A stretch of DNA of 64,000 nt. It comes from Planctomycetia bacterium. Its GTDB lineage: Bacteria; Planctomycetota; Planctomycetia; Pirellulales; Thermoguttaceae. Each line of letters begins with the position of its first letter. Within the stretch, counting starts at the first letter, position 1. Shown here piece after piece: positions 1 through 64,000 of this stretch. The stretch spans positions 1 to 64,000 of the forward strand of contig JAUNBR010000001.1 of assembly GCA_030527015.1 (NCBI GenBank), read 5' to 3'. The notes under the pieces are model-generated. The model had not been told where the DNA came from. It worked only from the letters and a program-made list of their open reading frames with translations, and ran no database searches. The position numbers and the translations under genes are program-made.

Positions 1-49
1 CCTGCTTTTAGAGCCGCACAAAACGAAATTTTAAATTGGAACCAGTATA
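1..49 (+). mobile_element. TA-MITE, right half cut by window edge (type A)
   Basis: Ends AAATTGGAACCAGTATA; the left half is outside the window. Confidence 0.85.
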
Positions 50-138
50 AAATTCCGCTTCCTCGGCATTTTTGCTTCGCTGGAAATGCCTACTTTTAGA
101 GCCGCAGAAAACGGAAATTTTAAATTGGAAGCAGTATA
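46..138 (+). mobile_element. TA-MITE joined head-to-tail to previous copy
   Basis: Shares the TATA of the preceding copy and lacks the first 10 nt (CCCGATACAC), so the junction probably arose by slippage or recombination between tandem copies. Confidence 0.85.
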
Positions 139-237
139 TTTCAGTAAAAATACGGTGTGGTTTTTTGTTGTCATACGGACGGAAATTTGAATGAGAATTG
201 GCATAATATGGAAACTAAATTAAAAGAAGGCAAAAAA

Positions 238-1341
238 ATGAAAAAAGGATTTACATTAGTAGAATTACTTGTAGTGATGGTGATTATTACCATTCTGGTA
301 GGATTTCTGCTGTCTGGGGTTCAGCAGATACGAGAAGCGGCGCGGCGCAGTGTGTGCGAAAATAATTTACGTCAACTTGCGCTGGGAAGTTTAAATCATG
401 AGCACGCGATCGGAACGTTTCCTTCTTCAGGTTGGACGACTTTCTTTGTCGGTGACCCAGATATGGGGATGGGGCCAAATCAGCCAGGCGGATGGCTTTT
501 CTCGCTGCTTCCTTATATTGAGCAGAATGATGTTTATTTGTTAGCGGCGGATGGTAAACCCAAAACCATTACTGCGAAACAGGAGGAAGGTGCGTATCAG
601 ACGGTGACGACACCGATTCCGGCGTTTTACTGTGCGTCGCGCCGGTCCCCGGGGCTTTATCCGTGTCAAAACGGGTTATGGCGAAGGAATGTTCAAAACT
701 GTAGTGCGTTTCCTGATACCGGGGGGGCCAGTTCTGCTCCCGGAGAAGGTGCTGGTGTGAATGCGTCAGGGGTGGTGGATGTCGTGAAAACGGATTATAT
801 CGCTAACGCTGGCACTCACAGTATCACGGATGACACGGTGTACAGTGGTCAAATTACGGATACGACGTTTACATGGAGTAACTGGGTGAGTAATGGATAC
901 CGCTGGAACAGTAGTTGGGACGATCCTTCGTATGATATGGATGGTGTGATTTTTCGTCGCTCGGCGGTGGGAATCGATAATATCGTGGATGGCGTAACGA
1001 ACACGTATCTGCTTGGAGAAAAATTCGTCATGCCACAATTTTATACTCAAAATACCAGTAATCAAGATTTAATGTATGCGTATGCCGGAACGTCTCATGT
1101 CGGTTTGGGTGTTTCGCAGCCAACGAAAGACTGGAATGTAACGGATGAAGATGGAAATCCAGTGGATGGGAACACGATGAATCTTACCTGGGGCAGTCCT
1201 CACGCCGGCGCGCAAGGCATGGCGTTTTGTGATGGTTCGGTGCATCGAGTCAGTTATGGTATTTCGGAAGAAGTTCACCAGAGTCTTTCCAGCCGAAATG
1301 ATAAAAAAGCCATGCCAGAACGTTCTCAGTATGTGCAGTAA
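238..1341 (+). CDS. DUF1559 prepilin-like surface protein (H-X9-DG), copy 1
   Basis: A 367-residue protein of the planctomycete DUF1559 family. It opens with a prepilin leader MKKG followed by [18 protein letters not shown], the class III prepilin cleavage and membrane-helix signature, so it is probably processed by a prepilin peptidase and exposed outside the inner membrane. Near the C-terminus [12 protein letters not shown] fits the H-X9-DG motif of prepilin-processing-associated proteins. The ATG at 238 is preferred because AGAAGG lies 7 nt upstream and the leader begins exactly there; the frame stays open back to 157, but that part lies outside the conserved leader. The next gene is a paralogue with an almost identical first 60 residues. 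Family assignment is firm; exact role (pilus, secretion or surface fibre) is unknown. Confidence 0.9.
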
Positions 1342-1369
1342 ATTTTGGGCAGGAAAGAAAAAATACATT

Positions 1370-1473
1370 TATACCCGATACACTATAAAATTCCGCTTTC
1401 ACGGCATTTTGCTTCGCTGGAAATGCTGCTTAAACAGCCGCACAAAACGGAAATTTAATGTGGAATCCGTATA
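1370..1473 (+). mobile_element. TA-MITE between DUF1559 paralogues
   Basis: Complete; the stem is GGCATTTT with a mutated right arm. The Shine-Dalgarno site of the next gene follows directly. Confidence 0.9.
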
Positions 1474-1492
1474 GAAGAAAGGATATTATTTC

Positions 1493-2689
1493 ATGAAACA
1501 TAATTTTCAAAAAGGATTCACTCTAGTGGAATTACTGGTGGTGATGGTGATTATCACGATTTTGGTTGGTTTGATGCTTCCCGCAGTTCATCAGATTCGC
1601 GAAGCGGCACGCCGTTCTGTCTGTGAAAATAACATAAGGCAGTTGGCTCTGGCATGTCTGAATCTTGAGCATAATGTAGGCGCTTTACCGTCAGGAGGCT
1701 GGGGCCCTAGTTACGTCGGTGACCCGGACATGGCCTCCGGTATGAATCAGCCTGGCTCGTGGCTTTTTGCCATTTTGCCATATATTGAGCAAAATGATGT
1801 TTACATGCAGGCCGCGGATGGGAATCGATCAAGAGTTACCGATAAACAGGCCGCGGGTGCACTGACGACAATAAACATGCAGATACCGACATTTCTCTGT
1901 TCTTCACGCAGAACGGTCAAAGATAAACTTCCCGTGTTTTCGGATCTTGATTTTATTAATTCGAATGATGTGGCGTCTCCCTATTATGCTTGTAAATCGG
2001 ATTACGCGGCTAACAGCGGCAGTCATCTTGGTTCCAATTCATACACATCCGGTGCGTATTTTCTGGATGCGGATCCACGCGCGAACACGAATATATATGG
2101 TACACAGTCCTCGTCCTGGAACCCTACATGGGACACGGATAATAATCATGTAAATGATAAATCGGACGGTGTGATTCACCGTCGTACTGCGGTAAGAATA
2201 GATGATATTACTGATGGTACGTCGAAAACATATCTTTTGGGTGAAAAATATGTCTGTCCGAACTTTTATTTACGCACGGAGGCCACGTTTACTGATACGG
2301 AAGATGTGACAGGAACTTTTGAGGTTATCGGAGATGGCAGAGGTGCGTATGCAGGATGCTGCGATGATAATCAGCGTTCGGCTGGGGTTTATCCCATGCA
2401 AGATACGGTTAATTTACGGCTGAATGGTTCGATTACCCTGACGAAAAAAGTTTACACTTCTAGCAGAGGGACGGACGGTTCTGTAATGACAACTGTTACG
2501 ACGCAAGATTTTCCGTATTCGGGTGTCTATTCGCCATTCGGCAGCGCGCACGGAGGTTCTTTTGGAATGGCGTTATGTGATGGATCTGTTCACCGCGTCA
2601 ATTATGGACTCGATCCGGCAGTGCATTCTGCCATGGGAACACGTAATGGTTCGGACCTGGTAAATCTTTCAGAGGTGTTTAACCGTTAA
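1493..2689 (+). CDS. DUF1559 prepilin-like surface protein (H-X9-DG), copy 2
   Basis: A 398-residue paralogue of the preceding gene with the same leader ([20 protein letters not shown] after a short basic N-terminus) and a C-terminal H-GGSFGMALC-DG motif, again H-X9-DG. The middle (residues about 150-330) is divergent and about 30 residues longer, which is typical of this family where only the ends are conserved. AAAGGAT lies about 9 nt before the ATG. One TA-MITE separates it from copy 1, so the pair is a tandem duplication later invaded by the element. Probably exported as a pilin-like subunit; the partner secretion machinery may be the PilM-like operon at 23.7 kb, which is inference. Confidence 0.9.
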   Translation: MKHNFQKGFTLVELLVVMVIITILVGLMLPAVHQIREAARRSVCENNIRQLALACLNLEHNVGALPSGGWGPSYVGDPDMASGMNQPGSWLFAILPYIEQNDVYMQAADGNRSRVTDKQAAGALTTINMQIPTFLCSSRRTVKDKLPVFSDLDFINSNDVASPYYACKSDYAANSGSHLGSNSYTSGAYFLDADPRANTNIYGTQSSSWNPTWDTDNNHVNDKSDGVIHRRTAVRIDDITDGTSKTYLLGEKYVCPNFYLRTEATFTDTEDVTGTFEVIGDGRGAYAGCCDDNQRSAGVYPMQDTVNLRLNGSITLTKKVYTSSRGTDGSVMTTVTTQDFPYSGVYSPFGSAHGGSFGMALCDGSVHRVNYGLDPAVHSAMGTRNGSDLVNLSEVFNR

Positions 2690-2718
2690 ATTTCAGTTGT
2701 TTTTTACCCATGCACTAA

Positions 2719-2824
2719 TATACTGGTTCCATTTTAAATTGCCGTTTTGTGCGGCTCAGAAAACAGGCATTTTTAGCGAAGCAAAATGCCGGGGAAGCGA
2801 AAATTTATAGTGTATCGGGAATAT
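2719..2824 (-). mobile_element. TA-MITE, first of a tandem pair
   Basis: Complete; its end shares TATA with the next copy, same orientation. Confidence 0.9.
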
Positions 2825-2926
2825 ACTGGTTCCAATTTAAAATTTCGTTTTGTGCGGCTCTAAAAGCAGGCTTTTCAGCGAAGCAAAAAAGCCGGTGAAG
2901 CTGAATTTTATAATGTATCGGGTATA
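2821..2926 (-). mobile_element. TA-MITE, second of a tandem pair (type A)
   Basis: Complete, nearly identical to copies at 4406, 18032 and 35054. Confidence 0.92.
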
Positions 2927-2962
2927 AAAACATAAAAGCAAAATTTTGTCAAAAGGACTTTT

Positions 2963-4204
2963 ATGAATTTAAAAGAAGAAAACCTTTCTGTCAGAGCTCG
3001 GTGCCGAATGGCGTGGAATATCACGAATCGGTGTAACCTTCACTGCAAGCACTGTTTACGCCGTGCACCGTCTCTCTGTCCACCTGAAAGAGAGCTTTCG
3101 TCGAAGGACGCGATGAAAGTGCTGGATCTTTTCTGTGATTTTGCGCGTCAGACAAATCGGACAGGTGGAATCGGGTTTTTAGGTGGGAATCCGATGATGC
3201 GTATCGATATGCCGGAAATTCTGGCGCGAATGAAGGAATATCGTCAGGAAGGTCTGATTCATCATATTTCTTTTTTGGCGAATCCAGAACAGTTGACGCC
3301 GAAAATGATTCAGGCGCTGGTAGAATGTCAGACAGACAGTTATACCATTAGCTTGGATGGTTTAAAAGAGGTGAATGATCGGATGCGTGGTGCAGGGAAT
3401 TTTGACATGGCCACGGCGGCTATTCGGAATCTTCATGAGGCGGGAATTCGTGTGCCGGTGAAATTTACCATGACACGGGAAAACAGGCATCAGCTAAAAG
3501 AGACGATTCTTCTGGCTCTGGAGCTGGGCTGTGATGGTTTCGGAATCGGGCAGCTCGCTCTGCAGGGGGGCGGTTATTTGAACGCGCAACTTGCCCTGTC
3601 TGCGACGGAGTATCGTGCATTTTTATGGAATATTTCAGAAATTGTCCAGACGCTTCCGGAGAAATATTTTAATTTTGCTTGCGGTTTACTTCATCGCTAT
3701 TACGCGCTTATCGAAATGATTTACAGGGAAGAAAATCGCCTTTCGGAATTTGAGATGCTCTGCCGAAGGTTTCCTGAACCGGAAGATTTTTTGGATGGTT
3801 TCGGTTCAGGGCCACGGAGAAAACTCCCAGAATATTTTGATCCCATGTGCGTTTCTTTTTATGTTTGGCCGGATGGAGAGGTGAATGGTGGTAATCGTTG
3901 GACGCCGCGTTTAGGCTGGGTTCCGCGTAATACGTTTATGGAGCTGTATGAACTATCACCGGTTTATGACGATATAAAAAACGGAATCACACCAGAGATT
4001 CGCACCCAAATAACGGAAAAAGCCGCTGCGGTCTGTGCACGATGTATGCATCGCGAAAAATGTTCACGTGTAGTTCAGATTTTTTCTGCAGCAGATAAAA
4101 AACATAACGGATTAAGGAATTTCGGCATGCAGACGCTTTACCCATCAGACTGCTGGATTCTGGAGAGGGAGTTTCAGGAGACCATGGTTTTTTCGGAAGT
4201 TTAA
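2963..4204 (+). CDS. Radical SAM protein with C-terminal cysteine cluster
   Basis: A 413-residue enzyme with the radical SAM 4Fe-4S motif CNLHCKHC (Cys24, Cys28, Cys31). GGNP at about residue 73 and SLDG at about 130 match the SAM-binding glycine motif and the strand-4/5 region of the family. Around residues 356-366 CARCMHREKC plus a later Cys (PSDC, about 395) suggests a SPASM or twitch-like auxiliary cluster domain, as in peptide- or protein-modifying members. No short precursor peptide is apparent next to it, so the substrate is unknown. Start: AAAAGGACTTTT directly precedes the ATG. It lies 270 bp after the DUF1559 pair with two elements between, so operon membership is uncertain. Confidence 0.85.
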   Translation: MNLKEENLSVRARCRMAWNITNRCNLHCKHCLRRAPSLCPPERELSSKDAMKVLDLFCDFARQTNRTGGIGFLGGNPMMRIDMPEILARMKEYRQEGLIHHISFLANPEQLTPKMIQALVECQTDSYTISLDGLKEVNDRMRGAGNFDMATAAIRNLHEAGIRVPVKFTMTRENRHQLKETILLALELGCDGFGIGQLALQGGGYLNAQLALSATEYRAFLWNISEIVQTLPEKYFNFACGLLHRYYALIEMIYREENRLSEFEMLCRRFPEPEDFLDGFGSGPRRKLPEYFDPMCVSFYVWPDGEVNGGNRWTPRLGWVPRNTFMELYELSPVYDDIKNGITPEIRTQITEKAAAVCARCMHREKCSRVVQIFSAADKKHNGLRNFGMQTLYPSDCWILEREFQETMVFSEV

Positions 4205-4218
4205 TCTTTTTTTGATTT

Positions 4219-4325
4219 TATATCCGATGCACTGTAAAATTCTGCTTCCACGGCATTTTTGCTTCGCTGAAAATGATGTTTTCAGAGCCGCAAAAAATGG
4301 AATTTTAAACGTGCTCCAGGGTATA
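4219..4325 (+). mobile_element. TA-MITE after radical SAM gene
   Basis: Starts 15 bp past the stop; older copy with the right stem arm changed (AAAATGAT). Confidence 0.85.
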
Positions 4326-4405
4326 TATCCGGCGTGTTCATGTCTTTTGATCATTTCGGTTTATTTCCTGATTTCTTTCATTTTTTCTAAATTTTTTATA
4401 GAATT

Positions 4406-4510
4406 TATACCCGATACATTATAAAATTTAGCTTCCCCGGCTTTTTTGCTTCGCTGAAAAGCCTGCTTTTAGAGCTGCACAAAACGAAATTTTAAATTGG
4501 AACCAGTATA
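4406..4510 (+). mobile_element. TA-MITE ending on the EamA start codon (type A)
   Basis: Young copy; the right-hand TA supplies the A of the ATG at 4510. Confidence 0.93.
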
Positions 4511-4974
4511 TGAGTAACTCAAATTATACATGGATCTGGCTGGCGGTATTAGCCGCGGTTTTTGCCACTCTGGTGAATCTTTTCGCTAAAATGGGGGTCA
4601 CGGACGCCGGCGGAATGAAAATCGATAAAAATCTGGCGACAGCGATACGTACTTCCGCTGCGTTTATTCTTGCTTGGGGCTTATTTGTCGGATGGTCTTT
4701 AGCGCACGCGCAGCCGATGATGTTAAAATTTCAGAATCTAACGGCGATAAACTGGCTTTTCCTAATTCTTACCGGTGTTTGTACTGGTATGACGTGGCTG
4801 TGCACGATGTACGCTCTGGCACTAGGAGAGGTTTCTCGCGTGGCACCGCTGTCAAAACTCTCTGTCATTTTTCTCATTCCGATCGGAATCTTTGTTCTTG
4901 GCGAAACGGTCACGGTTTCTAAAATCGCGGGTGGCGTGCTGATCCTCCTCGGTTCCCTTTTAATAATGCTTTAA
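4510..4974 (+). CDS. EamA-domain small membrane protein (COG2510-like)
   Basis: A 154-residue, almost wholly hydrophobic protein with about five membrane helices and a single EamA (drug/metabolite transporter) repeat. The C-terminal half (LGEVSRVAPLSKLSVIFLIP then LGETVTVSKIAGGVLILLG) is characteristic. Full DMT carriers have two such repeats, so this one probably dimerises; substrate unknown. Its start is unusual: the A of the ATG is the last base of a TA-MITE (4406-4510), so the upstream 100 nt are element sequence and the only Shine-Dalgarno-like string is GGAA inside the element's right end. Confidence 0.8.
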   Translation: MSNSNYTWIWLAVLAAVFATLVNLFAKMGVTDAGGMKIDKNLATAIRTSAAFILAWGLFVGWSLAHAQPMMLKFQNLTAINWLFLILTGVCTGMTWLCTMYALALGEVSRVAPLSKLSVIFLIPIGIFVLGETVTVSKIAGGVLILLGSLLIML

Positions 4975-4978
4975 TTTT

Positions 4979-5084
4979 TATACTGGTTTCACCTTAAATT
5001 TCCGTTTTGTGCTGCTCTGAGAGCAGGTATTTTCGGCGAAGAAAAAATGCTGGAGAAGTGGAATTTTATAGTGTATCGGATAGA
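4979..5084 (-). mobile_element. TA-MITE directly after the EamA gene
   Basis: Begins 5 bp past the stop codon, so the EamA gene has a copy at both ends. Confidence 0.88.
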
Positions 5085-5117
5085 TAACGTTTTTCACTGA
5101 TTATGAAATGAATTACC

Positions 5118-6515
5118 ATGGCTGATTTTTCACGTAAATTGAAGGTTTTTACCCTTTATGTAGTTTCGTTTTTTGTCCTTCTGACGGCAATTTTTTACTC
5201 GACAGTTCCATTTTTTCGAAAAGATGGACGTTCAGATAACGTGATTCCTGTGACGAAAGAAGCGAAAAAAACCAAAAATTATATTTATTCTGTGACCATG
5301 TCGCCGGTGGGAACGGTTTATTTCGAGCATGTTCCTCAGCGGGTTTTAACTGGAGACGCGAATTATAATGAAATGCTGGTCGCGACGCGTGACGCGCATA
5401 AAATTATGAAAACCTCTTATCAGACAGATGAGAAGGAAGGTTTTTACGCACGAATTCCGAATTTTCAGTCCGGGTTAAATTGGGATGTGATAAATACTAA
5501 CATAAACACTTCCGAGAGAATGACTTTTGATAAAGAACTGCTCTATCAATTAAAATCGGATATTCATCATTTAGATCCGATTCAGGTAATGCAGTGGAAA
5601 GGCTGGTCTCTGGATGATGTGGAAGAGGTAACGAAAAACGTGGGGCCATTTTTTGCAAATCGTGGCAGCCGGGATTATCCGATGGATCGTCCGAAAATCG
5701 CGCCGTATTTTTTGTCTTCGCCTAAAGAGAATTCGAAAGAAGTTCTCGCAGCGCATGCCGACGTGACTTGTGCGGAGACAAAGAAAGACGTTCCTTCACC
5801 GCCTGACATGTCGGACGTGATTTCTTTGCCAGAGGTTCAGAATTATGAGGTTTATACTCTTTGGGAGCTGAGTGATAAGGTGGCGCAGGTTTATCAAAAA
5901 CAGGAAGTCGTGGAAAAAATTAAGGGGATGGCGGAGCGTATGGCCGCCGAAATTCAGGCGAAACTTCCGCCTCCAGAAAAACGGCCGAGAGTGGGATTAC
6001 TGTTTTTTGGGCATAATCATTTTACACCTTTTCGGCTTCTTAATGGAGGTTTCGGTCAGGCACAGTATCATGTGGTTCAGGCACACGATGCTTTTGACAT
6101 GCTGGAGTGTTACGGAAACGGGGTTTATCGGCGTCCCTCCGCGGCGGGAAGTACCACTGCGGCCGGAACGACTACGGATCTGGAAGCACTGGTGGCCTGT
6201 AATCCAGATATTATTATTTTTCCCATGGCCCTTTCTCCGAAAAATGAACCTCTCTTTCAAGAGTTGCTTAAACTTCAAGAGGATCCGGTGGCGAAAAATA
6301 TTAATGCGTTTAAAAATAATCGTGTTTATCCTGGTGGCACCCCTTTTCAGGGGCCAATTTATTTTCTCTTTCAGGTGGAAATGGCGGCGAAGCAGATTTA
6401 TCCGGAAATTTTTGGCGTTTTCAGAAAAAAACATGATTATTGTAAAGAAGAGCAGCTTTTTTCGCGTGAGGAATTAGCGCAGATTTTGAAGGAAGCGGAA
6501 AATGAAAAGGAGTGA
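5118..6515 (+). CDS. ABC transporter substrate-binding protein (FecB/BtuF-like), membrane anchored
   Basis: A 465-residue protein with one N-terminal membrane segment (about residues 10-30, VFTLYVVSFFVLLTAIFYST) and a TroA-fold iron-siderophore/cobalamin binding domain in the C-terminal half (about 285-450). That part contains RVGLLFFG, a DLEALVACNPDIIIF segment typical of the family and a final NRVYPGG turn. The long N-terminal region (30-280) is unusual for this family and unrecognised. The gene is followed by the permease and ATPase, so it supplies the importer with substrate, probably an iron complex or corrinoid; which of these cannot be told from sequence. No cobalamin riboswitch or Fur box was recognised upstream. 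Confidence 0.8.
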   Translation: MADFSRKLKVFTLYVVSFFVLLTAIFYSTVPFFRKDGRSDNVIPVTKEAKKTKNYIYSVTMSPVGTVYFEHVPQRVLTGDANYNEMLVATRDAHKIMKTSYQTDEKEGFYARIPNFQSGLNWDVINTNINTSERMTFDKELLYQLKSDIHHLDPIQVMQWKGWSLDDVEEVTKNVGPFFANRGSRDYPMDRPKIAPYFLSSPKENSKEVLAAHADVTCAETKKDVPSPPDMSDVISLPEVQNYEVYTLWELSDKVAQVYQKQEVVEKIKGMAERMAAEIQAKLPPPEKRPRVGLLFFGHNHFTPFRLLNGGFGQAQYHVVQAHDAFDMLECYGNGVYRRPSAAGSTTAAGTTTDLEALVACNPDIIIFPMALSPKNEPLFQELLKLQEDPVAKNINAFKNNRVYPGGTPFQGPIYFLFQVEMAAKQIYPEIFGVFRKKHDYCKEEQLFSREELAQILKEAENEKE

Positions 6516-6535
6516 AGGAAAATCTGATTTTTCAG

Positions 6536-6640
6536 TATGCCGGTTCCACTTTAAATTTCCGTTTTGTGAGGCTCTGAATGCAGGCATTTTTAGGAAAGCA
6601 AAACACCGGGGAAGCGAAATTTTGTAGTGTATCGGGTATA
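6536..6640 (-). mobile_element. TA-MITE between binding-protein and permease genes
   Basis: Complete, 21 bp past the stop; lies inside the presumed ABC operon. Confidence 0.88.
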
Positions 6641-6652
6641 AAAATGGAAAAC

Positions 6653-6705
6653 CACCAGAAATTAACCTCTCAGACTGGAGAATCGTTGATCCGCCATTTC
6701 TGGTG
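6653..6705 (+). promoter_or_regulatory. Stem-loop between binding-protein and permease genes
   Basis: CACCAGAAAT pairs perfectly with ATTTCTGGTG across a 33-nt loop, 46 nt before the permease ATG. No U-run follows on the plus strand, so it is more likely an mRNA-stability or attenuation structure than a terminator. Confidence 0.5.
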
Positions 6706-6750
6706 AAAAAAATAAAAAAATGATTCTAGAAAAAATAAAGAAAGATAAAG

Positions 6751-7872
6751 ATGGAATTAACTCTGCCGTCCTCCCGGCGTAAAAAGTCAAAATATCTTTT
6801 TATGATAATGATAATTGCCGCGGTTTCGATGATAATAATCGCTGGGTCCGTAATTTTACAGATTTCTGGCGGGGCGTACCAAACTTCGCCGAATGAAGTT
6901 TGGGATGCGCTGTTTAGTTCTGAAGTGTGGCGGAATCCGGGTTTCCTTCTTCGCCTGCTTTTAGGAAATGTGGTATGTGACCATCTTCAGGTGCCAGAGG
7001 CACTTCCCGTTTCGGTTAGCACGATGGTCGTCTGGTCGATTCGTGTTCCTCGTGTTTTGGTAGGGCTTTTAGTGGGGCTGAATCTGGCGTTCGCAGGAAG
7101 TATTTTTCAGGCGATTACGCGAAATGAAATGGCCAGTCCTTATCTTCTGGGAATTAATCAGGGAGCCGGTCTGATGATTAGCCTGATACTGGTTCTGTTT
7201 CCGGCCATGTCCTCTCTGATGCCGCTTTTCGCGATGCTCGGCGGTGTCGCCGCTTTTCTGATAGTGTACGCGATCGCGTGGAATCATGGTGCCAGTCCAG
7301 TACGTCTGATTCTCGCAGGAGTGATCGTCGGTGCGGTGGCCAGTGCCATTCAGACAGCGCTACGTTTCATGATTTCAGACATGATGGTTATGCATACGGC
7401 CATGAACTGGCTCTCTGGGTCCCTTATCGGCACAAATTGGGGACAGGTTCGAATGATTCTTCCATGGTCGATTCTGACGGTGATTATCTGTCTTTCGCTG
7501 ACACGTTATCTTGATATTCTTATGCTGGGTGATCAGACGGCGACATCTTTAGGTTTAAGTGTCGAAAAATGGCGTTTTATCCTTGCTTTCGTCGGGATTA
7601 TGGCTGCCGCCTCGTCCGTCGCGGTGGCGGGGCTGGTGGGTTTCGTCGGCCTGATCGTCCCGCATATTATCCGTTCGGTGGTCGGCAGTCCTCATCACCG
7701 AATGTTTATTGGCTGTCTGTTCGTGGGCCCTGCGCTGATGGCTCTGGCGGACGTGATTTCTCGACTGATCTTGAATCCGATTCAGTTGCCCGTGGGTACG
7801 ATAACAGGAACGGTGGGTGGAATATTTTTCCTCTTTATGATGCGTCGAAAAAAGGAGTTTGGAAGATTATGA
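6751..7872 (+). CDS. FecCD-family ABC transporter permease
   Basis: A 373-residue integral membrane protein of the iron-siderophore/vitamin B12 permease family. Hallmarks: RVPRVLVGLLVGLNLAFAGS in the first third, NEMASPYLLG, and near the C-terminus GLVGFVGLIVPHIIRSVVG, the region that contacts the ATPase. The length is slightly above the usual 330-350 because of an N-terminal extension of about 25 residues. It overlaps the ATPase gene by ATGA, so the two are translationally coupled. A stem-loop (6653-6705) and a TA-MITE separate it from the binding-protein gene, which could lower permease expression relative to the binding protein. Confidence 0.92.
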   Translation: MELTLPSSRRKKSKYLFMIMIIAAVSMIIIAGSVILQISGGAYQTSPNEVWDALFSSEVWRNPGFLLRLLLGNVVCDHLQVPEALPVSVSTMVVWSIRVPRVLVGLLVGLNLAFAGSIFQAITRNEMASPYLLGINQGAGLMISLILVLFPAMSSLMPLFAMLGGVAAFLIVYAIAWNHGASPVRLILAGVIVGAVASAIQTALRFMISDMMVMHTAMNWLSGSLIGTNWGQVRMILPWSILTVIICLSLTRYLDILMLGDQTATSLGLSVEKWRFILAFVGIMAAASSVAVAGLVGFVGLIVPHIIRSVVGSPHHRMFIGCLFVGPALMALADVISRLILNPIQLPVGTITGTVGGIFFLFMMRRKKEFGRL

Positions 7873-8717
7873 ATACTGAAAATTTTGCCACGGAAACTTC
7901 CACGAGAATCTCGGTTCAGGAAATCGTGGTGAGGTATCACCCGAATCAAGAACCTGTTTTGGATCGTTTGTCGTTACAGATTTTGCCACATAAACTGAAT
8001 GTTCTTATAGGCCCCAACGGTTGTGGAAAAAGTACATTGTTGAAGGCCATGGCCCGTCAGCTGCGTCTTTCGTCTGGGGCGGTATTTATTGAGGATCGAA
8101 ATATTAATTCTTTCAGTGCGTTGGAGCTTTCTCAGTACGTGGGGATTCTCTTTCAGGAAAATTTCGCCCCGAATGACCTGACGGTGGAAGAGCTGATTTA
8201 TTATAGTCGTTATCCTCGCCTGAAGCTTTTTGAGTCGTTACGAGAAGAAGATTATCATGCTGTGCAGTGGGCGATGGAAATCACGAACACACTGCGCTGG
8301 CGTGACCGTATGATTCGAGAATTAAGTTCCGGGCAGCGTCAGCTGGTGTGGATCGCACTGATCATTGCGCAAGAGTCGAAATGTCTTTTTTTGGATGAAC
8401 CGACTTCTTATTTAGATATGGCAAATCAAATTGAAATTTTAGACTGTATTCATCGGCTAAATCGAGAGATGGGAAAGACGATCGTCGTTTCGATTCATGA
8501 TTTAAACATGGCGGCGCAGTACGCGGATTGGATTTTTGCCATGAAGGACGGAAGGATTCACTCTTTTGGAGCACCACAAAATATAATCACATCGGAACTG
8601 CTTCACGAGGTTTTTGACGTGGAAGCGAAAATCATTTATGACCAGCAAGATGGGGCAGTTTACTGCATTCCGAAACATGTGGGTTACTCATCGGAAAGTG
8701 TGGCGCGTAGAGAATGA
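7869..8717 (+). CDS. ABC transporter ATP-binding protein (FepC/BtuD-like)
   Basis: A 282-residue ATPase with all nucleotide-binding motifs: Walker A GPNGCGKST (about residue 52), signature LSSGQRQLVWIA, Walker B CLFLDEPTSYLD and the switch histidine in VVSIHDLN. Similarity pattern is that of siderophore/cobalamin importers. The start at 7869 gives a 4-bp ATGA overlap with the permease; the frame is open upstream to 7569 but that part is a shadow of the permease. It completes a binding protein-permease-ATPase importer with 5118-7872. A TA-MITE follows 28 bp after the stop. Confidence 0.93.
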   Translation: MNTENFATETSTRISVQEIVVRYHPNQEPVLDRLSLQILPHKLNVLIGPNGCGKSTLLKAMARQLRLSSGAVFIEDRNINSFSALELSQYVGILFQENFAPNDLTVEELIYYSRYPRLKLFESLREEDYHAVQWAMEITNTLRWRDRMIRELSSGQRQLVWIALIIAQESKCLFLDEPTSYLDMANQIEILDCIHRLNREMGKTIVVSIHDLNMAAQYADWIFAMKDGRIHSFGAPQNIITSELLHEVFDVEAKIIYDQQDGAVYCIPKHVGYSSESVARRE

Positions 8718-8745
8718 ACTCGTAGCGGAGGCACTGTTTTTGTCT

Positions 8746-8852
8746 TATACTGGTTCTTCTTAAATTGCCGTTTTGTGCGGCTCTTTCAGCAGGCATTTTC
8801 AGGGAAGCAAAAATGTCGGGGAGGCGTAAATTTATAGTGCTTTGGGTGTAAT
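8746..8852 (-). mobile_element. TA-MITE after the ABC operon
   Basis: Complete, moderately diverged. Confidence 0.85.
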
Positions 8853-9303
8853 ATTTAAAATTCCATGGGTTTTGCATCTGATATACTATAAAAATCAGTT
8901 TTTTATGGTTTTTGTTGCGATAAAAATATTATGAAAGAAAGTTGCAGCGAAAAGGAAATTTCAGGTCACGGTGGAAAATAAAAAAAGTTTCAAAAAATTT
9001 TTGTTGGGGTACTTGAAAAAGTTTTTCGGATGAGTATAATTCTATTAGATTTATGAAAGAGAACTGAAAAAGGGTGAAAATCCTGGATTTTTAATGGATT
9101 TTAATCGTTTTTATTCCTTAAAATCAGATTATCATTTGGATTTATTCCAGAGAATAAGGATTTTTTCTGACGTGGTTTTTCTTTGATTAAGCCAAAATTG
9201 GCTTGGCCAAAAGGGGAATTACAGAAGTTTAGGTTAAAAAATCATGTGGTTTTAATGGTTTTGTCGCTGGAATTTTCATTTTTTCAGGTTTCTTATTAAA
9301 AAA
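8853..9303. other. Non-coding AT-rich stretch
   Basis: No gene seen. Contains only the promoter candidate at 9013-9040 and poly-T and poly-A runs before the tRNA. No element copy. Confidence 0.5.
9013..9040 (+). promoter_or_regulatory. Promoter candidate upstream of tRNA-Gly
   Basis: TTGAAA and TATAAT separated by 16 bp, in an AT-rich stretch free of elements, 264 bp before the tRNA. Sigma-70 type by pattern; the distance leaves its target uncertain. Confidence 0.4.
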
Positions 9304-9376
9304 GCGGGCGTAGCTCAGTTGGCAGAGCACGACGTTGCCAACGTCGTTGTCGAGGGTTCGAACCCCTTCGCCCGCT
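9304..9376 (+). tRNA. tRNA-Gly (anticodon GCC)
   Basis: A complete cloverleaf: acceptor stem GCGGGCG pairs with CGCCCGC, D-arm AGCTCAGTTGGCAGAGC, anticodon stem CGACG/CGTCG with loop TTGCCAA (anticodon GCC), and TΨC arm GAGGGTTCGAACCCC. The discriminator base is T. CCA is not encoded. A run of nine T follows directly and may end transcription. Confidence 0.97.
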
Positions 9377-9733
9377 CTTTTTTTTATATTTTTATCGCTG
9401 TTTGTTTTTAACCTGATTTTTTGGTTAAAATGGTTTTTTTGATGCCTTTTTTGTGTTTCATATGTTTTCATGGTATGAAGTCTAGAGGAAATCAAAAATT
9501 AAAGAGACAGGTGAAAATAATTAATGTTTGATAAATTTTGCCGCGTATGTTTTAGGTGGAATTTATTTTGAAAAGCAGACATACAGCTCTGACAGCGGCG
9601 TCTGCCGTTTAGAGTTGTTCCAAAATTGTCTTATGCCGGGAACAACCTTTTTTTATTTCTTAAAAAATCTTTCCAGGTATGATATAATAATATGGAAAAG
9701 TTCTGTTTTTTATTTTGATTTTTTAGATAAATC
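9377..9733. other. Non-coding stretch after tRNA-Gly
   Basis: Nothing convincing. A weak stem (CGGC/GCCG near 9595-9607) followed some way on by a T run at 9648-9654 could be an old terminator. Frames here are short and lack ribosome sites. Confidence 0.4.
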
Positions 9734-9837
9734 ATACTGATTTTACCTTAAATTTCCGTTTTGTGTGGCTCTGAAAGCGCGCATTTTCAGCGAAGCTAAA
9801 TGCCGAGGAAGCGGAAATTTATAGTGTATCGGATATA
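9734..9837 (-). mobile_element. TA-MITE upstream of tig
   Basis: Complete; ends about 58 bp before the start codon, so it probably lies in the tig leader or promoter. Confidence 0.87.
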
Positions 9838-9894
9838 TAATGATTTTATCTAGTGTTTTTGTATCATTCTGAAATAAATCCTGGGAAAAGTGCC

Positions 9895-11400
9895 ATGTCT
9901 GAAGATTCGTTATCTCCTGAAGTAGTAAATGATGAGAATGTCTCTGAGGTTTCCGAGAATACCGCTGAGGGTGAGAATCAGCAGCTTTTGCTGGACGTAA
10001 ATGTCGAGCAGCGCAGTGCGTGTGAGCGTCATATCACGGTAACGGTTGCGCGCGAGGATATCGATCGTTTTATGGACAAGGAATTTGACGAGCTGGTTCC
10101 AGAGGCGCAGATTCCTGGTTTCCGGCCGGGTCATGCGCCGCGAAAGCTGGTGCAGCTGCGTTTTAAGAAAGAGGTGGCTGAGCGTGTAAAAAGTGCGCTG
10201 CTGATGGAGAGTATGTCTCAGGTAAATGAGACGGAAAATTTGGCTCCGATCAGTGATCCAGTTTTTGATTATAATGCGGTGGAAATTCCTGATGCCGGGC
10301 CGCTGGTTTTTGAGTATGATGTGGAAGTGCGGCCGGAATTTGAGGTTCCGAACTGGCGTGGAATAAAAATAGAGAAGCCGGTGCGAGAATTTACGGATGC
10401 GGATGTAGACGAAGCGTTCCAGAATTTGCGTGCGCGTTCAGGAAAGTTAGAGGAAAAGGATGGCGCGGCGGTAAGTGGCGATTATATCGAAACGAAACTC
10501 AGTTTCCTGTATCATGGAGAAGTCATTAACAGCAGTGAGAAAGAGGTGATACGCCTGCGTCCACAGCTGACGTTTAATGATGCCACGCTGGAAGATTTCG
10601 ATAAGCAGATGGAAGGTGTAAAGGCAGGAGAAAGCAGAACGCTGAAATTAAAACTGTCGGATTCTGCGCCGAATATTCCTCTGCGGGGCCAGGAGGTGGA
10701 AGCGGTTTTTGAGGTGCAAAAAGTATCAGAACTGATTTTACCAGAGGTGAATGAAGAATTTTTCAAGGAACTTGGTTTCGAGAATCTGGATCAGGTTTTG
10801 GGTGCATTAAGAGTAAATCTGGAGCGTCAGTTGGTGTACCAGCAGGAGCAGTCGGCCAGAGAGGCGATTACCTCCATGCTGCTGAAGGATGCGGACTGGG
10901 ATCTGCCGCCAGCACTTCTGGAACGTCAGACGGAGCGGGAACTTTATCGGAACATGCTCGAATTACAGCGCTCGGGCTTCGCGATGCAGGACATTCAGGC
11001 GTATCAGAATGTTTTATTGCAGAACAGTCGCGAAAATACGGCAAAACTTTTGAAAGAGCACTTCATACTGGAACGTATCGCGGAAGACGAAAAAATTGAC
11101 GCGGAAGACAGTGATTATGATAATGAAATCGCGCAAATTGCGTACCAGACGCAGGAAAGCCCACGGCGCGTAAGAGCCAGGCTGGAAAAAGAGAATCGGA
11201 TGGACGTTTTGCGAAATCAAATTATAGAACGAAAAGTGATTGAGCTGATTATGGCGAATGCTGACTTCACGGAAACCACGTTTGAGCCGTATCCTGCGGA
11301 AGTTGCGTCGCTGAATATGCCGGCCGGTGGTGAGTCGGCACCGCAGTCAGAAGAAGAAGGTTCAGCAGAGGAAAGCTCTTCAGAAGAAAAAGACGCGTAA
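9895..11400 (+). CDS. tig: Trigger factor, ribosome-associated chaperone
   Basis: A 501-residue trigger factor. The ribosome-docking loop GFRPGHAPRKLV (about residue 75) carries the GFRxGxxP signature. A divergent FKBP-like domain follows (about 185-280), then the helical C-terminal chaperone domain and an acidic tail rich in Glu and Ser (last 30 residues) that is longer than in most homologues. The ATG at 9895 is preferred over an in-frame GTG at 9853 because the protein then starts just before the conserved domain and GGGAAAAG lies upstream. It heads a tig-clpP-clpP block, a known arrangement of folding and proteolysis genes; a terminator at 11476-11511 separates it from clpP. Confidence 0.95.
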   Translation: MSEDSLSPEVVNDENVSEVSENTAEGENQQLLLDVNVEQRSACERHITVTVAREDIDRFMDKEFDELVPEAQIPGFRPGHAPRKLVQLRFKKEVAERVKSALLMESMSQVNETENLAPISDPVFDYNAVEIPDAGPLVFEYDVEVRPEFEVPNWRGIKIEKPVREFTDADVDEAFQNLRARSGKLEEKDGAAVSGDYIETKLSFLYHGEVINSSEKEVIRLRPQLTFNDATLEDFDKQMEGVKAGESRTLKLKLSDSAPNIPLRGQEVEAVFEVQKVSELILPEVNEEFFKELGFENLDQVLGALRVNLERQLVYQQEQSAREAITSMLLKDADWDLPPALLERQTERELYRNMLELQRSGFAMQDIQAYQNVLLQNSRENTAKLLKEHFILERIAEDEKIDAEDSDYDNEIAQIAYQTQESPRRVRARLEKENRMDVLRNQIIERKVIELIMANADFTETTFEPYPAEVASLNMPAGGESAPQSEEEGSAEESSSEEKDA

Positions 11401-11475
11401 GAGAAAAAGTGGAGAGAACCACTTGACGCGAAGTATACAATAAAATAGCTGCGAATCATGCAGTTTACATATTCG

Positions 11476-11511
11476 AGTCGGGTCAATACGGATGTTGATC
11501 CGACTTTCTTT
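11476..11511 (+). terminator. Terminator between tig and clpP
   Basis: AGTCGGGTCAA pairs with TTGATCCGACT (11 bp, one G-U) and is followed by TTCTTT. It separates the trigger factor transcript from clpP paralogue 1. Confidence 0.75.
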
Positions 11512-11558
11512 ATAAAAATCATTAAGTTTTTTGAATTAACAAAGAAAAACGTATCATT

Positions 11559-12182
11559 ATGAATCATCATTTTTCTGATCATTTCACGTTTCCAGTCAGT
11601 CAGCGCGGGAATCCTTACCAGCGACAGAGGCAGTTAACTCTTTCGGATCTGCTTTTGGAGAATCGAATTATCTTCTTGCAGGGAGCGATCGATGATGGAA
11701 ACGCGAATGCACTGGTAATGCAGTTACTATATTTGCAGAGTGAAAATCGTCGTAAGGATATTCATTTTTATATTAATTCCCCGGGAGGAAGTGTCAGCGC
11801 GACTTTAGCCATTTTGGATACGATGGAAATTTTATCTTGTCCGGTGTGCACTTACTGCGTGGGACTGGCGGCCAGCGGAGCGGCAGTTTTACTGGCGGGC
11901 GGAACAAAAGGGAAACGTTTTGTTTTGCAGCATTCAAAAGTGATGATTCACCAGCCCTCTGGAGGAGTGGGGGGGCAGGTTTCGGATATCGAAATTCAGG
12001 CGCGTGAGATTATTAAAACACGGAAGTTACTGAATGAAATTTTGGCCGGTCATACGGGTCAGCCTCTGGAAAAAATTGAGAAAGATACGAATCGAGATTA
12101 TTACATGTCTGCCCAGGAAGCGGTGGAATACGGAATCGTGGACAGTATTTTAAAGAAACAGGATCTTCCCAGTGAGGAATGA
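11559..12182 (+). CDS. clpP: ATP-dependent Clp protease proteolytic subunit, paralogue 1
   Basis: A 207-residue ClpP with the catalytic triad present by alignment to E. coli ClpP: Ser106 in GLAASGAA, His131 in MIHQPSGG, Asp180 in EKDTNRD. The active-site string is unusual: canonical proteins have AASMG or AASMA, here the residue after Ser is Gly. It has a 25-residue N-terminal extension before the family core. With the second clpP at 12366 it could form a mixed-ring ClpP1P2 protease, as known in several bacteria with two paralogues. No ClpX or ClpA gene is in the window. Confidence 0.95.
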   Translation: MNHHFSDHFTFPVSQRGNPYQRQRQLTLSDLLLENRIIFLQGAIDDGNANALVMQLLYLQSENRRKDIHFYINSPGGSVSATLAILDTMEILSCPVCTYCVGLAASGAAVLLAGGTKGKRFVLQHSKVMIHQPSGGVGGQVSDIEIQAREIIKTRKLLNEILAGHTGQPLEKIEKDTNRDYYMSAQEAVEYGIVDSILKKQDLPSEE

Positions 12183-12365
12183 TTTTTTATGTGAAAATAT
12201 GGATACTAATTTTGTTTTGAATTTCTGTTTTTAGGAAAGAATGAAGTTTTTTTCCCGGATTCATGGTAAATTTCTGGTTTTTTGCATTTATGATGTACGA
12301 AATGTCTGAATCCAGAACTGTGCGAAACGAAAATTTAGAGTAGGACCAGTTTAGAGAGGTGAAAC

Positions 12366-12962
12366 ATGCCCCTGATTCCTTATGTGATAGAGAAAAATGG
12401 CCGCGAAGAACGGGCCATGGATATATATAGTCGGTTACTGAAAGATCGTATTATATTTTTGGGAACGGCGATTAATGATGATGTCGCGAATGTAATTGTC
12501 GCACAGATGTTATACCTTCAGTCAGAGGATGCGAAAGCGGATATTCATCTTTATATTAATTCGCCGGGCGGAAGTGTAACGGCAGGAATGGCGATTTATG
12601 ATACGATGCAGTTTATAACTTGTGATGTGCGGACATACTGTATCGGGCAGTGCGCGTCCATGGGAGCTCTGCTGCTGACGGCGGGAGCGCCGGGAAAACG
12701 TTATGCGCTGCCGAATAGTCGGATTATGATCCATCAGCCTTCTGCGGGAATGGAAGGAACAGCAGAAGAAATCTTGATTCATGCCACGGAATTTAAGAAA
12801 ATGAAGGCGAAACTGAATGAGATCATGATTAAGCATACGGGGCATTCGTATGAAAAAATTGAGAAGGATACGGACCGGGATCATTTTATGTCTGCAGAAG
12901 AGGCAAAAGATTATCGGCTCGTCGATCTGGTGATTTCAGAACCCATGACAGAACAAAAATGA
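12366..12962 (+). CDS. clpP: ATP-dependent Clp protease proteolytic subunit, paralogue 2
   Basis: A 198-residue ClpP, the more canonical of the two: Ser98 in GQCASMGA, His123 in MIHQPSAG, Asp172 in EKDTDRD. GAGAGGTG precedes the ATG at a good distance. The gap to paralogue 1 (183 bp) holds only a badly eroded TA-MITE remnant near 12300-12352. Downstream, a GC-arm TA-MITE and then a terminator at 13256-13287 lie before the next gene. Confidence 0.96.
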
Positions 12963-12972
12963 ATGGAGTAAT

Positions 12973-13112
12973 TCTGATTCTCGTTTAGATTTCCGTTTTA
13001 TGAGGCTCTGGAAGCAGGCACTTTCAGTCCAGCCTGCTGCGGGCGGGGGAAAAAATGCAGGCCGGCCTGTCGGCAGACAGGAGGAGTGATAATTTATAGT
13101 ACATCGAGTATA
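12973..13112 (-). mobile_element. TA-MITE with extra GC arm after clpP
   Basis: About 140 bp; carries GGCCGGCCTGTCGGCAGACA next to the central stem, a second hairpin arm. Confidence 0.82.
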
Positions 13113-13255
13113 AAATATTAATTTTATGGTCGTGGAAGATTAAATTTAAAGGTGAATCGGTTACCGTGCCGAGGACGTGGAGTTTTGAGTTTTTGAAAAG
13201 CACCTGTTTTTCGGGAATGAAAAAAGACGAAAATAAGAATAAAACTGTATAAAAT

Positions 13256-13287
13256 AGACCTTTCTGTAAAACAGAGGTCTTTTTTTA
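13256..13287 (+). terminator. Rho-independent terminator downstream of clpP paralogue 2
   Basis: AGACCTTTCTG and CAGAGGTCT form the stem, TAAAA the loop, followed by seven T. It lies 290 bp after the clpP stop, with a GC-arm element in between, so the element is probably in the 3' UTR. Confidence 0.75.
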
Positions 13288-13296
13288 TGGATTTTT

Positions 13297-13403
13297 GTAC
13301 TCGATGCACTATAAAATTCTGATTTACAGTCATTTTTGTGTTACTGAAAGTACCTGTTTTCAGAGCCGCATAAAATGGAAATTTAAAGTGGAATCAGAGT
13401 ATA
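13297..13403 (+). mobile_element. TA-MITE after the clpP terminator
   Basis: Complete, moderately diverged, starts 10 bp after the terminator T run. Confidence 0.85.
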
Positions 13404-13682
13404 TACCGGATGCACATGAAATTTTATGTTCACTTTTCGCTGATGGTCAGCATTTCGTGGCGCATGGAATGTTAGTTTTCGTGGCCGTGAAAAGACCGAA
13501 ATATGAACTAAAAATCAGTATTTTTTATTAAAAATCAGTTTTTTGCCCGTGGAAAATGGAAATGTCGAGTGGAATGAATATAATTTTGTTCCGGGTAACT
13601 TGATTTTCATGTTTTCAGTCGTTATAATGAAAAAGGATGTTATTCCGGTTCAGGAATGTTATTTTTATCGTGTGGAAATTTA
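13404..13682. other. Non-coding stretch between two elements
   Basis: Eroded element-like words occur (GCATGGAATG, GGAAATGTCGAGTGGAATGA near 13556) but no clear copy and no gene. Confidence 0.35.
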
Positions 13683-13787
13683 TATACCCGATGCACTATA
13701 AAATTCCGCTTTTCCCACATTTTTGCTCGCTGAAAATGCCTGTGTTCAGAGCCGCAAAAAACGGAAATTTAAAATGGAGCCAGTATT
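13683..13787 (+). mobile_element. TA-MITE
   Basis: Complete; right end mutated to CAGTATTA. Confidence 0.85.
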
Positions 13788-13867
13788 AATATATCAGGTT
13801 AAGGTGTCAGAAATTCTGAGAAATCTATTTTTGCGTAATTTTTTGCTGCGCGTGGTTAAAAAATAAG

Positions 13868-13942
13868 ATTTTTAGCGAAGAAAAAATTTGGGTCGGCCTG
13901 TGGGCGGACAGGGGAAGCGAATTTTGTAGTGCCTCCGGCATA
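13868..13942 (-). repeat. TA-MITE partial copy with GC arm
   Basis: Right part only, containing GGTCGGCCTGTGGGCGGACA; ends 34 bp before apbE. Confidence 0.65.
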
Positions 13943-13975
13943 AAACGTCAAAGATTATGAAGTTTTGGATATGAA

Positions 13976-14986
13976 ATGTTAGGGATGAAGAGCCGACGAG
14001 ATTTTTTTACGAGATTTTTTTCAGCAGAAGGGCGGGAAACGGAAAAAATTTTGCCAGCAGAGTATATTCACATATCACGAGAAGTGATGGCGTCTACATT
14101 CCAGGTTTTTCTGAATGCAGGCGAGTATAAAAATGGAGTGGATATCGCGCTGGATGCACTGGATGAAGTAAGTCGGCTGGAGAAATTATTGAATTATTTT
14201 GATTCTCAGAGCGAAATAAATCGTGTGAATGTGTGTGGGGCGAAGGATTTTGTACAGATTGTTCCGGAGGTATATGGATTACTAAAAAAATGTGATAAAA
14301 TATATAAGGAAACGGAGGGAGCTTTTGACATAACGTCATCACCGCTGTGGGAAGCGTGGGGATTTTCCCGGAGAAAACCTCGTTTTCCTGAAGAATCGGT
14401 GTGGGAAGAGGCGCGGAAATGTGTCGGCGCAGATGCTATTCTTTGGGATGACGCACAGAATGCATTAAAGTTTCAGAAAAAAGGGATGAAAATCTCTCTG
14501 GGGAGTATCGGAAAAGGTTTTGCGCTGGACGCGGCGGTAAGTATTTTGGATGCGTCTGGAGTAAATAATTATTTATTTCACGGTGGTCTGAGCAGTGTTT
14601 TTGCACGAGGAAAAAGACGTGGGCGGAAAGACTGGCAGGTCGGCCTTCATCATCCGCTGAAAATAAATGCTCGGATTATGGAAATTTCATTACGTGACGG
14701 CGCGCTGGCCACGAGTGGTTCTGCGACTCAGTTTTTCTGGTATCAGGGAAAACGGTATGGGCATATCCTGGATCCACGCACTGGAAATCCTGTTCAGGGA
14801 GTGCTTTCAGCGACTGTTTTGGCTCAAAATGCGACGGATGCGGATGCGCTGGCCACGGCTTTTTACGTCATGGGAGTGGAAAAAACAGAAGAATACTGTA
14901 AGAAAAATCCGGAACTGGGTGTTATTTTTGTACTGCCAGGTGAAGGAGAAAATCTGGAGATAAAAAAGATCGGGAGTGTTCCGTAA
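13976..14986 (+). CDS. apbE: FAD:protein FMN transferase-like (ApbE family)
   Basis: A 336-residue ApbE-family protein that would attach FMN to a threonine of a target flavoprotein. Visible signatures: ISLGSIGKGFALD, YLFHGGLSSVFARG, and the C-terminal GHILDPRTGNPV with NATDADALATAFYVMG, which includes the metal-binding Asp/Thr region. The N-terminus (SRRDFFTRFF) resembles a twin-arginine motif but no hydrophobic stretch follows, so export by Tat is doubtful. ATG 13976 is used, with GGAT upstream; an alternative Met lies 3 codons later. No Rnf or Nqr target genes are nearby. Confidence 0.88.
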   Translation: MLGMKSRRDFFTRFFSAEGRETEKILPAEYIHISREVMASTFQVFLNAGEYKNGVDIALDALDEVSRLEKLLNYFDSQSEINRVNVCGAKDFVQIVPEVYGLLKKCDKIYKETEGAFDITSSPLWEAWGFSRRKPRFPEESVWEEARKCVGADAILWDDAQNALKFQKKGMKISLGSIGKGFALDAAVSILDASGVNNYLFHGGLSSVFARGKRRGRKDWQVGLHHPLKINARIMEISLRDGALATSGSATQFFWYQGKRYGHILDPRTGNPVQGVLSATVLAQNATDADALATAFYVMGVEKTEEYCKKNPELGVIFVLPGEGENLEIKKIGSVP

Positions 14987-15006
14987 GATTTTCCACAGGG
15001 GGGATA

Positions 15007-15065
15007 AAATGCCTGTTTTTGTAGCTGCACAAAATGTAAATTTAAGATGGAATCAGTAAAGTATA
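15007..15065 (+). repeat. TA-MITE right half
   Basis: Left half missing; lies 22 bp before the secreted HEAT-motif gene. Confidence 0.65.
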
Positions 15066-15087
15066 AAAATATGGAAGAGGTGCGAAG

Positions 15088-16281
15088 ATGAGGTTTTCAA
15101 AAAAGAGCGTTTTTTGGTGGGGAGGTTTCCTTCTATTTTTTTTGTGTGTAACACAGGTCGGGATTTTAGAGGCAGGATTTTTGGATCGGTATGTTAAAAC
15201 CCGGGTAAACGGTGGCTGTATCGTGTTTTTATGCTCAGAGAATGTTCGTGGCGCTATTTCAGAAAACCGATCGACGATATCTAGTGGTGATCGAATAAGT
15301 CGTCAGATTACGATTCAGCCCACGGAGGGAAATCGGGCGAAATTTTTAATAGCGATTACGGGAGGAAAGGTCAAAACGAAATGTTCCTGTGAGGCAGGGA
15401 AAATTGTAGATTTTCTGTCTTTTGACATAATAAAGAATGAGTATATACGGTATACTCAAAGTTCGTCAGGAGAAATAAAATTCGAAATGGGAGTTCCCTC
15501 TTTAAATATTTTAACAGAACTGTCACTGCAGAGGGAGGAAGGTAAACCGGAAGATAAATCAGAAAAGAAAGAAAGTGAAAAATCTTTAGAAAAAACTGCG
15601 CAAGGAACCGAAAGTTCAGGGGATAAAAAAACAGAGGGAAATTCGGCGAATTTAGCCACGATTTACACGGCCAATTCATTATGGGAGATGCTGTTAATTT
15701 TACCCATGAAAGATCTTACTCAATTAAAGCAATTTTTAATGCAGATTTCTAGAGACCTGGACATCTCTGTTTTAAGAAATCAGGCGAAACGAGAATTGTT
15801 GGAGGCACTTATGCAGGAGAAGAAACCTTTTGATCTGAAGAACTGTCAATTTTTGGTGAGTCAGCTTTCGGATCCGGATTTCAAGAAGCGGGAATCGGCA
15901 GATCGGAAACTGAAAAAGATGGGATCTGCCGTTTTATCATATTTATCGAAGATTGACTGGACATCACTGGATACGGAACAGCAGTATCGGCTTCAGCGGT
16001 TAAGAACCAGTCTAGAAGAGGAAGGTGGTTTAGTTGACGCGAGTATTTATGTAGAAGGATTAGTCGATAATCCTCGGTGCTGGTGGACCATAATTCAAGA
16101 TGATCTTGAGCTGAAGAAACCTTTAACGGAAAAGATGGTGGTTCAGGGTAAGATGGCCGTGAAGCAGTTACTGAGTCTTTTGGAAAAAGGTGTTTCGTGT
16201 AAAGAAGATCAGTCTGTGGAGGAACAAAAACAGGAACTGGAGAAAATTCATGAACGATATATGAAGGCACTGGAAAACTAA
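15088..16281 (+). CDS. Secreted hypothetical protein with planctomycete HEAT-like motif
   Basis: A 397-residue protein with an N-terminal signal sequence (residues about 9-30, VFWWGGFLLFFLCVTQVGIL). Residues 150-185 form a charged Lys/Glu/Ser linker. Around 265-315, LVSQLSDPDFKKRESADRKL followed by KKMGSAVLSYL and YRLQRLRTSL is the HEAT-like 'uneven wear' repeat found in many planctomycete exported proteins. The N-terminal domain is not recognised. GAGGTG lies 5 nt before the ATG. Function unknown; likely a periplasmic or surface scaffold. Confidence 0.6.
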   Translation: MRFSKKSVFWWGGFLLFFLCVTQVGILEAGFLDRYVKTRVNGGCIVFLCSENVRGAISENRSTISSGDRISRQITIQPTEGNRAKFLIAITGGKVKTKCSCEAGKIVDFLSFDIIKNEYIRYTQSSSGEIKFEMGVPSLNILTELSLQREEGKPEDKSEKKESEKSLEKTAQGTESSGDKKTEGNSANLATIYTANSLWEMLLILPMKDLTQLKQFLMQISRDLDISVLRNQAKRELLEALMQEKKPFDLKNCQFLVSQLSDPDFKKRESADRKLKKMGSAVLSYLSKIDWTSLDTEQQYRLQRLRTSLEEEGGLVDASIYVEGLVDNPRCWWTIIQDDLELKKPLTEKMVVQGKMAVKQLLSLLEKGVSCKEDQSVEEQKQELEKIHERYMKALEN

Positions 16282-16297
16282 CTAAAAGGAAAAGAGA

Positions 16298-16419
16298 ATA
16301 CTGGTTCTCCCTTAAATTTCCGTTTTTGTTGGTTCTGAAACAGGTATTTTCAGGGAAGTAAAAATGCCGGCTCCCTGATGGCGGACTGGGAAAGCGGAAA
16401 TTTATAGTGTATCGGATAT
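16298..16419 (-). mobile_element. TA-MITE with GC arm
   Basis: Complete, 122 bp, starting 17 bp after the stop; arm CTCCCTGATGGCGGACTGGG. Confidence 0.82.
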
Positions 16420-16508
16420 GGGGTACTCTGAGTCCAGTTTTTATTATTTTTGTGTGGCCGCAAAACATGTGTTCCAAATATCGCGAAATGCTGTGGAAAA
16501 GTGAAATT

Positions 16509-16614
16509 TATACTCGAAGTACTATAAAAATCCGCTTCTCCGGCATTTTGCTTCGCAGAAAAAGCATGCTTTCAGAGCTGCACTAAACGGAAATTTAAAG
16601 TGGACCAGAATATA
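16509..16614 (+). mobile_element. TA-MITE ending 17 bp before the GNAT gene
   Basis: Complete; right end followed by ATG-like sequence and the GGAG site of the gene. Confidence 0.87.
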
Positions 16615-16631
16615 ATGCGTGGAGTGAAGAA

Positions 16632-17690
16632 GTGTCAGAAAAATATATAAGAAAAGGTGAAATGCTAGTATCTGAGAAATTTCCTAAAATTGTTTTCAGG
16701 CCATTTTATAATTCTGATTTAACTCAAATTGTGAGACTCTGGAATGAAGAAAATGAATCTGTCAGTATGCGGCAAAAAGTGGACTGGCTGATGTTTAACC
16801 GAATCGTTCTGTCAAAACCTTATTTTATGCGTAATTTTTTGTGGGTCGCGGTGGATACGTCAGAAAATGTGGGCTTTCCTTATGACGGGAAAATTGTCGG
16901 TTTCGCGCATGGAGGGTTTTCTCCTAATGAAAATTTAGATGGAGTGGACATGTCTTGCGGGTGCGTGGCGATGCTTGTTGTGGAGAAACATCAGGACGTG
17001 GAATTTCGGAATGAAATCGCGGACGTGCTTTTATGGAATCTGGAAGAAGAGTTTAGGAAGCATGGTGCTCGGACGATAACGGTGGGGGCGGTTTATCCTG
17101 ATGCGCCATTTTATCAGGGAATGTATGTGGGGGGAGTGTCTGCTGGGATCCATGAAATGGATTCGTTCACATCTGCATTAATGCGGAGAAATGAGTATTT
17201 AATTCATAAACGTTATGTAATATATTATGTAGATCTCCAAAAATATCATTTTTTATTTTCTCGGGAAAGAAAGCAGATAAGAGGCAGTTATGAAGTTCAT
17301 ACGGTACGGTATCCATTACCCGAAACATGGTGGGAAGCGTCGGCCATGTCCATACTGGATTACCGCCGTTATGAATTACATTCCAGTCAGGGACGAAAAC
17401 GCTGTGCGAAAGTTTTTGTCGGGAAAATGGCCATTAGAGGTATGGACGAGACTAGAAAAATGCTTGGAATGTATTATGTTCAGGTGGAAAAGGAATATCG
17501 CCATCAGGGACTGGGATTTTATCTGGTAAGTTATTTATTAGAATTACTTCAGCAGCAGGCGAAATATCAGTTCGTGAAAAGTGTTGTGCCGAAAGATAAT
17601 GATTTTGCCTGTAAACTTTTTGATAAATTGGCGAGTGTTCAAAAAGAGCAGAGTATGGTATATCAAAAAAATTTAGAGAGCGTGTCATAA
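16632..17690 (+). CDS. GNAT-family N-acetyltransferase, probably two tandem domains
   Basis: A 352-residue protein. It starts with FRPFYNSDLTQIVRLWNEE, a typical GNAT first strand and helix, and near residue 290 has YRHQGLGFYLV, the acetyl-CoA pyrophosphate-binding R/Q-x-x-G-x-G/A signature. The middle (about 110-160) looks like a first, degenerate GNAT core, so this is probably a double-GNAT protein. The GTG at 16632 is chosen because GGAG lies 7 nt upstream; an internal Met at 16662 is possible. The acceptor is unknown. Confidence 0.75.
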   Translation: MSEKYIRKGEMLVSEKFPKIVFRPFYNSDLTQIVRLWNEENESVSMRQKVDWLMFNRIVLSKPYFMRNFLWVAVDTSENVGFPYDGKIVGFAHGGFSPNENLDGVDMSCGCVAMLVVEKHQDVEFRNEIADVLLWNLEEEFRKHGARTITVGAVYPDAPFYQGMYVGGVSAGIHEMDSFTSALMRRNEYLIHKRYVIYYVDLQKYHFLFSRERKQIRGSYEVHTVRYPLPETWWEASAMSILDYRRYELHSSQGRKRCAKVFVGKMAIRGMDETRKMLGMYYVQVEKEYRHQGLGFYLVSYLLELLQQQAKYQFVKSVVPKDNDFACKLFDKLASVQKEQSMVYQKNLESVS

Positions 17691-17802
17691 TCCAGAATTT
17701 CTTATGGATACTGATTTTATACTTGGTGCGCCATTCATTTACATTTCACAGAATTTTTGTTTGCTGAAAACGCCAGTATCGGATGTTCGTGTAAAGCGTA
17801 AA

Positions 17803-17926
17803 TATACTTTTCGGCTGTAAATTTCCGTTTTGTGCGGCTCTGAAAGCAGGTGTCTTTTTGAGGCAAAATCTGGTGAAATGAGGCAAAAATGCCTGAAAAG
17901 CTGAAATTCATAGTGCATGGGGTATA
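17803..17926 (-). mobile_element. TA-MITE with internal duplication
   Basis: About 124 bp; GAGGCAAAA is present twice around the central stem, lengthening it. A further eroded remnant lies at 17716-17785. Confidence 0.8.
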
Positions 17927-17973
17927 TAATGTGTCGGATGTATAATGGAGCCGGAGATATACCAGACGTACCA

Positions 17974-18187
17974 TATACACCTGATTCCATTTTAAATTTT
18001 CGTTTTGTACGGTTCTGGATGCAGGCGTTTTTATACCCGATACATTATAAAATTCCGCTTCACCGGCTTTTTTGCTTCGCTGAAAAAGCCTGCCTTTAGA
18101 GCCGCACAAAACGAAATTTTAAATTGGAACCAGTATAGTGAAGTGAAAATGCTGTGAAAGCGGAATTTTATCGTGCATCGGGGATAA
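17974..18187 (-). mobile_element. Older TA-MITE interrupted by a younger copy
   Basis: Left part 17974-18033 and right part 18136-18187 join to give one normal element if the inner copy and one TA are removed. Confidence 0.9.
18032..18137 (+). mobile_element. Nested young TA-MITE (type A) with TA duplication
   Basis: Element body 18034-18135 flanked by TA at 18032-18033 and 18136-18137; inserted in the loop of the outer copy's central stem. Confidence 0.95.
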
Positions 18188-18329
18188 AACTCATCTCTCG
18201 ATATTTTTTAATGAAAATGACTGCTGACAAAACAGGGGAAAATTAAATTTAAATTTAGAATCAGAATGAATCGGAAGCAGGACTTCTGGTTTTTTGAAAT
18301 ATACTGAAACAGGGATAATTAAACAGGAA

Positions 18330-19907
18330 ATGCCAAAACGTCACATATATTTACTTTTCATTATTATTTTTGTGTCCCTTCTGTGTTATTTTCATTCGGA
18401 TCGGTATACCCATTCTTTGGATTATCTGATGCGGATGCTGGAAACACGGGCATTAGATCCGGTGTATAAACGTGATCTTTTTGACGGTGCATTAAGTGGA
18501 ATGCTGAATACACTGGATGATAATTCTAGTTATTTTTTGCCGAAATTATATAAGGAAATCGACGAATCACTCCGCCAGGAAATTTCAGGTGGAATCGGAG
18601 CTGTTTTTCAGGTGAATGAAGAGACGGGAAAAGCGGTTATTTCGTTTACTCTTCCGAATACGCCGGCCAGGGAAGCCGGGCTGATGCCGGGTGATGAAAT
18701 CATTCTTGTGGGTGATATGAAAGTGGAAGGATTATCGCAAAATAAAATACGGGAGCATCTTATCGGAGAAGTGGGAACGCCTGTCGCGCTGGAGATTTTT
18801 CGTCCGTCCACTTCTCAGACGCTTCAATTTTCGGTTATCAGAAGTCGGATTCGTCTGGAAACTGTGGAAGGGTTAAAACGGTCGAAAACCGGCACGTGGG
18901 AATTCTTTCTTCCTCCTTTCTCTGAGGAAGATATAAAGACGGTGCTGGTTCGTGGGAAAGAGAAGGCCGAGGTTTCCCAAGAGGCGGTGATTTCTGGTGA
19001 GGGCCGAGATTTATCTGAAAAGTTTTTGGCGCAGCGAAAAATTGCGTATGTTCGGGTCACTTCTTTTGGAGAGCATACTGCGGAAGAGTTAAAAAATACA
19101 TTATTAATGCTTCAAAAACGTGGAATGGAAGGTCTGATTTTAGATTTACGGGATAATTATGGAGGGCTTTTGGATGCGGCGAATAATGTATGTGATCTTT
19201 TCTTGGAAAAAGGAGAAATAATTGTCACCACGCGTGGGCGAAATCAGCAGATTCTAAAAGAGGTTCGCGCGTCGGGGCGGAAGGTTTTCGATTCAAGAAT
19301 CCCGATGGCCGTTCTTATAAATGGTAATAGTGCCAGTGCGAGTGAAATTGTGGCTGCCTGTTTACAGGATCATTCTCGTGAAGGAAAACTGAATGTGGTA
19401 TGTGTGGGTGTTCGTTCTTTTGGAAAGGGGACGGTGCAGGAATTAATAGCGCTGGGGCCATTACCGGACGATCATCGTGTCGTGCGGGAAAATATGGAAG
19501 GTACAGAAGAATTCTCCACACAGTCGTGGGAAGGATGGCACCGATTATGGAAAGCGTCACCACGTGCGGCGATTCGGATTACTGTCGCCAGTTATTGGCG
19601 CCCCAGCGGTAAAAATATTCATCGTTTTCGTCGTGGCGAGGAAATCGCTGGCGAGGATGAAGACTGGGGAGTTTTGCCTGATGATGGAATGGAAGTCGAT
19701 TTTCCCCGGACGGCACGTGGAAAAGTTTTGTCTTCTTTTTCTAAAAAATATGAGGAATTCTTTTCGAAATGTTATTATGGAACACTGACGCCGGAGGAAC
19801 TGAAGAATATTTATAAAATAGATCCGCAGCTTAAAAAGGCGGTGTGGTGGGAATACGAGAACATTTCACCCCGGAAGGAACCGTCGTCTGACGAGAAAAT
19901 TTTGTAA
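18330..19907 (+). CDS. S41 C-terminal processing peptidase (CtpA/Prc-like) with PDZ domain
   Basis: About 525 residues: one N-terminal membrane anchor (IYLLFIIIFVSLLCYF), a PDZ domain (about 90-175, with SGGIGAVFQV and AGLMPGDEIILVGDMKVEGL), then the S41 protease core. The catalytic Ser sits in NGNSASASEIVA and the Lys in GVRSFGKGTVQE, both intact. It would act in the periplasm. The start is uncertain: the frame allows a TTG at 18294, but the ATG at 18330 places the basic PKR directly before the membrane segment. An insertion of about 40 residues follows the PDZ domain compared with short Ctp proteins. Confidence 0.9.
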   Translation: MPKRHIYLLFIIIFVSLLCYFHSDRYTHSLDYLMRMLETRALDPVYKRDLFDGALSGMLNTLDDNSSYFLPKLYKEIDESLRQEISGGIGAVFQVNEETGKAVISFTLPNTPAREAGLMPGDEIILVGDMKVEGLSQNKIREHLIGEVGTPVALEIFRPSTSQTLQFSVIRSRIRLETVEGLKRSKTGTWEFFLPPFSEEDIKTVLVRGKEKAEVSQEAVISGEGRDLSEKFLAQRKIAYVRVTSFGEHTAEELKNTLLMLQKRGMEGLILDLRDNYGGLLDAANNVCDLFLEKGEIIVTTRGRNQQILKEVRASGRKVFDSRIPMAVLINGNSASASEIVAACLQDHSREGKLNVVCVGVRSFGKGTVQELIALGPLPDDHRVVRENMEGTEEFSTQSWEGWHRLWKASPRAAIRITVASYWRPSGKNIHRFRRGEEIAGEDEDWGVLPDDGMEVDFPRTARGKVLSSFSKKYEEFFSKCYYGTLTPEELKNIYKIDPQLKKAVWWEYENISPRKEPSSDEKIL

Positions 19908-19964
19908 TAGATGTGACCGGAGATGAAAAATATGGGGGGCTGTTTTTTGTCGGAGAAATGTTTT

Positions 19965-20276
19965 TATATCCGATACACTATAAAATTCCGCTTCCCCGGC
20001 ATTTTGCTTCGCATAAAATGCCTGCTTTCAGAGCCGCACAAAACGGAAATTTAATGTGGCGCCAGGATATATCCGATACACTATAAAATTCCGCTTCCTC
20101 GGCATTTTACTTCGCTGAAAATACCTGGCTTTCAGAGCCGCACAAAACGGAAATTTAAAGTGGCGCCAGGATATATCCGATACACTATAAAATTCCGCTT
20201 CCCCGGCATTTTACTTCGCTGAAAATACCTGGTTTTCAGAGCCGCACAAAACGGAAATTTAATGTGGAACCAGGAT
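19965..20276 (+). repeat. Three TA-MITE copies in direct tandem
   Basis: Unit starts at 19965, 20068 and 20172 (103, 104 and 105 bp), all TATATCCGATACAC type, sharing TATA or GGATA at junctions. Nearly identical to each other. Confidence 0.93.
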
Positions 20277-20325
20277 AAGTAAAGCAAAAAGGCAGAAGCG
20301 AAATTTTGTAGAGTATCGGATATAT
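20277..20325 (-). repeat. Right half of an older TA-MITE
   Basis: AGTAAAGC to TATCGGATATA; its left half seems to lie just before 19965, so the tandem array is nested in it. Confidence 0.7.
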
Positions 20326-20388
20326 GACGTGCCGAGGAAATAATACGTGCTGAGGTATAAGAAAGATTAAAATATCAGGAAGAAAATT

Positions 20389-21171
20389 GTGGAAAAAAAA
20401 GAATTAAATTTATGTAAAATGGACAGAGAAAAGATACCAGCGATTATTCTTGCGGCGGGGAAGGGAACCCGGATGAGGAGTGCTCTTCCGAAGGTTTTAA
20501 CGCCGCTGGGTGATAGGCCGATGATTATGTATGTTTTGGAAGCTCTTCATAAAGCGGGTGTTTCCAGGCGAATTTTAATTGTAGGGTATCAGGCCGAACG
20601 AGTACAGGAGGCATTATGTGCTCAGACGGATCTTGAGTATGTCTTTCAGAACGAGCAGAAAGGTACGGGGCACGCGGTGTCCATGTGTCGTCAGATTCTT
20701 CAGGAATATATCGCTGCCGGAGATGGTCCTGTGATGATCGTGGCGGGAGATGCTCCTCTGATACAGGCAGAAACGCTCCGTATTATGCTGGATAATTGGA
20801 TGCAAGAACCGGCAGCGTGTCTTATAGGAACTATTTTTGTTGAAAATCCCACGGGCATGGGGCGAATTTTACGGAATGCAGAAGGAGACTTTATCGGAAT
20901 CGTTGAGGAAAAGGATGCGTTACCGCAGGAGAAAGAGATTCGAGAAGTGAATCAGAGCTATTATCTTTTTCGTGCATCGGATCTGCTGGATGCACTGGAA
21001 AAACTGCGGCCAGATAATGCTCAGAATGAATATTATCTTACCGACTGTCCGAGAATTTTACATAAGGAAGGAAAGACGGTTCGGGCACTTCCTGTTTTGC
21101 GGCCAGTGGAGGCGGTATCTGTAAATACTCCCGAAGAACTGGTGATCGCGGAGGAACTGTTAAAAAAATGA
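20389..21171 (+). CDS. GlmU-like UDP-N-acetylglucosamine pyrophosphorylase domain
   Basis: A 260-residue nucleotidyltransferase with the signature LAAGKGTRMRSALPKVLTPL, GDAPLI at the metal site and AVSVNTPEEL near the end, as in the N-terminal half of GlmU. It would form UDP-GlcNAc from UTP and GlcNAc-1-phosphate in peptidoglycan precursor synthesis. The left-handed beta-helix acetyltransferase half of bifunctional GlmU (normally to about 450 residues) is missing, so acetylation must be done elsewhere. GTG start with AGGA 8 nt upstream. The stop overlaps the miaA start (ATGA). Confidence 0.85.
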   Translation: MEKKELNLCKMDREKIPAIILAAGKGTRMRSALPKVLTPLGDRPMIMYVLEALHKAGVSRRILIVGYQAERVQEALCAQTDLEYVFQNEQKGTGHAVSMCRQILQEYIAAGDGPVMIVAGDAPLIQAETLRIMLDNWMQEPAACLIGTIFVENPTGMGRILRNAEGDFIGIVEEKDALPQEKEIREVNQSYYLFRASDLLDALEKLRPDNAQNEYYLTDCPRILHKEGKTVRALPVLRPVEAVSVNTPEELVIAEELLKK

Positions 21172-22139
21172 CGGAAGAGAGCGTTATTTCCATGACTGAT
21201 TTTTTTGCGAAAAATTGTCTGTTTATAACGGGTCCCACCGCCAGTGGAAAAACGTCTGTCGCTATTTCTTTTGCTCAAAAAATAGACGCGGAGATTCTTT
21301 CGCTGGATTCCATGGCCATATACAGGGAAATGAATATCGGCACCGCGAAACCCAGTGCTGGGCAGCTGCAGATGGTACCGCATCATCTTTTGGATATAAT
21401 TCCACCCACGGAAGATTTTAGTGTGGCTCAGTATGTAAAGGCGGCGCGTACGGCGGCGGAAGATATATTAAATCGTGGAAAAAGACCTCTTTTCGTGGGA
21501 GGGACGCCGCTTTATATAAAGGCGCTGCTGCGCGGAATTTTTGAGGGGCCGCCAGCGAATGCTGAAATTCGTCAGACGTTACAGATGGAAGCAAAAATAG
21601 CCGCGGAAAATGGGGATTTTCTTTATCTGCACCGTTTATTGCAGGAGGTGGATCGTCAGACGGCGGCCAGGCTTCATCCGAATGACGAGAAACGGCTGGT
21701 GCGTGCGCTGGAAGTATATCGGCTGACGGGGAAACCGATCTGTGAGTTTCAGACGCAGTTTCAAATTTTGCCTTCAGAAAAGTCTCGGGCGACAGTCTGG
21801 ACGTTAGACTGGCCGCGTGAAGAATTACATCAGAGAATTCAGCACCGAGTGGATCTGATGTTTTCCGCTGGACTGGTGAAAGAGGTGGAAGCGTTACTGG
21901 AAAAATATCAGACCCTGAGCCGAACTGCGTCCCAGGCGGTGGGATACCGAGAAGTGATCGCGTTTTTGAAAGCACAGAATACGGAAATACCCATTCCTCT
22001 GAATCATGTCGTGGAAGAGGTGAAAGCACATTCCCGTCAGTTGGCGCGCCGACAGTGTACGTGGTTTCGCAGTCTGCCAGAATGTAAACATGTCTCTCTG
22101 GCAGAATTCCAAAAAGAAATGAAACTTGAAGTGGAATAA
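21168..22139 (+). CDS. miaA: tRNA dimethylallyltransferase
   Basis: A 323-residue MiaA, which isopentenylates A37 of tRNAs reading UNN codons. The P-loop GPTASGKTSVA is at about residue 22; SLDSMAIYREMNIGTAKPS carries the catalytic Asp and substrate-binding residues; FVGGTPLYIKALLRG and the C-terminal SQAVGYREV and RQLARRQCTWFR complete the family pattern. It overlaps the GlmU-like gene by 4 bp (ATGA), so translation is coupled. No hfq follows. Confidence 0.96.
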   Translation: MTEESVISMTDFFAKNCLFITGPTASGKTSVAISFAQKIDAEILSLDSMAIYREMNIGTAKPSAGQLQMVPHHLLDIIPPTEDFSVAQYVKAARTAAEDILNRGKRPLFVGGTPLYIKALLRGIFEGPPANAEIRQTLQMEAKIAAENGDFLYLHRLLQEVDRQTAARLHPNDEKRLVRALEVYRLTGKPICEFQTQFQILPSEKSRATVWTLDWPREELHQRIQHRVDLMFSAGLVKEVEALLEKYQTLSRTASQAVGYREVIAFLKAQNTEIPIPLNHVVEEVKAHSRQLARRQCTWFRSLPECKHVSLAEFQKEMKLEVE

Positions 22140-22153
22140 GTGCCTGAAATTTT

Positions 22154-22255
22154 TATACTGGTTCCACCTTAAATTTCCATTTTGTGCGGCTCTGAAAGTC
22201 AGGCATTTTCAGCGAAATGCTGGAGAAGCGAAAATTTTATAGTGTATCGGGTATA
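22154..22255 (-). mobile_element. TA-MITE after miaA
   Basis: Starts 15 bp past the stop; short deletion in the loop removes GCAAA. Confidence 0.88.
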
Positions 22256-22279
22256 ATAAGTAAAAAACAGACATGTTCT

Positions 22280-22387
22280 TATATTATGCTTTTCCATTAA
22301 GTTTCCGTTTTGTGTGATTCTGAAAACAGGCATTTTTAGTGAAGTGAAAATACCGTGGAAGCGGAAATTTATGGTGTATCGGAAATA
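22280..22387 (-). mobile_element. TA-MITE ending 12 bp before ybeY
   Basis: Complete older copy, same orientation as the previous one. Confidence 0.83.
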
Positions 22388-22399
22388 AAAAGTTTAAAA

Positions 22400-22894
22400 A
22401 TGAAAAAATATAGATATAAAATATCGGTCGCGGATGAGCAGACACGAGTGTCACTGGATCACGAAAAAATACATGCTGCGGTCAGCGTGGTACTTAAAAA
22501 GCAGGAGATTCCTTCGGCTGAAATTAGTGTCGCGCTGGTGGATGATGAAACCATTCATGCCATAAATCAAGAATTTTTGGAACATGATTATCCGACGGAT
22601 GTAATTAGTTTTCCGTTAAATGATCCTTCGGAGGATTCAGGCTGTCTGGAAGGTGAAATCGTCGTCAGTACGGATACTGCTTTCAGAGATGCACATCATC
22701 TGGCCTTTCATGGGTGGACTGTTCAGGAGGAATGCTATTTATATATTATTCATGGTGCATTACATTTAGCAGGATATGATGATCATGCGCAAGAGGACTT
22801 ACGTTTAATGCGGGCAGCGGAAATCGAATGTTTAAAAGAAATCGGAATTCAGGTGCCAGAAGGGCTGCATGATCGTGATGGAGAAATCGATTAA
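22400..22894 (+). CDS. ybeY: Endoribonuclease YbeY / rRNA maturation factor
   Basis: A 164-residue YbeY with the zinc-binding motif HGALHLAGYDDH (H-G-x-L-H-x-x-G-Y-D-H type) near residue 125 and DVISFPL in the centre. It acts in 16S rRNA maturation and ribosome quality control. The frame is open upstream to 22355, but that part is TA-MITE sequence, so the ATG at 22400 is used even though no good Shine-Dalgarno site is visible. Two elements in a row (22154-22387) lie between miaA and this gene. Confidence 0.9.
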   Translation: MKKYRYKISVADEQTRVSLDHEKIHAAVSVVLKKQEIPSAEISVALVDDETIHAINQEFLEHDYPTDVISFPLNDPSEDSGCLEGEIVVSTDTAFRDAHHLAFHGWTVQEECYLYIIHGALHLAGYDDHAQEDLRLMRAAEIECLKEIGIQVPEGLHDRDGEID

Positions 22895-23049
22895 AAAGAT
22901 ATGTGATGTTCAAAAAACGATAAATTCTCGCTTCCCTGGTTTTTGGTTTTCTTCCAGCTGGAAGCAGACGGACAGAAAAGCCTGCTTTATGGCCGTATAA
23001 TCTGTCAGCAGAAATGGGATGGGGCGGAGAATAAATTTTGAACCCGATG

Positions 23050-23153
23050 CATACGGGGTTCACTTTAAATTTCCGTTTTGTGCGGCTCTAAAAGCATCAT
23101 TTTCAGCGAAGCAAAATGCCGAGAAAGCGAAATTTTATAGTGTATCGGGTATA
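23050..23153 (-). mobile_element. TA-MITE after ybeY
   Basis: Complete; left end mutated. A further very eroded plus-oriented copy covers about 22915-23000. Confidence 0.82.
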
Positions 23154-23239
23154 TGATTTATCGCTTCCCTACTGGCTGGCCTAAAATGCCTGTGCCCGGA
23201 GTCACATAAGACGGAAATTTAAAGTGCAGCAGACATAAG
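23151..23239 (+). repeat. Degenerate TA-MITE next to previous copy
   Basis: Keeps AAATGCCTG and ACGGAAATTTAAAGTG; lacks part of the left end. Confidence 0.65.
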
Positions 23240-23732
23240 CCGGCACCAGAATTAGGTTCTCGACAAATTTTATGATTTTTGAGAGGGAATATTTTGATGT
23301 GTGAAAAAGTGTAGTCTGTCAAAATGTAAAGGGAAAGTCGGAAAGAGTAAAAATATAAAAATATTAGCACGAAATCAAACAAAAAACATAAAGAGTATTT
23401 AGGGAACTGGGCGAGAAATGAAACATAAATCGATTTTATGTTTTTTAACATGCATTTATTAAAATTTTTGTGAAAAATATTTAAAATATGGTAAATCTGT
23501 AAAAAAAACAGTTGACGCTGGAAGAAATTAAAATTAAACTATAAATAATAGAAGGTTAAGGAATATCTTATTAATTTAGTGTTTTGTATCATTCCATAAT
23601 AAATTTTCTTTTGTTTTTTGATATTTTTTAATTTGTCGGACAAGAACCGATTTTTTAAAAATGTGAAAAAGATGATTGGAAAATTTAGGTGGTGATGGTG
23701 TAAGTAAAAAATAACAGAGGTGGGAAGGTATT
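23240..23732. other. AT-rich leader region of the pilM-like operon
   Basis: About 490 bp without gene or element, unusual in this window. Probably a promoter and leader region; the only candidate signal is at 23512. Confidence 0.4.
23512..23540 (+). promoter_or_regulatory. Weak promoter candidate upstream of the pilM-like operon
   Basis: TTGACG followed after 17 bp by TAAACT, with TATAAAT a few bases further. It lies 190 bp before the pilM-like ATG in an element-free AT-rich stretch. Confidence 0.3.
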
Positions 23733-26024
23733 ATGTCACGAAGTAACGCAGTGTGGGGAATTGATGTAGGAAACTGCGCATTAAAAGCATTACGCTGTTA
23801 TGTGGATGATCAGGATCCGACGAAGATTATCGCGGACGCGAGTGATTATATCGAATATCCCATGATTCTGACACAGTCAGGTGCGAATCCTGAGGAGCTG
23901 ATTCAAGAAGCACTGAAGCAGTTTTTGTCCAGGAATAGTATTCGTGGGGACAAAGTTTTTGTTTCTGTGGCTGGGCAAAATGGTCTTGTGCGTTTTATTA
24001 AGTTACCGCCGATTGAGCCCAAAAAGATACCGGATATTGTGCGTTATGAGGCGAAGCAGCAAATTCCGTTCGATCTGAATGATGTCGTCTGGAGTTATCA
24101 GCGATTAGGAAAAGATACGGAGGAAGGTGGAATTCCGCTGGAAATCGAAATCGGGCTTTTCGCCATGAAGCGCGAACAGGCATTTCACATACTGGATCCA
24201 TATGAGGATATCGGGATTCCGGTGGATGGGCTTCAGCTGTCACCGTTAGCGTTATATAATTATTTATTGTCGGATGAGTTGCGGAATTTACCGTCTGTGG
24301 AGGATTATGATCCAGAGAATCCACCACCGTATGTGGTTTTACTGTCCATGGGGACGGACGCGACGGATTTAATTTTGACGAATGGTTTCCGTGTCTGGCA
24401 GCGTAATCTTCCGATCGGAGGCAGTCATTTTACGAAAGCACTGACGAAGGAGCTGAAACTGACGTTCGCGAAAGCGGATCATCTGAAGCGGAATCTGACG
24501 TCCAGCCAGGATCGTGTGGCGGTGCTGAAAGCCATGCAGCCGGTGTTTAATAATCTTCAGAATGAAATCCAGCGTTCTTTGGGATTTTATTCTAATATGG
24601 ATCGGAATGCGCAGTATGAGCGTGTAATCGCCATGGGAAATGCGATGAAGCTGACGGGTTTAACGACGTATCTTTCCCAGAATCTTGGCGTTCAGGTAAA
24701 GTTGGCCACGGCGTATCCGGGTTTAGATCTGACCCAGCTTTTAGATACGTCGACGCTTGCGGAGAACATGCCGACTTATGGTGTGTGTTATGGTCTGTGT
24801 CTTCAGGGGTTAAAACGTGCGGCGGTACAGACTAATTTATTACCACCTGAAATTTCACGGGCACGAATTATAAAAGAGAAAAAGCCTTGGGCGGTGGCTG
24901 CGCTGGCTTTAGTGATGCTCGGAGCGACGATCAGTTATGGTGCGCATATTTCGGCGGGCCGATCGGTGGATGAGGATACTTGGCGGCGTTATGAGAGTGA
25001 AGCGTCTGCGGTTTCCTCAGAATCAGATACTTTTAAGAAGGAGCTGGAAGAGGTGGAGTCTCGGCTGGAGTCTGCGCGGGTCGTGGGGAGTCATCTGGTG
25101 GAGAATGCGGAGCGTCGTCTGTTATGGCTGGAATTATTGCGTGGTATTAACGAATGTTGTCCGACCAGTGGAAAACAGACGGTGGATGAGATGCCCACGT
25201 CTGTTTCGGTTCAGAATCGTCCGGAGCTGCATATTTTAAATATAGAATCACAGCGACTGACGGCAGAGCTGAAGAATGCCTGGATGGAGCGTACGGCCAG
25301 ATGGCGTCCGAAATCGCAGGGAGGGCAGGCGACGGAAGATGGAGAGGTGGATCCCTCGGCCGCTTCCAGTGTTTCGGAGCCGACTTCAGATTCTGCTGAG
25401 GAGGGAGACGCGTCCACTTCTGAAGAAGGAGGTGAAGTATGGCTTATCGCCATTTCTGGATACCATTATCATAATGGGCAAAATCTCCCGAAAGGTGAGG
25501 GTGCGAGTTATGTGCGTGAAACGCTGATAAAAAATATTTTAGAAAAAGAATTTTATCTTCCGCGGGCAGTAACCCTTACGACAGAACTGGGGACGGAGGT
25601 TCCGGCAGTGGATGGTAATGTGGCAGAAGAAACGGCGGGTGGTGTGCCTGGTGCGTCGGTTCCGAATGTGGATGGGGATCTTACGCGTGAGTTGGTAACC
25701 ATGGCGGATCTGGGGGTTTCGGCACCAGTTTTAGTGAACCCGGGGAGAATTGACCGAAATGTCGTTTTACGGAATTTAAGTATTCAGAGACGTGATTCGG
25801 AAACTGAGGAAGGGTATCTGGAGCCCACGGAAGGAACGGATGCGGAGGCAGAATCTGCGGAATCGGAAGAGGATGGAATTCTTGTTTCCCGATTTAATTT
25901 TACAGTTCATTTTTTGTGGGAGCCTAAAACTCCGGCCCAGCGTGAAGCCATTCGACTGGCCAAAGAAGCTGCAGCTCGAGAAGCGGCAGAAGCGGAAAGT
26001 GAAGAAGAACTTTCGGAAGAATAA
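23733..26024 (+). CDS. pilM: PilM-like actin-fold protein fused to a PilN-like membrane domain
   Basis: A 763-residue protein. Residues 1-370 are PilM-like: VWGIDVGNCALKAL is the phosphate-1 motif, and VRYEAKQQIPFDLNDVVWSY matches the conserved PilM segment. A membrane helix at about 383-405 (WAVAALALVMLGATISYGAH) is followed by a coiled coil and a periplasmic part with acidic Ser/Glu linkers (about 545-570 and 680-720), which looks like a PilN-type domain. PilM is normally a separate cytoplasmic protein of about 350 residues, so this is a fusion. AGAGGTGGGAAGG precedes the ATG. It heads a three-gene set with 26409 and 28629. Confidence 0.85.
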   Translation: MSRSNAVWGIDVGNCALKALRCYVDDQDPTKIIADASDYIEYPMILTQSGANPEELIQEALKQFLSRNSIRGDKVFVSVAGQNGLVRFIKLPPIEPKKIPDIVRYEAKQQIPFDLNDVVWSYQRLGKDTEEGGIPLEIEIGLFAMKREQAFHILDPYEDIGIPVDGLQLSPLALYNYLLSDELRNLPSVEDYDPENPPPYVVLLSMGTDATDLILTNGFRVWQRNLPIGGSHFTKALTKELKLTFAKADHLKRNLTSSQDRVAVLKAMQPVFNNLQNEIQRSLGFYSNMDRNAQYERVIAMGNAMKLTGLTTYLSQNLGVQVKLATAYPGLDLTQLLDTSTLAENMPTYGVCYGLCLQGLKRAAVQTNLLPPEISRARIIKEKKPWAVAALALVMLGATISYGAHISAGRSVDEDTWRRYESEASAVSSESDTFKKELEEVESRLESARVVGSHLVENAERRLLWLELLRGINECCPTSGKQTVDEMPTSVSVQNRPELHILNIESQRLTAELKNAWMERTARWRPKSQGGQATEDGEVDPSAASSVSEPTSDSAEEGDASTSEEGGEVWLIAISGYHYHNGQNLPKGEGASYVRETLIKNILEKEFYLPRAVTLTTELGTEVPAVDGNVAEETAGGVPGASVPNVDGDLTRELVTMADLGVSAPVLVNPGRIDRNVVLRNLSIQRRDSETEEGYLEPTEGTDAEAESAESEEDGILVSRFNFTVHFLWEPKTPAQREAIRLAKEAAAREAAEAESEEELSEE

Positions 26025-26027
26025 TTT

Positions 26028-26125
26028 TATATCCGTTACGCTATAAATTTCCGCTTCCCAGGTATTTTGTTTCGCTGAAAAAGCGTGTTTCAGAGCCGAA
26101 TAAAACGGAAATTTAAAGAAGAGAT
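26028..26125 (+). mobile_element. TA-MITE directly after the pilM-like stop
   Basis: Starts 4 bp past the stop; right end eroded. Confidence 0.82.
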
Positions 26126-26217
26126 GTGGAATTCCCTTATTTTTAGTGGCCGTTAATTTATTATAACGCGGATGAATTATCGTTTTTCCTTACGGATGTT
26201 TTGTGGTGCAGGATGTT

Positions 26218-26317
26218 AATTTCATTTTAAATTTTCATTTTGTGGCCGCTGGGGATCTGATATAAAACGAAAATTATAAAAAATATAAAAATCGGTATGA
26301 CCGTGTATCGGGCATAA
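26218..26317 (-). repeat. Degenerate TA-MITE
   Basis: Recognisable by TTTTAAATTTTCATTTTGTG and GTGTATCGGGCATA; centre replaced by AT-rich sequence. Confidence 0.55.
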
Positions 26318-26408
26318 AAAATTGTATAAAAATTGTAGCTTGTAAAAAATGGTAGTCACGGGTTAACAGAAATGCGGTTATCGTGTTCTGAGAGCAGGAA
26401 AGAATTAC

Positions 26409-28043
26409 ATGGATCAAATTAAAGTCGCTATTAAAAAAATTCGGAAATTTGGTTTTTGGGTGCTCTTCGGGGTAAGTCTGATCGCTATTTTATTTACATG
26501 GAAGATGGTAACAGGCAGCTTACAAAAGAATCTCGCGGATCGTTCGTCGAAACTGGAAGCTACTTATAAATCCATGCAGGCGATTTCGGCGGAGGCTGAG
26601 CTGGCGAATAAAACGGTCGTGGAGCAGGTGGAAATCGCGGTGAAACGCCAGAGTGAAAATGTCTTGAATGCCTGGAAAAAGCGGTATGATGCTCAGCAGG
26701 AGAAAAATGTTTGGCCTGTGACGGCTGCAAATTTTCGTGATTATTTTAATAATCCTCAAGAGAAAGTTCGTGATGATGGCAGTTATGTTCCGATTCCGGA
26801 TATAGCGCGCGAATATTACATGAATTTTATCTCGGAATATGTGAAGAATTTAAAAGTAAAATATGATATTAAACGTCCCAGAAAGAATCTTACCGGGGCG
26901 GGTGATGTGCGTTCTGCGCAGCGAGAGATGATGGATACAGGTATTTCTTCTTTACGCGAAGAATTTTTAGAGGGAACGGTTTATTGGGATGATCGGAATT
27001 TCTCCGTGTTACAGCACCGACTAACATGGGATAATCCGCCAGAGACACTGGAAATTATTATTGCTCAGGAAGATTTATGGATTTACGAAATGCTTCTTGG
27101 GATTATCCAAAATATTAATGAAGGTCGGACGGATTTTAATGCAGTCATAAAGGAAATTATAGAAATAAATATCGCACAGGATACGGCAGAGAGTTTTGAA
27201 AAAGCGGCGGAAAGAATTGTAGATCAGAAAGCTCTGGAGGATTTTTTGAAACAGTCTGGTCAGGAAGTTTCCAGTGCGTCGTCTTCAGAGGACAGTACGT
27301 CGAGTTCCCTTACAGAAGACACGGGAGAAGTGTTAACGGCCAGGCAAAAACTTGAGCTTAAAGTTTATGATGAACGTTATGTAGATTTGAGCGGGAAGCC
27401 ATTAACGGCGCAGGAATTTAAGGAGTCTCCTCCGTCTGTTGAGTATAAATTGGTTCCGTTTCATCTGAAATTAATTATAAACCAGCGGTATATCGGAGAA
27501 TTGTTGATTTACTGCGCGAATGCCAAGATGCCGATCGAAGTGCGTCAGTTAAGTATTAATCCAGAATTAGGACAAAAGTTTACGTTAACCGCTGAGGAGG
27601 AAGAACAGGTACGTACTCGCCGTCAGTCGGGGTCTCGTCAGAGGGCGTCATCCACAGAAAAGTCGTCACGATCAAATGAAATCGTGATTACGGATGCGCG
27701 CCGAAATTCAGGGCATCTGGCCATTATGGGGCCGGAAGATGTGGAACTGGAAATGTTTGGCATGATTTATGTGTATAATCGTCCGGATATAAAAAAGCTG
27801 ATTTTGTCGGAGGAACAGGAAGAAACTGGCGTGGAGAATTCGGAAGTCGAGGAAACAGAGGAGACAGAAGAAACGGACGTTTCGGAAGAAGAACCGACTT
27901 CTGTAGAGCCGGAAACGGAGCAGGACATTTCTGGTGAAACCACTTCTCCAGAAGAGGAAGAAATGGAAGGTGAAGAAAGGGAAGAAACTTCTGATGAAAA
28001 TGAGGGTGAGCCGCCAGTGGATGAAGAATCTGAATCGGCGTAA
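26409..28043 (+). CDS. Membrane-anchored protein of pilus-assembly-like operon (possible PilO analogue)
   Basis: A 544-residue protein with a basic N-terminus, one membrane helix (about 13-33, FGFWVLFGVSLIAILFTW), a long helical periplasmic part and a highly acidic Glu-rich tail (about residues 465-544). No catalytic motif is seen. The position after the PilM/PilN fusion and the single N-terminal anchor plus coiled coil suggest a PilO-like alignment-complex partner; that is inference from context only. AGGAAAG lies before the ATG. The gap to the previous gene holds two TA-MITE copies. Confidence 0.55.
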   Translation: MDQIKVAIKKIRKFGFWVLFGVSLIAILFTWKMVTGSLQKNLADRSSKLEATYKSMQAISAEAELANKTVVEQVEIAVKRQSENVLNAWKKRYDAQQEKNVWPVTAANFRDYFNNPQEKVRDDGSYVPIPDIAREYYMNFISEYVKNLKVKYDIKRPRKNLTGAGDVRSAQREMMDTGISSLREEFLEGTVYWDDRNFSVLQHRLTWDNPPETLEIIIAQEDLWIYEMLLGIIQNINEGRTDFNAVIKEIIEINIAQDTAESFEKAAERIVDQKALEDFLKQSGQEVSSASSSEDSTSSSLTEDTGEVLTARQKLELKVYDERYVDLSGKPLTAQEFKESPPSVEYKLVPFHLKLIINQRYIGELLIYCANAKMPIEVRQLSINPELGQKFTLTAEEEEQVRTRRQSGSRQRASSTEKSSRSNEIVITDARRNSGHLAIMGPEDVELEMFGMIYVYNRPDIKKLILSEEQEETGVENSEVEETEETEETDVSEEEPTSVEPETEQDISGETTSPEEEEMEGEEREETSDENEGEPPVDEESESA

Positions 28044-28063
28044 GAAGTTTGTTCAGAGTAAGG

Positions 28064-28180
28064 TTTATCCCTGACATTTTATAAATTTTCACTTTTTTTC
28101 GCTGACGGGCAGATATTTTGTTTCACTGAAAAAAGTCGGCGTTTAGAGCGGTACAAAACTTAAATTTAGATGGGAATCTG
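28064..28180 (+). repeat. Degenerate TA-MITE
   Basis: Old copy after the 26409 gene, with TTTATAAATTTTCAC at the left and GGTACAAAACTTAAATTTAG at the right. Confidence 0.6.
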
Positions 28181-28302
28181 CTTTTTAGACGTAAAAATAA
28201 TTTTAGTGAGCGAAAAAGCACTTATTTTTTTTAATTTATGTAAGGTATCTGATATACCTGATGCCACACCTATATAAAGAGAATTTACCTTAAGTTTTCA
28301 TT

Positions 28303-28405
28303 TATACTGGTTCCATCTTAAATTTTCGTTTTGTTTGGCTCTGAAAGTAAGCATTTTCTGCGATAAATGCGGGAGAAGCGGAAATTTAGTGTGTATCGGA
28401 TTATG
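28303..28405 (-). mobile_element. TA-MITE, first insertion in the composite
   Basis: Complete, inserted after CATTTA of the old copy. Confidence 0.82.
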
Positions 28406-28421
28406 TTTACGAAAGGCATTT

Positions 28422-28526
28422 TATATCCGATATGCTTATGATTTTCCGTTTCCTTGGGTATTTTGCTTCACTAAAATGCCTGCTTTCAGGAATATAAAAC
28501 AAAAATTTAAAATAGCGTTCAGTATA
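28422..28526 (+). mobile_element. TA-MITE, second insertion in the composite
   Basis: Complete, inserted after GGCATTTTA, at the loop of the old copy. Confidence 0.83.
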
Positions 28527-28628
28527 AATAATATCAAAAAATACTCTGGGAAATAGAAATTTTTAGTGTATCGGATATAAAATATTTATTTAATTTTTTA
28601 ATAAACGTGAAATCTTGGGAGAGAGACG

Positions 28629-30461
28629 ATGAAAGGAAAATTTAACACGGAAGCCCTAAAAGAGTTTTTCCTGGCGCACGTGGAGAAACTAATTTTTGGA
28701 ATATTTGTGCTTATGTTTTTCGGTATCGTATGGTCGTCGATGTTTCAGGTGAAGGGATTTTCTCTGACGCCAGAGGAGTTATCTCGGGTAACCCGGTCTG
28801 CAAAAACACGTCTTGATGATGATAGTGTGGTTAAGAGTATTCCGATCGAGGATTTTTCTGCACTTTCGGAAAAATTAACACAAGATATTCATATAAAAGA
28901 TTTAAGTATGTCGGTGGCCTGGAATCCCCCGCTGTTTCCAGAACGGCAGCAGAGAACGCAGCCAGAAGTGTTTTCGGTGGAGGATCTGCGCGTGGTTTCA
29001 GGGAGAGGCCAATTTAGCATTACCCAGGAAGAGGGATCTGATTATGAAGAAGATGCACGAGGACCTTCACAGGGCGGAAAATACTGGAATGTTGTCATGG
29101 GAGCCATTCCGCTGAAAAAGCAGAGTAAGGCTTTTGAAAAGGCACTGGGAGTTTCGTTAACGCCATCTGGAACCGCAATTTCCGCAGAGACGGAGAATTT
29201 TACAGATAATCCGACTTATCATACATATGTAGTAGAGCGTGCGACAGTTCCAAAGAATGGAGATATGAATAATCTTCGTTGGGAAGTGGTGGGGCCAGAA
29301 GGGGAAAATTTGGACGTCGCGCGGAAAATAAATGCGCTGCCCTCATCAGGGAAGCATAATTTTCCTGATTTAACTACTTCTCCTCGCCAGAAGAGTTTAT
29401 CTTTATTTGTACCACCACCATTAATGGTAGATGCGCAAGAAATTGATCAGCCTGTGCGTAACAGAGGAAAGCGTAAGGAAACGAGAACGCATCTTCAGGA
29501 ATCGGGAGAAAAATCGCTGATGAATCCGTTACCTCCGATGATTTCCAGTGGTAAGAGGGATGTTGACTGGAAGCAGCGGCTAAATTTTCCAGCGAATATT
29601 GATGTCGGTGCCGAATTACCTCCAGGAAGGAGAGCGGATGAGGAGATGATGATCCGCAGCAGTCGGCGTGATCAGAATGAGCTGGCCGATTATCGATTAT
29701 TTCTTTTTGTCGATTACACAGTGGAACCGGATGTTAAATATGTTTATCGGGTAAAACTGCAGCTGCATAATCCGAATTATATGTATAAACCCACGCATTA
29801 TGTTTCGAGTGAAGAAATCCGGAAGATACCTTATCTTGATACGTCGTGGAGTGCGCCTTCTGTGCCGGTTCAGGTGGAGCGGGATACTCGATTTTTATCG
29901 GCAGGTTATCGGGCCATTCCGACTGGAAGAAATAAATTTTCGTTTGCGCCTGCTCTGATGCTGATTTATTTTGATCAGAAATCGGGTGAAGAACGTTATG
30001 CCTGTTTTGAAGAGGTGCTGCAAGATACGGAGCAGGATGATGAAGAAGAAGAAAGTACCTCGAGACGAAAACCACAAAAGAAATCGATTCGGTTTAGAGA
30101 AGGGCAGCAGCTGAATTTTCAGGTAAAGAATACGCGCTTAAAATCTTCTGAATCACGAAATTCGAGTAAAGATGAAGATGTGGAAATATTAGACATTAAC
30201 ACGGATTTTGTAATTCTGGATACTTCTGAAAGAAGGGAATTATATAATAAATATGATCAGGTCTGTTCGCCGCTGCGGATGCTGTTAATGGCACCAGATG
30301 GTTCTCTCGTTATTCAGTCAGAAGTGGCTGATATATCTGAAGTGTACTCGCGAGATCCTGAATTTTTCGCGCCGAAGAAACCAGAGGAAACAGAGGAAGA
30401 GACATCAGAAAAAGATAGTAAGAAGAGAGGCAAGAAAAAAGAAAATGAATCTTTGATATGA
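28629..30461 (+). CDS. Membrane-anchored protein of pilus-assembly-like operon, third gene
   Basis: A 610-residue protein with a single N-terminal membrane helix (about 19-37, LIFGIFVLMFFGIVWSSMF) and a large, mostly polar exported part. Mixed acidic/basic linkers occur at about 465-515 and the last 30 residues are Glu/Lys rich. No enzyme motif is recognised. GAGAGA lies before the ATG. It probably works with the PilM-like gene and 26409 as an envelope-spanning assembly; a PilP-like role is a guess. A terminator follows at 30732-30760 after two elements. Confidence 0.5.
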   Translation: MKGKFNTEALKEFFLAHVEKLIFGIFVLMFFGIVWSSMFQVKGFSLTPEELSRVTRSAKTRLDDDSVVKSIPIEDFSALSEKLTQDIHIKDLSMSVAWNPPLFPERQQRTQPEVFSVEDLRVVSGRGQFSITQEEGSDYEEDARGPSQGGKYWNVVMGAIPLKKQSKAFEKALGVSLTPSGTAISAETENFTDNPTYHTYVVERATVPKNGDMNNLRWEVVGPEGENLDVARKINALPSSGKHNFPDLTTSPRQKSLSLFVPPPLMVDAQEIDQPVRNRGKRKETRTHLQESGEKSLMNPLPPMISSGKRDVDWKQRLNFPANIDVGAELPPGRRADEEMMIRSSRRDQNELADYRLFLFVDYTVEPDVKYVYRVKLQLHNPNYMYKPTHYVSSEEIRKIPYLDTSWSAPSVPVQVERDTRFLSAGYRAIPTGRNKFSFAPALMLIYFDQKSGEERYACFEEVLQDTEQDDEEEESTSRRKPQKKSIRFREGQQLNFQVKNTRLKSSESRNSSKDEDVEILDINTDFVILDTSERRELYNKYDQVCSPLRMLLMAPDGSLVIQSEVADISEVYSRDPEFFAPKKPEETEEETSEKDSKKRGKKKENESLI

Positions 30462-30491
30462 TTTTCTGTGTTATTTTTTCCTGATATATTT

Positions 30492-30597
30492 TATATCCGA
30501 TGCATGATAAAATTCCGTTTCTCCGGCATTTTTGCTTCGCGGAAAATGTCTGCTTTCAGAATTTCATAAAACGGAAATTGAAACGAGAACCAGAATT
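30492..30597 (+). mobile_element. TA-MITE in the 3' UTR of the third pilus-like gene
   Basis: Complete older copy between the stop at 30461 and the terminator. Confidence 0.82.
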
Positions 30598-30599
30598 TG

Positions 30600-30701
30600 T
30601 CCTTTTCTGTCATTTTGTTTTTTCCTGCCAGCAGCAGGGAGATGAAAATGTCTGGGTTTCGTAACCGCATTAAACGAAAATTGAAAGTAGAGGCGGATAT
30701 G
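30600..30701 (+). repeat. Degenerate TA-MITE variant
   Basis: Contains CCTGCCAGCAGCAG in place of the central loop, as does 52163-52258. Confidence 0.55.
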
Positions 30702-30731
30702 TCCTGTAAGTGATTATTTATGAGTCCGTAT

Positions 30732-30760
30732 TCCCGGTATTCTGTATGCCGGGATTTTTT
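30732..30760 (+). terminator. Terminator after the pilus-assembly-like operon
   Basis: TCCCGG pairs with CCGGGA and six T follow. It lies 270 bp after the stop at 30461, with two TA-MITE copies between. Confidence 0.7.
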
Positions 30761-30832
30761 GTTGTATGCAGCGGAAGTATTTTTTAGTTTTCAGTAGGAC
30801 TTTTATTTTGGGATGATTATAAAAGTAAGATA

Positions 30833-31461
30833 TTTTATCCCTGATGCACGAGAGATTTTCACTTTTCTGACATTTTTGCTCGCGAAAAATGCCTGCTTTT
30901 AGAAATGTATGGAGCGGAAATTTAGAGGAGGGTCAGAATGACGAGAAAAAGATGGGAAAGAAACTAAAATCAGAAACACGGCGGAGAGTTTCTCGATAAG
31001 TTTTTTTATATCTCTGATGTTATCTTAAAATTTCATTTTATGTGGCCTGAAAATCAGGAATTTCATGTATCTGGAAATACCTGAGCGGTGAAATTTTATC
31101 CCTGATGCACGAGAGATTTTCACTTTTCTGACATTTTTACTTGCGGAAAATGCCTGCTTTCAGAAGTGTATGGAGCGGAAATTTAGAGGAGGGTCAGAAT
31201 GAAGAGAAAAAGATGGAAAAGAAACTAAAATCAGAAACACGGCGGAGAGTTTCTCGATAAGTTTTTTTATATCTCTGATGTTATCTTAAAATTTCATTTT
31301 ATGTGGCCTGAAAATCAGGAATTTCATGTATCTGGAAATACCTGAGCGGTGAAATTTTATCCCTGATGCACGAGAGATTTTCACTTTTCTGACATTTTTA
31401 CTTGCGGAAAATGCCTGCTTTCAGAAGTGTATGGAGCGGAAATTTAGAGGAGGGTCAGAAT
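30833..31461. repeat. 261-bp tandem repeat, 2.4 units
   Basis: Units at 30833, 31094 and 31355 (period 261). Each unit holds an old plus copy (CCTGATGCACGAGAG end) and an old minus copy facing it; the third unit stops after the first. Units 2 and 3 are more alike than unit 1. Confidence 0.92.
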
Positions 31462-31606
31462 AAATATCCAGATTTAAAAAGGAGAGGTGAAATTTTTGTG
31501 AGATATAAAAAAATAAAAATGAGAGAGTATGTTTTGAAAGAAGATGATCTTTACAGAAGATGGAAGGCGATTATTTTTGTTGGAAAAATTCTGTGAGAGA
31601 AAATTT

Positions 31607-31665
31607 TTATCTCTGATGCACTATAAAATTCCGTTTCCACAGTCTGCCGACAGACAGTCCGGCAT
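31607..31665 (+). repeat. TA-MITE left half with GC arm
   Basis: Truncated after CAGACAGTCCGGCATT, just before the minus-strand terminator. Confidence 0.65.
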
Positions 31666-31671
31666 TAAATG

Positions 31672-31716
31672 AAAAAACGCGTTTTGACTGCATAAAATGT
31701 AAACGGTCAAAACGCG
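31672..31716 (-). terminator. Terminator of the phosphoesterase gene (minus strand)
   Basis: CGCGTTTTGAC pairs perfectly with GTCAAAACGCG (11 bp). Read on the minus strand the stem is followed by six T. It lies 113 bp past the phosphoesterase stop; a TA-MITE separates them. Confidence 0.8.
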
Positions 31717-31721
31717 ATTAT

Positions 31722-31826
31722 TATACCCGATACACTATAAAATTCCGCGTTTCTAGCATTTTTCTTCGCGGAAAATACCTGCTTTTAGAGCCGTACAAAA
31801 CGAAAATTTAAAGTGGAACCAGTATA
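31722..31826 (+). mobile_element. TA-MITE in the 3' UTR of the phosphoesterase (type B)
   Basis: Its right TA lies 2 bp from the stop codon at 31829-31831. Confidence 0.9.
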
Positions 31827-31828
31827 TT

Positions 31829-33826
31829 TTATTTCTTTTCGGAAAGAGTCAAAATTTGGGAAGCGGTTAAAGCCCAGCTATAAACCTGAGCGAAAGCGAT
31901 TTTTCCTGGAAAAAAGGTGGCACCGGTGCCGGAGGAGGTAATGTCTGCACCAAGACAAAAAGCACGGGCAGGATCTTTTGTTGGATAATGAATCATTCCA
32001 GAGGCGTCTTTTCGTTCCATTTCTTTTCCGTTAAGATACAGAATCACGTGATGTCCGTCATAAACGCCGAAAGCGGTATGATAACTCCCAGAGGTAATGG
32101 GCGTGGACAAAATGACGTAACGTCCCTGTATATTACACCAAAATTCCAGTGTTTTATTTTTATGGTTTATTTCCAGTGAATATCCGCCGCTTTCTGTATT
32201 CGAGAAAATGGAGGTATTTTTTTGATTTGAGGAAAATTTCTCCACCTGGAATTTTGCACTGAACGTGATTTCTCGTCTGATTTTGGAATAATCGTTAGCT
32301 GAAAATTTAATTTTCAGCATATCCTCAGTTCCATTAAAGGCCGCCACGTAAGTGCCCAGTTTTTCTTCGTGCAGATATTTTGGATTTCCATATGTAATGA
32401 CTGGCTTCTGTTCTGGCAGTCCATTTTGGGGGACGTTTTGTGCTCCGTTCTGTGTGAAACATATGTTTAGAACGTCCGCTTCAGGTGCAGGTGCATTTTT
32501 ATCCACGGTTACTTCCGGATCCGGAGGAGTGTTAAATTCGGCGAGAAGTTTTGTTTCACTTTCTTTCTGAAAACAGTTTAAGGCCGTAATGTGCACACGA
32601 TATTTTGAATCGGGTGCCAGATCCGTTACCCGGATTTCCATATTTTCAGGCATGTTCCGATAAAAATAATAAGACCATTCATGACGCGTAATATCTTGTA
32701 TCCACTTATCGTTTACATTTCTTTCGAAATCCAGACGGTAACTGTGAATCATCTGTTCATCCACCGCCTGAGGAAAGTGAAAAATACCGCTGTATGGCGT
32801 GAGGTCCGTTACATGTACTTTTGAGGGTGCTTTCCACCACGGCTGTTTTGCGGCCATGTACCGTGCGTCAGTATAAAGATATTTCGAGATATTTCCTGGC
32901 TCGGCGATTATATATACCACATCATAAAATGAATCGGTAATTAAGTCATACGGCTTCAGGATAATACTGTTATCCGCATGAACTTCCACGATGTAAAACT
33001 GTCCCACGTTCCGGTGTCCTGGAGGAAATTTATTATATTTACCGCTGTCCATTTCGAAATAACTGAGCGTTCCGGTGTTAAAGGCGGAGAAATTACCCTG
33101 CCATGCAGAACGAGGATCTGTAATGGGGAAATGAGAATGTCCGGAAAAATGAATGAGTTGTGGATATTCATTATATATTTCACGAAGATCAGTTACCCCC
33201 CAGTCATTTCCTTTCAGACTGCCATAAACGGTTTCAGAAATGTGGTAGTGCTGAATAAAAAAAATGGGCTTTCCCGGTGCGTCTTTTGCCGCCGCATCCA
33301 GTTCCTTCTTAACCCAGTCGCGGGCATAAAGATAATCACCACTCCTCATGGTACCCTTTTCAGGAGATAATGCGATAAAATGGTATCCTTTAATCGTGGT
33401 GTGGGTATTCGCGTCCATGGCGCAAATTTTCTCCCACAGAGGTTTTGAGCCTCCTCCCCAAAATTCATGATTTCCCATACACATGACGGCCTTCGTGTCA
33501 GACGTCAGTCCGGCATGAAGATCGTTTATAAATGGCCCAAGCTGGTTTTCTCTTCCATTATCTGTCATGTCACCCGCGACAAGAAGCGCGTCAAAACCTG
33601 AATATTTTTGTTTGGCGCAGTATTCATTCATAAAACGCAGGGATTTTTGAAATCTTCCTGGCTGTGGTGTGTTGGCTCTGCCGGAATAATGTATATCACT
33701 CATGGCGGCAAAACGCAGCACGATATTATCTGTATTCTCGGTGTTCCCTGCGAAAAGGCGGGATGAAAGAGCGCAAAGAACGAAAGATGAACCAAGAAAC
33801 TGACGGCGAGAAATGGTGGGATGCAT
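31829..33826 (-). CDS. Tat-exported calcineurin-like phosphoesterase with C-terminal LamG-like domain
   Basis: A 665-residue protein. The N-terminus SRRQFLGSSFVLCALSSRLF is a twin-arginine signal. The metallophosphoesterase core has the expected metal-binding motifs in order: SDIHYS (D-x-H), GDMTDNG, GNHEFWGG, FIQHYH and SGHSHF. A fibronectin-like stretch follows (about 370-430), then a concanavalin/laminin-G-like jelly roll (about 485-660, with FSAKFQVEKFSS and YHTAFGVYDG). It would act outside the cytoplasm on phosphoesters, possibly bound to a polysaccharide. TAAGGAA lies 7 nt before the start. A minus-strand terminator lies at 31678-31716, and an element sits between stop and terminator. 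Confidence 0.88.
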   Translation of the reverse strand: MHPTISRRQFLGSSFVLCALSSRLFAGNTENTDNIVLRFAAMSDIHYSGRANTPQPGRFQKSLRFMNEYCAKQKYSGFDALLVAGDMTDNGRENQLGPFINDLHAGLTSDTKAVMCMGNHEFWGGGSKPLWEKICAMDANTHTTIKGYHFIALSPEKGTMRSGDYLYARDWVKKELDAAAKDAPGKPIFFIQHYHISETVYGSLKGNDWGVTDLREIYNEYPQLIHFSGHSHFPITDPRSAWQGNFSAFNTGTLSYFEMDSGKYNKFPPGHRNVGQFYIVEVHADNSIILKPYDLITDSFYDVVYIIAEPGNISKYLYTDARYMAAKQPWWKAPSKVHVTDLTPYSGIFHFPQAVDEQMIHSYRLDFERNVNDKWIQDITRHEWSYYFYRNMPENMEIRVTDLAPDSKYRVHITALNCFQKESETKLLAEFNTPPDPEVTVDKNAPAPEADVLNICFTQNGAQNVPQNGLPEQKPVITYGNPKYLHEEKLGTYVAAFNGTEDMLKIKFSANDYSKIRREITFSAKFQVEKFSSNQKNTSIFSNTESGGYSLEINHKNKTLEFWCNIQGRYVILSTPITSGSYHTAFGVYDGHHVILYLNGKEMERKDASGMIHYPTKDPARAFCLGADITSSGTGATFFPGKIAFAQVYSWALTASQILTLSEKK

Positions 33827-33850
33827 AAAAAATTCCTTATGAATGGGGTT

Positions 33851-34048
33851 TATGTCTGATGCACGATGAATTTCTACTTTCCAGACATTTTCAGTGAATC
33901 ATATACCCGATACACTATAAAATTCCGCTTCCTCGGCATTTTGCTTCGCGGAAAATGTCTGATTTCAGAGCCGCATAAAACGGAAATTTAAAGTGGAACC
34001 AGTATAAATGTCGGACAGACGAAAATTTATCGTACTTCGGCTAAAAAA
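33851..34048. repeat. Old palindromic element split by a young TA-MITE
   Basis: Outer parts 33851-33901 and 34007-34048 both look like a left end (GATGCACGATG and, reversed, TATCGTACTTCGG); stem GACATTT/AAATGTC flanks the insertion. Confidence 0.6.
33902..34006 (+). mobile_element. Nested young TA-MITE (type B)
   Basis: TA on both sides; sits in the loop of the outer GACATTT/AAATGTC stem. Confidence 0.93.
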
Positions 34049-34055
34049 ATAAAAA

Positions 34056-34973
34056 TTACTCCAGTTTAACACGAGGATCGATCATTCCGTATGTAATGTC
34101 CACCAGCGTATTCATACTGTATAAAAGGAGGGTATATAATAAAACCAGACCCATGGCCAGGGTATAATCTCGCTGAGTCGCCGCTTCAATAAAATGGGCA
34201 CCCAGGCCAGGGATGAAAAAAATCTGTTCCACGACCAGGGATCCTGTCATGACCCCTGCGATCGCCGGACCAAGATAAGAGACCACCGGAAGCAGAGCAC
34301 CTTTTAGTGCGTGTTTTAGTATCACGGTATGTGGCTGAAGTCCTTTTGCCCATGCGGTGCGAATATAATCTTGGGAAAGTACATCCAGCATTCCGGTTCG
34401 GGTAAGGCGAGCGATGTATGCTGCATAAGGTGCTCCCAGGCAAAACGCGGGAAGAATTAACTGACGTAATGTCCCCCAGCCGCCTGCGGGGAACCAGTTT
34501 AAAAGAAATACGAAGAAAATGATGCACAGACTGGCCACTACAAAACTCGGCAGCGCGATTCCCACCGTGGCCAGAGTCATTACGAAATTATCAAAAAGGG
34601 TATTTTTCCAGACCGCCGACATGATTCCTGCGGAAAGCCCCACGGTAATGGCGATCGCCATGGCCAGTATTCCCAGAGAAGCGGAGACGGGTAAACCCTC
34701 CGCGATAACTTCATTCACGGTATAATCTGCCCTGGTAAAGCTGTAACCCAGGTCAAAACAGACTGTTCCCGCAAGACAGCGCACATACTGTTTCCAGAGG
34801 GGCTCATCCAGTCGGTATCTGGCGCGTAAATTCGCTTCAATTTGTGGATCCATTTTGCGTTCACGATCAAAAGGTCCGCCGGGAACGCTCCGCATCAGAA
34901 AAAAGCTGACGGTAAACACGATCCATAATGTTAAGAGCATCCAGAGAAATCGTTTAAACAAAAAAGGGAACAT
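34056..34973 (-). CDS. Oligopeptide/dipeptide ABC transporter permease (DppB/OppB type), orphan
   Basis: A 305-residue permease with about six membrane helices and the type-1 importer cytoplasmic loop (ARLTRTGMLDVLSQDYIRTA then WAKGL), plus the N-terminal PGGPFDRERK segment typical of DppB. It should pair with a DppC permease, ATPases and a binding protein, but none is adjacent: downstream is the phosphoesterase and upstream 940 bp of elements. Either partners lie elsewhere or this is a leftover of a broken operon; the frame itself is intact. Confidence 0.88.
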   Translation of the reverse strand: MFPFLFKRFLWMLLTLWIVFTVSFFLMRSVPGGPFDRERKMDPQIEANLRARYRLDEPLWKQYVRCLAGTVCFDLGYSFTRADYTVNEVIAEGLPVSASLGILAMAIAITVGLSAGIMSAVWKNTLFDNFVMTLATVGIALPSFVVASLCIIFFVFLLNWFPAGGWGTLRQLILPAFCLGAPYAAYIARLTRTGMLDVLSQDYIRTAWAKGLQPHTVILKHALKGALLPVVSYLGPAIAGVMTGSLVVEQIFFIPGLGAHFIEAATQRDYTLAMGLVLLYTLLLYSMNTLVDITYGMIDPRVKLE

Positions 34974-35053
34974 AATGAATAAATGAATAAATAAAAGAGG
35001 GATTTTTTAAGTTTTGTTTTTAATGCACGGAGAAATTCACTTTTCTGGCTTTT

Positions 35054-35159
35054 TATACCCGATACATTATAAAATTCAGCTTCACCGGCTTTTTTGCTTC
35101 GCTGAAAAAGCCTGCTTTTAGAGCCGCACAAAACGAAATTTTAAATTGGAACTAGTATA
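35054..35159 (+). mobile_element. Nested young TA-MITE (type A)
   Basis: Outer copy parts are at about 35022-35053 and 35160-35185; insertion follows GGCTTTTTA. Confidence 0.9.
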
Positions 35160-35270
35160 TTACTAAAATGTTAGTCGAATATTCGGTGGATGTTAAAAAG
35201 AAAAAATGAGAGTGCATCCATCACCGTACAATTTATATTATATCCTTATTTTTTTTCTGCACAAGGAATA

Positions 35271-35481
35271 TATACCCGACGCACGATAAAATTCTCTGCT
35301 TTCCGGCATTTTATACCCGATACACTATAAAATTCCGCTTCCCCGGCATTTAGCTTCGCTGAAAATGCCTGCTTTCGGAGCCGCATAAACCGGAAATTTA
35401 AAGTGGAATCAGTATACTTTACTGAAAATACCTGCTTTCAGAGCGGCATAAAATGGAAATTTAATGTGGAACCAGAGTATA
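35271..35481 (+). mobile_element. Older TA-MITE interrupted by a younger copy
   Basis: Parts 35271-35311 and 35415-35481 join to a normal element with GGCATTTTACTTTACTG at the loop. Confidence 0.92.
35312..35416 (+). mobile_element. Nested young TA-MITE (type B) with TA duplication
   Basis: TA at 35312-35313 and 35415-35416; same orientation as the outer copy. Confidence 0.95.
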
Positions 35482-35914
35482 ATTTCTCCATTTTATGCCG
35501 GATTTATTTTTGTATGCCGCCTGTAACAGAGGTTATTTTTGAGGAACTATGAATTATGATTTTTCTTTTATTTTATTTCGTAAAAACGGTGGTTCAGAAA
35601 CCATGCAAAAAGAGAATTTAAGGTAAAGTAAGCGTACTCTTATTTTTCATGATGAAAAACTCCGTTCTGACTTTTTGATGAGAGAAAATGCGGAATTTTG
35701 AGTATATGTTTCGATTCATTTTTAAAATTTTTAGAGGGAATATTTCAAGAAAAGACGGATTACCTCTTGTTTTTTCTAATTTTTTCGTCATACTAAAGAA
35801 ACTTCTCTGGTTTTTAGGTGTTTCATGTCGCAGAGAGCCTTTTCGATGAAATCCATTACATAAATAGAGTTTGGCTGAAATTTTAGAAAAAGTTTATATT
35901 TTTAGAGGAAGAAT
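35482..35914. other. AT-rich stretch before the LOG gene
   Basis: No gene or element recognised. GAGGAACT precedes a 25-codon frame at 35549-35626, too short to support. Confidence 0.35.
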
Positions 35915-36763
35915 ATGAGTCAGGAAAAATTGCCCACATCACTGGAATTAATGTGTACGCCCAGTTTTCGTCTGGCGTATCGGGATCCTGAATTAATGGA
36001 GCAGCCGGAAATGCGTTCGGTACGTCTGCAGCTGGAGGCCATGAAGCCGCAGCTGGCCATGTGGAAAGCGAAAATTGATTCGACGATTGTGGTTTTTGGA
36101 AGTGCCAGGATTCATGATCCGTCCGAAGCTCGCCATAATGTGCAGGTGGCGGAAATGTTATTGGCCGAGAGACCGAGTGACCGGCGTCTTCAGATGAAGG
36201 TGCGTCAGGCGAAGCATTTATTGGAATTAAGTGCTTATTATCAGATGGCGCAGGAATTTTCGCGTCTGGTTTCGGAAGAGTGTAAACAAGATGAGCGGAA
36301 AAATTATGTAATCGTCACCGGTGGGGGCCCCGGCATTATGGAGGCCGCGAATCGTGGTGCATGGGATGCTGAGATGCCGTCTGTCGGTCTGAATATTAAA
36401 TTACCTCGTGAACAGCAGCCGAATCGTTACATTTCACCGGATCTCTGCTTTCAGTTTCATTATTTCGCCATTCGTAAAATGCATTTTCTTCTTCTGGCGA
36501 AAGCACTGGTGGTTTTCCCGGGAGGTTTTGGGACTTTTGATGAATTATTTGAGACCCTCACGCTGCGTCAGACGGGGCGTATGCAGAGAATTCCGATCGT
36601 CCTTTTTGGCAAAAAAAACTTTTGGGATAAAGTAATAGACTTTCAGTTTCTTGTGGACTGTGGGGTAATTGATGTTTCTGATCTGGATTTATTTTTCCCA
36701 GCCGAAACTCCCCAGCAGGCATGGGATTATATTAAACGTTTTCACGAACGTGATGAAGCGTAA
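35915..36763 (+). CDS. LOG-family Rossmann-fold protein (TIGR00730-like)
   Basis: A 282-residue protein with VVFGSARIHDPSEAR, VTGGGPGIMEAANRGAWDAE and the diagnostic PGGFGTFDELFETLTLRQ. This is the LOG nucleotide 5'-monophosphate phosphoribohydrolase family (cytokinin-activating in plants, nucleotide cleavage in bacteria). The N-terminal 60 residues before the core are longer than in short LOG proteins, as in the larger bacterial group. AGAGGAAG precedes the ATG. Confidence 0.88.
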   Translation: MSQEKLPTSLELMCTPSFRLAYRDPELMEQPEMRSVRLQLEAMKPQLAMWKAKIDSTIVVFGSARIHDPSEARHNVQVAEMLLAERPSDRRLQMKVRQAKHLLELSAYYQMAQEFSRLVSEECKQDERKNYVIVTGGGPGIMEAANRGAWDAEMPSVGLNIKLPREQQPNRYISPDLCFQFHYFAIRKMHFLLLAKALVVFPGGFGTFDELFETLTLRQTGRMQRIPIVLFGKKNFWDKVIDFQFLVDCGVIDVSDLDLFFPAETPQQAWDYIKRFHERDEA

Positions 36764-36830
36764 TTTTTCATTTTTATTTTTTGCATATGTTTCTCCAAAA
36801 TAACTCTGATTTTACTTTCAATTTTTGTTT

Positions 36831-36933
36831 TATACCCGATACACTATAAAATTCCGCTTTCCCGGCATTTTGTTCGCTGAAAATGCCTGCTTTCAGAGCC
36901 GCAAAAACTGAAATTTAAAGTGGAACCAGTATA
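36831..36933 (+). mobile_element. TA-MITE next to the DUF1570 start (type B)
   Basis: Ends 14 bp before the ATG at 36947. TTTACTTTCAATTTTTGTTT upstream looks like the left part of an older minus copy. Confidence 0.9.
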
Positions 36934-36946
36934 TGAGGATATTTTG

Positions 36947-38185
36947 ATGATTTTTTCGTTTTTTTGTCCTTTCAGGATGTTTAATCGTATCTTAATTGTA
37001 TTTTTTTTGATTACAGGAAATCTTTTTTTAGGTATGACGTTTCTGCCAGTTCCTGTACAGGCACAGCGTGTCGTGCTGAAGGATGATATTTCGGAGCCAC
37101 GGAAAAAGGAAACGTCTTCTTCACAAAAGTCGGGAAACAAAAAACCGAAAAAGACGTCCTCGAAATCTGAGCCAAAACCGGAAGCGAAACTTTCGTGGGG
37201 GACGTATGTTCAGACGCCCTCATTTAAGCGTTCTTCTTCCCGAAAGACGAAAAAGTCTTCAAAAAAGGAAGAAAAAACTTCCAGTACAGTGAAAGAGCGG
37301 AATCTGGAACGAATGGCGCATTTAAGAAAAACTGGGATTTTACTTTGGCCGGAGTATTCTGAACGTGAATTAAATATTATTCAGGCGCAGCAGATGGATT
37401 ATTTGGAAAAAATCCGAGCATCATTCAAGAAATTAGGAGATTCTTTACGGTATTATGAGACCGATCATTTTTATTTTGTGACGGATGCCACGGAGGGAAT
37501 CGCCCGCGACTGCTGCTTATATCTGGAAGCGATGTATGCGAAATTAGGTGATATTTTTGGTATTCCTGCGGATGCACAGTTTTGGCGCGGTAAATGCACG
37601 GTGATTGCATTTAATGAGAGGAATGATTTTTTAGAATTTGAGAAGCGTTTTTTTGATCATACTGTCCGTGGTTCGACTGCCGGGCTGGCGCATACTGGCA
37701 GGAGCGGTGATGTCGTGATAAGCCTCTATTTTAGAGATATTACTACGGTCGAGAATCGCTGGGCGTTTATAGGTGTTTTAGTACATGAAACGACTCATGG
37801 ATTCATGCACCGATATAAATCTTCGGAGAAACTTCCTCTTTGGCTGGAAGAAGGAATCGCGGATTATATGGCTGGAACGATCGTCGTTAAAGATAAGCAG
37901 GTATCTTTAAAACAGAAAAGTGCTTTAGACGTCATGAAAAAGACGCGTTCTTTAGGGGGGATAATGTCGGCGCAGAGGAATTTAGAAGTGTGGCAGTATG
38001 GAGTCGCCAGCGGGATGGTTACCTATTTATTGCGTGTAAAATCTGGGGGAGTCGGAAAAATCGTGGATTTAATAAAGGACGGAAAAGAGTGGCCGGAAGC
38101 CTTAAAAGAGGTATATGACTGGACGCCGGAGGAATTCATACAGAATTTTGGGAAAACATACAAAATACAGGGACTTCAGCCATAA
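36947..38185 (+). CDS. Exported zinc protease-like protein (DUF1570 type, HExxH)
   Basis: A 412-residue protein with an N-terminal signal anchor (FNRILIVFFLITGNLFLG), a Lys/Ser-rich linker (about 50-110) and a gluzincin-like core: HETTH at about residue 279, followed 20 residues on by LPLWLEEGIADYMAG, which supplies the third metal ligand Glu. YYETDHFYFVTD starts the domain, as in planctomycete DUF1570 proteins. The ATG at 36947 is chosen because GAGGAT lies 7-8 nt upstream; the frame extends back to 36920, inside an element ending at 36933. Likely a periplasmic peptidase. Confidence 0.78.
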   Translation: MIFSFFCPFRMFNRILIVFFLITGNLFLGMTFLPVPVQAQRVVLKDDISEPRKKETSSSQKSGNKKPKKTSSKSEPKPEAKLSWGTYVQTPSFKRSSSRKTKKSSKKEEKTSSTVKERNLERMAHLRKTGILLWPEYSERELNIIQAQQMDYLEKIRASFKKLGDSLRYYETDHFYFVTDATEGIARDCCLYLEAMYAKLGDIFGIPADAQFWRGKCTVIAFNERNDFLEFEKRFFDHTVRGSTAGLAHTGRSGDVVISLYFRDITTVENRWAFIGVLVHETTHGFMHRYKSSEKLPLWLEEGIADYMAGTIVVKDKQVSLKQKSALDVMKKTRSLGGIMSAQRNLEVWQYGVASGMVTYLLRVKSGGVGKIVDLIKDGKEWPEALKEVYDWTPEEFIQNFGKTYKIQGLQP

Positions 38186-38230
38186 ACAGGAAGTGTGAGT
38201 GAGGAAAAAGTTTCTTCTGGGGTCTATTTT

Positions 38231-38312
38231 TATACGCGAAGTGCTCTAAATTTCCGCATCCTCTGTCTGCTGACAGGCGGGCCGGTATTTTTTTCGCTGA
38301 AAATGCCTGTGA
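38231..38312 (+). repeat. TA-MITE with GC arm, truncated
   Basis: Contains CTGTCTGCTGACAGGCGGGC; the right third is lost. Confidence 0.7.
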
Positions 38313-38395
38313 TTCGGATTTCTCTTTTGTCACCGCGCCTTTCGGACGTGTTTTCTGGCTTTTACAGAGGCGTATAACTGTTTTACAGAGGTGTA

Positions 38396-38518
38396 TATAC
38401 TGGCGCCACTTTAATTTCCATTTTTTGCGGTTCTGAAAGCAGGTATTTTCCGCGAAGCAAAAAGCCGGCCAGCCTGTCAGCAGACAGAGGAAGTGGAAAA
38501 TGATAGTGAATCGGATAT
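38396..38518 (-). mobile_element. TA-MITE with GC arm
   Basis: Complete, 123 bp; arm CCGGCCAGCCTGTCAGCAGA. Confidence 0.83.
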
Positions 38519-38800
38519 GGAAATGTTCAAAAAACACAGGTGAAGGAATGTGTTTCGGTGTGCTTACCGCCTTCCGTTTCTTTGGGCCGTTTTTTGGGCG
38601 TATTTCTGAAAAAGTAGGGGCAGCATTTATCGCGTCTTCTGGTGATTTACTAGAGAAGAATTTTGTAAATGATTCTTTCGTATCCTCTTTCACCAGAAGT
38701 TTTTTGTTTTCTGAGGTTATTTTTTTTCTTGTACTCCTCTTCAGAAATACAGAAGGGGCACCTTGAAAAGTCCGTAAAAAACTGTAAAATTATTTTGTTT
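38519..38800. other. Non-coding stretch, possible gene remnant on minus strand
   Basis: A minus-strand frame is open over about 38520-38780 and reads like protein near 38530-38690 (KEDTKESFTKFFSSKSPEDA), but it has no Met start or ribosome site and runs into an element. Possibly the remains of a gene cut by the element. Confidence 0.3.
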
Positions 38801-38909
38801 TATACTCGACTGACTTTTAGATTTTCATTTTTTCAGTATTTTTCTTATGCTGAAGATGCTGGAGTTTATGGCTGCGTAAAACGAAATATTAGAAGTGGAT
38901 ATGTGGATA
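38801..38909 (+). repeat. Degenerate TA-MITE
   Basis: Left end TATACTCGACTG; old copy joined to the next one. Confidence 0.6.
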
Positions 38910-38910
38910 T

Positions 38911-39034
38911 TATATCCGATACACTATAAATTTCCGCTTCCTCTGTCTGCTGACAGGCTGGCCGGCTTTTTGCTTCGCGGAAAATCCTGCTTTCAGAGTT
39001 ACAAAAAACGAAAATTTAAAGTGGAATCAGTATA
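38911..39034 (+). mobile_element. TA-MITE with GC arm
   Basis: Complete, 124 bp; arm CTGTCTGCTGACAGGCTGGC then CGGC. Shares TATA with the alternative-core element that follows. Confidence 0.87.
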
Positions 39035-39138
39035 TATTCATACTATTTAGATTTCCGCTTTTAAAACCGCCGTTCGGAGTTACGCACCACGGTTCCCGTG
39101 TTTTCGTGAAAACGGAAATTTAAACGAGAACTGGTATA
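39033..39138 (+). mobile_element. Alternative-core element, copy 1
   Basis: Inner ends match TA-MITE (ATTTCCGC, ACGGAAATTTAAA) but the core is CTTTTAAAACCG ... CGGAGTTACG ... TTTTCGTGAAAA. Same core as 50900-51005. Confidence 0.8.
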
Positions 39139-39405
39139 AGAAAATAGGCATATTTTGATGATACGCTGGTTTTATTTTTTCGTTTTATGCTGTCCGTCAG
39201 GTATTTTTTAAAAGATAAATGCTGAGGAAGTGTGATTTTTGAGCTGTGAAGACGAGCGTACGGTGTACAAAAAAAGTTTGTTTTGCATATAAAGAATTTT
39301 GTGTGAAATAGTCCGGTTCAGATGAAAATTCGAGCTGAATCGGGAATGTGTAAATTTTAACCCTTGAAATCGCGCCATGCAAAAATTGGCGCCTGTTAAA
39401 TTATT

Positions 39406-42400
39406 ATGACAGATCCTAATATGATTAATTTACGTCATGTGGCGCGTGGAATGTCGATTCCGTTACGTCAGATCCAGGCAGTGGTTCAGTTACTGGAAGA
39501 AGGTAACACGGTTCCATTTATTACCCGTTATCGGAAAGATGAAACTGGAGGTCTGGATGAAGTGCAGATACGCCAGATTCAGTCAAAACTGGCGAAACTG
39601 ACGCAGCTGGCGGAGCGGAAGCAGTCCATTTTACGTTCGATAGAAAGTCAGGGATCACTTACTCCAGAACTGGAGGAAAAGGTTCGTCAGGCCAGTACGA
39701 TGAAACGTCTGGAGGATTTATATTTGCCGTATAAACCTAAAAAACAGACGCTGGCCACGGCTGCGCGTCAGCGTGGACTGGAACCTTTTGCGTCGGAAAT
39801 TTTTTCTCAGGCGGAAACTTGTCAGAATTTGGAAGCACGTGCTGCGGAATGGATAAATCCGGAAAAAGGGTTATCGTCTGTGGAAGATGTTTTGGCAGGC
39901 GCGGGGCATATTTTGGCAGAAAAGTTTAGTGAAAATGCAGAATTACGTCAGAGACTGAGAGAAATTTTGCAGCGAAATGCAAAAATTGTAACATTAAAAA
40001 TTGAGACAGAGGTAAAAACTGTTTCTCAGACGGGGGATGTGGTTTCGGAAAATGCGGCAGATGAAGAAAATGAAATTTCGGATTCTGTGAGTGAATCTCT
40101 GGTTTCAGAAGTGGAAAATGCGGAAAAAATGTCTGAAAGTGTGGAGGTGAAGGAGGAGGCTGAGTCGGCGGAGGTGGAAGTTTCTCTGCAGACGCAGACA
40201 GATTCGGAGGTGGAAGTTTCTCTGCATGCGGAAGCAGATTCAGAGGAAAAAGACACGGAAGAATCGGAACCTGCAGAAGGTGAAAATTCAGAAATGCCGG
40301 CGGAGGTGGAAATTTCAGAGGGAGTGACGGCAGAGGCAGATTCGGATGGTAATGATACGGAGAATGTGCCGGAATCTGAGCTTTCTGGAGAATCCGAAAG
40401 TTCTGAAGAGAAAGAAGAAAAAGGGACGGAAATACCTTCGGAAGAACAGAAGAAATTATTGAGGGAAAAGGCGAAAGCCCTGAAAGCGTCAAAAAGGCAG
40501 AAGGAATTAGAGCGAAAGCAGAAGGCGTTTCAGGATTATTTTGATTATTCGGAGGCGATAAGAAAGATTCCGCCGCACCGAGTTTTAGCGATTAATCGTG
40601 GTGAACAGGGAAAGATTCTGCGAGTGAAGATCGAGTCGGATTTTGCTGTGATGCAGGATATGGCAGAGAAATTTTTGTCGCTGGAAGAACATGCTCATGC
40701 AGAATATTTGAAAAATTGCGTGAAAGATGCATTAAGCCGATTAATGGTTCCTGCGCTGGAGCGTGAAATACGGCGTGAATTGACAGAACATGCGGAAAAT
40801 CATGCGGTGGAAGTTTTTGCGAAAAATTTGCGGAATCTGCTGCTGCAGTCACCCGTTCATGGAAGGAAAGTCCTGGCGGTGGATCCGGGGTATAAAAATG
40901 GATGTAAATTAGTGGCTCTGGATCAGTTTGGAAATGTGCTGGCGCATGAAGTAATATATTTGATAGGAAAATCAGAACGTCTGGAAGATGCGAAGAAAAC
41001 GGTACTGGATTTAATTCAAAAATTCCATCTGTCGGTAATTGCGATCGGAAATGGAACGGCGTGCCGTGCGGCAGAAGATTTTTTTGCACAACTTATTTCA
41101 CAAGAGTTGTCGTCAGAGAACGTGGAATATGTGATAGTGAATGAGGCGGGAGCCAGCGTTTATTCCACCAGTGTACTGGGCCGGGAAGAGTTTCCGGATT
41201 ATGATGCGGTTCTTCGGGGTGCGATTTCCATCGGACGTCGGCTTCAGGATCCGCTGAGTGAACTGGTGAAAATAGATCCGGCGAATATTGGCGTGGGGCT
41301 TTATCAGCATGATGTGAAGGCGAAACATTTACGTCAGTCGCTGGAGTGTGTGGTGGAGTCTTGTGTGAATTTTGTGGGAGTGGATGTGAATATGGCTAGT
41401 CCTGCACTTTTACGTTTTGTTTCGGGACTAAACCAGCTTCATGCAAGAAAGATATATGAATATCGTCGCCAGAACGGGCCATTTCGAAATCGGCTGCAGT
41501 TAAAAGAGGTGCCGGGAATCGGAGAATCGACTTTTGTGCAGGCCGCGGGATTTTTGAAAATTGCCCGGGGAGATAATCCTCTGGATTCCACGTGGATTCA
41601 TCCGGAAAGTTATGAAATAGCGACGAAAATTTTAGAGAAATTGGGACTGGAGCCGCATGAGGTGAGAAATGCGTCTCCGGAATTTTGCGCGAAAATATCT
41701 GAGCTGGATGTTTCTGCACTGGCGAAAGAATTAGAAACGGGAGAATTAGGACTGAAGGATATTTTAGTACAGTTAGTTCGTCCTGGGCGAGATCCGCGCG
41801 AAGAGCTTCCTGCTCCTGTTTTTAAGAAGGGTGTTTTGAAGCTGGAAGACCTGGAAGCGGGAATGGAATTAACGGGGACGGTCCTGAATGTGGTGGATTT
41901 TGGAGCGTTCGTGGATATCGGTCTGCATGAAAGTGGTCTGGTGCATGTTAGCCAGCTGGCAGATCGATTTATCCGAGAACCTCATGAAGTCGTGGCGGTG
42001 GGGGATATCGTGAAAGTGTGGGTGGTGACAGTCGATAAGACGCGTCATCGAGTTTCCCTGACGATGATAGATCCCAGTGCTCCGGTGGCGGAAGAGAAAG
42101 CAGAGGGAGATTCTGAAGAGGAAGGAAAGAAAAAACGTTCTCGGCGCAGAAGAAGTCATGGAAAACAGAGTGGAACAGGGGCCGAAAAGGAGAGGGAAGG
42201 AAAACCGGTGGCAGGTGGAGATATTACTTCTCCGATTCCTCCTCTTCCTGTGGGACTTCGTCTGGTCAGTGAGGCACCACCAGATTTTGTTCCGCAGAGT
42301 AAGAAGGAAAGGAAGGCGCCGCGTGGAAAACCAGAAAGAGATGCTGAAAATTCAGGGCGCGTCCGAAAAGAAAGTGCTCCTAAAAATGATGCAGAAGTGG

Positions 42401-42609
42401 TGTCAGATTCCTTCGCGAGTGGGGTGCGTCCAAAACGTGAGCGTGTTACAGAAGCACGGAAAGATATGAAAAAATATCAGTACAAAAAAGAGTCGCCTAA
42501 AATGGTAACTCCGATTACGGAAGATATGAAGAAAGGAAAAGTGCCGTTAAGATCTTTTGATGATTTGGCACAATTTTTCAGTAAAAAAGAATTGGAAGAA
42601 GAGGAATAA
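39406..42609 (+). CDS. tex: Tex-family S1 RNA-binding transcription accessory protein with acidic insertion
   Basis: A 1067-residue Tex protein; usual length is 720-800. The N-terminal helical part (TVPFITRYRKDETGGLDE), the YqgF-like core (VLAVDPGYKNGCKLVALD), the helix-hairpin-helix (VPGIGESTFVQAAGFL) and the S1 domain (about 815-890, GTVLNVVDFGAFVDIGLHES) are all present. Two additions explain the length: an insertion at about 200-350 made almost only of Glu, Ser, Val, Ala and Asp with short internal repeats (EVEVSL), and a basic C-terminal tail after the S1 domain. Role: nucleic-acid binding in transcription and stress resistance. Confidence 0.94.
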   Translation: MTDPNMINLRHVARGMSIPLRQIQAVVQLLEEGNTVPFITRYRKDETGGLDEVQIRQIQSKLAKLTQLAERKQSILRSIESQGSLTPELEEKVRQASTMKRLEDLYLPYKPKKQTLATAARQRGLEPFASEIFSQAETCQNLEARAAEWINPEKGLSSVEDVLAGAGHILAEKFSENAELRQRLREILQRNAKIVTLKIETEVKTVSQTGDVVSENAADEENEISDSVSESLVSEVENAEKMSESVEVKEEAESAEVEVSLQTQTDSEVEVSLHAEADSEEKDTEESEPAEGENSEMPAEVEISEGVTAEADSDGNDTENVPESELSGESESSEEKEEKGTEIPSEEQKKLLREKAKALKASKRQKELERKQKAFQDYFDYSEAIRKIPPHRVLAINRGEQGKILRVKIESDFAVMQDMAEKFLSLEEHAHAEYLKNCVKDALSRLMVPALEREIRRELTEHAENHAVEVFAKNLRNLLLQSPVHGRKVLAVDPGYKNGCKLVALDQFGNVLAHEVIYLIGKSERLEDAKKTVLDLIQKFHLSVIAIGNGTACRAAEDFFAQLISQELSSENVEYVIVNEAGASVYSTSVLGREEFPDYDAVLRGAISIGRRLQDPLSELVKIDPANIGVGLYQHDVKAKHLRQSLECVVESCVNFVGVDVNMASPALLRFVSGLNQLHARKIYEYRRQNGPFRNRLQLKEVPGIGESTFVQAAGFLKIARGDNPLDSTWIHPESYEIATKILEKLGLEPHEVRNASPEFCAKISELDVSALAKELETGELGLKDILVQLVRPGRDPREELPAPVFKKGVLKLEDLEAGMELTGTVLNVVDFGAFVDIGLHESGLVHVSQLADRFIREPHEVVAVGDIVKVWVVTVDKTRHRVSLTMIDPSAPVAEEKAEGDSEEEGKKKRSRRRRSHGKQSGTGAEKEREGKPVAGGDITSPIPPLPVGLRLVSEAPPDFVPQSKKERKAPRGKPERDAENSGRVRKESAPKNDAEVVSDSFASGVRPKRERVTEARKDMKKYQYKKESPKMVTPITEDMKKGKVPLRSFDDLAQFFSKKELEEEE

Positions 42610-43226
42610 ATTGAATTTAATGTACTGATTTTAGTTCGAATTTTTATGTTTCGCAGACCGATTTTTCTGTAATTTAAAATGTAGAGAAAGTAAAGTTTTA
42701 TAGAGTGAAGCATAAAAAGAATTTTTATCATTAAAATATATGATTTTTATATTTTGTATGGACAAAAAGTTTCTTTTGTGGTCATAAAATACAGAAATTA
42801 TGTGAGAGGAACTAAAGAATATAAAAAATATTTTGTTTTTTGAAGGGAATTTCTGGAAGGTATTTTGGAAATTCCCTTATTTACATGATTTTTGTGTAAG
42901 TTTTGTTCAGAACAAAATTTGGAAAAAAGAAAATTTTGTCGGCAGATACTGTCGTAAAGAAAATAGTTGTTATTTCTTTTTTGACTGGAAAAATTGTTAA
43001 TAGTTTTGTATCGAGCAGAACTTTTTTGCTGATAAAAAACATGCAAAATTCCCATTTTTGCTATTTTAAACTAATTTTTTGTGAATTTTACTTTAAGAAA
43101 AGGCGATAAACGGAAATAGTGGAGAAAATAGTAGAAATGTAGTGTATAATAAAAATAAATAGTTTTGTAAAAACAGATAATTTATTTTGTTGGAAGGTCT
43201 GTCATTAATATATTTACATATAATTT
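42610..43226. other. Very AT-rich stretch between tex and rpe
   Basis: Holds the stem-loop at 42843-42878 and otherwise long A and T runs. An eroded element-like string (GTTCGAATTTTTATG, TATAGAGTGAAGCATAAA) lies just after tex at 42640-42715. No gene. Confidence 0.4.
42843..42878 (+). terminator. Probable terminator after tex
   Basis: AAGGGAATTTC pairs perfectly with GAAATTCCCTT across a 14-nt loop, followed by ATTTACATGATTTTTG. The U-run is weak, so termination is plausible rather than certain. Confidence 0.5.
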
Positions 43227-43304
43227 TGCATCTGATTTACTATAAATTTTCATATTTCCTGTCTGCCGGCTGGTCGGCCGCCTTTTTATTCCCGGAAAAA
43301 TATG
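43227..43304 (+). repeat. TA-MITE with GC arm, truncated at the rpe start
   Basis: Left half and GC arm present, right half replaced by the rpe gene; carries CGGAA used as the ribosome site. Confidence 0.65.
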
Positions 43305-44096
43305 TTATCGCGTGAAAAGTTTATGAATTTACCAGCTTCTTCTGCTGTGATATTTCCTTCTTTATTAGCATGTGATTTTGCGAATTTATTGCGCGATATT
43401 CGAAGTGTTGAGGACGCAGGAGCGGAAGTTCTGCATTTAGACATTATGGATGGTCATTTTGTGCCGAATTTAAGCATGGGAATTCCGATCGTAGAAAGTG
43501 TACGAAAGATTACGGATCTGGTTTTAGATGTGCATCTGATGCTTTCAGAGCCTGAAAAATACATTCAGTCATTTCGAAAAGCAGGCGCAGATGTTTTGAC
43601 GTTTCATGTGGAAGCCGTGGCCGATCAGGAAATTTCTGGGAAGAATTTTTCACGAAACGGATGTAAAAATGAGGATATTTGTGACGAAACATGTGCGATT
43701 ATCGAAAAAACGTCAGGTCTTCTAGAAAAAATTCGTGAACTGGGAGCGGCATCAGGTCTGGCGATCATTCCTCCGACAGAGGTGGAGGTACTTGCGCACT
43801 GGACAGAATTATGCGATAATATTTTGATTATGAGTGTGATGCCGGGTTTTGGTGGTCAGTCGTTTCATAAATCGGCTCTGTCAAAACTTCAGTGGTTAAC
43901 TCAAAATATGCCGGAGAAGGTACGCAGAAGTGTGGATGGTGGTGTGAATGAAAACACTCTGGATGCTTGTGTGAATGCTGGCGCGACAGGTTTAGTGATG
44001 GGTACCGCGATTTTTAAGAATCCAGATAGGAAGCAGCAGATGGAAATATTCCAGAAGCAGATCCGCGAATCATGTTCTGCGTCTGATGTTTTATAA
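43302..44096 (+). CDS. rpe: Ribulose-phosphate 3-epimerase
   Basis: A 264-residue TIM-barrel epimerase interconverting ribulose-5-P and xylulose-5-P. Motifs: FPSLLACDFANL, HLDIMDGHFVPN (metal and catalytic Asp), VLDVHLM, SVMPGFGGQ and VDGGVNENT (second catalytic Asp). About 25 extra residues lie in the middle (KNFSRNGCKNEDICDETC), making it longer than the usual 220-235. The start falls at the end of a truncated TA-MITE; CGGAA in that remnant is the only Shine-Dalgarno-like site. An internal Met at 43323 is an alternative. Confidence 0.93.
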   Translation: MLSREKFMNLPASSAVIFPSLLACDFANLLRDIRSVEDAGAEVLHLDIMDGHFVPNLSMGIPIVESVRKITDLVLDVHLMLSEPEKYIQSFRKAGADVLTFHVEAVADQEISGKNFSRNGCKNEDICDETCAIIEKTSGLLEKIRELGAASGLAIIPPTEVEVLAHWTELCDNILIMSVMPGFGGQSFHKSALSKLQWLTQNMPEKVRRSVDGGVNENTLDACVNAGATGLVMGTAIFKNPDRKQQMEIFQKQIRESCSASDVL

Positions 44097-44115
44097 TTTT
44101 GTTGCCGAGACGTTT

Positions 44116-44221
44116 TATATGCCCGATACACTATAAATTTCCTCTTCTCAGGCATTTTTTTGCTGAAAAATGTCTGCTTTAAGAGCCGCACAAAACGGAA
44201 ATTTTAAGTGGAACCAGTATA
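44116..44221 (+). mobile_element. TA-MITE after rpe
   Basis: Complete; stem GGCATTTTT/AAAAATGTC. Confidence 0.87.
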
Positions 44222-44410
44222 AAATTAGAATCAGCATAAGTTTCTGTTACGGGATTCTTGTTTTGCAAAAAATGCTGTAAAATTTTCATAAAAGAGAGAT
44301 TTATGGTGAGGCCAGTATGCTTTAAATTTTTTGAAGGTAAGCATTAAGGACAGTATTTTGTCGTGTGATATGACAGTAAAATAGAAAAAACAGATCGGAT
44401 GGGTTCATTT

Positions 44411-44439
44411 TTGGGGAAATGACAGTAGTGTGTTATAAT
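44411..44439 (+). promoter_or_regulatory. Promoter candidate for the pseudophosphatase gene
   Basis: TTGGGG and a perfect TATAAT with 17-bp spacing, ending 17 bp before the ATG at 44457. The short leader would be 10 nt or so, carrying AAAGA as a weak Shine-Dalgarno site. Confidence 0.45.
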
Positions 44440-44456
44440 TATTAAAGAAAGAGTTT

Positions 44457-45128
44457 ATGAGACAGTCGTGGATGTTTTCGTTTCGTAATTCGAGTGATCA
44501 TGAGGATGAAGATTTAAAAATAATTGTCATTCGGCCTGGTGCGACAAGTTATGATTATGAAAGATGTATTCAGGGAGATTTAAGTGTCCGCCTTACAGAA
44601 GCGGGGCGGGGTGAAGTTCGTCTGCTGGCGGAGGAATTAAAAACGGAGGATATTCGTTATATTTATTCGTCACCGAATGAACCTGCTTTAGAGACGGCGG
44701 AGATAATTTCCAGGACATTAAATGTTCCTCGAAAACGTTTAGAAGGATTAAGAAATCAGAATCAGGGATTATGGCAGGGGATGCGCGTGGATGATTTACG
44801 CCGTCTGCAGCCACGGATATACAGACAGTGGGCGGAGTCTCCATTATCTGTGTGTCCACCGGAAGGTGAATCTCTTTTTTATGTGACGCAGCGAGTCAGA
44901 GATGCCATTTCGTCGATTACTCGCCGTCACCGTGGCGGCACCGTGGGTTTAGTGGTGGGAGAACCCACGGCCAGTCTGGTGCTGTGCTGTCTGAAACATG
45001 AAGAAATTCATCATCTTTGGGATCATATCGGAAATCATGGGTGCTGGGAAGAAGTGGATGTGGTTTCTGAAAATAATATGCGAGATGATTTTCAAAAAAG
45101 GTTTCCGAAAACGCTGTTTTCGCGCTAA
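44457..45128 (+). CDS. Histidine-phosphatase-fold protein lacking catalytic residues
   Basis: A 223-residue protein that follows the phosphoglycerate-mutase-like pattern but with the active site replaced. The canonical R-H-G-x-T reads IRPGATSYD (His to Pro27), the SSP-x-x-R-A reads SSPNEPALETA (Arg to Pro), and the second V-S-H-G reads VVGEPTAS (His to Glu). The fold-defining QGDLSVRLTEAGR and ETAEII are kept. It is therefore probably a pseudophosphatase with a binding or regulatory role. A promoter-like pair at 44411-44439 and a terminator at 45162-45197 make it a single-gene unit. Confidence 0.75.
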   Translation: MRQSWMFSFRNSSDHEDEDLKIIVIRPGATSYDYERCIQGDLSVRLTEAGRGEVRLLAEELKTEDIRYIYSSPNEPALETAEIISRTLNVPRKRLEGLRNQNQGLWQGMRVDDLRRLQPRIYRQWAESPLSVCPPEGESLFYVTQRVRDAISSITRRHRGGTVGLVVGEPTASLVLCCLKHEEIHHLWDHIGNHGCWEEVDVVSENNMRDDFQKRFPKTLFSR

Positions 45129-45161
45129 AATAAATGTTTAGCCTGAAAGAATGAAAAATAA

Positions 45162-45197
45162 ACAGACCTGCAGGATTCTTCGGCGGTCTGTTTTTTT
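45162..45197 (+). terminator. Terminator of the pseudophosphatase gene
   Basis: ACAGACC pairs with GGTCTGT, followed by a run of seven T, 33 bp after the stop at 45128. A TA-MITE starts 5 bp later, outside the transcript. Confidence 0.85.
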
Positions 45198-45201
45198 GTA
45201 T

Positions 45202-45307
45202 TATACTGGTTCCACTTTAAATTTCCGTTTTGTGCGGCTCTGAAAGCAGGCTTTTTCAGCGAAGCAAAAAAGCCGGAGAAGCGAAAATTTATAGTGTATC
45301 GGATATA
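45202..45307 (-). mobile_element. TA-MITE between convergent genes
   Basis: Complete; type A stem GGCTTTTT/AAAAAGCC; 5 bp after the terminator. Confidence 0.9.
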
Positions 45308-45366
45308 AAGTAGTCACGGTACAAATTTCTAAAGATTTCGGGAAAATTTTGTGTTGGCAGCGATTA

Positions 45367-46314
45367 TTATGGAGATTTTAGTAAAGGCTGATTTCCGATC
45401 TGAGGATGAATATCCACGGAAATACCTTCTCGATGAATGTGTCGTAATAAATTGAGGCACATCTCATTTTCCGGCATGATATTTATGGCCAGTTCAGCGG
45501 TGTGCAGAGCGTCTGCAGTTTTTCCTGCATTATATTGAGCATGAGCTAAAGCGGAGAGAATATTAATTTCTTGAGGCATCCTGGAATCAGCCAGAGTCAG
45601 GGTTTCCACCGCTTCTGAAAAACGTCCCAGAGCACACATGGCCAGACCTTCCCGGTACAAGACTTCTGGTGGTTCTTGGTCTGGAGGAAATTTGTGTCGA
45701 ACATACTGAACGGTTTCCAGAGCGCGCTGGGGTTTTTGGTCGGTGAGGTACAGATCAGACAGCAGGAGAAAGGCTTCCCAATTTTCGGGATTATAAAAAA
45801 TGGCCTGATGAAAAGCGGATGCCGCTTTTTCGGTATGAAAACTGGTCAGATAAAGGCGTCCCTGAAGAGTCCATGCATCAGACCGGGAAGAATCTCGGCG
45901 GAGTGCTTCCGAAAGATATTTCTGAGAAATTTCCCACTGCAGGGTGTCATAATACATGCGCGCCAGTTTTACGTATGTTGCCGGGCTGACCTCCGGAGAA
46001 TCCACGACCTGCTTTAATTCGGAAATGGCTTTTTCCTGCTCCCCGATGTCCCATAAAACATCTGCATACATGGCCCGTGCTTCCATGTTTTCAGGATTCG
46101 TTTTTAGTGCCAGCTCCAGTTTTTGACGCGCCGTGTTTTCTTCATTTAGCTGCAGAGACTCCACCGCCTGCTGCATATACTGACGGCTGGCCAGTGTGGT
46201 GGCAGAAGAAACTCCGACGTGCCGCCATATCTGACAGCCGGTTAAAAAAATGATAGGGACAATTATTGTCGCCAAAATCGCATACTGAATGCATGTCGGA
46301 GAATTTTTTTTCAC
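45367..46314 (-). CDS. TPR-repeat lipoprotein
   Basis: A 315-residue protein with a lipoprotein signal: hydrophobic stretch then FLTGC, with lipidation expected at Cys27. Residues 45-300 consist of tetratricopeptide repeats (for example LELALKTNPENMEARAMYAD, AFHQAIFYNPENWEAFLLL). It is likely an outer- or inner-membrane anchored scaffold, perhaps for a secretion or pilus system. The start codon is GTG at 46314; no good Shine-Dalgarno site is visible. Confidence 0.8.
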   Translation of the reverse strand: MKKNSPTCIQYAILATIIVPIIFLTGCQIWRHVGVSSATTLASRQYMQQAVESLQLNEENTARQKLELALKTNPENMEARAMYADVLWDIGEQEKAISELKQVVDSPEVSPATYVKLARMYYDTLQWEISQKYLSEALRRDSSRSDAWTLQGRLYLTSFHTEKAASAFHQAIFYNPENWEAFLLLSDLYLTDQKPQRALETVQYVRHKFPPDQEPPEVLYREGLAMCALGRFSEAVETLTLADSRMPQEINILSALAHAQYNAGKTADALHTAELAINIMPENEMCLNLLRHIHREGISVDIHPQIGNQPLLKSP

Positions 46315-46488
46315 GAATTGGGTTTAAGAGAGAAATTTTCAGGTTTTGTCGAAAAAAATACACACGGGATTCTAGCAAAAATTTTTTTTTATTTCCAGAG
46401 CATTTTCCTGGGTTTTTTGAATTTTTACGATTTTTCCTCTTGAAAACATAAAATAGGGGAATATAATAAGAGAAAATAACCTGTGAAT

Positions 46489-46597
46489 ATATTACTCGAA
46501 ACGTGTTATGAAATTCCGCCGTTTTTTCTGCATTTTTTGCTTTACTGAAGAATAACTGTTTTTGGGCCGCCCGAGACGGAAATTTAAGGTGGAACAG
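46489..46597 (+). repeat. Degenerate TA-MITE
   Basis: Ends eroded; GACGGAAATTTAAGGTGGAA still clear. Confidence 0.62.
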
Positions 46598-46721
46598 TTT
46601 TTTACAGAATATGTATGTCTCCTGTGTCCCGCTCAAAATGAAACTTAAAGTAAAATTATTTGGGTATATTTCTAAAATTTGTGGGAAGAAAAGATGGAAA
46701 ATGTAAGCGTTTTAAGGATTT

Positions 46722-46827
46722 TACATCTGATGCACGATGAATTTCCGCTTCCTCGGCATTTTTGTTTCGCGGAAAATGCCTGCTTTCAGAGCAGCACAAA
46801 ACGGAAATTTACAGAAGAACCAGTATA
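46722..46827 (+). mobile_element. TA-MITE before the 148-residue hypothetical gene
   Basis: Complete; ends 135 bp before the start codon. Confidence 0.87.
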
Positions 46828-46962
46828 TTCGGTGTTTCTGTGAACGGAAGCCGTGTCCGAGAGTGAAAAGTTTTACAAAAAGAATGTAGTACAGAATGAT
46901 TGTGTGCCATGAAGAATTTTTTGTGGTGAAAAATCTTTAAAAGAGAGATTTTAGGACGTTAA

Positions 46963-47409
46963 ATGGATAAAATATTCAGCGAAAACGATTTTTTCCTTCA
47001 GTACCCTTCAGACTGGAAACTGGAAGAAGATGCGGACAGAAATGGAGAAACAATAAATCTTTATCCGCCGGGAGGCTGTGGTTTCTGGTCTCTTTCCCGG
47101 TACCCGGCCACGGTTACGGAATCAGAACTTTCGAAAGCAGTACTGGAAACGATTACGGCAGAATACGTGGGAAGTGAAGTGTCTCCTGCACAGGATGCGT
47201 ATGGAATGTATGCTCTTAAAGGGTATGATGTGGAATTTTTTTATGTGGATTTTCCCTGCTGTGTTACGATTCGCACGATTCAGCATGGACAGTATACCTA
47301 TTTATTATTTACCCAAAGAAGTGATACGGTGGAAGAACATCTTACAGACATGTTTTCACAGATAACCGAGTGCTGGGTGGAAAATTTGAATCACTGTTCG
47401 GATGATTAG
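46963..47409 (+). CDS. Small hypothetical protein, PsbP/DUF-like fold
   Basis: A 148-residue cytoplasmic protein without signal or membrane segment. The pattern FFLQYPSDWKLEED, then YPPGGCGFWSLSRYPA and a late YLLFTQRSDT, resembles small 'fits the observed value' PsbP-like domains seen in bacterial hypotheticals, but I cannot name a family. GAGAG lies before the ATG. It is the only gene in the AT-rich stretch between 46.3 and 48.6 kb. Confidence 0.55.
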   Translation: MDKIFSENDFFLQYPSDWKLEEDADRNGETINLYPPGGCGFWSLSRYPATVTESELSKAVLETITAEYVGSEVSPAQDAYGMYALKGYDVEFFYVDFPCCVTIRTIQHGQYTYLLFTQRSDTVEEHLTDMFSQITECWVENLNHCSDD

Positions 47410-47989
47410 GCGTTTTAAGGTGCTGTGATTTTTAGGTTACCTGATACGTGATGCATTTTTACTTTCAGGGATTTCATGAATTTTTGGAATATGTGCATTT
47501 ATGGTCATGTTTAGTGAAATTTTGAACGGAGATGAAATTTTTTGTATATGTATTCTGTATAATTTTTATATTTTTGTTTTGAGAGGTTCAGTAAGTCTGG
47601 TATATAGCGAAGCAAAATGTCAGGGAAGTGAAAATTTAACAGTTTCCCAGCGGGCGGCAAAAAGTGTATCATTCATTTTTTGAAACGTGAAGCATATGGC
47701 GGAGAAAACTATAAATGATAAAAAAATTAAATGGAATTTAATATATTTTCCAAAATTTTGCAAAAAAATGTCTAAAAGAGTGTAAAATCCAGAAAAAAAT
47801 GATAATTATTTGGCTCATGTCAAAAAACACTCTTGCAAAAAAATGAAAAATGAAGTAATTTATAATAGGTAGTAAGTTATACTTAATATCTCATGGATTT
47901 TATTTTTCTGGTATTTTGTAAGGTAAAGTACTGTTTTAAATCTGTACAAATTAAATTTTAAGAAGAGTGGCTGGGTCAAAAATAGCCCT
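47410..47989. other. AT-rich non-coding stretch with element remnant
   Basis: An eroded minus-oriented TA-MITE right half is visible near 47600-47640 (AGCGAAGCAAAATGTCAGGG). The rest is AT rich with a TATAAT at about 47872 but no good -35. No gene. Confidence 0.4.
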
Positions 47990-48100
47990 TTTTATCCGCT
48001 GTACCGATAAATTTTACTTTTTCTGCCGCGGAAAAGCAGGCTGGTATTTTTGTTGCGCTAAAAAGCCTATTTTCAGAACCCCTACAAAACGGAAATTTGT
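47990..48100 (+). repeat. Degenerate TA-MITE
   Basis: Stem and ACGGAAATTTG visible, with a GCCGCGGAAAAGCAGGCTGG insertion near the stem. Confidence 0.6.
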
Positions 48101-48105
48101 ACATG

Positions 48106-48205
48106 TTATACTTTAAATTTTCGTTTCCCCGGCATTTTTGTTTCGTTAAAAATATACATGCTTTCAGAACCGCACAAGACGGAAATTTAAAGGAGAACCA
48201 GTATA
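48106..48205 (+). mobile_element. TA-MITE, left end shortened
   Basis: Directly follows the previous copy; right end GAGAACCAGTATA intact. Confidence 0.78.
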
Positions 48206-48644
48206 AATTTAGAGCAGATATTTTTGTTTGTGGCGGATTTTTTGTTTTATCGTAACTAAATATGATATATAAACTAAAATAAAAATAAAATGAAAAGTCT
48301 GGTATATAATTATAATTGGTGTATAATTATAATAGGTATGTCAGCGATGTACGTAATGATAAATTTGTAGTTTTGAGGAAAAGATTAGCGGAAATTTTGA
48401 ATTTTTATATTTCGAAGATGAATTACAGATTTTCGAAAGAATGTTTTTAGTGTAAATGCGTCCGAATAAATGTTTCGATTCTGATTTTATTTCAGAATTT
48501 TTGCTTGCGCGCCATAAAGTGAGTATTTTATACTGAAAAATGTACGAATGAGCTTTGGTGTATATTTTGGGGCAAAAAGGTTTCCGTTAAATGTGGATAT
48601 TTCCAAAATAAGATTATGTAAAATTTTAGAAAAGTGAGGTTTCG
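48206..48644. other. Leader region of TPR gene with AT-rich direct repeat
   Basis: TATAATTATAATTGG at about 48304 is repeated as TATAATTATAATAGG at about 48322, an 18-bp tandem repeat with several overlapping -10-like strings. Otherwise no gene or element. Confidence 0.4.
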
Positions 48645-50000
48645 ATGAAAAACCATTCCTACAGTTGTGTGTTTTTTTCTGTTTTGATTCTTTTCGTGGC
48701 ATTTTTCGGGATTACTCCGAATGTTTTTGCTGATTCTCTGGGGGTGGGCGCTCTGGAAACGGCGGAAACTGAGGAAGCCGCTCCTGAAGTGCAGGAAGCA
48801 CTGGCGTTATTCCGTGAGATGAAATTCGAGGAAGCGATTAAAAAATTAGATGATGCCCGATCGCGTAATATGGATATGGCTCCGTCTCAGCTGATTATGG
48901 CACAGTGGTTAAGTCTGGCGAATCAGCCACGTGCCGTGCGTCAGGCGATCGAGCAGACGGTCACGAAGTACCCGGATGATCCGGAAGCATATGTCGTTTT
49001 GGCAGAGTTAAATCTTCAGAATGGTGGAATCACAGAAGCAGAACTGCTTTATGGAAAAACACGTGAGGTGGTACAGAAATTTAATTCTAGTAATAAACGA
49101 AAAGCGAATATTATACGTCGTTATTTACTGGGAATGGCGCAGGTGTGCGCAGCGCGGGGTAAAAATCCTGAAGCGATAAAGAATTTAACGACACTTTTGA
49201 ATAATGATTCTAAAAATGTGGGTGCCTGGAATTTACTGGGAATGATTCAGTTTCAGAGTGAAAATATTCCTGAAACACTGAAAGCTTTTGAAAAGGCCAA
49301 AGAACTGGAACCGAAATCTCTTGTTCCAGAGGCAAGAGTCGCGATGCTCTATCATAATAAAAATGCCCGTAAAGAATCGCAGGAGTATATGACTGCTGCG
49401 CTTAATAAAGCACCGAATGACGTGGATGTGCGTTTAGTTGCGGCACAGTGGGCACTTCAGTTAAACAGTACAGAAGCTGCTGCTAAACAGGCGGACTCTG
49501 CATTAAAAATAGATGAGAATTCCACGGAAGCTCAGCTCGTGCGAGGAATTATTGCGCTGCATCAGAAGGATTTTGTTACGGCGGAGCGTAATTTCCAGAA
49601 AGTTTTAGCCACTTCTCCCAGCAGTTTCCCGGCAACAAATAATCTCGCACTGGCACTGTGTGAACAGTCAGCTGACCCTGCAAAACTCAAGAAAGCAGAA
49701 GAATATGCTTTGGTAAATGTTCGTATGAATAATCCGCCCGCGGAAGCGTTTTCCACCGCAGCTTGGGTTCTTTATAAAAAAGGTGAGTATAATCAGGCAC
49801 TTCAATTTTTACAGAACGCGATTCGCCTGACGAATGGTCAGCTGAGTCCGGATATGGGCTATTATTTAGCGGCGACTTACGCAGAATTAAATAATCCTGA
49901 TATGAAAAAACAGGCAAAAGAAATTCTTACGAAAGTTTTAGAAACAAAACAGCCGTTTTATAAGCGTTCGGATGCGGAAGCCCTGCTGAAACAGTTATAA
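48645..50000 (+). CDS. Exported TPR-repeat protein
   Basis: A 451-residue protein with a cleavable signal peptide (SVLILFVAFFGITPNVFADS) followed by about ten tetratricopeptide repeats (for example ALAL..., LKAFEKAKELEPKSLVPEAR, YNQALQFLQNAIRL). It would act in the periplasm as a protein-interaction scaffold. A TA-MITE begins 2 bp after the stop and a strong terminator lies at 50143-50178, so the element is inside the 3' UTR. Confidence 0.85.
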   Translation: MKNHSYSCVFFSVLILFVAFFGITPNVFADSLGVGALETAETEEAAPEVQEALALFREMKFEEAIKKLDDARSRNMDMAPSQLIMAQWLSLANQPRAVRQAIEQTVTKYPDDPEAYVVLAELNLQNGGITEAELLYGKTREVVQKFNSSNKRKANIIRRYLLGMAQVCAARGKNPEAIKNLTTLLNNDSKNVGAWNLLGMIQFQSENIPETLKAFEKAKELEPKSLVPEARVAMLYHNKNARKESQEYMTAALNKAPNDVDVRLVAAQWALQLNSTEAAAKQADSALKIDENSTEAQLVRGIIALHQKDFVTAERNFQKVLATSPSSFPATNNLALALCEQSADPAKLKKAEEYALVNVRMNNPPAEAFSTAAWVLYKKGEYNQALQFLQNAIRLTNGQLSPDMGYYLAATYAELNNPDMKKQAKEILTKVLETKQPFYKRSDAEALLKQL

Positions 50001-50001
50001 G

Positions 50002-50107
50002 TATAACTGGTTCTCGCTTAAATTTCCGTTTTGTGTGGCTCTGAAAGCAGTCATTTTCGGCGAAGCAAAAATGCCGGTGAAGCGGAATTTTATCGTGCAT
50101 CGGATAT
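50002..50107 (-). mobile_element. TA-MITE between stop codon and terminator
   Basis: Starts 2 bp after the TPR stop; terminator 36 bp further. Confidence 0.9.
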
Positions 50108-50142
50108 AATTACACCGTATTTTGTAATGGGTTATGAGGATA

Positions 50143-50178
50143 AGGCCTCCAGGAAAATCATCGTGGAGGTCTTTTTTT
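50143..50178 (+). terminator. Terminator of the exported TPR gene
   Basis: AGGCCTCCA pairs with TGGAGGTCT (one G-U), followed by seven T. The TA-MITE at 50002-50107 lies between the stop codon and this terminator. Confidence 0.85.
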
Positions 50179-50330
50179 GTTCTATTTTTTATGTGCCAAA
50201 GAATGCTGGACGGTGGGATTTTTGTGGGATATACCCAGTTCCACTTAATTTTTTTGTTGTGTGGATACAAAAGTAGAGATTTCAAGTATCGTGAAATACC
50301 GATAATTGAAAATTTATCGCGATTTAAGTA

Positions 50331-50443
50331 TATACTGTTTCCATTTTGTGCGGTTCTGAAAGCAGGTATTTTCAGAGAAGCTGAATGCAGGGTCTGTCTG
50401 TCGGCGGACATGGGAAGTGAAAATTTATAGTATATCGGGTATG
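50331..50443 (-). mobile_element. TA-MITE with GC arm and deletion
   Basis: Lacks the ACTTTAAATTTCCG box; arm TCTGTCTGTCGGCGGACATG. A left-half remnant lies at 50227-50262. Confidence 0.72.
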
Positions 50444-50630
50444 AAAAAGAATAAAAAAGAAGAAAAAAACTTTTTTCTGAAAAATTTTTAGGGAAAGAGC
50501 CTGAGTCCTCTTGATTTTCTCAGGTAAATTGTCCATAATAAAAATGATATGTAAAAGAGATTTTTCTAGGAATTATATTTTCATGTGAAATCGTTTTTTC
50601 TAGAGATGACTTCTTTCCTTCTCCGTTTTT

Positions 50631-50733
50631 TTGTACTGGCTTTCCATTAAATTTACTTTTATGTAGTTTTGCCAGTGAGGCTTTTCATGCACTGTGAAAT
50701 GTCAAAAAACGAATTTTTATAGTATATCGGAAG
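50631..50733 (-). repeat. Degenerate TA-MITE
   Basis: Ends GTACTGGCTTTCC and TATAGTATATCGG are clear; the core has diverged. Confidence 0.62.
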
Positions 50734-50899
50734 AGAATTTCTGTTATGCGTAATATTATTCCATATTTATATTTTAGTCATAAGTGTGGAAGGAAGCATT
50801 TCATCTGGGAGTGAAATCTTTTTTACTTTTAGGAAATTACAGTTAAATATTTTCTGTGACACAAAATTTTATAAAGCGGGATTTCCTGTGTTTTACAGA

Positions 50900-51005
50900 T
50901 ATACTGGTTTTCGTTTAAATTTCCGTTTTCACGAGAATACGGGATCCGTGGTTCGTAGCTCCGACTACGGTTTTAAAAGCGGAAATCTAAAATAGTATGA
51001 GTATA
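50900..51005 (-). mobile_element. Alternative-core element, copy 2
   Basis: Reverse complement matches 39033-39138 along its whole length, including AAAACCG, GGAGCTACGAACCACGG and TCTCGTGAAAACGG. Confidence 0.82.
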
Positions 51006-51184
51006 AAAAGATTTTTTGGTATCCGTGTCGGTTTATCATATGATGAATGATTTTTCGTCTTTTATTTTTGGCGACTATTTTTGTGGTAATTTATATGTTA
51101 CAGGAATTTAGTGACAGAGAATGAGAGGGGAATCGTTTTTTGCATATGTGACCGCAGGGTGTTTTTTTGAGTAAGGAGAAAGTT

Positions 51185-51886
51185 ATGAAAAGTATTAATC
51201 GCCGAACGATGCTTGCATCTTCTGTGCTGGCGGTGGGTGCCGCCTCACTGGGGATGGAGGAAGTAAATGCTAAAACGCGTCGTTTTGTAAGACCCAGTGT
51301 ACAGGAGAGTAATGTAATGAAGCGTTATCCGAATGAGTATTTTTATGATAAAGATGGAAAATTTATTGAAGAACGCGCAAAAGAAGCGTTTTATGAAATG
51401 TTCCGTTTTTATGGTTATGAAATCGTTCCACAGCTGAAAACTGCAGATTTTTGGGTGGTGGATTTTGGCTTGGGAGATTTCGCTAATTGTGGAATGGGTG
51501 GAATTTTCTGGATGAATAACCAGAAGTACAGTTATTTTGGTCATGAGATTTATCTGCTTCCTGGTCAGATGATCGCGGAGCATAAACATGTGAAGACGGA
51601 GTTCCCGTGCAAAATGGAATCTTGGCAGGTACGTTATGGTTCTGCGTATAATTTCTCGGAAGGTGAAGTGAAAAACGCCACACCAAAAGAAATTCCAGCC
51701 AGTCAGCGTGGGAAAACGATCTGCACTCAGTGTGAATATCTTGTAACAGGGGATATTCGTCATCTGGAAGTTCCTGAAACCTGGCACTTCCTTTTAGGTG
51801 GTGATAAAGGCGCGATTATTACTGAGTATGCAAATTATCATGATGGCGCCGGATTAAAATTCTCGAATCCTGATGCGAAATTATAA
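51185..51886 (+). CDS. Tat-exported cupin protein, lyxose-isomerase-like
   Basis: A 233-residue protein with a twin-arginine signal (SINRRTMLASSVLAVGAASL). The rest is a cupin-like barrel: YFGHEIYLLPGQMIAEHKHV has the first histidine pair, followed by MESWQVRYG with the Glu, and VPETWHFLLGGDKGAIITEY with the later His. This order resembles D-lyxose ketol-isomerases, which are normally cytoplasmic, so an exported version is odd; the substrate call is tentative. The ATG at 51185 is used because AAGGAG lies 7 nt upstream; an earlier TTG at 51167 would spoil the signal. Confidence 0.65.
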   Translation: MKSINRRTMLASSVLAVGAASLGMEEVNAKTRRFVRPSVQESNVMKRYPNEYFYDKDGKFIEERAKEAFYEMFRFYGYEIVPQLKTADFWVVDFGLGDFANCGMGGIFWMNNQKYSYFGHEIYLLPGQMIAEHKHVKTEFPCKMESWQVRYGSAYNFSEGEVKNATPKEIPASQRGKTICTQCEYLVTGDIRHLEVPETWHFLLGGDKGAIITEYANYHDGAGLKFSNPDAKL

Positions 51887-51916
51887 ATTTATACACAGTC
51901 TGTAAAAAAATACGTA

Positions 51917-52004
51917 TGATGGTACTTTCATTTTTTGTTTCTTGGCAGTTATCTTTAGCGAAGTAAATTGTCTGGAAAGTGAAACTTTCATCGTGTGTTG
52001 GTTT
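51917..52004 (-). repeat. Degenerate TA-MITE in the cupin 3' UTR
   Basis: TTAGCGAAGTAAATTGTCTGG and ATCGTGTGTTGG recall the right half; directly before the terminator. Confidence 0.5.
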
Positions 52005-52006
52005 TA

Positions 52007-52043
52007 AAATATCCCGCGGGCGGAAGTCTGTGGGATATTTTTG
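52007..52043 (+). terminator. Terminator of the Tat cupin gene
   Basis: AAATATCCC pairs perfectly with GGGATATTT, followed by TTTG. It lies about 120 bp after the stop at 51886 with an eroded element between. Confidence 0.75.
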
Positions 52044-52045
52044 TT

Positions 52046-52144
52046 TATACGAATTCTCTTTTAAATTCCGTTTTGTGCGGCTCTGAAACAGACATTTTTA
52101 GCGAAGAAAAATGCTGGGGAAACTGGCATTTATAGTGTACGGAG
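52046..52144 (-). mobile_element. TA-MITE after the cupin terminator
   Basis: Complete, slightly short. Confidence 0.8.
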
Positions 52145-52162
52145 AATTTAAACCACTTTCTT

Positions 52163-52258
52163 TTGTATTTTTATTTTCCTGCCAGCAGCAGAATGAACTG
52201 AAAATATCTGGTATTCAGAGCGGCACAAAAAATAAATGAAAGGTGATGCCAGGTATAT
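52163..52258 (+). repeat. Degenerate TA-MITE variant
   Basis: Has CCTGCCAGCAGCAG like 30600-30701; right end GCCAGGTATA. Confidence 0.55.
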
Positions 52259-52273
52259 TCATGACGTGTTATT

Positions 52274-52482
52274 TATACCCGATGCACATGAATTTCCCGT
52301 TCTTCGGCATTTATACCCGATACACTATAAAATTCCATTTCCTTGGCATTTTGCTTCGCTGAAAATGCCTGCTTTCAGAGCCTCAAAAAACTGAAATTTA
52401 AAGTGGAACCAGTATAACTTCACTGAAAATGCCTGTTTTCGAAACTGCGTAAAACGGAAATTTAAAGTGGAATCAGAGTATA
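52274..52482 (+). mobile_element. Older TA-MITE interrupted by a younger copy
   Basis: Parts 52274-52311 and 52415-52482 join to one normal element with GGCATTTAACTTCACTG at the loop. Confidence 0.92.
52312..52416 (+). mobile_element. Nested young TA-MITE (type B) with TA duplication
   Basis: TA at 52312-52313 and 52415-52416; located in the loop of the outer stem. Confidence 0.95.
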
Positions 52483-52602
52483 TTTTCTCTCTTTCTCTCT
52501 CTCCATATTTTTTCCAAGAAATGCTGACGAAACTATTTTTTGTGACTGTCCGAAACGAAAATGGAGGCGGATCCGCGGAAGCGGAGGGGTGTACCGTGGA
52601 AA

Positions 52603-53280
52603 TTATGAAATGTCACAGGCGTCTGTCCAGCACGGATGATTTTTTATGCAGAGTTCCAGATCCGAATATTCCTTCCTCTGGTAAACCATCCATCGGGCAG
52701 GGCAGTAAATTTTCGCACAGCGTGCCATCTGGAGATCTCCCCAGCGGTGATCCGTGTTAAAATATCCAGACCAGTTAGGCTCAGACATATATCGGTGTAA
52801 TAATTTCATGATTCTGTGTCCGAATAATGCGAAAGCGTGTAAACGGTTTACATTATAAGGAATATAAACATGAGCATTTAGCGGCTGAGGGGCATGCCTG
52901 TCTTTATATAAATGCTGACCACCATAAAAAATCCACTCTGCATCGTGAGGAAGATGTGCGTGAAAGGTTTCTGCTCTCGCTAAAAAATCTTCACAAAATT
53001 CGGCATCATCCTGAAAGACCAGGAGATTTTCGGTACCTGCACTTAAACATTCTTCTAAAAGTCGCCGGTGAGCCAAGTAACATCCATAACTGCCGTGATG
53101 CCCCTTCCACCATGCAGGTAAAGAGAATTTTGTGCCATCAGTTCCTGAGTACTTTTCGATTTTTCCTTTCAGACAGTCTGGCAGGCCATCCAAAAAATGC
53201 GTCCATCTTTCTGGTCTTTTGGATAAGGTGATACATACGATACGTGAGTACATGGAAAAAATATCTTGAGTAATTATCAT
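52603..53280 (-). CDS. GT25-like glycosyltransferase in the phage block
   Basis: A 225-residue protein with ITLSKRPERW at the start, GSYGCYLAHRRLLEECL and LLVFQDDAEFCEDF, the pattern of family 25 (LPS/collagen-type) glycosyltransferases with the E/D-D motif. AAGGAA lies about 9 nt before the ATG at 53280. It is the last gene of the minus-strand phage block, so it may decorate a tail or capsid protein or the host surface; alternatively it is a host gene next to the block. Confidence 0.7.
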   Translation of the reverse strand: MIITQDIFSMYSRIVCITLSKRPERWTHFLDGLPDCLKGKIEKYSGTDGTKFSLPAWWKGHHGSYGCYLAHRRLLEECLSAGTENLLVFQDDAEFCEDFLARAETFHAHLPHDAEWIFYGGQHLYKDRHAPQPLNAHVYIPYNVNRLHAFALFGHRIMKLLHRYMSEPNWSGYFNTDHRWGDLQMARCAKIYCPARWMVYQRKEYSDLELCIKNHPCWTDACDIS

Positions 53281-53312
53281 AAACGAGTTTCCTTCTCATA
53301 TGGTAACTGCAT

Positions 53313-53415
53313 CATGCTGGTTTACTTTAAATTTTCGGGTTATGTGGCTCTGAAAGCAGGCATTTTCAGCGAAGAAAAATGTCGGAGAAACGAAATCTTA
53401 AAGTGCATCAGATAT
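53313..53415 (-). mobile_element. TA-MITE in phage block
   Basis: Between the GT25-like gene and the 287-residue protein. Confidence 0.83.
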
Positions 53416-53432
53416 ATAATTGGTCCATCCAT

Positions 53433-54296
53433 TTATTCTGGTAAAAATAGTAGACTAAAATCGGCTTCATCATAAATTTTAATGGAATTATTTACTGGAG
53501 GGCACCATGTGCCAGTGTTTCCACGAAACAGATGATTCCATCCGTAAACATTTCCGGAGTGATGAATGCACTGCTGGCGGAAAGTATAAGTAATTTGCCA
53601 TGTAAATTTTGACGCGCCGGCTTCCAGCGTGGAACGATAAAGTTTATTCGCGCTTATACCCTCAAAAAGTAGGGTTCCTGTGGGACAGTCAAGAAATTTT
53701 TGAGAATTAATTTTTCCCTGTGTTTCTTGAATGGTATTCCAGGGAGGTGAGATGACCATGCTCCATACCAGAGTATGAAGTGTCTGGGGAACCCGTTTCG
53801 TTATGATGGTATTTTCAGGGAGAGATTCTGTGCTTTCATTCCAGACCCAGCCAGAGACGGGGAGAAGTATTTCCTGTGGTTCGTAGGTGAGTCGGTAAGT
53901 TAATCTGGTTCCAGAAGAAATAGAAATAGAATCCACATCCTGCGTTCCGAGTGTTTCATATTCCACGGTCGCCAGAGCCCAAGAACCGGAATATGAATTT
54001 AAGGAAGTGTGCATCTGAGTGATTTCTTTTTTGTTGACGGCCATATCATCCACTGGTGAGAATGTAAGTTTTACTGGAAGCGCGTCAGGTCTTTTGGGAT
54101 AATAAGTGGAGTATGAATAATCGAATTCTTTCACATTTCCCATCACGTCATTTGCGAAAGCGTCTCTGTCGTCCCAGGCGACAAGAAATTTTCGGACAGC
54201 TTTAAATCCCTCGGAGGTGTAAATTTCAGAAGGAGAGCCACCCAGTTCATAAAATGGAACGGTGGTTAATGGTTCTGGAGTGATTATGTCGGCCAT
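53433..54296 (-). CDS. Putative phage structural protein
   Basis: A 287-residue protein with no recognised family. It has no signal peptide, is rich in Thr, Ser and aromatic residues, and has a beta-strand-like composition, as in phage tail or fibre proteins. AAGGAAAC precedes the ATG. It lies in the same direction as the capsid genes and one TA-MITE from the next. It could be the tail-tube protein by order (after the tail-completion-like genes at 55.6-56.7 kb), which is inference. Confidence 0.5.
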   Translation of the reverse strand: MADIITPEPLTTVPFYELGGSPSEIYTSEGFKAVRKFLVAWDDRDAFANDVMGNVKEFDYSYSTYYPKRPDALPVKLTFSPVDDMAVNKKEITQMHTSLNSYSGSWALATVEYETLGTQDVDSISISSGTRLTYRLTYEPQEILLPVSGWVWNESTESLPENTIITKRVPQTLHTLVWSMVISPPWNTIQETQGKINSQKFLDCPTGTLLFEGISANKLYRSTLEAGASKFTWQITYTFRQQCIHHSGNVYGWNHLFRGNTGTWCPPVNNSIKIYDEADFSLLFLPE

Positions 54297-54387
54297 GATA
54301 TGTTTCCTTATGAAAAAATATGTTCGTGAGAAAAATTGGTGTCTGGTTTATGGTTCTGATATACCGTGCGTTTCTTTTTTCGCGTTT

Positions 54388-54546
54388 TGCTCCCGATACA
54401 CTCTAAATTTCTGATTTTCTTGAATTTTATGATCCGTTCTCGGATGATACGGGCTCACCATGAAAGTTCCGTTTTGTGAGGTCCTGAAAGCAGGCATTTT
54501 CCTTGAGGAAAAATGGTATGGAAGCAGAAATTTATAGTGCATCGGT
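54388..54546 (-). repeat. TA-MITE left fragment plus an inverted copy, phage block
   Basis: A plus-oriented left end (CCCGATACACTCTAAATTTC) at 54388-54437 faces a nearly complete minus copy at 54446-54546. Confidence 0.72.
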
Positions 54547-54577
54547 TAAATGATGTGAGGTATTTCTGGAAGTAAGT

Positions 54578-55192
54578 CTAAACACTTCCTCCGGAAGGAA
54601 TTTCCACCGGGGAAGAGGAAGAAGGAGTATTTCCTCCGGAAGAAGTGCCTGACACGGATGAAGATGGTGAAGAGGTACTTCCTGGTTCCTGGTATTTTTT
54701 ACCAATAAATGCCAGATCATAGGAAGCATCATATTCTGACGGATTATAAATTTTTAAAATGTTCTCGCTGGCGGTGACACTCCATGCGGAACTTTCAGAA
54801 GAAATACATAAAAAACCACTGGCCGGAATCTGAAGAGTCTGATTATTTCCTCCTAAAAAAGCATTCCATGTAGATTCAGACGCTGCGCCGATCTGTAACG
54901 GACTCTGTGATGAATGGTTAATAATAAAAAATGTATTTACGGAACTGAAACGAAGATAAAAATAATTTTGGAATATTTCTTGAGGTAAAGATTCCAGATC
55001 ATAAAGATGCGTTCCATATGCGGGCAAAGAAATATTTTTCTGTAACCACGTGGCGTCTGCTGAAAGAGAAACTGATGAAAAATCAGTCTGTTTTTTTAAA
55101 TGGGTATGTTCTGTGTGCTGTCCATGAACATTATTTTCCTCGAATCTCCATCCGAGTTCTGCCTGTAATAATATTTTTTTTGTAAGTGTCAT
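54578..55192 (-). CDS. Putative phage structural protein with Ser/Gly-rich tail
   Basis: A 204-residue protein of unknown family. The C-terminal 40 residues are low-complexity Ser, Pro and Gly (SSPSSSVSGTSSGG). The first 160 residues are predicted mainly beta, consistent with a virion component. It sits between the 287-residue protein and the tail-terminator-like gene; a TA-MITE pair lies on each side. Confidence 0.45.
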   Translation of the reverse strand: MTLTKKILLQAELGWRFEENNVHGQHTEHTHLKKQTDFSSVSLSADATWLQKNISLPAYGTHLYDLESLPQEIFQNYFYLRFSSVNTFFIINHSSQSPLQIGAASESTWNAFLGGNNQTLQIPASGFLCISSESSAWSVTASENILKIYNPSEYDASYDLAFIGKKYQEPGSTSSPSSSVSGTSSGGNTPSSSSPVEIPSGGSV

Positions 55193-55235
55193 GATGTATG
55201 TAATCCTTTTTGTAAAATATTTTCATCCTGGTTTT

Positions 55236-55344
55236 AATACTCTGATTCTTCATTAAACTTCCGTTTTATGCGGCTCTGGAAGCAGAGGCATTTTCAGCGA
55301 AGCAAAATGCCGGAGAAGCGGAATTTTATAGTGTATCTGATATA
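55236..55344 (-). mobile_element. TA-MITE in phage block
   Basis: Complete; good stem GGCATTTT/AAAATGCC. Confidence 0.87.
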
Positions 55345-55383
55345 AATTTTGTTTTATGGAATCACAGAAACAGGTATTTTTGT

Positions 55384-55567
55384 GATTCTCGGTTTCACCT
55401 CAAATTTCGTTTTTTGCTGGTCCTAAACAGGTATTTTCAGCGAAGCAAAAATGTCGGTGAAGCGGAAATTTATAATGCATCGGATATAAAATGCTGAAAA
55501 AGTGGAAATTTATAGTGCCTCGGGGCATAAAATATCTGGAAAGTAAAATTTATATGGAAAAAGGTAT
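55384..55567 (-). repeat. TA-MITE plus two extra right-end fragments, phage block
   Basis: Complete copy 55384-55488; then two right-end fragments (about 55489-55529 and 55530-55567), each with GAAA/GTAAATTTATA. Confidence 0.75.
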
Positions 55568-55614
55568 AAAATAATTTTTAAAATATAAGTAGTTGTGCAT
55601 AAAATTTTACTGAT

Positions 55615-56010
55615 TTACGCATGTATACAGCAGATCACCTGAGTTTCCATGATCCACTGGTCATGCCTCAGGCACGAAATAACATAATATTTTGGATATA
55701 AAATCGTGGATAATTCGTGGTTCTCTATTTTTGTAAAATGAGTCTGGTGGAACAGGTACGTCTCTAGCTGCTGTGTTAAATCATCCAGTTTTTGACGGTC
55801 ATGAGCATAAAAGGTAATTTTTATTTTTGTGGATTTATAAAGATTTCCACCATTCGTATAATTTTCGGCCGTGATTTTCAGATCTTGAATAATCGCGTAA
55901 GGACAGATTTTATTTGAAGCCATTCCTGTAAAAATCTGTGAAACGTGAATGGTGTTCTGTAATTGTGGAATTTTTTGCCATAAATAACGAAAAAGAGCTT
56001 CTGTATTCAT
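55615..56010 (-). CDS. Putative tail-completion / minor tail protein
   Basis: A 131-residue protein starting MNTEALFRYLWQKIPQLQNT; size and pattern (small helix then a beta sheet, ITFYAHDRQKLDDLTQQLE) resemble DUF3168-type tail-terminator proteins. The ATG at 56010 overlaps the stop of the preceding gene (ATGA) and has GGAGG 4 nt upstream, so it is translationally coupled. The frame extends 12 residues further upstream but that is inside the neighbour. Confidence 0.5.
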   Translation of the reverse strand: MNTEALFRYLWQKIPQLQNTIHVSQIFTGMASNKICPYAIIQDLKITAENYTNGGNLYKSTKIKITFYAHDRQKLDDLTQQLETYLFHQTHFTKIENHELSTILYPKYYVISCLRHDQWIMETQVICCIHA

Positions 56011-56663
56011 TTTACCTCCAGATGATTCATTTTTTCCACGACACACCGAGAAATATTTCCTTCTAAAATGTTTGGGTGAAATTCTTTGACAAGAAATCGG
56101 CGACTGTCCGGCGTCTGAAAACAGTCGTTTTGCATGGGATCAATAAAAGTTTCAAAAAAAATCTCATAAAGTAACTCGTTAAAACCAGTCTTAGAAGAGG
56201 TTTCCAGAGGAATAATTTTTGCGTTAATTCCAGTCATTTTTAGTTCGTATTCAGGAACAGGCACTCCCATGTTATTTAAATTCCATTTAGCGCGAAAGAA
56301 ATGAAGCCAGGTGTCCAGTCCATATGTCAGACGAACGTCCAGCGTTTTACATTTCCAGCGCCCGGTAAGCGGGAAGTGTTTAGTCTCAAGAATCGTCCAA
56401 GAACTCTTCGACGTGTCCAAAATTTTATCGCCCGGAAGCGGAATCCACTTTTCTCCCCTGGCGTCATAAATTTCGTCAGTCAGGGTCCATATGGACTCCC
56501 GGCGAAATGTTTTAACGGCGTCTTCTGGTGCGGTAATTTTTATGTCAGACTGTACTGCGGCGGTAACAGACAGATTCTCGCTGCTTCCGGCACGTACCAT
56601 CTGCACATTTTGTGGTGAATCAATAATTTTTAAAAAATCTTTGCTCGGTATAAAATCACACAT
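56007..56663 (-). CDS. Putative phage connector/neck protein
   Basis: A 218-residue protein of unknown family with mixed alpha/beta character (WTLTDEIYDARGEKWIPLPG, WKCKTLDVRLTYGLDTWLHF). Position between the small 72-residue gene and the tail-completion-like gene fits a head-tail joining or neck role. Its stop codon overlaps the next start. No membrane segment or signal. Confidence 0.45.
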   Translation of the reverse strand: MCDFIPSKDFLKIIDSPQNVQMVRAGSSENLSVTAAVQSDIKITAPEDAVKTFRRESIWTLTDEIYDARGEKWIPLPGDKILDTSKSSWTILETKHFPLTGRWKCKTLDVRLTYGLDTWLHFFRAKWNLNNMGVPVPEYELKMTGINAKIIPLETSSKTGFNELLYEIFFETFIDPMQNDCFQTPDSRRFLVKEFHPNILEGNISRCVVEKMNHLEVK

Positions 56664-56831
56664 ATTACTCTGTTCCTGTTTTATTGAAAAACCAGCATAT
56701 TTTTCTGCATACGATAAATTTTACGAAGCAGGAGATTTTACGTGAAAAAGATACTTGGTTTCGTAACGGTATTATATAATAATTAGTTTTATTTTCGATT
56801 TTTTATGCTTCTGAAATCAGATATTTCTTAA

Positions 56832-56952
56832 ACCAGACGCACAATAAAATTTAGTTTTATGTGGCCATCATCAGGTATTTTCACCACAGTCTGGGGCAGT
56901 GAGAGAAGCAAAAATGCCAGAGAACTGGAAATTTAAGGGGTATCTGGATATA
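56832..56952 (-). repeat. Degenerate TA-MITE in phage block
   Basis: Has an extra CCACAGTCTGGGGCAGTGAG near the loop. Confidence 0.58.
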
Positions 56953-57171
56953 TCATGTCCTGGCATGAGTGCGAAGTTCACAATTATTACTGGCCATTAA
57001 TTGAGAGTCACACCAGGAAACCGTTTCTCTCAGCTGTTTCAGATACGTTTCCCACGAAACCGACTGACCGTCCAGGGAATAAGAAGGTTTTGGCGTGATG
57101 GTGATGTCCTCCAGATTCGCCAGTGCCTGTGCGCGAATTTTTTTTATACGCGTGAAATCTTCCTGATTCAT
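56953..57171 (-). CDS. Small phage protein (72 aa)
   Basis: A 72-residue protein; AAAGGAG lies 8 nt before the ATG at 57171, which is better than the upstream Met at 57189. The C-terminal half PSYSLDGQSVSWETYLKQLR looks like small head-tail-associated proteins of phages from related bacteria; I recognise the pattern but not a named family. Its stop lies at the end of a degenerate element. Confidence 0.5.
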   Translation of the reverse strand: MNQEDFTRIKKIRAQALANLEDITITPKPSYSLDGQSVSWETYLKQLRETVSWCDSQLMASNNCELRTHART

Positions 57172-57223
57172 ATTTATTTCTCCTTTCATTAATAATATAT
57201 TCTTTTAATATTTCATTTCACTT

Positions 57224-57327
57224 TATACCGGATGTACTATAAATTCCATTTCTCCGGCATTTTGTTTCGCTAAAAATATCTGCTTTCAGAGCTGCATAAA
57301 ACTGAAATTTAAGGGAAAACCAGTATA
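57224..57327 (+). mobile_element. TA-MITE in phage block
   Basis: Complete, moderately diverged. Confidence 0.83.
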
Positions 57328-57423
57328 AATTGAAGTTTCTTGCGGTTCTAAATGAAGTATTTTCTGTGAAGTATACACAGATTTTCCTTTACATTTTCGT
57401 TATATGATAAAATATTACTGATG

Positions 57424-57834
57424 TTAAATTACAAAAATTCGGAATCTTAAGATAATTTCTTTCTCATGCTGAGGGTCATCTGTCATGGTAAACCGATATA
57501 CCACTAAATAATCACGGTTCGTGAGTGTAAAAATAGTGCCATGAGAATTCGTTAAAGTATGACAAAAATTATATCCAGTTTCATCAATTATCCATCTTTT
57601 ATCTTTTTGTAATTCGGAATATAAAACATCATTTACTGAAAGACTAATGTTCGTATATCCTGTGACTGACTCCATTTTTTGTGGATCATCATTACTTAAA
57701 AGATAAATACTGTAATTAACAGAAGAAATGTTAGAGGGCGTCAGTACCTCTGCCTGATGACTGACTGCTCGCGCCATGAGGGTTACGCACCCACCCGTGA
57801 AAACATTTCCATAAATGTCCCGTGCAAGTGTCAT
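57424..57834 (-). CDS. Hypothetical phage protein (136 aa)
   Basis: A 136-residue protein starting MTLARDIYGNVFTGGCVTLM. AAAGGAAA precedes the ATG at 57834; the open frame continues 8 codons upstream without need. Beta-rich, no signal, no family recognised. It lies between two TA-MITE copies in the capsid block. Confidence 0.45.
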   Translation of the reverse strand: MTLARDIYGNVFTGGCVTLMARAVSHQAEVLTPSNISSVNYSIYLLSNDDPQKMESVTGYTNISLSVNDVLYSELQKDKRWIIDETGYNFCHTLTNSHGTIFTLTNRDYLVVYRFTMTDDPQHEKEIILRFRIFVI

Positions 57835-57872
57835 TTTAAATTTCCTTTCATAAGTCATTAAATTTTTTATTT

Positions 57873-57975
57873 TATACTGGATGTATTATATATGTTCTCT
57901 TTCCCGCCATTTTTTTTTCATTAAAAATACCTACTTAAGAACCGCACAAAACGAAAATTTAAGTAAAATCGTATA
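57873..57975 (+). mobile_element. TA-MITE in phage block
   Basis: Complete but old; lies between the 136- and 63-residue genes. Confidence 0.75.
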
Positions 57976-58000
57976 AACAGAACGGATGGAAAAATGTTTT

Positions 58001-58192
58001 TTATTTCTTCATTTCGTGCTCATCCTCAGGCAGTATATTTCCCTGATAAATAAATCCGGCCCGAACACTTTCGCTGTATACCATTCCGATGAATGGTAAA
58101 AAAATACCACTTCCTTCCGCCGGCCTCCGTCTGGTACCAGAATACCAGCCTAAAATTTTTCTAAAAAGATCAAAAAAACTATTTTGGCTCAT
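58001..58192 (-). CDS. Small phage protein (63 aa)
   Basis: A 63-residue protein that starts with ATG overlapping the stop of 58189-58746 (ATGA), so it is translated with it. Contains GTRRRPAEGSG and a hydrophobic middle (IFLPFIGMVYSESV). Function unknown. Confidence 0.45.
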   Translation of the reverse strand: MSQNSFFDLFRKILGWYSGTRRRPAEGSGIFLPFIGMVYSESVRAGFIYQGNILPEDEHEMKK

Positions 58193-58746
58193 GAGTGAAC
58201 TCCTATAATCGCATCTGCATTTTCGGAGGATAAAACGTTTAGTGAAGTGTGAAGTGTCTCACCATCACTGCGGCGAATATTCCAGAAATCTCCTTCCACT
58301 TTACTTTCAAGATGCGCAAGAATAATGGTGCACAGAGAATGAACGGGAGCGAGAGATTCGACTTCTGAGACATTTCTAGTTAAAATGGCATCTGAAATTT
58401 CCGCAGCTGTGGGTATTTCTGGTGCAGATGGAATATCACTTGCCACCACGTATGATTCTAAATAAAGTTCACATGGTTCTGATACGGCATTTTGTGTCGT
58501 GGAAGTAAATCTTAAAATAATATGACTGGCATTCGTCTGGGCAGCTGGCAGTAAAAGACGATAAACCCCTGGAAGATTCGTGGTGTCCATTTCCGTTATT
58601 TCAGGTGATGAAAGAACAGAAAAACTTCCTCCGTCCTTACTGATGTAAACAGTTAGTGTGTTTTGATTTTCATTAAGTACGGGAATTCCATTAAGATTAT
58701 CGTAAACATAAAATGTGACGGAAGTTGTGGTGTTTTTTTGAGGCAT
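58189..58746 (-). CDS. Putative phage tail/baseplate-type protein
   Basis: A 185-residue protein. The N-terminal half TLTVYISKDGGSFSVLS then LPGVYRLLLPAAQTNAS is a beta-sandwich pattern found in minor tail and receptor-binding-associated proteins of siphophages; the C-terminal SDAILTRNVSEVESLAP is a recurrent phage motif. AAAGGAGA precedes the ATG. The stop overlaps the next gene. Confidence 0.55.
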   Translation of the reverse strand: MPQKNTTTSVTFYVYDNLNGIPVLNENQNTLTVYISKDGGSFSVLSSPEITEMDTTNLPGVYRLLLPAAQTNASHIILRFTSTTQNAVSEPCELYLESYVVASDIPSAPEIPTAAEISDAILTRNVSEVESLAPVHSLCTIILAHLESKVEGDFWNIRRSDGETLHTSLNVLSSENADAIIGVHS

Positions 58747-58759
58747 ATTCGTTTCTCCT

Positions 58760-58993
58760 TTAATTCGTGGGTGTTAAAGTCCATACGTCATAAATAATTC
58801 CGTCGACAAGAGAATATGAATGATCCTTCTCGACATGTTTATTTTCGGAATCATGGCTGTTACTGGGAGAGTATGGGTATCCGATTCCGAGTGAATCGAG
58901 TAATTCATCCGAAGGATTCGTCGTTCGAATTCCATTATGGACGATTACCCGAATCTGTGAAATACTGTGTTCGTTAATAAATTGGTAACGCAT
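58760..58993 (-). CDS. Small hypothetical phage protein (77 aa)
   Basis: A 77-residue protein with an N-terminal strand-rich part (QIRVIVHNGIRTTNPSDELL). TTTAGGAGAAG lies before the ATG. It ends 14 bp before the start of the 185-residue gene, one of the few gaps in the block without an element. Confidence 0.45.
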   Translation of the reverse strand: MRYQFINEHSISQIRVIVHNGIRTTNPSDELLDSLGIGYPYSPSNSHDSENKHVEKDHSYSLVDGIIYDVWTLTPTN

Positions 58994-59042
58994 ATAATCT
59001 TCTCCTAAAAATGAGTGAAATTAAGTGATGCCTGACGCGTTA

Positions 59043-59248
59043 TATATCCGATGCATAATAAATTTCTGCTTCTCCGACATTTTTACTTCGCTAAAAATGC
59101 GTATTTTCAGAGGCGCACTAAACGGAAATTTAAGATGGAACCATATATCCGACGCATAATAAATTTTTGCTTCTCCGACATTTTACTTCGCTAAAAATGC
59201 GTATTCTCAGAGCAGCACTAAACGTAAAATTTAATATGAATCAGTAAT
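59043..59248 (+). repeat. Two TA-MITE copies in tandem, phage block
   Basis: Units at 59043 and 59143 share GCATAATAAATTT and AAATGCGTATT, so one arose by duplication of the other. Confidence 0.85.
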
Positions 59249-59267
59249 AGGTGATCTGGCTCCACAT

Positions 59268-59675
59268 TTACGCGATATAAGTGGACGTGACATGAGATTT
59301 TTGGACATCACAAAAAACAGTCTGCCCAGTTTTCTCCACAGCCAGACGGTAACAGGAATTCGCGGTGGGAATAAAAATACGCTCAGGCGTACAGTCATCT
59401 CCATTAAAAATCCATGAATCTGGACTGGAAAGAACGGTAGGATTATTTCCTGAAATAAAGTTTAATCCGCCGTAATTAAAATCTCCACTGATACTGATCG
59501 TCAGGGATTCTAAAGCAGTTTCATAATTCTGAATGCTGTTATCTGTAAGTGTGACTGTAACCGTACTGGAAGTGGAATCTGAAGCATACTGTGTTTTCCT
59601 TTCCAGATTTTCGTGTGCGTCCTGATCCAAGTTATGTTTTAATATAATTGCCTGAGGCGGTATGGAAAGAGTCAT
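59268..59675 (-). CDS. Hypothetical phage protein (135 aa)
   Basis: A 135-residue, beta-rich protein (TVTVTLTDNSIQNYETALES). ACAGGAGAA precedes the ATG. It follows the major capsid gene, where decoration or connector proteins are often found. No family recognised. Confidence 0.45.
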   Translation of the reverse strand: MTLSIPPQAIILKHNLDQDAHENLERKTQYASDSTSSTVTVTLTDNSIQNYETALESLTISISGDFNYGGLNFISGNNPTVLSSPDSWIFNGDDCTPERIFIPTANSCYRLAVEKTGQTVFCDVQKSHVTSTYIA

Positions 59676-59759
59676 ATAATTCTCCTGTAAATGATAAAAA
59701 TGAGAAAGAAAAAAAGGTTTCTTTTCCCGAAACGCTAAAATTTTTCGTTTCTCTAAAAC

Positions 59760-59889
59760 TTATATATCTGAAACGCTATAAATTTCATTCCATCAGTATT
59801 TTTGCTTCACGGCCAGCATCAGGTTTTGGAAAAAGCACCGTCTTTCGTGTCCGGGTGATGTAAAAATTTAAGGTAAAATCAGTATTTTG
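59760..59889 (+). repeat. Degenerate TA-MITE in phage block
   Basis: Left end TATATCTGAAACGCTATAAA clear; a further right-end fragment lies at 59917-59941. Confidence 0.62.
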
Positions 59890-59984
59890 CATGATGTTAT
59901 ATGATTTACTTTGACCGGCATTTTATAGTGCATCGGGTATGAAAACGGATATATCATTCTGTTTTACCGATATTTCATTTCGTC

Positions 59985-60100
59985 GTACCGGTTTCACATT
60001 AAAATTAATTTTTAAGTGGTTCTAAACATAAACGTTTTTCTCGCGATTTACTGCTGTCATGGAGGCGAAGCTCCGTGGAAGTGAAAATTTATAAGACATG
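59985..60100 (-). repeat. Degenerate TA-MITE in phage block
   Basis: Central loop replaced by a new stem, GGAGGCGAAGCTCC. Confidence 0.6.
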
Positions 60101-60117
60101 CAGCAAAAAAGGAAAGG

Positions 60118-60223
60118 TATACTGGTTCTCGTCAAAATTTCTGTTTTGAAGGGATCTGAAAACCAGCATTTTCAGTGAAACAAAAATGCCTGCGGAACGG
60201 AATTTTATAGTACATCGGGCATA
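60118..60223 (-). mobile_element. TA-MITE abutting the capsid terminator
   Basis: Complete; its end lies in the T tract of the capsid terminator. Confidence 0.87.
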
Positions 60224-60264
60224 AAAGGGAAACAGTCTTCGTATGGAACCAAAAGACTGTTTCC
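60224..60264 (-). terminator. Terminator of the major capsid gene (minus strand)
   Basis: GGAAACAGTCTT pairs perfectly with AAGACTGTTTCC (12 bp). On the minus strand the stem is followed by CTTTTAT. The element at 60118-60223 starts inside this T tract, at a TA. Confidence 0.8.
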
Positions 60265-60277
60265 GAAAGAACGTTAT

Positions 60278-61444
60278 TTAACCTTTATTACATATGACGC
60301 AGCGTGGATCCAGTACCGCAGGAGTTCCTCTTTCGCTGGCTTTAAATCGAATTAAAATATCCTGTGAAAAATCAGCTTCACTGAATCGTGAAGATCGGGT
60401 GACGGTAATTGGCCAATTTTCGATATACGCGAATGCTTTTTTGAAATCGCCGATATACCAGTATTCTTTAGCGTCTGCAGCACTAATATTTTCACCAAGA
60501 AGCAGCCGATACGCGAATGCACTGTCAAGAACTTTATAATCCTGAAGTGGATTTACCGTGGAAGTCATTCTTTGACCACTGGCAGAAGACCAGGAAATTT
60601 CGCTACTATTAAAGATCCGTGCTGCGGAATAACGTTTTCCGGGCATGACAAGAATAGTGTTAGACTTCATCAGAATCGGTTCTTGCGTGTTCGGGTCCAG
60701 CATATTAGTGAAAAGCTGCTCTGCCGTGTCCACGTTAGTCCAGTCTTCTAAAGAATTTCCACTGATTTCATTAATCCACGGAGCAGAAGCATCTGTGGAA
60801 CTATAATACGTGTCATAATTTACGCCATTTCTGTTATAGGTGTTTGTGATTCCGAGGATCATCTTCAAAATGCGTTTTTCGCGGTCTATTCCTAGTATTT
60901 CTCCTACTTCTGAAGCTCGGCGCAAAATGAGGCCGGTCTGATCATAAAAAATAGCTTCTCTAGTAACGGGAACGATTAAACCATGTTTTGTCGTTTCTGG
61001 TGTGTCGACATATTCCTCTCCGAAACCCGCATGTGGATATTTCATGCCTTCATGAATTTCCAGGGATTTTGATTCTATTTTTCCGATTCCCGCGATTCGT
61101 TCTTTGGCCATTCTTGAAGAAATGGTATCCACAAGTTTTGACGTGACGAAAGATTCGTGCCGATAAGATTCGAGAATTTTTGAGAGGATAATTTGTCCTG
61201 AAATATTCAGAAAGGAAGTGGTGTCTACTGCCTCTCCTTCCATCAGGTAATCTCCGGCGCGGGGATCCAGAGTTCTGACCCACTCTCTTCCGTCAGAGAT
61301 CGTGGCCTCTGCCAGATCTCGAAAACTAAAATCCTCGGGTGATAAATCCTTATTTTGTAATGCTTCCACAAGATGTTCTGTGGTTTTTTTGGGGCCATCT
61401 AAATCAAAACGTCTTTTTAATTCTCGGTAACAAATCGTTTTCAT
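60278..61444 (-). CDS. Phage major capsid protein
   Basis: A 388-residue protein with a helical N-terminus, then the pattern of a large capsid fold: TISDGREWVRTLDPRAGDYL, HGLIVPVTREAIFYDQTGLI (a typical capsid E-loop/P-domain segment), SNTILVMPGKRYSAARIF and a C-terminal FKASERGTPAVLDPRCVI. It follows a protease and a cement protein in the usual late-gene order. AAAGGAAAAGG lies before the ATG. A perfect 12-bp terminator stem follows the stop (60228-60264), as expected for a highly expressed capsid gene. Confidence 0.72.
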   Translation of the reverse strand: MKTICYRELKRRFDLDGPKKTTEHLVEALQNKDLSPEDFSFRDLAEATISDGREWVRTLDPRAGDYLMEGEAVDTTSFLNISGQIILSKILESYRHESFVTSKLVDTISSRMAKERIAGIGKIESKSLEIHEGMKYPHAGFGEEYVDTPETTKHGLIVPVTREAIFYDQTGLILRRASEVGEILGIDREKRILKMILGITNTYNRNGVNYDTYYSSTDASAPWINEISGNSLEDWTNVDTAEQLFTNMLDPNTQEPILMKSNTILVMPGKRYSAARIFNSSEISWSSASGQRMTSTVNPLQDYKVLDSAFAYRLLLGENISAADAKEYWYIGDFKKAFAYIENWPITVTRSSRFSEADFSQDILIRFKASERGTPAVLDPRCVICNKG

Positions 61445-61580
61445 AACCTTTTCCTTTCAAAATTTACTGTAAAATGTTTTGGGTATAAATAAATTATACT
61501 TTGTTTTTGAGCGATACTCGATACACGATAACCTTTCACTTTTTGTGGCCGATATTCGATAAAATTTTGTTTCAGGCATT

Positions 61581-61686
61581 TATATCCGAGACACTACAAA
61601 TTTCTGCGTTCACGGCATTTTTTCTCTAAAATTTTATGGGGAGATGAGCCGCACAAAACGGAAATTTTAAAAATAGAATCCGATAA
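61581..61686 (+). mobile_element. TA-MITE upstream of the capsid gene, probably nested
   Basis: Follows TTCAGGCATTTA of an eroded copy that starts near 61513. About 137 bp upstream of the capsid start. Confidence 0.75.
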
Positions 61687-61855
61687 AATTACATGAAATA
61701 TCTTATTACTCAGGCTTCACAAAAAAATGAAATATTAATTCACCACGAACATAATCACAAAACTGAGGGCATTATGATCGTGTTTTAAATGAGGATGCAG
61801 ATAAATTCGGAAACCCATCATCCTCCGCATGAATCGGGAAAATAATCCAGATATG

Positions 61856-62326
61856 CTAACATCCACCGCACATAACGGAAGAAGTAATGGTCACGTATAC
61901 CGTTCCTGGTTCCACATCCATAATGTGTGAAACACGGCCGAGCGCCTGTGTTTTACTGCTTACCGGAACCAGTGTCTGATTTTCCAGCGCAGAAGCGTCG
62001 GAGTTATCATCCACTCCGACAAGAGATCCTAAAGTAACCTCCGCTCCAGTTTTATTGAACTGGAACGTGCCAGTCGTGGCGACACGAATCGGGGAATCGT
62101 TTCCCGCAGGGCTTTCTTGCATCGCGATACCTAAGAAATTTGGCGTAAAAGTGGTTTGTGCTGCACTGAGTGAAGCGCCAAAACTTGACGTGCTGGCAGG
62201 CTCTGCTTTTTTACTGGAAGTGTTAAACCATAACAGATCGCCACGATGAATCACAGTCGACGCGTCTACCGGCGTGATAATAGGATTCGTTTCTCCCCAG
62301 CGCCAACGAAAATTGTAATTAGTCAT
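61856..62326 (-). CDS. Capsid cement / decoration protein (DUF2190-like)
   Basis: A 156-residue protein with VIHRGDLLWF, FLGIAMQESP and TTGTFQFNKTGAEVTLGSLV, the pattern of DUF2190-type capsid decoration proteins, which lie between protease and major capsid genes in many siphophages. AGGAGA precedes the ATG. Confidence 0.65.
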   Translation of the reverse strand: MTNYNFRWRWGETNPIITPVDASTVIHRGDLLWFNTSSKKAEPASTSSFGASLSAAQTTFTPNFLGIAMQESPAGNDSPIRVATTGTFQFNKTGAEVTLGSLVGVDDNSDASALENQTLVPVSSKTQALGRVSHIMDVEPGTVYVTITSSVMCGGC

Positions 62327-62368
62327 AATTTTCTCCTGTTAAAATAAAATGTAAAATGGATCTGAAAT

Positions 62369-62474
62369 TATACTGCTTTTCCTTTAAATTTTTGTTTAGT
62401 GCAGCTGAGAAAGCAGGAATTTTTACCGAAGTAAAAATGACCGGGAATCGGAGATTTACCGTGTATCGTGTATT
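62369..62474 (-). mobile_element. TA-MITE in phage block
   Basis: Complete older copy; stem changed to AATTTTTAC/GTAAAAAT. Confidence 0.75.
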
Positions 62475-62558
62475 AAAATTCTCAAAATTCCAGAACTACT
62501 TTCGTTACAACAAAAAACGAAAATGAAAGGATCTTTCCAGTTTATGGTCTTTATGTTT

Positions 62559-62661
62559 TTACTCGTTTTCACTTAAATTTCCGTTTTTTGCGGCTCTAAA
62601 AAGGCATTTCATGTGAAGCAAAAATGCGGAAGAAGCGGAAATTTATAGTGTATCTGGTGTA
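62559..62661 (-). mobile_element. TA-MITE after the protease gene
   Basis: Complete; ends 22 bp before the protease stop on the minus strand. Confidence 0.82.
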
Positions 62662-62683
62662 AAATATTTTATAGGACAAAAAC

Positions 62684-63382
62684 TTAACGAAGGATGGAAC
62701 GCACAAAATCTTTCGTCGTGAAGTTTTGCGTCATGTTAATATTTTGTTCGCGAGATGTCGGTGCCTGAAAGCTTTTCGTGTTATCCTCACGAAGGTGAAG
62801 TTTATCGATAAGTTCTTTCATTTCTTCCAGCTGTGTTTTTATGGAATTTAGCTCTTCTTGAAGTGAATCCTGACGCAGGTGAGCATTCCATGATTCAAAA
62901 AGTCCCGTGGTCGTGGCAGGGTCTGCGACCAGATCCACACTATTTACACATAAGATTTTTTTTACCTGAACTTTCCCGTCCACGCGTTCTGTAATGGCAC
63001 GAACATTATGAGAAAACCCAACATTTTTTGGGGAATGTTCCGCATCCCAAATTAATTGTTCTGCTAAAAAGTGGTGTGGATTAAAATACAGATCAGCAAA
63101 AAGTCCCGCATTTTGTTGAAAAATAACATTTCGAATATTCCCCAGCCGGTCCTGATAATCTCTTGGCGAAGTGGGATCACCTTTTGGATGATTAATATTT
63201 ACTTTCGCCCCCTCATAAAAAATAGTTGCTTCATCCAGGGCTTCCGGTGCGTAATTTCTTCCATTACGTGATTCCAGACCAAGAATTTTTACGCCGTGAA
63301 TGATTCCTTCTTCACGATTTACACGCATGGTTACACCATGTGAGTGTACATACTCATGGAGAACCTGTTCTGTTTCTTTCAT
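62684..63382 (-). CDS. Phage prohead protease fused to scaffold-like coiled coil
   Basis: A 232-residue protein. Residues 25-165 match the Mu-type head-maturation protease (GVKILGLESRNGRNY, VNINHPKGDPTS, VNSVDLVADPATTTGLFES). Residues about 168-195 are a coiled coil (LNSIKTQLEEMKELIDKL) that could be a short scaffold; the end is basic. AAGGAG lies before the ATG at 63382. It is the first gene of the block inside the window; portal and terminase genes would be expected further right, outside the window. Confidence 0.7.
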   Translation of the reverse strand: MKETEQVLHEYVHSHGVTMRVNREEGIIHGVKILGLESRNGRNYAPEALDEATIFYEGAKVNINHPKGDPTSPRDYQDRLGNIRNVIFQQNAGLFADLYFNPHHFLAEQLIWDAEHSPKNVGFSHNVRAITERVDGKVQVKKILCVNSVDLVADPATTTGLFESWNAHLRQDSLQEELNSIKTQLEEMKELIDKLHLREDNTKSFQAPTSREQNINMTQNFTTKDFVRSILR

Positions 63383-63449
63383 TTTTTATCTCCTTTTATA
63401 ATGCCATTAAAATAAGTGTGAAAGTAAAAATGCTGGTTTTGTGCGTATA

Positions 63450-63531
63450 TATAATATGCCTGATGCAGAATAAATTTCCGCTTATTTTTGTTCGCCGGCA
63501 CGAAGGTCGGCATTTCTTTCGCTAAAAATAT
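63450..63531 (+). repeat. TA-MITE with GC arm, truncated
   Basis: Left half with arm GCCGGCACGAAGGTCGGC; joined directly to the next copy. Confidence 0.65.
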
Positions 63532-63636
63532 ACTCTGGTTCTCCTTTAAATTTCTGTTTTCTTCGCGTCTTTAAGCAGACATTTTACCGAAACAAAAAAT
63601 CCAGAGAGCGCGGAAATTTATAGTACATCGAGTATA
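63528..63636 (-). mobile_element. TA-MITE upstream of the protease gene
   Basis: Complete older copy. Confidence 0.77.
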
Positions 63637-63730
63637 AAACATAAATTGGATGGAAGGTCAGAGTATTTTTGCCGGACCGGCACTTCATGTTTCGTAAAAT
63701 TCAAAAAGTGTAAATTTATGGTCTTTCGTG

Positions 63731-63948
63731 TATATACTGATTTCCCATTAAATTTCCGTTTTCTGCGGATCTGTATGCAGAGATCTTTAGTGAAGAATAC
63801 ATTTTTTTCTTTTTCTCTTTAAATTTCTCTTTTACACATCCCTGAATACAGACATTTTAGTGAAGCGAAAATACCCGGGCAGCGGAATTTTATCATGCAT
63901 CGGGAAAATGCCGTGAAAGCGAAAATTTATAGTGTATCAGGTATATAA
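63731..63948 (-). repeat. Cluster of TA-MITE fragments at the window edge
   Basis: A left half (63731-63800), a nearly complete copy (about 63816-63902) and a right end (63906-63948), all minus. No gene between 63382 and 64000. Confidence 0.65.
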
Positions 63949-64000
63949 AATATCAGGTATAAAATAACTGAAAATTTTGCTTTATCTTGTGCTGAGGGAT

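Follow-up and report, generated by a model that had tools for sequence, protein, structure and literature searches.

A conserved family of probable pseudo-histidine-phosphatases encoded beside rpe and accD in Planctomycetota

The psiHP locus and its surroundings

The window analyzed here is a 64,000-nucleotide stretch of DNA from a Planctomycetota genome (3.84 Mb, 93% complete). At positions 44457–45128 of its forward strand lies an open reading frame with an ATG start that encodes a protein of 223 amino acids, which we term psiHP (pseudo-histidine-phosphatase). The protein matched Pfam His_Phos_1 (PF00300; E 1.2e-33, profile positions 1–181 of 194), as did 27/27 members of the psiHP family alignment. 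It also aligned gap-free over residues 24–191 (phmmer, E about 6e-22) with the Bacillus phosphatase 1ebb/1h2e, which we take to be PhoE of Bacillus stearothermophilus. These matches bear out the open reading frame and the phosphatase-fold homology proposed in a preliminary description of this DNA. The profile match places psiHP among homologues of the branch-1 histidine phosphatases, from which it would descend. Structure prediction from a three-row alignment gave a pLDDT of 37 and a pTM of 0.27. The sole other His_Phos (PF00300) protein found in the window genome (L087; G000:C100:33349-34002) retains the RHG motif, second Arg and acid Glu; by eye, VTSNG occupies the expected place of the second His.

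Upstream of psiHP, at 43302–44096 on the same strand, is rpe (ribulose-phosphate 3-epimerase; PF00834 and TIGR01163 above cut-off, supported by synteny), its conserved neighbor. In the window, 360 bp separate the two genes, an interval that contains a forward copy of a dispersed 108-nt repeat (44110–44235). A TPR gene converges on psiHP from downstream. The psiHP gene had been credited with its own promoter-like site. Of this, an extended -10-like element (TGTTATAAT, 44431–44439) was visible by eye but with no good -35, and a sigma-70 consensus scan found no forward-strand site just upstream of psiHP, with a scan total not above chance (6 vs. 6.8 in shuffles, sd 2.6). The terminator proposed after the gene was better supported: a terminator-like hairpin followed by T's lies at 45160–45193 (forward strand), within a stretch folding at z -3.6, although the terminator scan, with a loop limit of 8, missed it. 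Just downstream of the terminator, at 45201–45309, an inverted copy of the 108-nt repeat lies on the reverse strand. Given the 360-bp gap with its repeat and the inverted copy behind the terminator, psiHP may depend on its own promoter here.

The 108-nt repeat carries a hairpin in its interior, and its ends are imperfectly inverted (a further example is at 19962–20278). Its 83 matches together occupy 12.8% of the window, and 0/83 lie mostly inside an open reading frame of at least 200 aa. No copy was found in the loci of seven relatives (four from the window's genus besides that of G048), and no Rfam family matches it. A first genome-wide look turned up 1981 candidates; 40 of these were scored, with at least 53 matches. 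We read the repeat as a MITE- or REP-like element that has apparently undergone a very large expansion.

Catalytic residues in psiHP and its relatives

According to PMC3866925, the histidine of the RHG motif is the residue that becomes phosphorylated. When psiHP was aligned to 1ebb/1h2e, 4/5 catalytic residues were found to be replaced. Specifically, R26-P27-G28 (44532–44540) stands where the catalytic R-H-G is expected, P76 (44682–44684) where the second catalytic Arg is expected, and N100 (44754–44756) where the general acid Glu is expected; in G168-E169-P170 (44958–44966), G168 occupies the column of the second catalytic His (all on the forward strand). The roles of the second Arg, the general acid Glu and the second His are general knowledge for the superfamily. 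Only the first Arg of RHG is thus present in psiHP, as R26, and with nucleophile, second Arg, general acid and second His gone, the protein would be incapable of the phosphohistidine mechanism.

The replacements of the RHG His and of the second Arg by Pro agree with those listed previously. The same list had the second His replaced by Glu within VGEP, which is one residue off: E169 is the residue after the His column, and the loss of Glu at N100 had been overlooked. We reject the His-to-Glu reading as a one-residue misalignment on the evidence of 23 active planctomycete paralogues, in which column 168 holds His in 23/23 and column 169 holds N, D, G, R, K or A.

Residue counts were based on 138 profile-matching entries which, less 30 identical or contained sequences, comprised 93 class-level sequences (window included), 10 from other classes and 5 active ones. 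Positions 26–28 fall outside two of the 93 sequences. Left out before counting were repeat loci L089–L092, own-locus copies L001, L086 and L093, the second His_Phos protein of the window genome (L087, L088) and loci L121–L140 (n = 20), of which 19 serve among the 23 active rows and L129 was read separately. Some of the loci are best query matches and hence biased to similar sequences; others were picked for spread.

None of the four lost residues was recovered in the class-level orthologues: 0/91 at position 27 and 0/93 each at positions 76, 100 and 168. Position 27 was P in 72 sequences, S in 11, A in 5 and T in 3; position 76 was P, S, A, C, H or G; position 100 was N in 91, S in 1 and G in 1; and position 168 was P in 63, S in 17, C in 6, A in 4, G in 2 and R in 1. 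R26 was kept in 82/91, an acidic residue stood at 169 in 82/93, and P170 was invariant (93/93). In the ten other-class sequences the RHG His, the second Arg and the second His are absent as well; Glu100 is present in 9/10, and the E-P turn (169–170) is missing. By comparison, the 23 phylum paralogues with ordinary motifs carried R26, H27, R76 and H168 in 23/23, with E in 20 and D in 3 at position 100 (either counted as the acid), but as these rows were sorted by motif before counting, 23/23 describes the group and is not an independent test, for which we turn to the tree.

In the maximum-likelihood tree (67 rows, no outgroup), a branch supported at 100/99 separates the 23 active rows from all pseudo rows, with L129 on the pseudo side. 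Eight rows had been dropped from the tree (repeats L110, L111, L112, L114, L115 and L118; L120, near L083; and the fragment L087). Within this sample, one old loss fits better than repeated decay. Close relatives with an intact R-H-G motif had been named as the observation that would point to simple decay; we found none in the 91 class orthologues covering the site, six other members of the window's genus included, and none in the 10 other-class orthologues. Decay in one genome is rejected, since no orthologue read carries the motif.

The orthologue alignment proposed earlier as a check showed that the altered sites are conserved (N100 91/93, P170 93/93, P27 72/91). When 186 columns were ranked by entropy, P170 came 9th, N100 15th, G28 19th, R26 24th and P27 34th, while site 168 came 66th and the former Arg site 76 came 87th; these ranks are descriptive only, as the sample is uncorrected for relatedness. 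The ranks suggest that the pocket has partly been fixed again with new residues and is not freely drifting. A salt bridge between positions 26 and 169 was sought by co-variation and was unconvincing (74/8 vs. 6/3, p 0.07).

Distribution, gene neighborhood and clean losses

The family-level search returned a match at E<=1e-3 in 56/119 genomes, and for some of these the match is no more than a distant paralogue. Within the window's genus, six further members match psiHP at 51–55% identity, and a seventh (G048) had no psiHP match in this search. At the order level, 293/396 genomes have a match (E<=1e-18), one each, including 218/252 good-quality genomes. Across 294 genomes of the phylum, 29 scored above 170 bits to the family profile (19/21 of the class and 10/273 of other classes), and the next match, at 149 bits, was an ordinary RHG protein. 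The two class genomes below 170 bits were G614, where the gene is absent at the site, and G680, which has a divergent copy in the same place. The G680 copy (L129/L265), which sits between rpe and accD, is a psiHP that has diverged strongly and reads Q26, P27, P76, N100 and D168.

Many genomes share the order scpB-rpe-psiHP-accD-Ser/Thr kinase (scpB, accD and the kinase were named from their sequences, and accD was then confirmed by TIGR00515). Besides the window's own locus, rpe lies directly upstream of psiHP on the same strand in 94/98 testable loci (class 80/82, genus 6/6, other classes 8/10), and accD lies downstream in 82/99 (class 72/83, genus 0/6, other classes 10/10). In the window's genus mrp replaces accD downstream (6/6 relatives), and in the window itself rpe alone is retained. 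Neither gene adjoins the active paralogues (n = 5 loci). At one locus (L054 in G121, 9696–10115) a second histidine-phosphatase-like gene follows accD directly, giving the order rpe-psiHP-accD-HP.

Rpe acts in the pentose phosphate pathway and AccD is a subunit of acetyl-CoA carboxylase. We considered Rpe as the sole partner of psiHP and found this unsupported, as psiHP stays with accD at four loci (L075, L084, L151 and L155) where rpe is not adjacent; in their genomes (G458, G597, G191 and G120) rpe is located elsewhere. No case of loss of both rpe and accD was seen among pseudo loci with both flanks testable. Because psiHP can remain beside one of the two genes when the other has moved away, gene context names no single partner, and operon inertia could account for part of the synteny.

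Several lineages have lost psiHP from between rpe and the next neighbor with both enzymes kept. At eight such loci (seven rpe-accD and one, G048 of the window's genus, rpe-mrp), 23–319 bp separate the aligned ends, and no profile match was found there at E<=1. Such clean absence marks psiHP as an accessory of the operon and indicates that neither enzyme needs it in general. In G204 (L266, 1283–1978), the psiHP that lies between rpe and accD is interrupted by a stop, with two same-frame profile matches; this could be either a fresh pseudogene or an assembly error.

Possible roles and comparison with known systems

A pseudoenzyme is a homologue of an enzyme that lacks the catalytic residues and is conserved in that state, as psiHP is; such a protein also has no catalytic activity, which for psiHP is probable. 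Its altered form is kept across relatives, usually beside the same two metabolic genes, and this makes a new, non-phosphatase job probable. We consider it somewhat probable, from sequence comparisons, that psiHP represents an old Planctomycetota family of pseudo-histidine-phosphatases acting as a non-catalytic regulator or adaptor for Rpe and/or AccD. In such a scheme, the remodeled pocket (R26, N100 and the E169-P170 turn) would form a binding site for a small metabolite or for the surface of a partner, and psiHP could serve as a regulatory or adaptor subunit for the co-encoded Rpe and AccD (acetyl-CoA carboxylase). The conserved altered positions and the gene context support the view, already put forward in the preliminary description, of a conserved non-enzymatic protein; its ligand-sensing or regulatory side is something we infer. 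Co-occurrence does not decide between Rpe and acetyl-CoA carboxylase as the target. A narrower version, in which psiHP would be a non-catalytic metabolite sensor coupling Rpe and the pentose phosphate pathway to AccD and fatty acid synthesis, is tentative and we hold it to be rather doubtful; to our knowledge, no such control layer between Rpe and acetyl-CoA carboxylase is known from other bacteria.

The pocket residues fixed anew (N100, P170 and the acidic residue at 169) could instead belong to a neofunctionalized enzyme, which would use R26, N100 and E169-P170 for a different chemistry without phosphohistidine on a substrate of a neighboring pathway. The other-class members in the same operon, however, have Glu100 and no E-P turn, so that not every member of the family shares the new residues, and we know of no enzyme of the histidine phosphatase fold that works in this way; we regard such an enzyme as unlikely. 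Somewhat less likely again is a heterodimer in which psiHP would be the inactive subunit beside an active histidine phosphatase, by analogy with PspB and PspA. Such a pair would be consistent with the solved structures closest to the family profile (Phosphoserine phosphatase 1), and the window genome does have one other His_Phos protein, but the neighbors of psiHP are rpe and accD and include no phosphatase gene. It is improbable that psiHP is a slowly decaying relic held by its operon position: the clean losses at eight loci and the internal stop in G204 would suit a relic, but not the conservation of the altered positions nor the retention of a match (E<=1e-18) in 293/396 genomes of the order. 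That psiHP is still a phosphatase with another nucleophile is very improbable, for although the phosphate-loop R26 is kept in 82/91, neither position 27 (P/S/A/T) nor position 168 (P/S/C/A/G/R) holds a conserved nucleophile, and the second Arg and the acid are gone.

A non-catalytic role for psiHP would have practical consequences, as annotation based on Pfam would label these proteins as phosphatases or as phosphoglycerate mutases, probably in error across the many genomes (293/396 in the order) in which they occur. It may also hint that planctomycetes control acetyl-CoA carboxylase or Rpe in a way of their own. More generally, an old pseudoenzyme that falls on a single side of a branch and has a fixed neighborhood would lend itself to studying how a catalytic pocket turns into something else. 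In the open-access literature (titles and the starts of abstracts), we found no bacterial pseudo-histidine-phosphatase or psiHP gene cluster.

With regard to known systems, PhoE has the RHG His, the second Arg, the acid Glu and the second His, where psiHP has P27, P76, N100 and G168. PspA (Phosphoserine phosphatase 1; 4ij5, 4ij6) is the best solved match of the psiHP family profile (E 1e-39), and among NCBIfam models the window protein scores best against the PspA family NF045917 (E 1.3e-25). The score of 90.3 bits nonetheless lies far below the curated cut-off of 350, and the catalytic set of PspA is absent in psiHP. PTPRU is likewise a phosphatase fold that has been called a pseudophosphatase, but it is an animal protein with the protein tyrosine phosphatase fold and belongs to another superfamily. 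PspB of Hydrogenobacter thermophilus is reported to be a histidine-phosphatase homologue that is inactive by itself and forms a pair with PspA; psiHP lies in a different gene context.

Follow-up and report, generated by a model that had tools for sequence, protein, structure and literature searches.

Is the run of late-phage genes near one end of the window, the whole 64,000-nucleotide stretch analysed here (contig positions 1-64000; the contig has 129,373 bases and belongs to a 3.84-Mb draft genome), a resident prophage, or a former phage that the host lineage has made its own? In line with the earlier note, which had described an intact block of late-phage genes on the minus strand, all 14 minus-strand ORFs at 52603-63382 are open and every one of them has an AGGA/GGAG-type motif before its start. 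The late-phage block extends past the window to contig position 71789, spanning 19.2 kb and 21 genes, 18 of which have such a motif, with flanking host genes that end at 51886 on the left side and start at 72622 on the right side. We put at about 0.7 the probability that the block in the window forms the left-hand end of a domesticated cluster of phage head and packaging genes, vertically inherited in the Pirellulales and most likely resembling a gene transfer agent (GTA).

Within the interval at 52603-63382, where all genes lie on the minus strand, the rightmost gene encodes a head maturation protease (62684..63382, 232 aa; phrog_15531, E 1.3e-4) with orthologues across the order, in which the H of an N-H motif is kept in all ungapped rows and the S and H of a G-F-S-H motif in 100/100. 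To its left lie the genes of a cement or capsid decoration protein (61856..62326, 156 aa), matched by PF09956 above the curated cut-off (E 1.4e-6), and of the major capsid protein (60278..61444, 388 aa; PF25209, E 5e-12). Beyond the capsid come a lineage-specific small structural gene (59268..59675, 135 aa) with orthologues in just four genomes including its own, a small gene (58760..58993, 77 aa) present in three genomes including its own, and a gene for a putative head-surface or structural protein (58189..58746, 185 aa), named for its position between capsid and neck. In two relatives, G030 and G042, the slot of this 185-aa gene is occupied by ConA-lectin (LamG) proteins, which, from the same position, are candidate head-surface binding proteins. 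A 63-aa gene (58001..58192) coupled to the preceding 185-aa gene occurs in seven genomes, and a 136-aa structural protein (57424..57834) in 18.

Further to the left, the head-tail connector-like protein g78 (56953..57171, 72 aa; 29 genomes) always stands directly after the capsid region and is also kept in free viral relatives, and the neck or head-completion protein g218 (56007..56663; 30 genomes) immediately precedes the gp10-like protein or tail terminator in those relatives. The adjoining tail-terminator-like protein (55615..56010), present in 24 genomes, has a weak match to phrog_78 (E 1.7e-4). The jelly-roll protein g204 (54578..55192; AlphaFold2 pLDDT 88; phrog_22694, 1.5e-6) shows in Foldseek a weak likeness to viral jelly rolls (TM 0.3-0.4), including the turret of a tailed archaeal virus; judged by this model, it is possibly a vertex or turret-like decoration. 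By gene order, g287 (53433..54296) is a tail-tip-region protein, since in free relatives its gene comes after that of the tape measure; its model (pLDDT 87) resembles uncharacterised proteins of Caudovirales alone (best E 5e-15) and has no significant fold match in the PDB. The leftmost gene, for a family 25 glycosyltransferase (52603..53280; PF01755, 1.3e-6), is accessory and was found in one of 35 genomes, its own.

The earlier note had pointed to the DNA right of the window as the place to look for portal, terminase, integrase and lysis genes. Portal and terminase are indeed there: in contig coordinates, the portal (64010-65344; PF05136, 7e-22), TerL (65647-67353; phrog_38, 8e-71) and TerS (67350-67802; phrog_4102, 1.5e-11) are succeeded by an ABC-ATPase/GNAT protein (68192-69283; phrog_11143, 8e-101), a ParB-like protein (69301-69954), a trypsin-like protease (70190-70930) and a 173-aa gene (71268-71789). 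Integrase and lysis families, on the other hand, were not recognised by Pfam or PHROGs in the block's 21 genes, and neither were replication or tape-measure families. No tRNA adjoins the block, and no att site was seen in a repeat search that hairpin elements made non-exhaustive. PADLOC returned only partial matches to shared domains and no defence system. Additionally, the genome holds a single copy of the capsid gene. The host flanks of the cluster are not conserved between this genome and its congeners; one flank is common to three congeners.

Among 60 sampled relatives, whose assignment to the order Pirellulales follows the record titles, 49 carry the capsid, spread over about 20 families and mostly at 50-69% identity; the gene is nearly always single-copy, and none of the matches has an internal stop. 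All seven congeners have it, as do most of the genera and families sampled in the order; it occurs in 91 of the 298 genomes of a class sample and, in a phylum sample, almost exclusively inside the class. The capsid is missing from some families, and one large family and some nearly complete genomes are mostly without it, indicating that the cluster can be lost. By their record titles, the genomes nearest to the present one belong to Thermoguttaceae, Pirellulales and Planctomycetia, several of them from ruminant guts. Cultured carriers of the cluster include Botrimarina colliarenosi Pla108 (locus L069), Bythopirellula polymerisocia Pla144 (L091) and Aeoliella straminimaris ICT_H6.2 (L061).

The order-wide gene order runs ParB, ABC/GNAT, TerS, TerL, portal, protease, cement, capsid, variable surface genes, g78, g218, tail-terminator-like protein, g204 and g287. 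In some genomes this layout is broken into a packaging and a head module. Specifically, the two modules lie about 28 kb apart on the same contig in G022, in which a truncated portal adjoins a serine recombinase, and on different contigs, with host genes past the module ends, in G017, G028 and G045; they are inverted in G021 and swapped in G041. Modules at separate chromosomal places cannot be excised as one prophage, and the two-locus layout of these genomes prevents self-packaging in one piece.

The cluster is inherited vertically with its host and co-diverges with it across the order. The Mantel correlation with RpoB distances reaches 0.84 for the capsid, 0.87 for the portal, 0.80 for TerL and 0.86 for the concatenated proteins, with 0/2000 permutations as high, and 15 of 26 bipartitions are common to the capsid and RpoB trees (permutation maximum 2). 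Capsid distance outpaces RpoB distance by a factor of only about 1.2. The dN/dS comparison proposed in the earlier note gave medians of 0.10-0.25 for close pairs in all 13 genes tested, which are under purifying selection. In TerL, the Walker A motif (G/A)PRG-x-AKST, the Walker B DD and the nuclease D/E/D are invariant in 63/63 sequences, apart from a C as the fourth Walker A residue in one row. Together with purifying selection, these invariant residues are the pattern expected if DNA packaging, and not merely a shell, is selected for. Taken together, single intact copies, host co-divergence, purifying selection, invariant TerL residues and split modules lend support to the proposal that the block is long-resident, under selection, and domesticated or GTA-like; the features that had been set against that proposal did not appear, as neither att nor tRNA sites came to light and the capsid is free of internal stops in every relative.

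The capsid has no match among 50,697 named phage records. TerL is nearest to that of the Mu-like phages RcapMu, BalMu-1 and Mushu (29-35% identity over 78-92% of length), from which the cluster differs in its single fixed copies and in having no recognised transposase or Mu-like replication genes. Capsid relatives in IMG/VR form two sets. Many pieces at 50-60% identity sit inside the host clade and are, because of this placement, most likely host DNA catalogued as virus. The other set, at 40-48% identity, sits on separate branches and includes contigs that carry genes for a gp10-like protein, tail terminator, tail tube, chaperone and a 543-921-aa tape measure, then g287; such free-relative contigs also encode DNA polymerase A, an SNF2 helicase, RusA or a PD-(D/E)XK nuclease. 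Their tail, tape-measure and replication genes identify them as phages. In particular, the free siphophage-type relatives L177, L185, L197 and L201 share with the cluster the protease, cement, capsid (about 40-48%), neck, tail terminator and g287 in the same order, but they additionally have the gp10-like protein, tail tube, chaperone and tape measure, and those on sufficiently long contigs have replication genes too.

Neither the gp10-like protein nor the tape measure was found near the cluster in any member of the host lineage. A tail tube lies near the cluster in some members, but not in the cluster of the window's genus, and a genome-wide profile search for tail tubes, at the sensitivity applied, found none in the genome itself; of 24 others, 16 likewise gave no match, and the congener G003 gave a single weak one. 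In a rumen subclade, the tail-terminator has been lost too. The gp10-like protein and the tape measure have gone from the host lineage and, in the window's genome, so has the tail tube. With no tail tube in this genome and no tape measure near any member, ordinary injection is doubtful. The branch at the boundary of the domesticated clade has modest bootstrap support (66), which leaves the deepest branches, G041 and G045, uncertain.

The block also contains hairpin elements, captured by a profile of a 105-nt hairpin (fold -34 kcal/mol) that was built from the window and matches 224 times in 120 kb of the contig. Of these elements, 20 lie in 52603-63382 and, depending on the count, 36 or 38 in the whole block. 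The description of at least one element in every sizeable gap and none in coupled or very short gaps holds: all block gaps of at least 152 bp contain at least one hairpin, overlapping, 13-bp and 17-bp gaps contain none, and the hairpins centred in coding sequence number 0 in the block, 0 to its left and 1 to its right. The inference of domestication that the earlier note drew from insertions in a late operon is weak, however, since the elements occur in nearly all intergenic DNA of the genome; per noncoding kb, there are 7.5 in the block, 5.75 to the left and 5.76 to the right. The same profile has no match on the clusters of five congeners, suggesting a recent burst in this species. Given their similar density in host gaps and their absence from the congeners' clusters, the hairpins were rejected as the main evidence of domestication, and they show at most that the block was in residence during the recent burst.

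That the genes are recognisably phage, that related free phages exist and that many such pieces are listed as viruses in IMG/VR would all fit separate acquisitions, genome by genome, of a prophage from a Planctomycetota phage lineage, whether ordinary or recently defective. We regard this as improbable, given that the cluster occurs once per genome, follows the host in its trees, shows no decay in the order and has a two-locus arrangement in some members, together with the lack of an integrase or replication gene and of a tRNA adjoining the block; the 21 genes likewise include no recognised lysis or full tail families of a complete inducible prophage. Phage-ZRK32 of a deep-sea planctomycete, described as extrachromosomal (PMC10945688), was ruled out as the same thing. 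A domesticated head kept for a use other than transfer is unlikely, whether, for instance, as a protein compartment, as a decoy against phages, or as a shell that exports or stores DNA but does not deliver it. The loss of tail tube and tape measure would agree with such a use, and so would the isolated protease-cement-capsid trio found at one locus in G061, a distant relative in another order; yet the ATPase and nuclease residues of TerL are invariant and TerS and the portal strongly selected, none of which a protein shell would need, and the tail-terminator and neck proteins are kept as well. An encapsulin nanocompartment, with an HK97-fold shell and a cargo enzyme but without portal or terminase, does not match a cluster in which portal, TerS, TerL and protease are present and constrained.

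The full head and neck interface, the lack of tail tube and tape measure and the occurrence of the tail-terminator-like protein in 24 genomes could also reflect a resident head that joins the tails of infecting phages, as capsid-forming PICIs do. Those are mobile islands with an integrase and their own regulation. Neither is seen here, inheritance is vertical, some members keep their own tail tube, and the rumen subclade is without the tail-terminator as well, so that the cluster resembles capsid-forming PICIs in being tail-less but not in mobility, and a tail-borrowing particle of this kind is very improbable.

The preferred reading, a domesticated and GTA-like cluster, can be compared with the six features by which GTAs are defined: Caudoviricete-derived proteins; full endogenisation, often at multiple loci; mostly vertical inheritance; encapsidation of mostly random host DNA; a particle too small for its own genome; and delivery of DNA to cells (PMC9662315). 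All three that sequence can address are found. Portal, TerL, TerS, cement, capsid and protease are Caudoviricete-derived according to Pfam/PHROGs; the cluster lies between host genes, with modules apart in G017, G022, G028 and G045 and rearranged in G021 and G041; and Mantel r values of 0.80-0.87 and shared bipartitions far above the null point to vertical inheritance. The other three concern particles, and for random packaging of host DNA the intact catalytic residues of TerL are permissive only. Alphaproteobacterial GTAs have been reported with a carbon-poor protein composition. The cluster shows no such bias relative to viral homologues: at matched GC, capsid and protease are slightly carbon-richer and the other genes no different. 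Like the RcGTA-like elements (Rhodogtaviriformidae), it is a Caudoviricete-derived head and packaging cluster, vertical within an order, at more than one locus and without integrase or replication genes (PMC9662315). It differs from them in its unrelated host phylum, in a TerL nearest to Mu-like phages, in a capsid unmatched in phage records, in the absence of a low-carbon composition and, in the window's lineage, in the loss of tail tube and tape measure. The Bartonella GTA (Bartogtaviriformidae) is similarly a multi-gene domesticated phage that is host-maintained and co-evolves with its host; it has been described as associated with run-off replication (PMC2697382).

The best reading of the cluster is an ancient domesticated phage head that may still package DNA, a candidate GTA unusual for its tail loss. 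In this scheme, capsid, cement, protease and portal would form a DNA-tight procapsid, into which TerS and TerL would translocate host chromosomal DNA that they cut, with ParB, the ABC/GNAT protein and the trypsin-like protease assisting or regulating. g78, g218 and the tail-terminator-like protein would then close the head, and delivery to cells would occur, perhaps with a tail that is very short or absent. Possible routes without a regular tail are a very short tail built from the neck, borrowed tails, or DNA-filled shells that are released and taken up otherwise. We infer particle formation, random host DNA cargo and delivery, and with them the status of a working gene transfer agent. The fuller proposal, that the Pirellulales have a GTA which, its tail tube and tape measure lost, transfers host DNA within capsids that are tail-less (or tail-borrowing), and that a second, distant, likewise host-inherited head-tail cluster exists in another order of the class, is tentative and somewhat doubtful.

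Only a few lineages have proven GTAs, which are difficult to identify from sequence (PMC11841831). The open-access literature, a scope outside which most subscription papers and preprints fall, yielded no description of a GTA or a domesticated prophage in planctomycetes. The cluster is probably a previously undescribed "tamed virus", a probable gene-transfer particle, and its novelty would lie in a GTA-type domesticated phage cluster in a new phylum, with tail reduction. The findings also suggest that these host genes are being entered as viral in public virus catalogues. Inherited vertically across an order, present in cultured isolates and standing beside living tailed phage relatives, the cluster would add a new phylum to GTAs, would show the stepwise taming of a phage, and makes the purpose of such particles directly testable.

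A family 25 glycosyltransferase gene (52603-53280), present in the window's genome only, lies at the end of the head-and-packaging cluster. A recurrent gene of approximately 190 aa (loci L323:13598-14164 and L026:3510-4121) is located upstream of the packaging module, adjoining the trypsin-like protease. LamG/ConA-lectin proteins, candidate head-surface adhesins, have their genes after the capsid gene in L024 (17356-18183) and L026 (17660-18508). In the relative G022, a serine recombinase gene (L317:8101-9765) adjoins a truncated portal gene (9641-10090, 149 aa), a possible case of insertion or decay in one cluster member.

In the capsid tree, the IMG/VR virus records L145, L152, L154 and L156, together with the other 50-60% matches, are placed within the host clade; they are probably chromosome pieces catalogued as viruses.

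A separate, distant portal-protease-cement-capsid cluster occurs in another part of the class, in families f22 and f26 (loci L268-L276, L282 and L287). This cluster is single copy and is followed downstream by about nine conserved genes, including one for a short tape-measure-like protein (247 aa), and its distances track those of RpoB (r 0.835 versus a permutation maximum of 0.816, n=11). In G061, only protease, cement and capsid are present, flanked by host genes.

Across the window and the contig to position 120000, an imperfect 105-nt hairpin element with TATAC/GTATA-like ends occurs at approximately 1.9 per kb and avoids coding sequence. The element, which is absent from the head-and-packaging clusters of congeners, is probably the product of a recent massive amplification.
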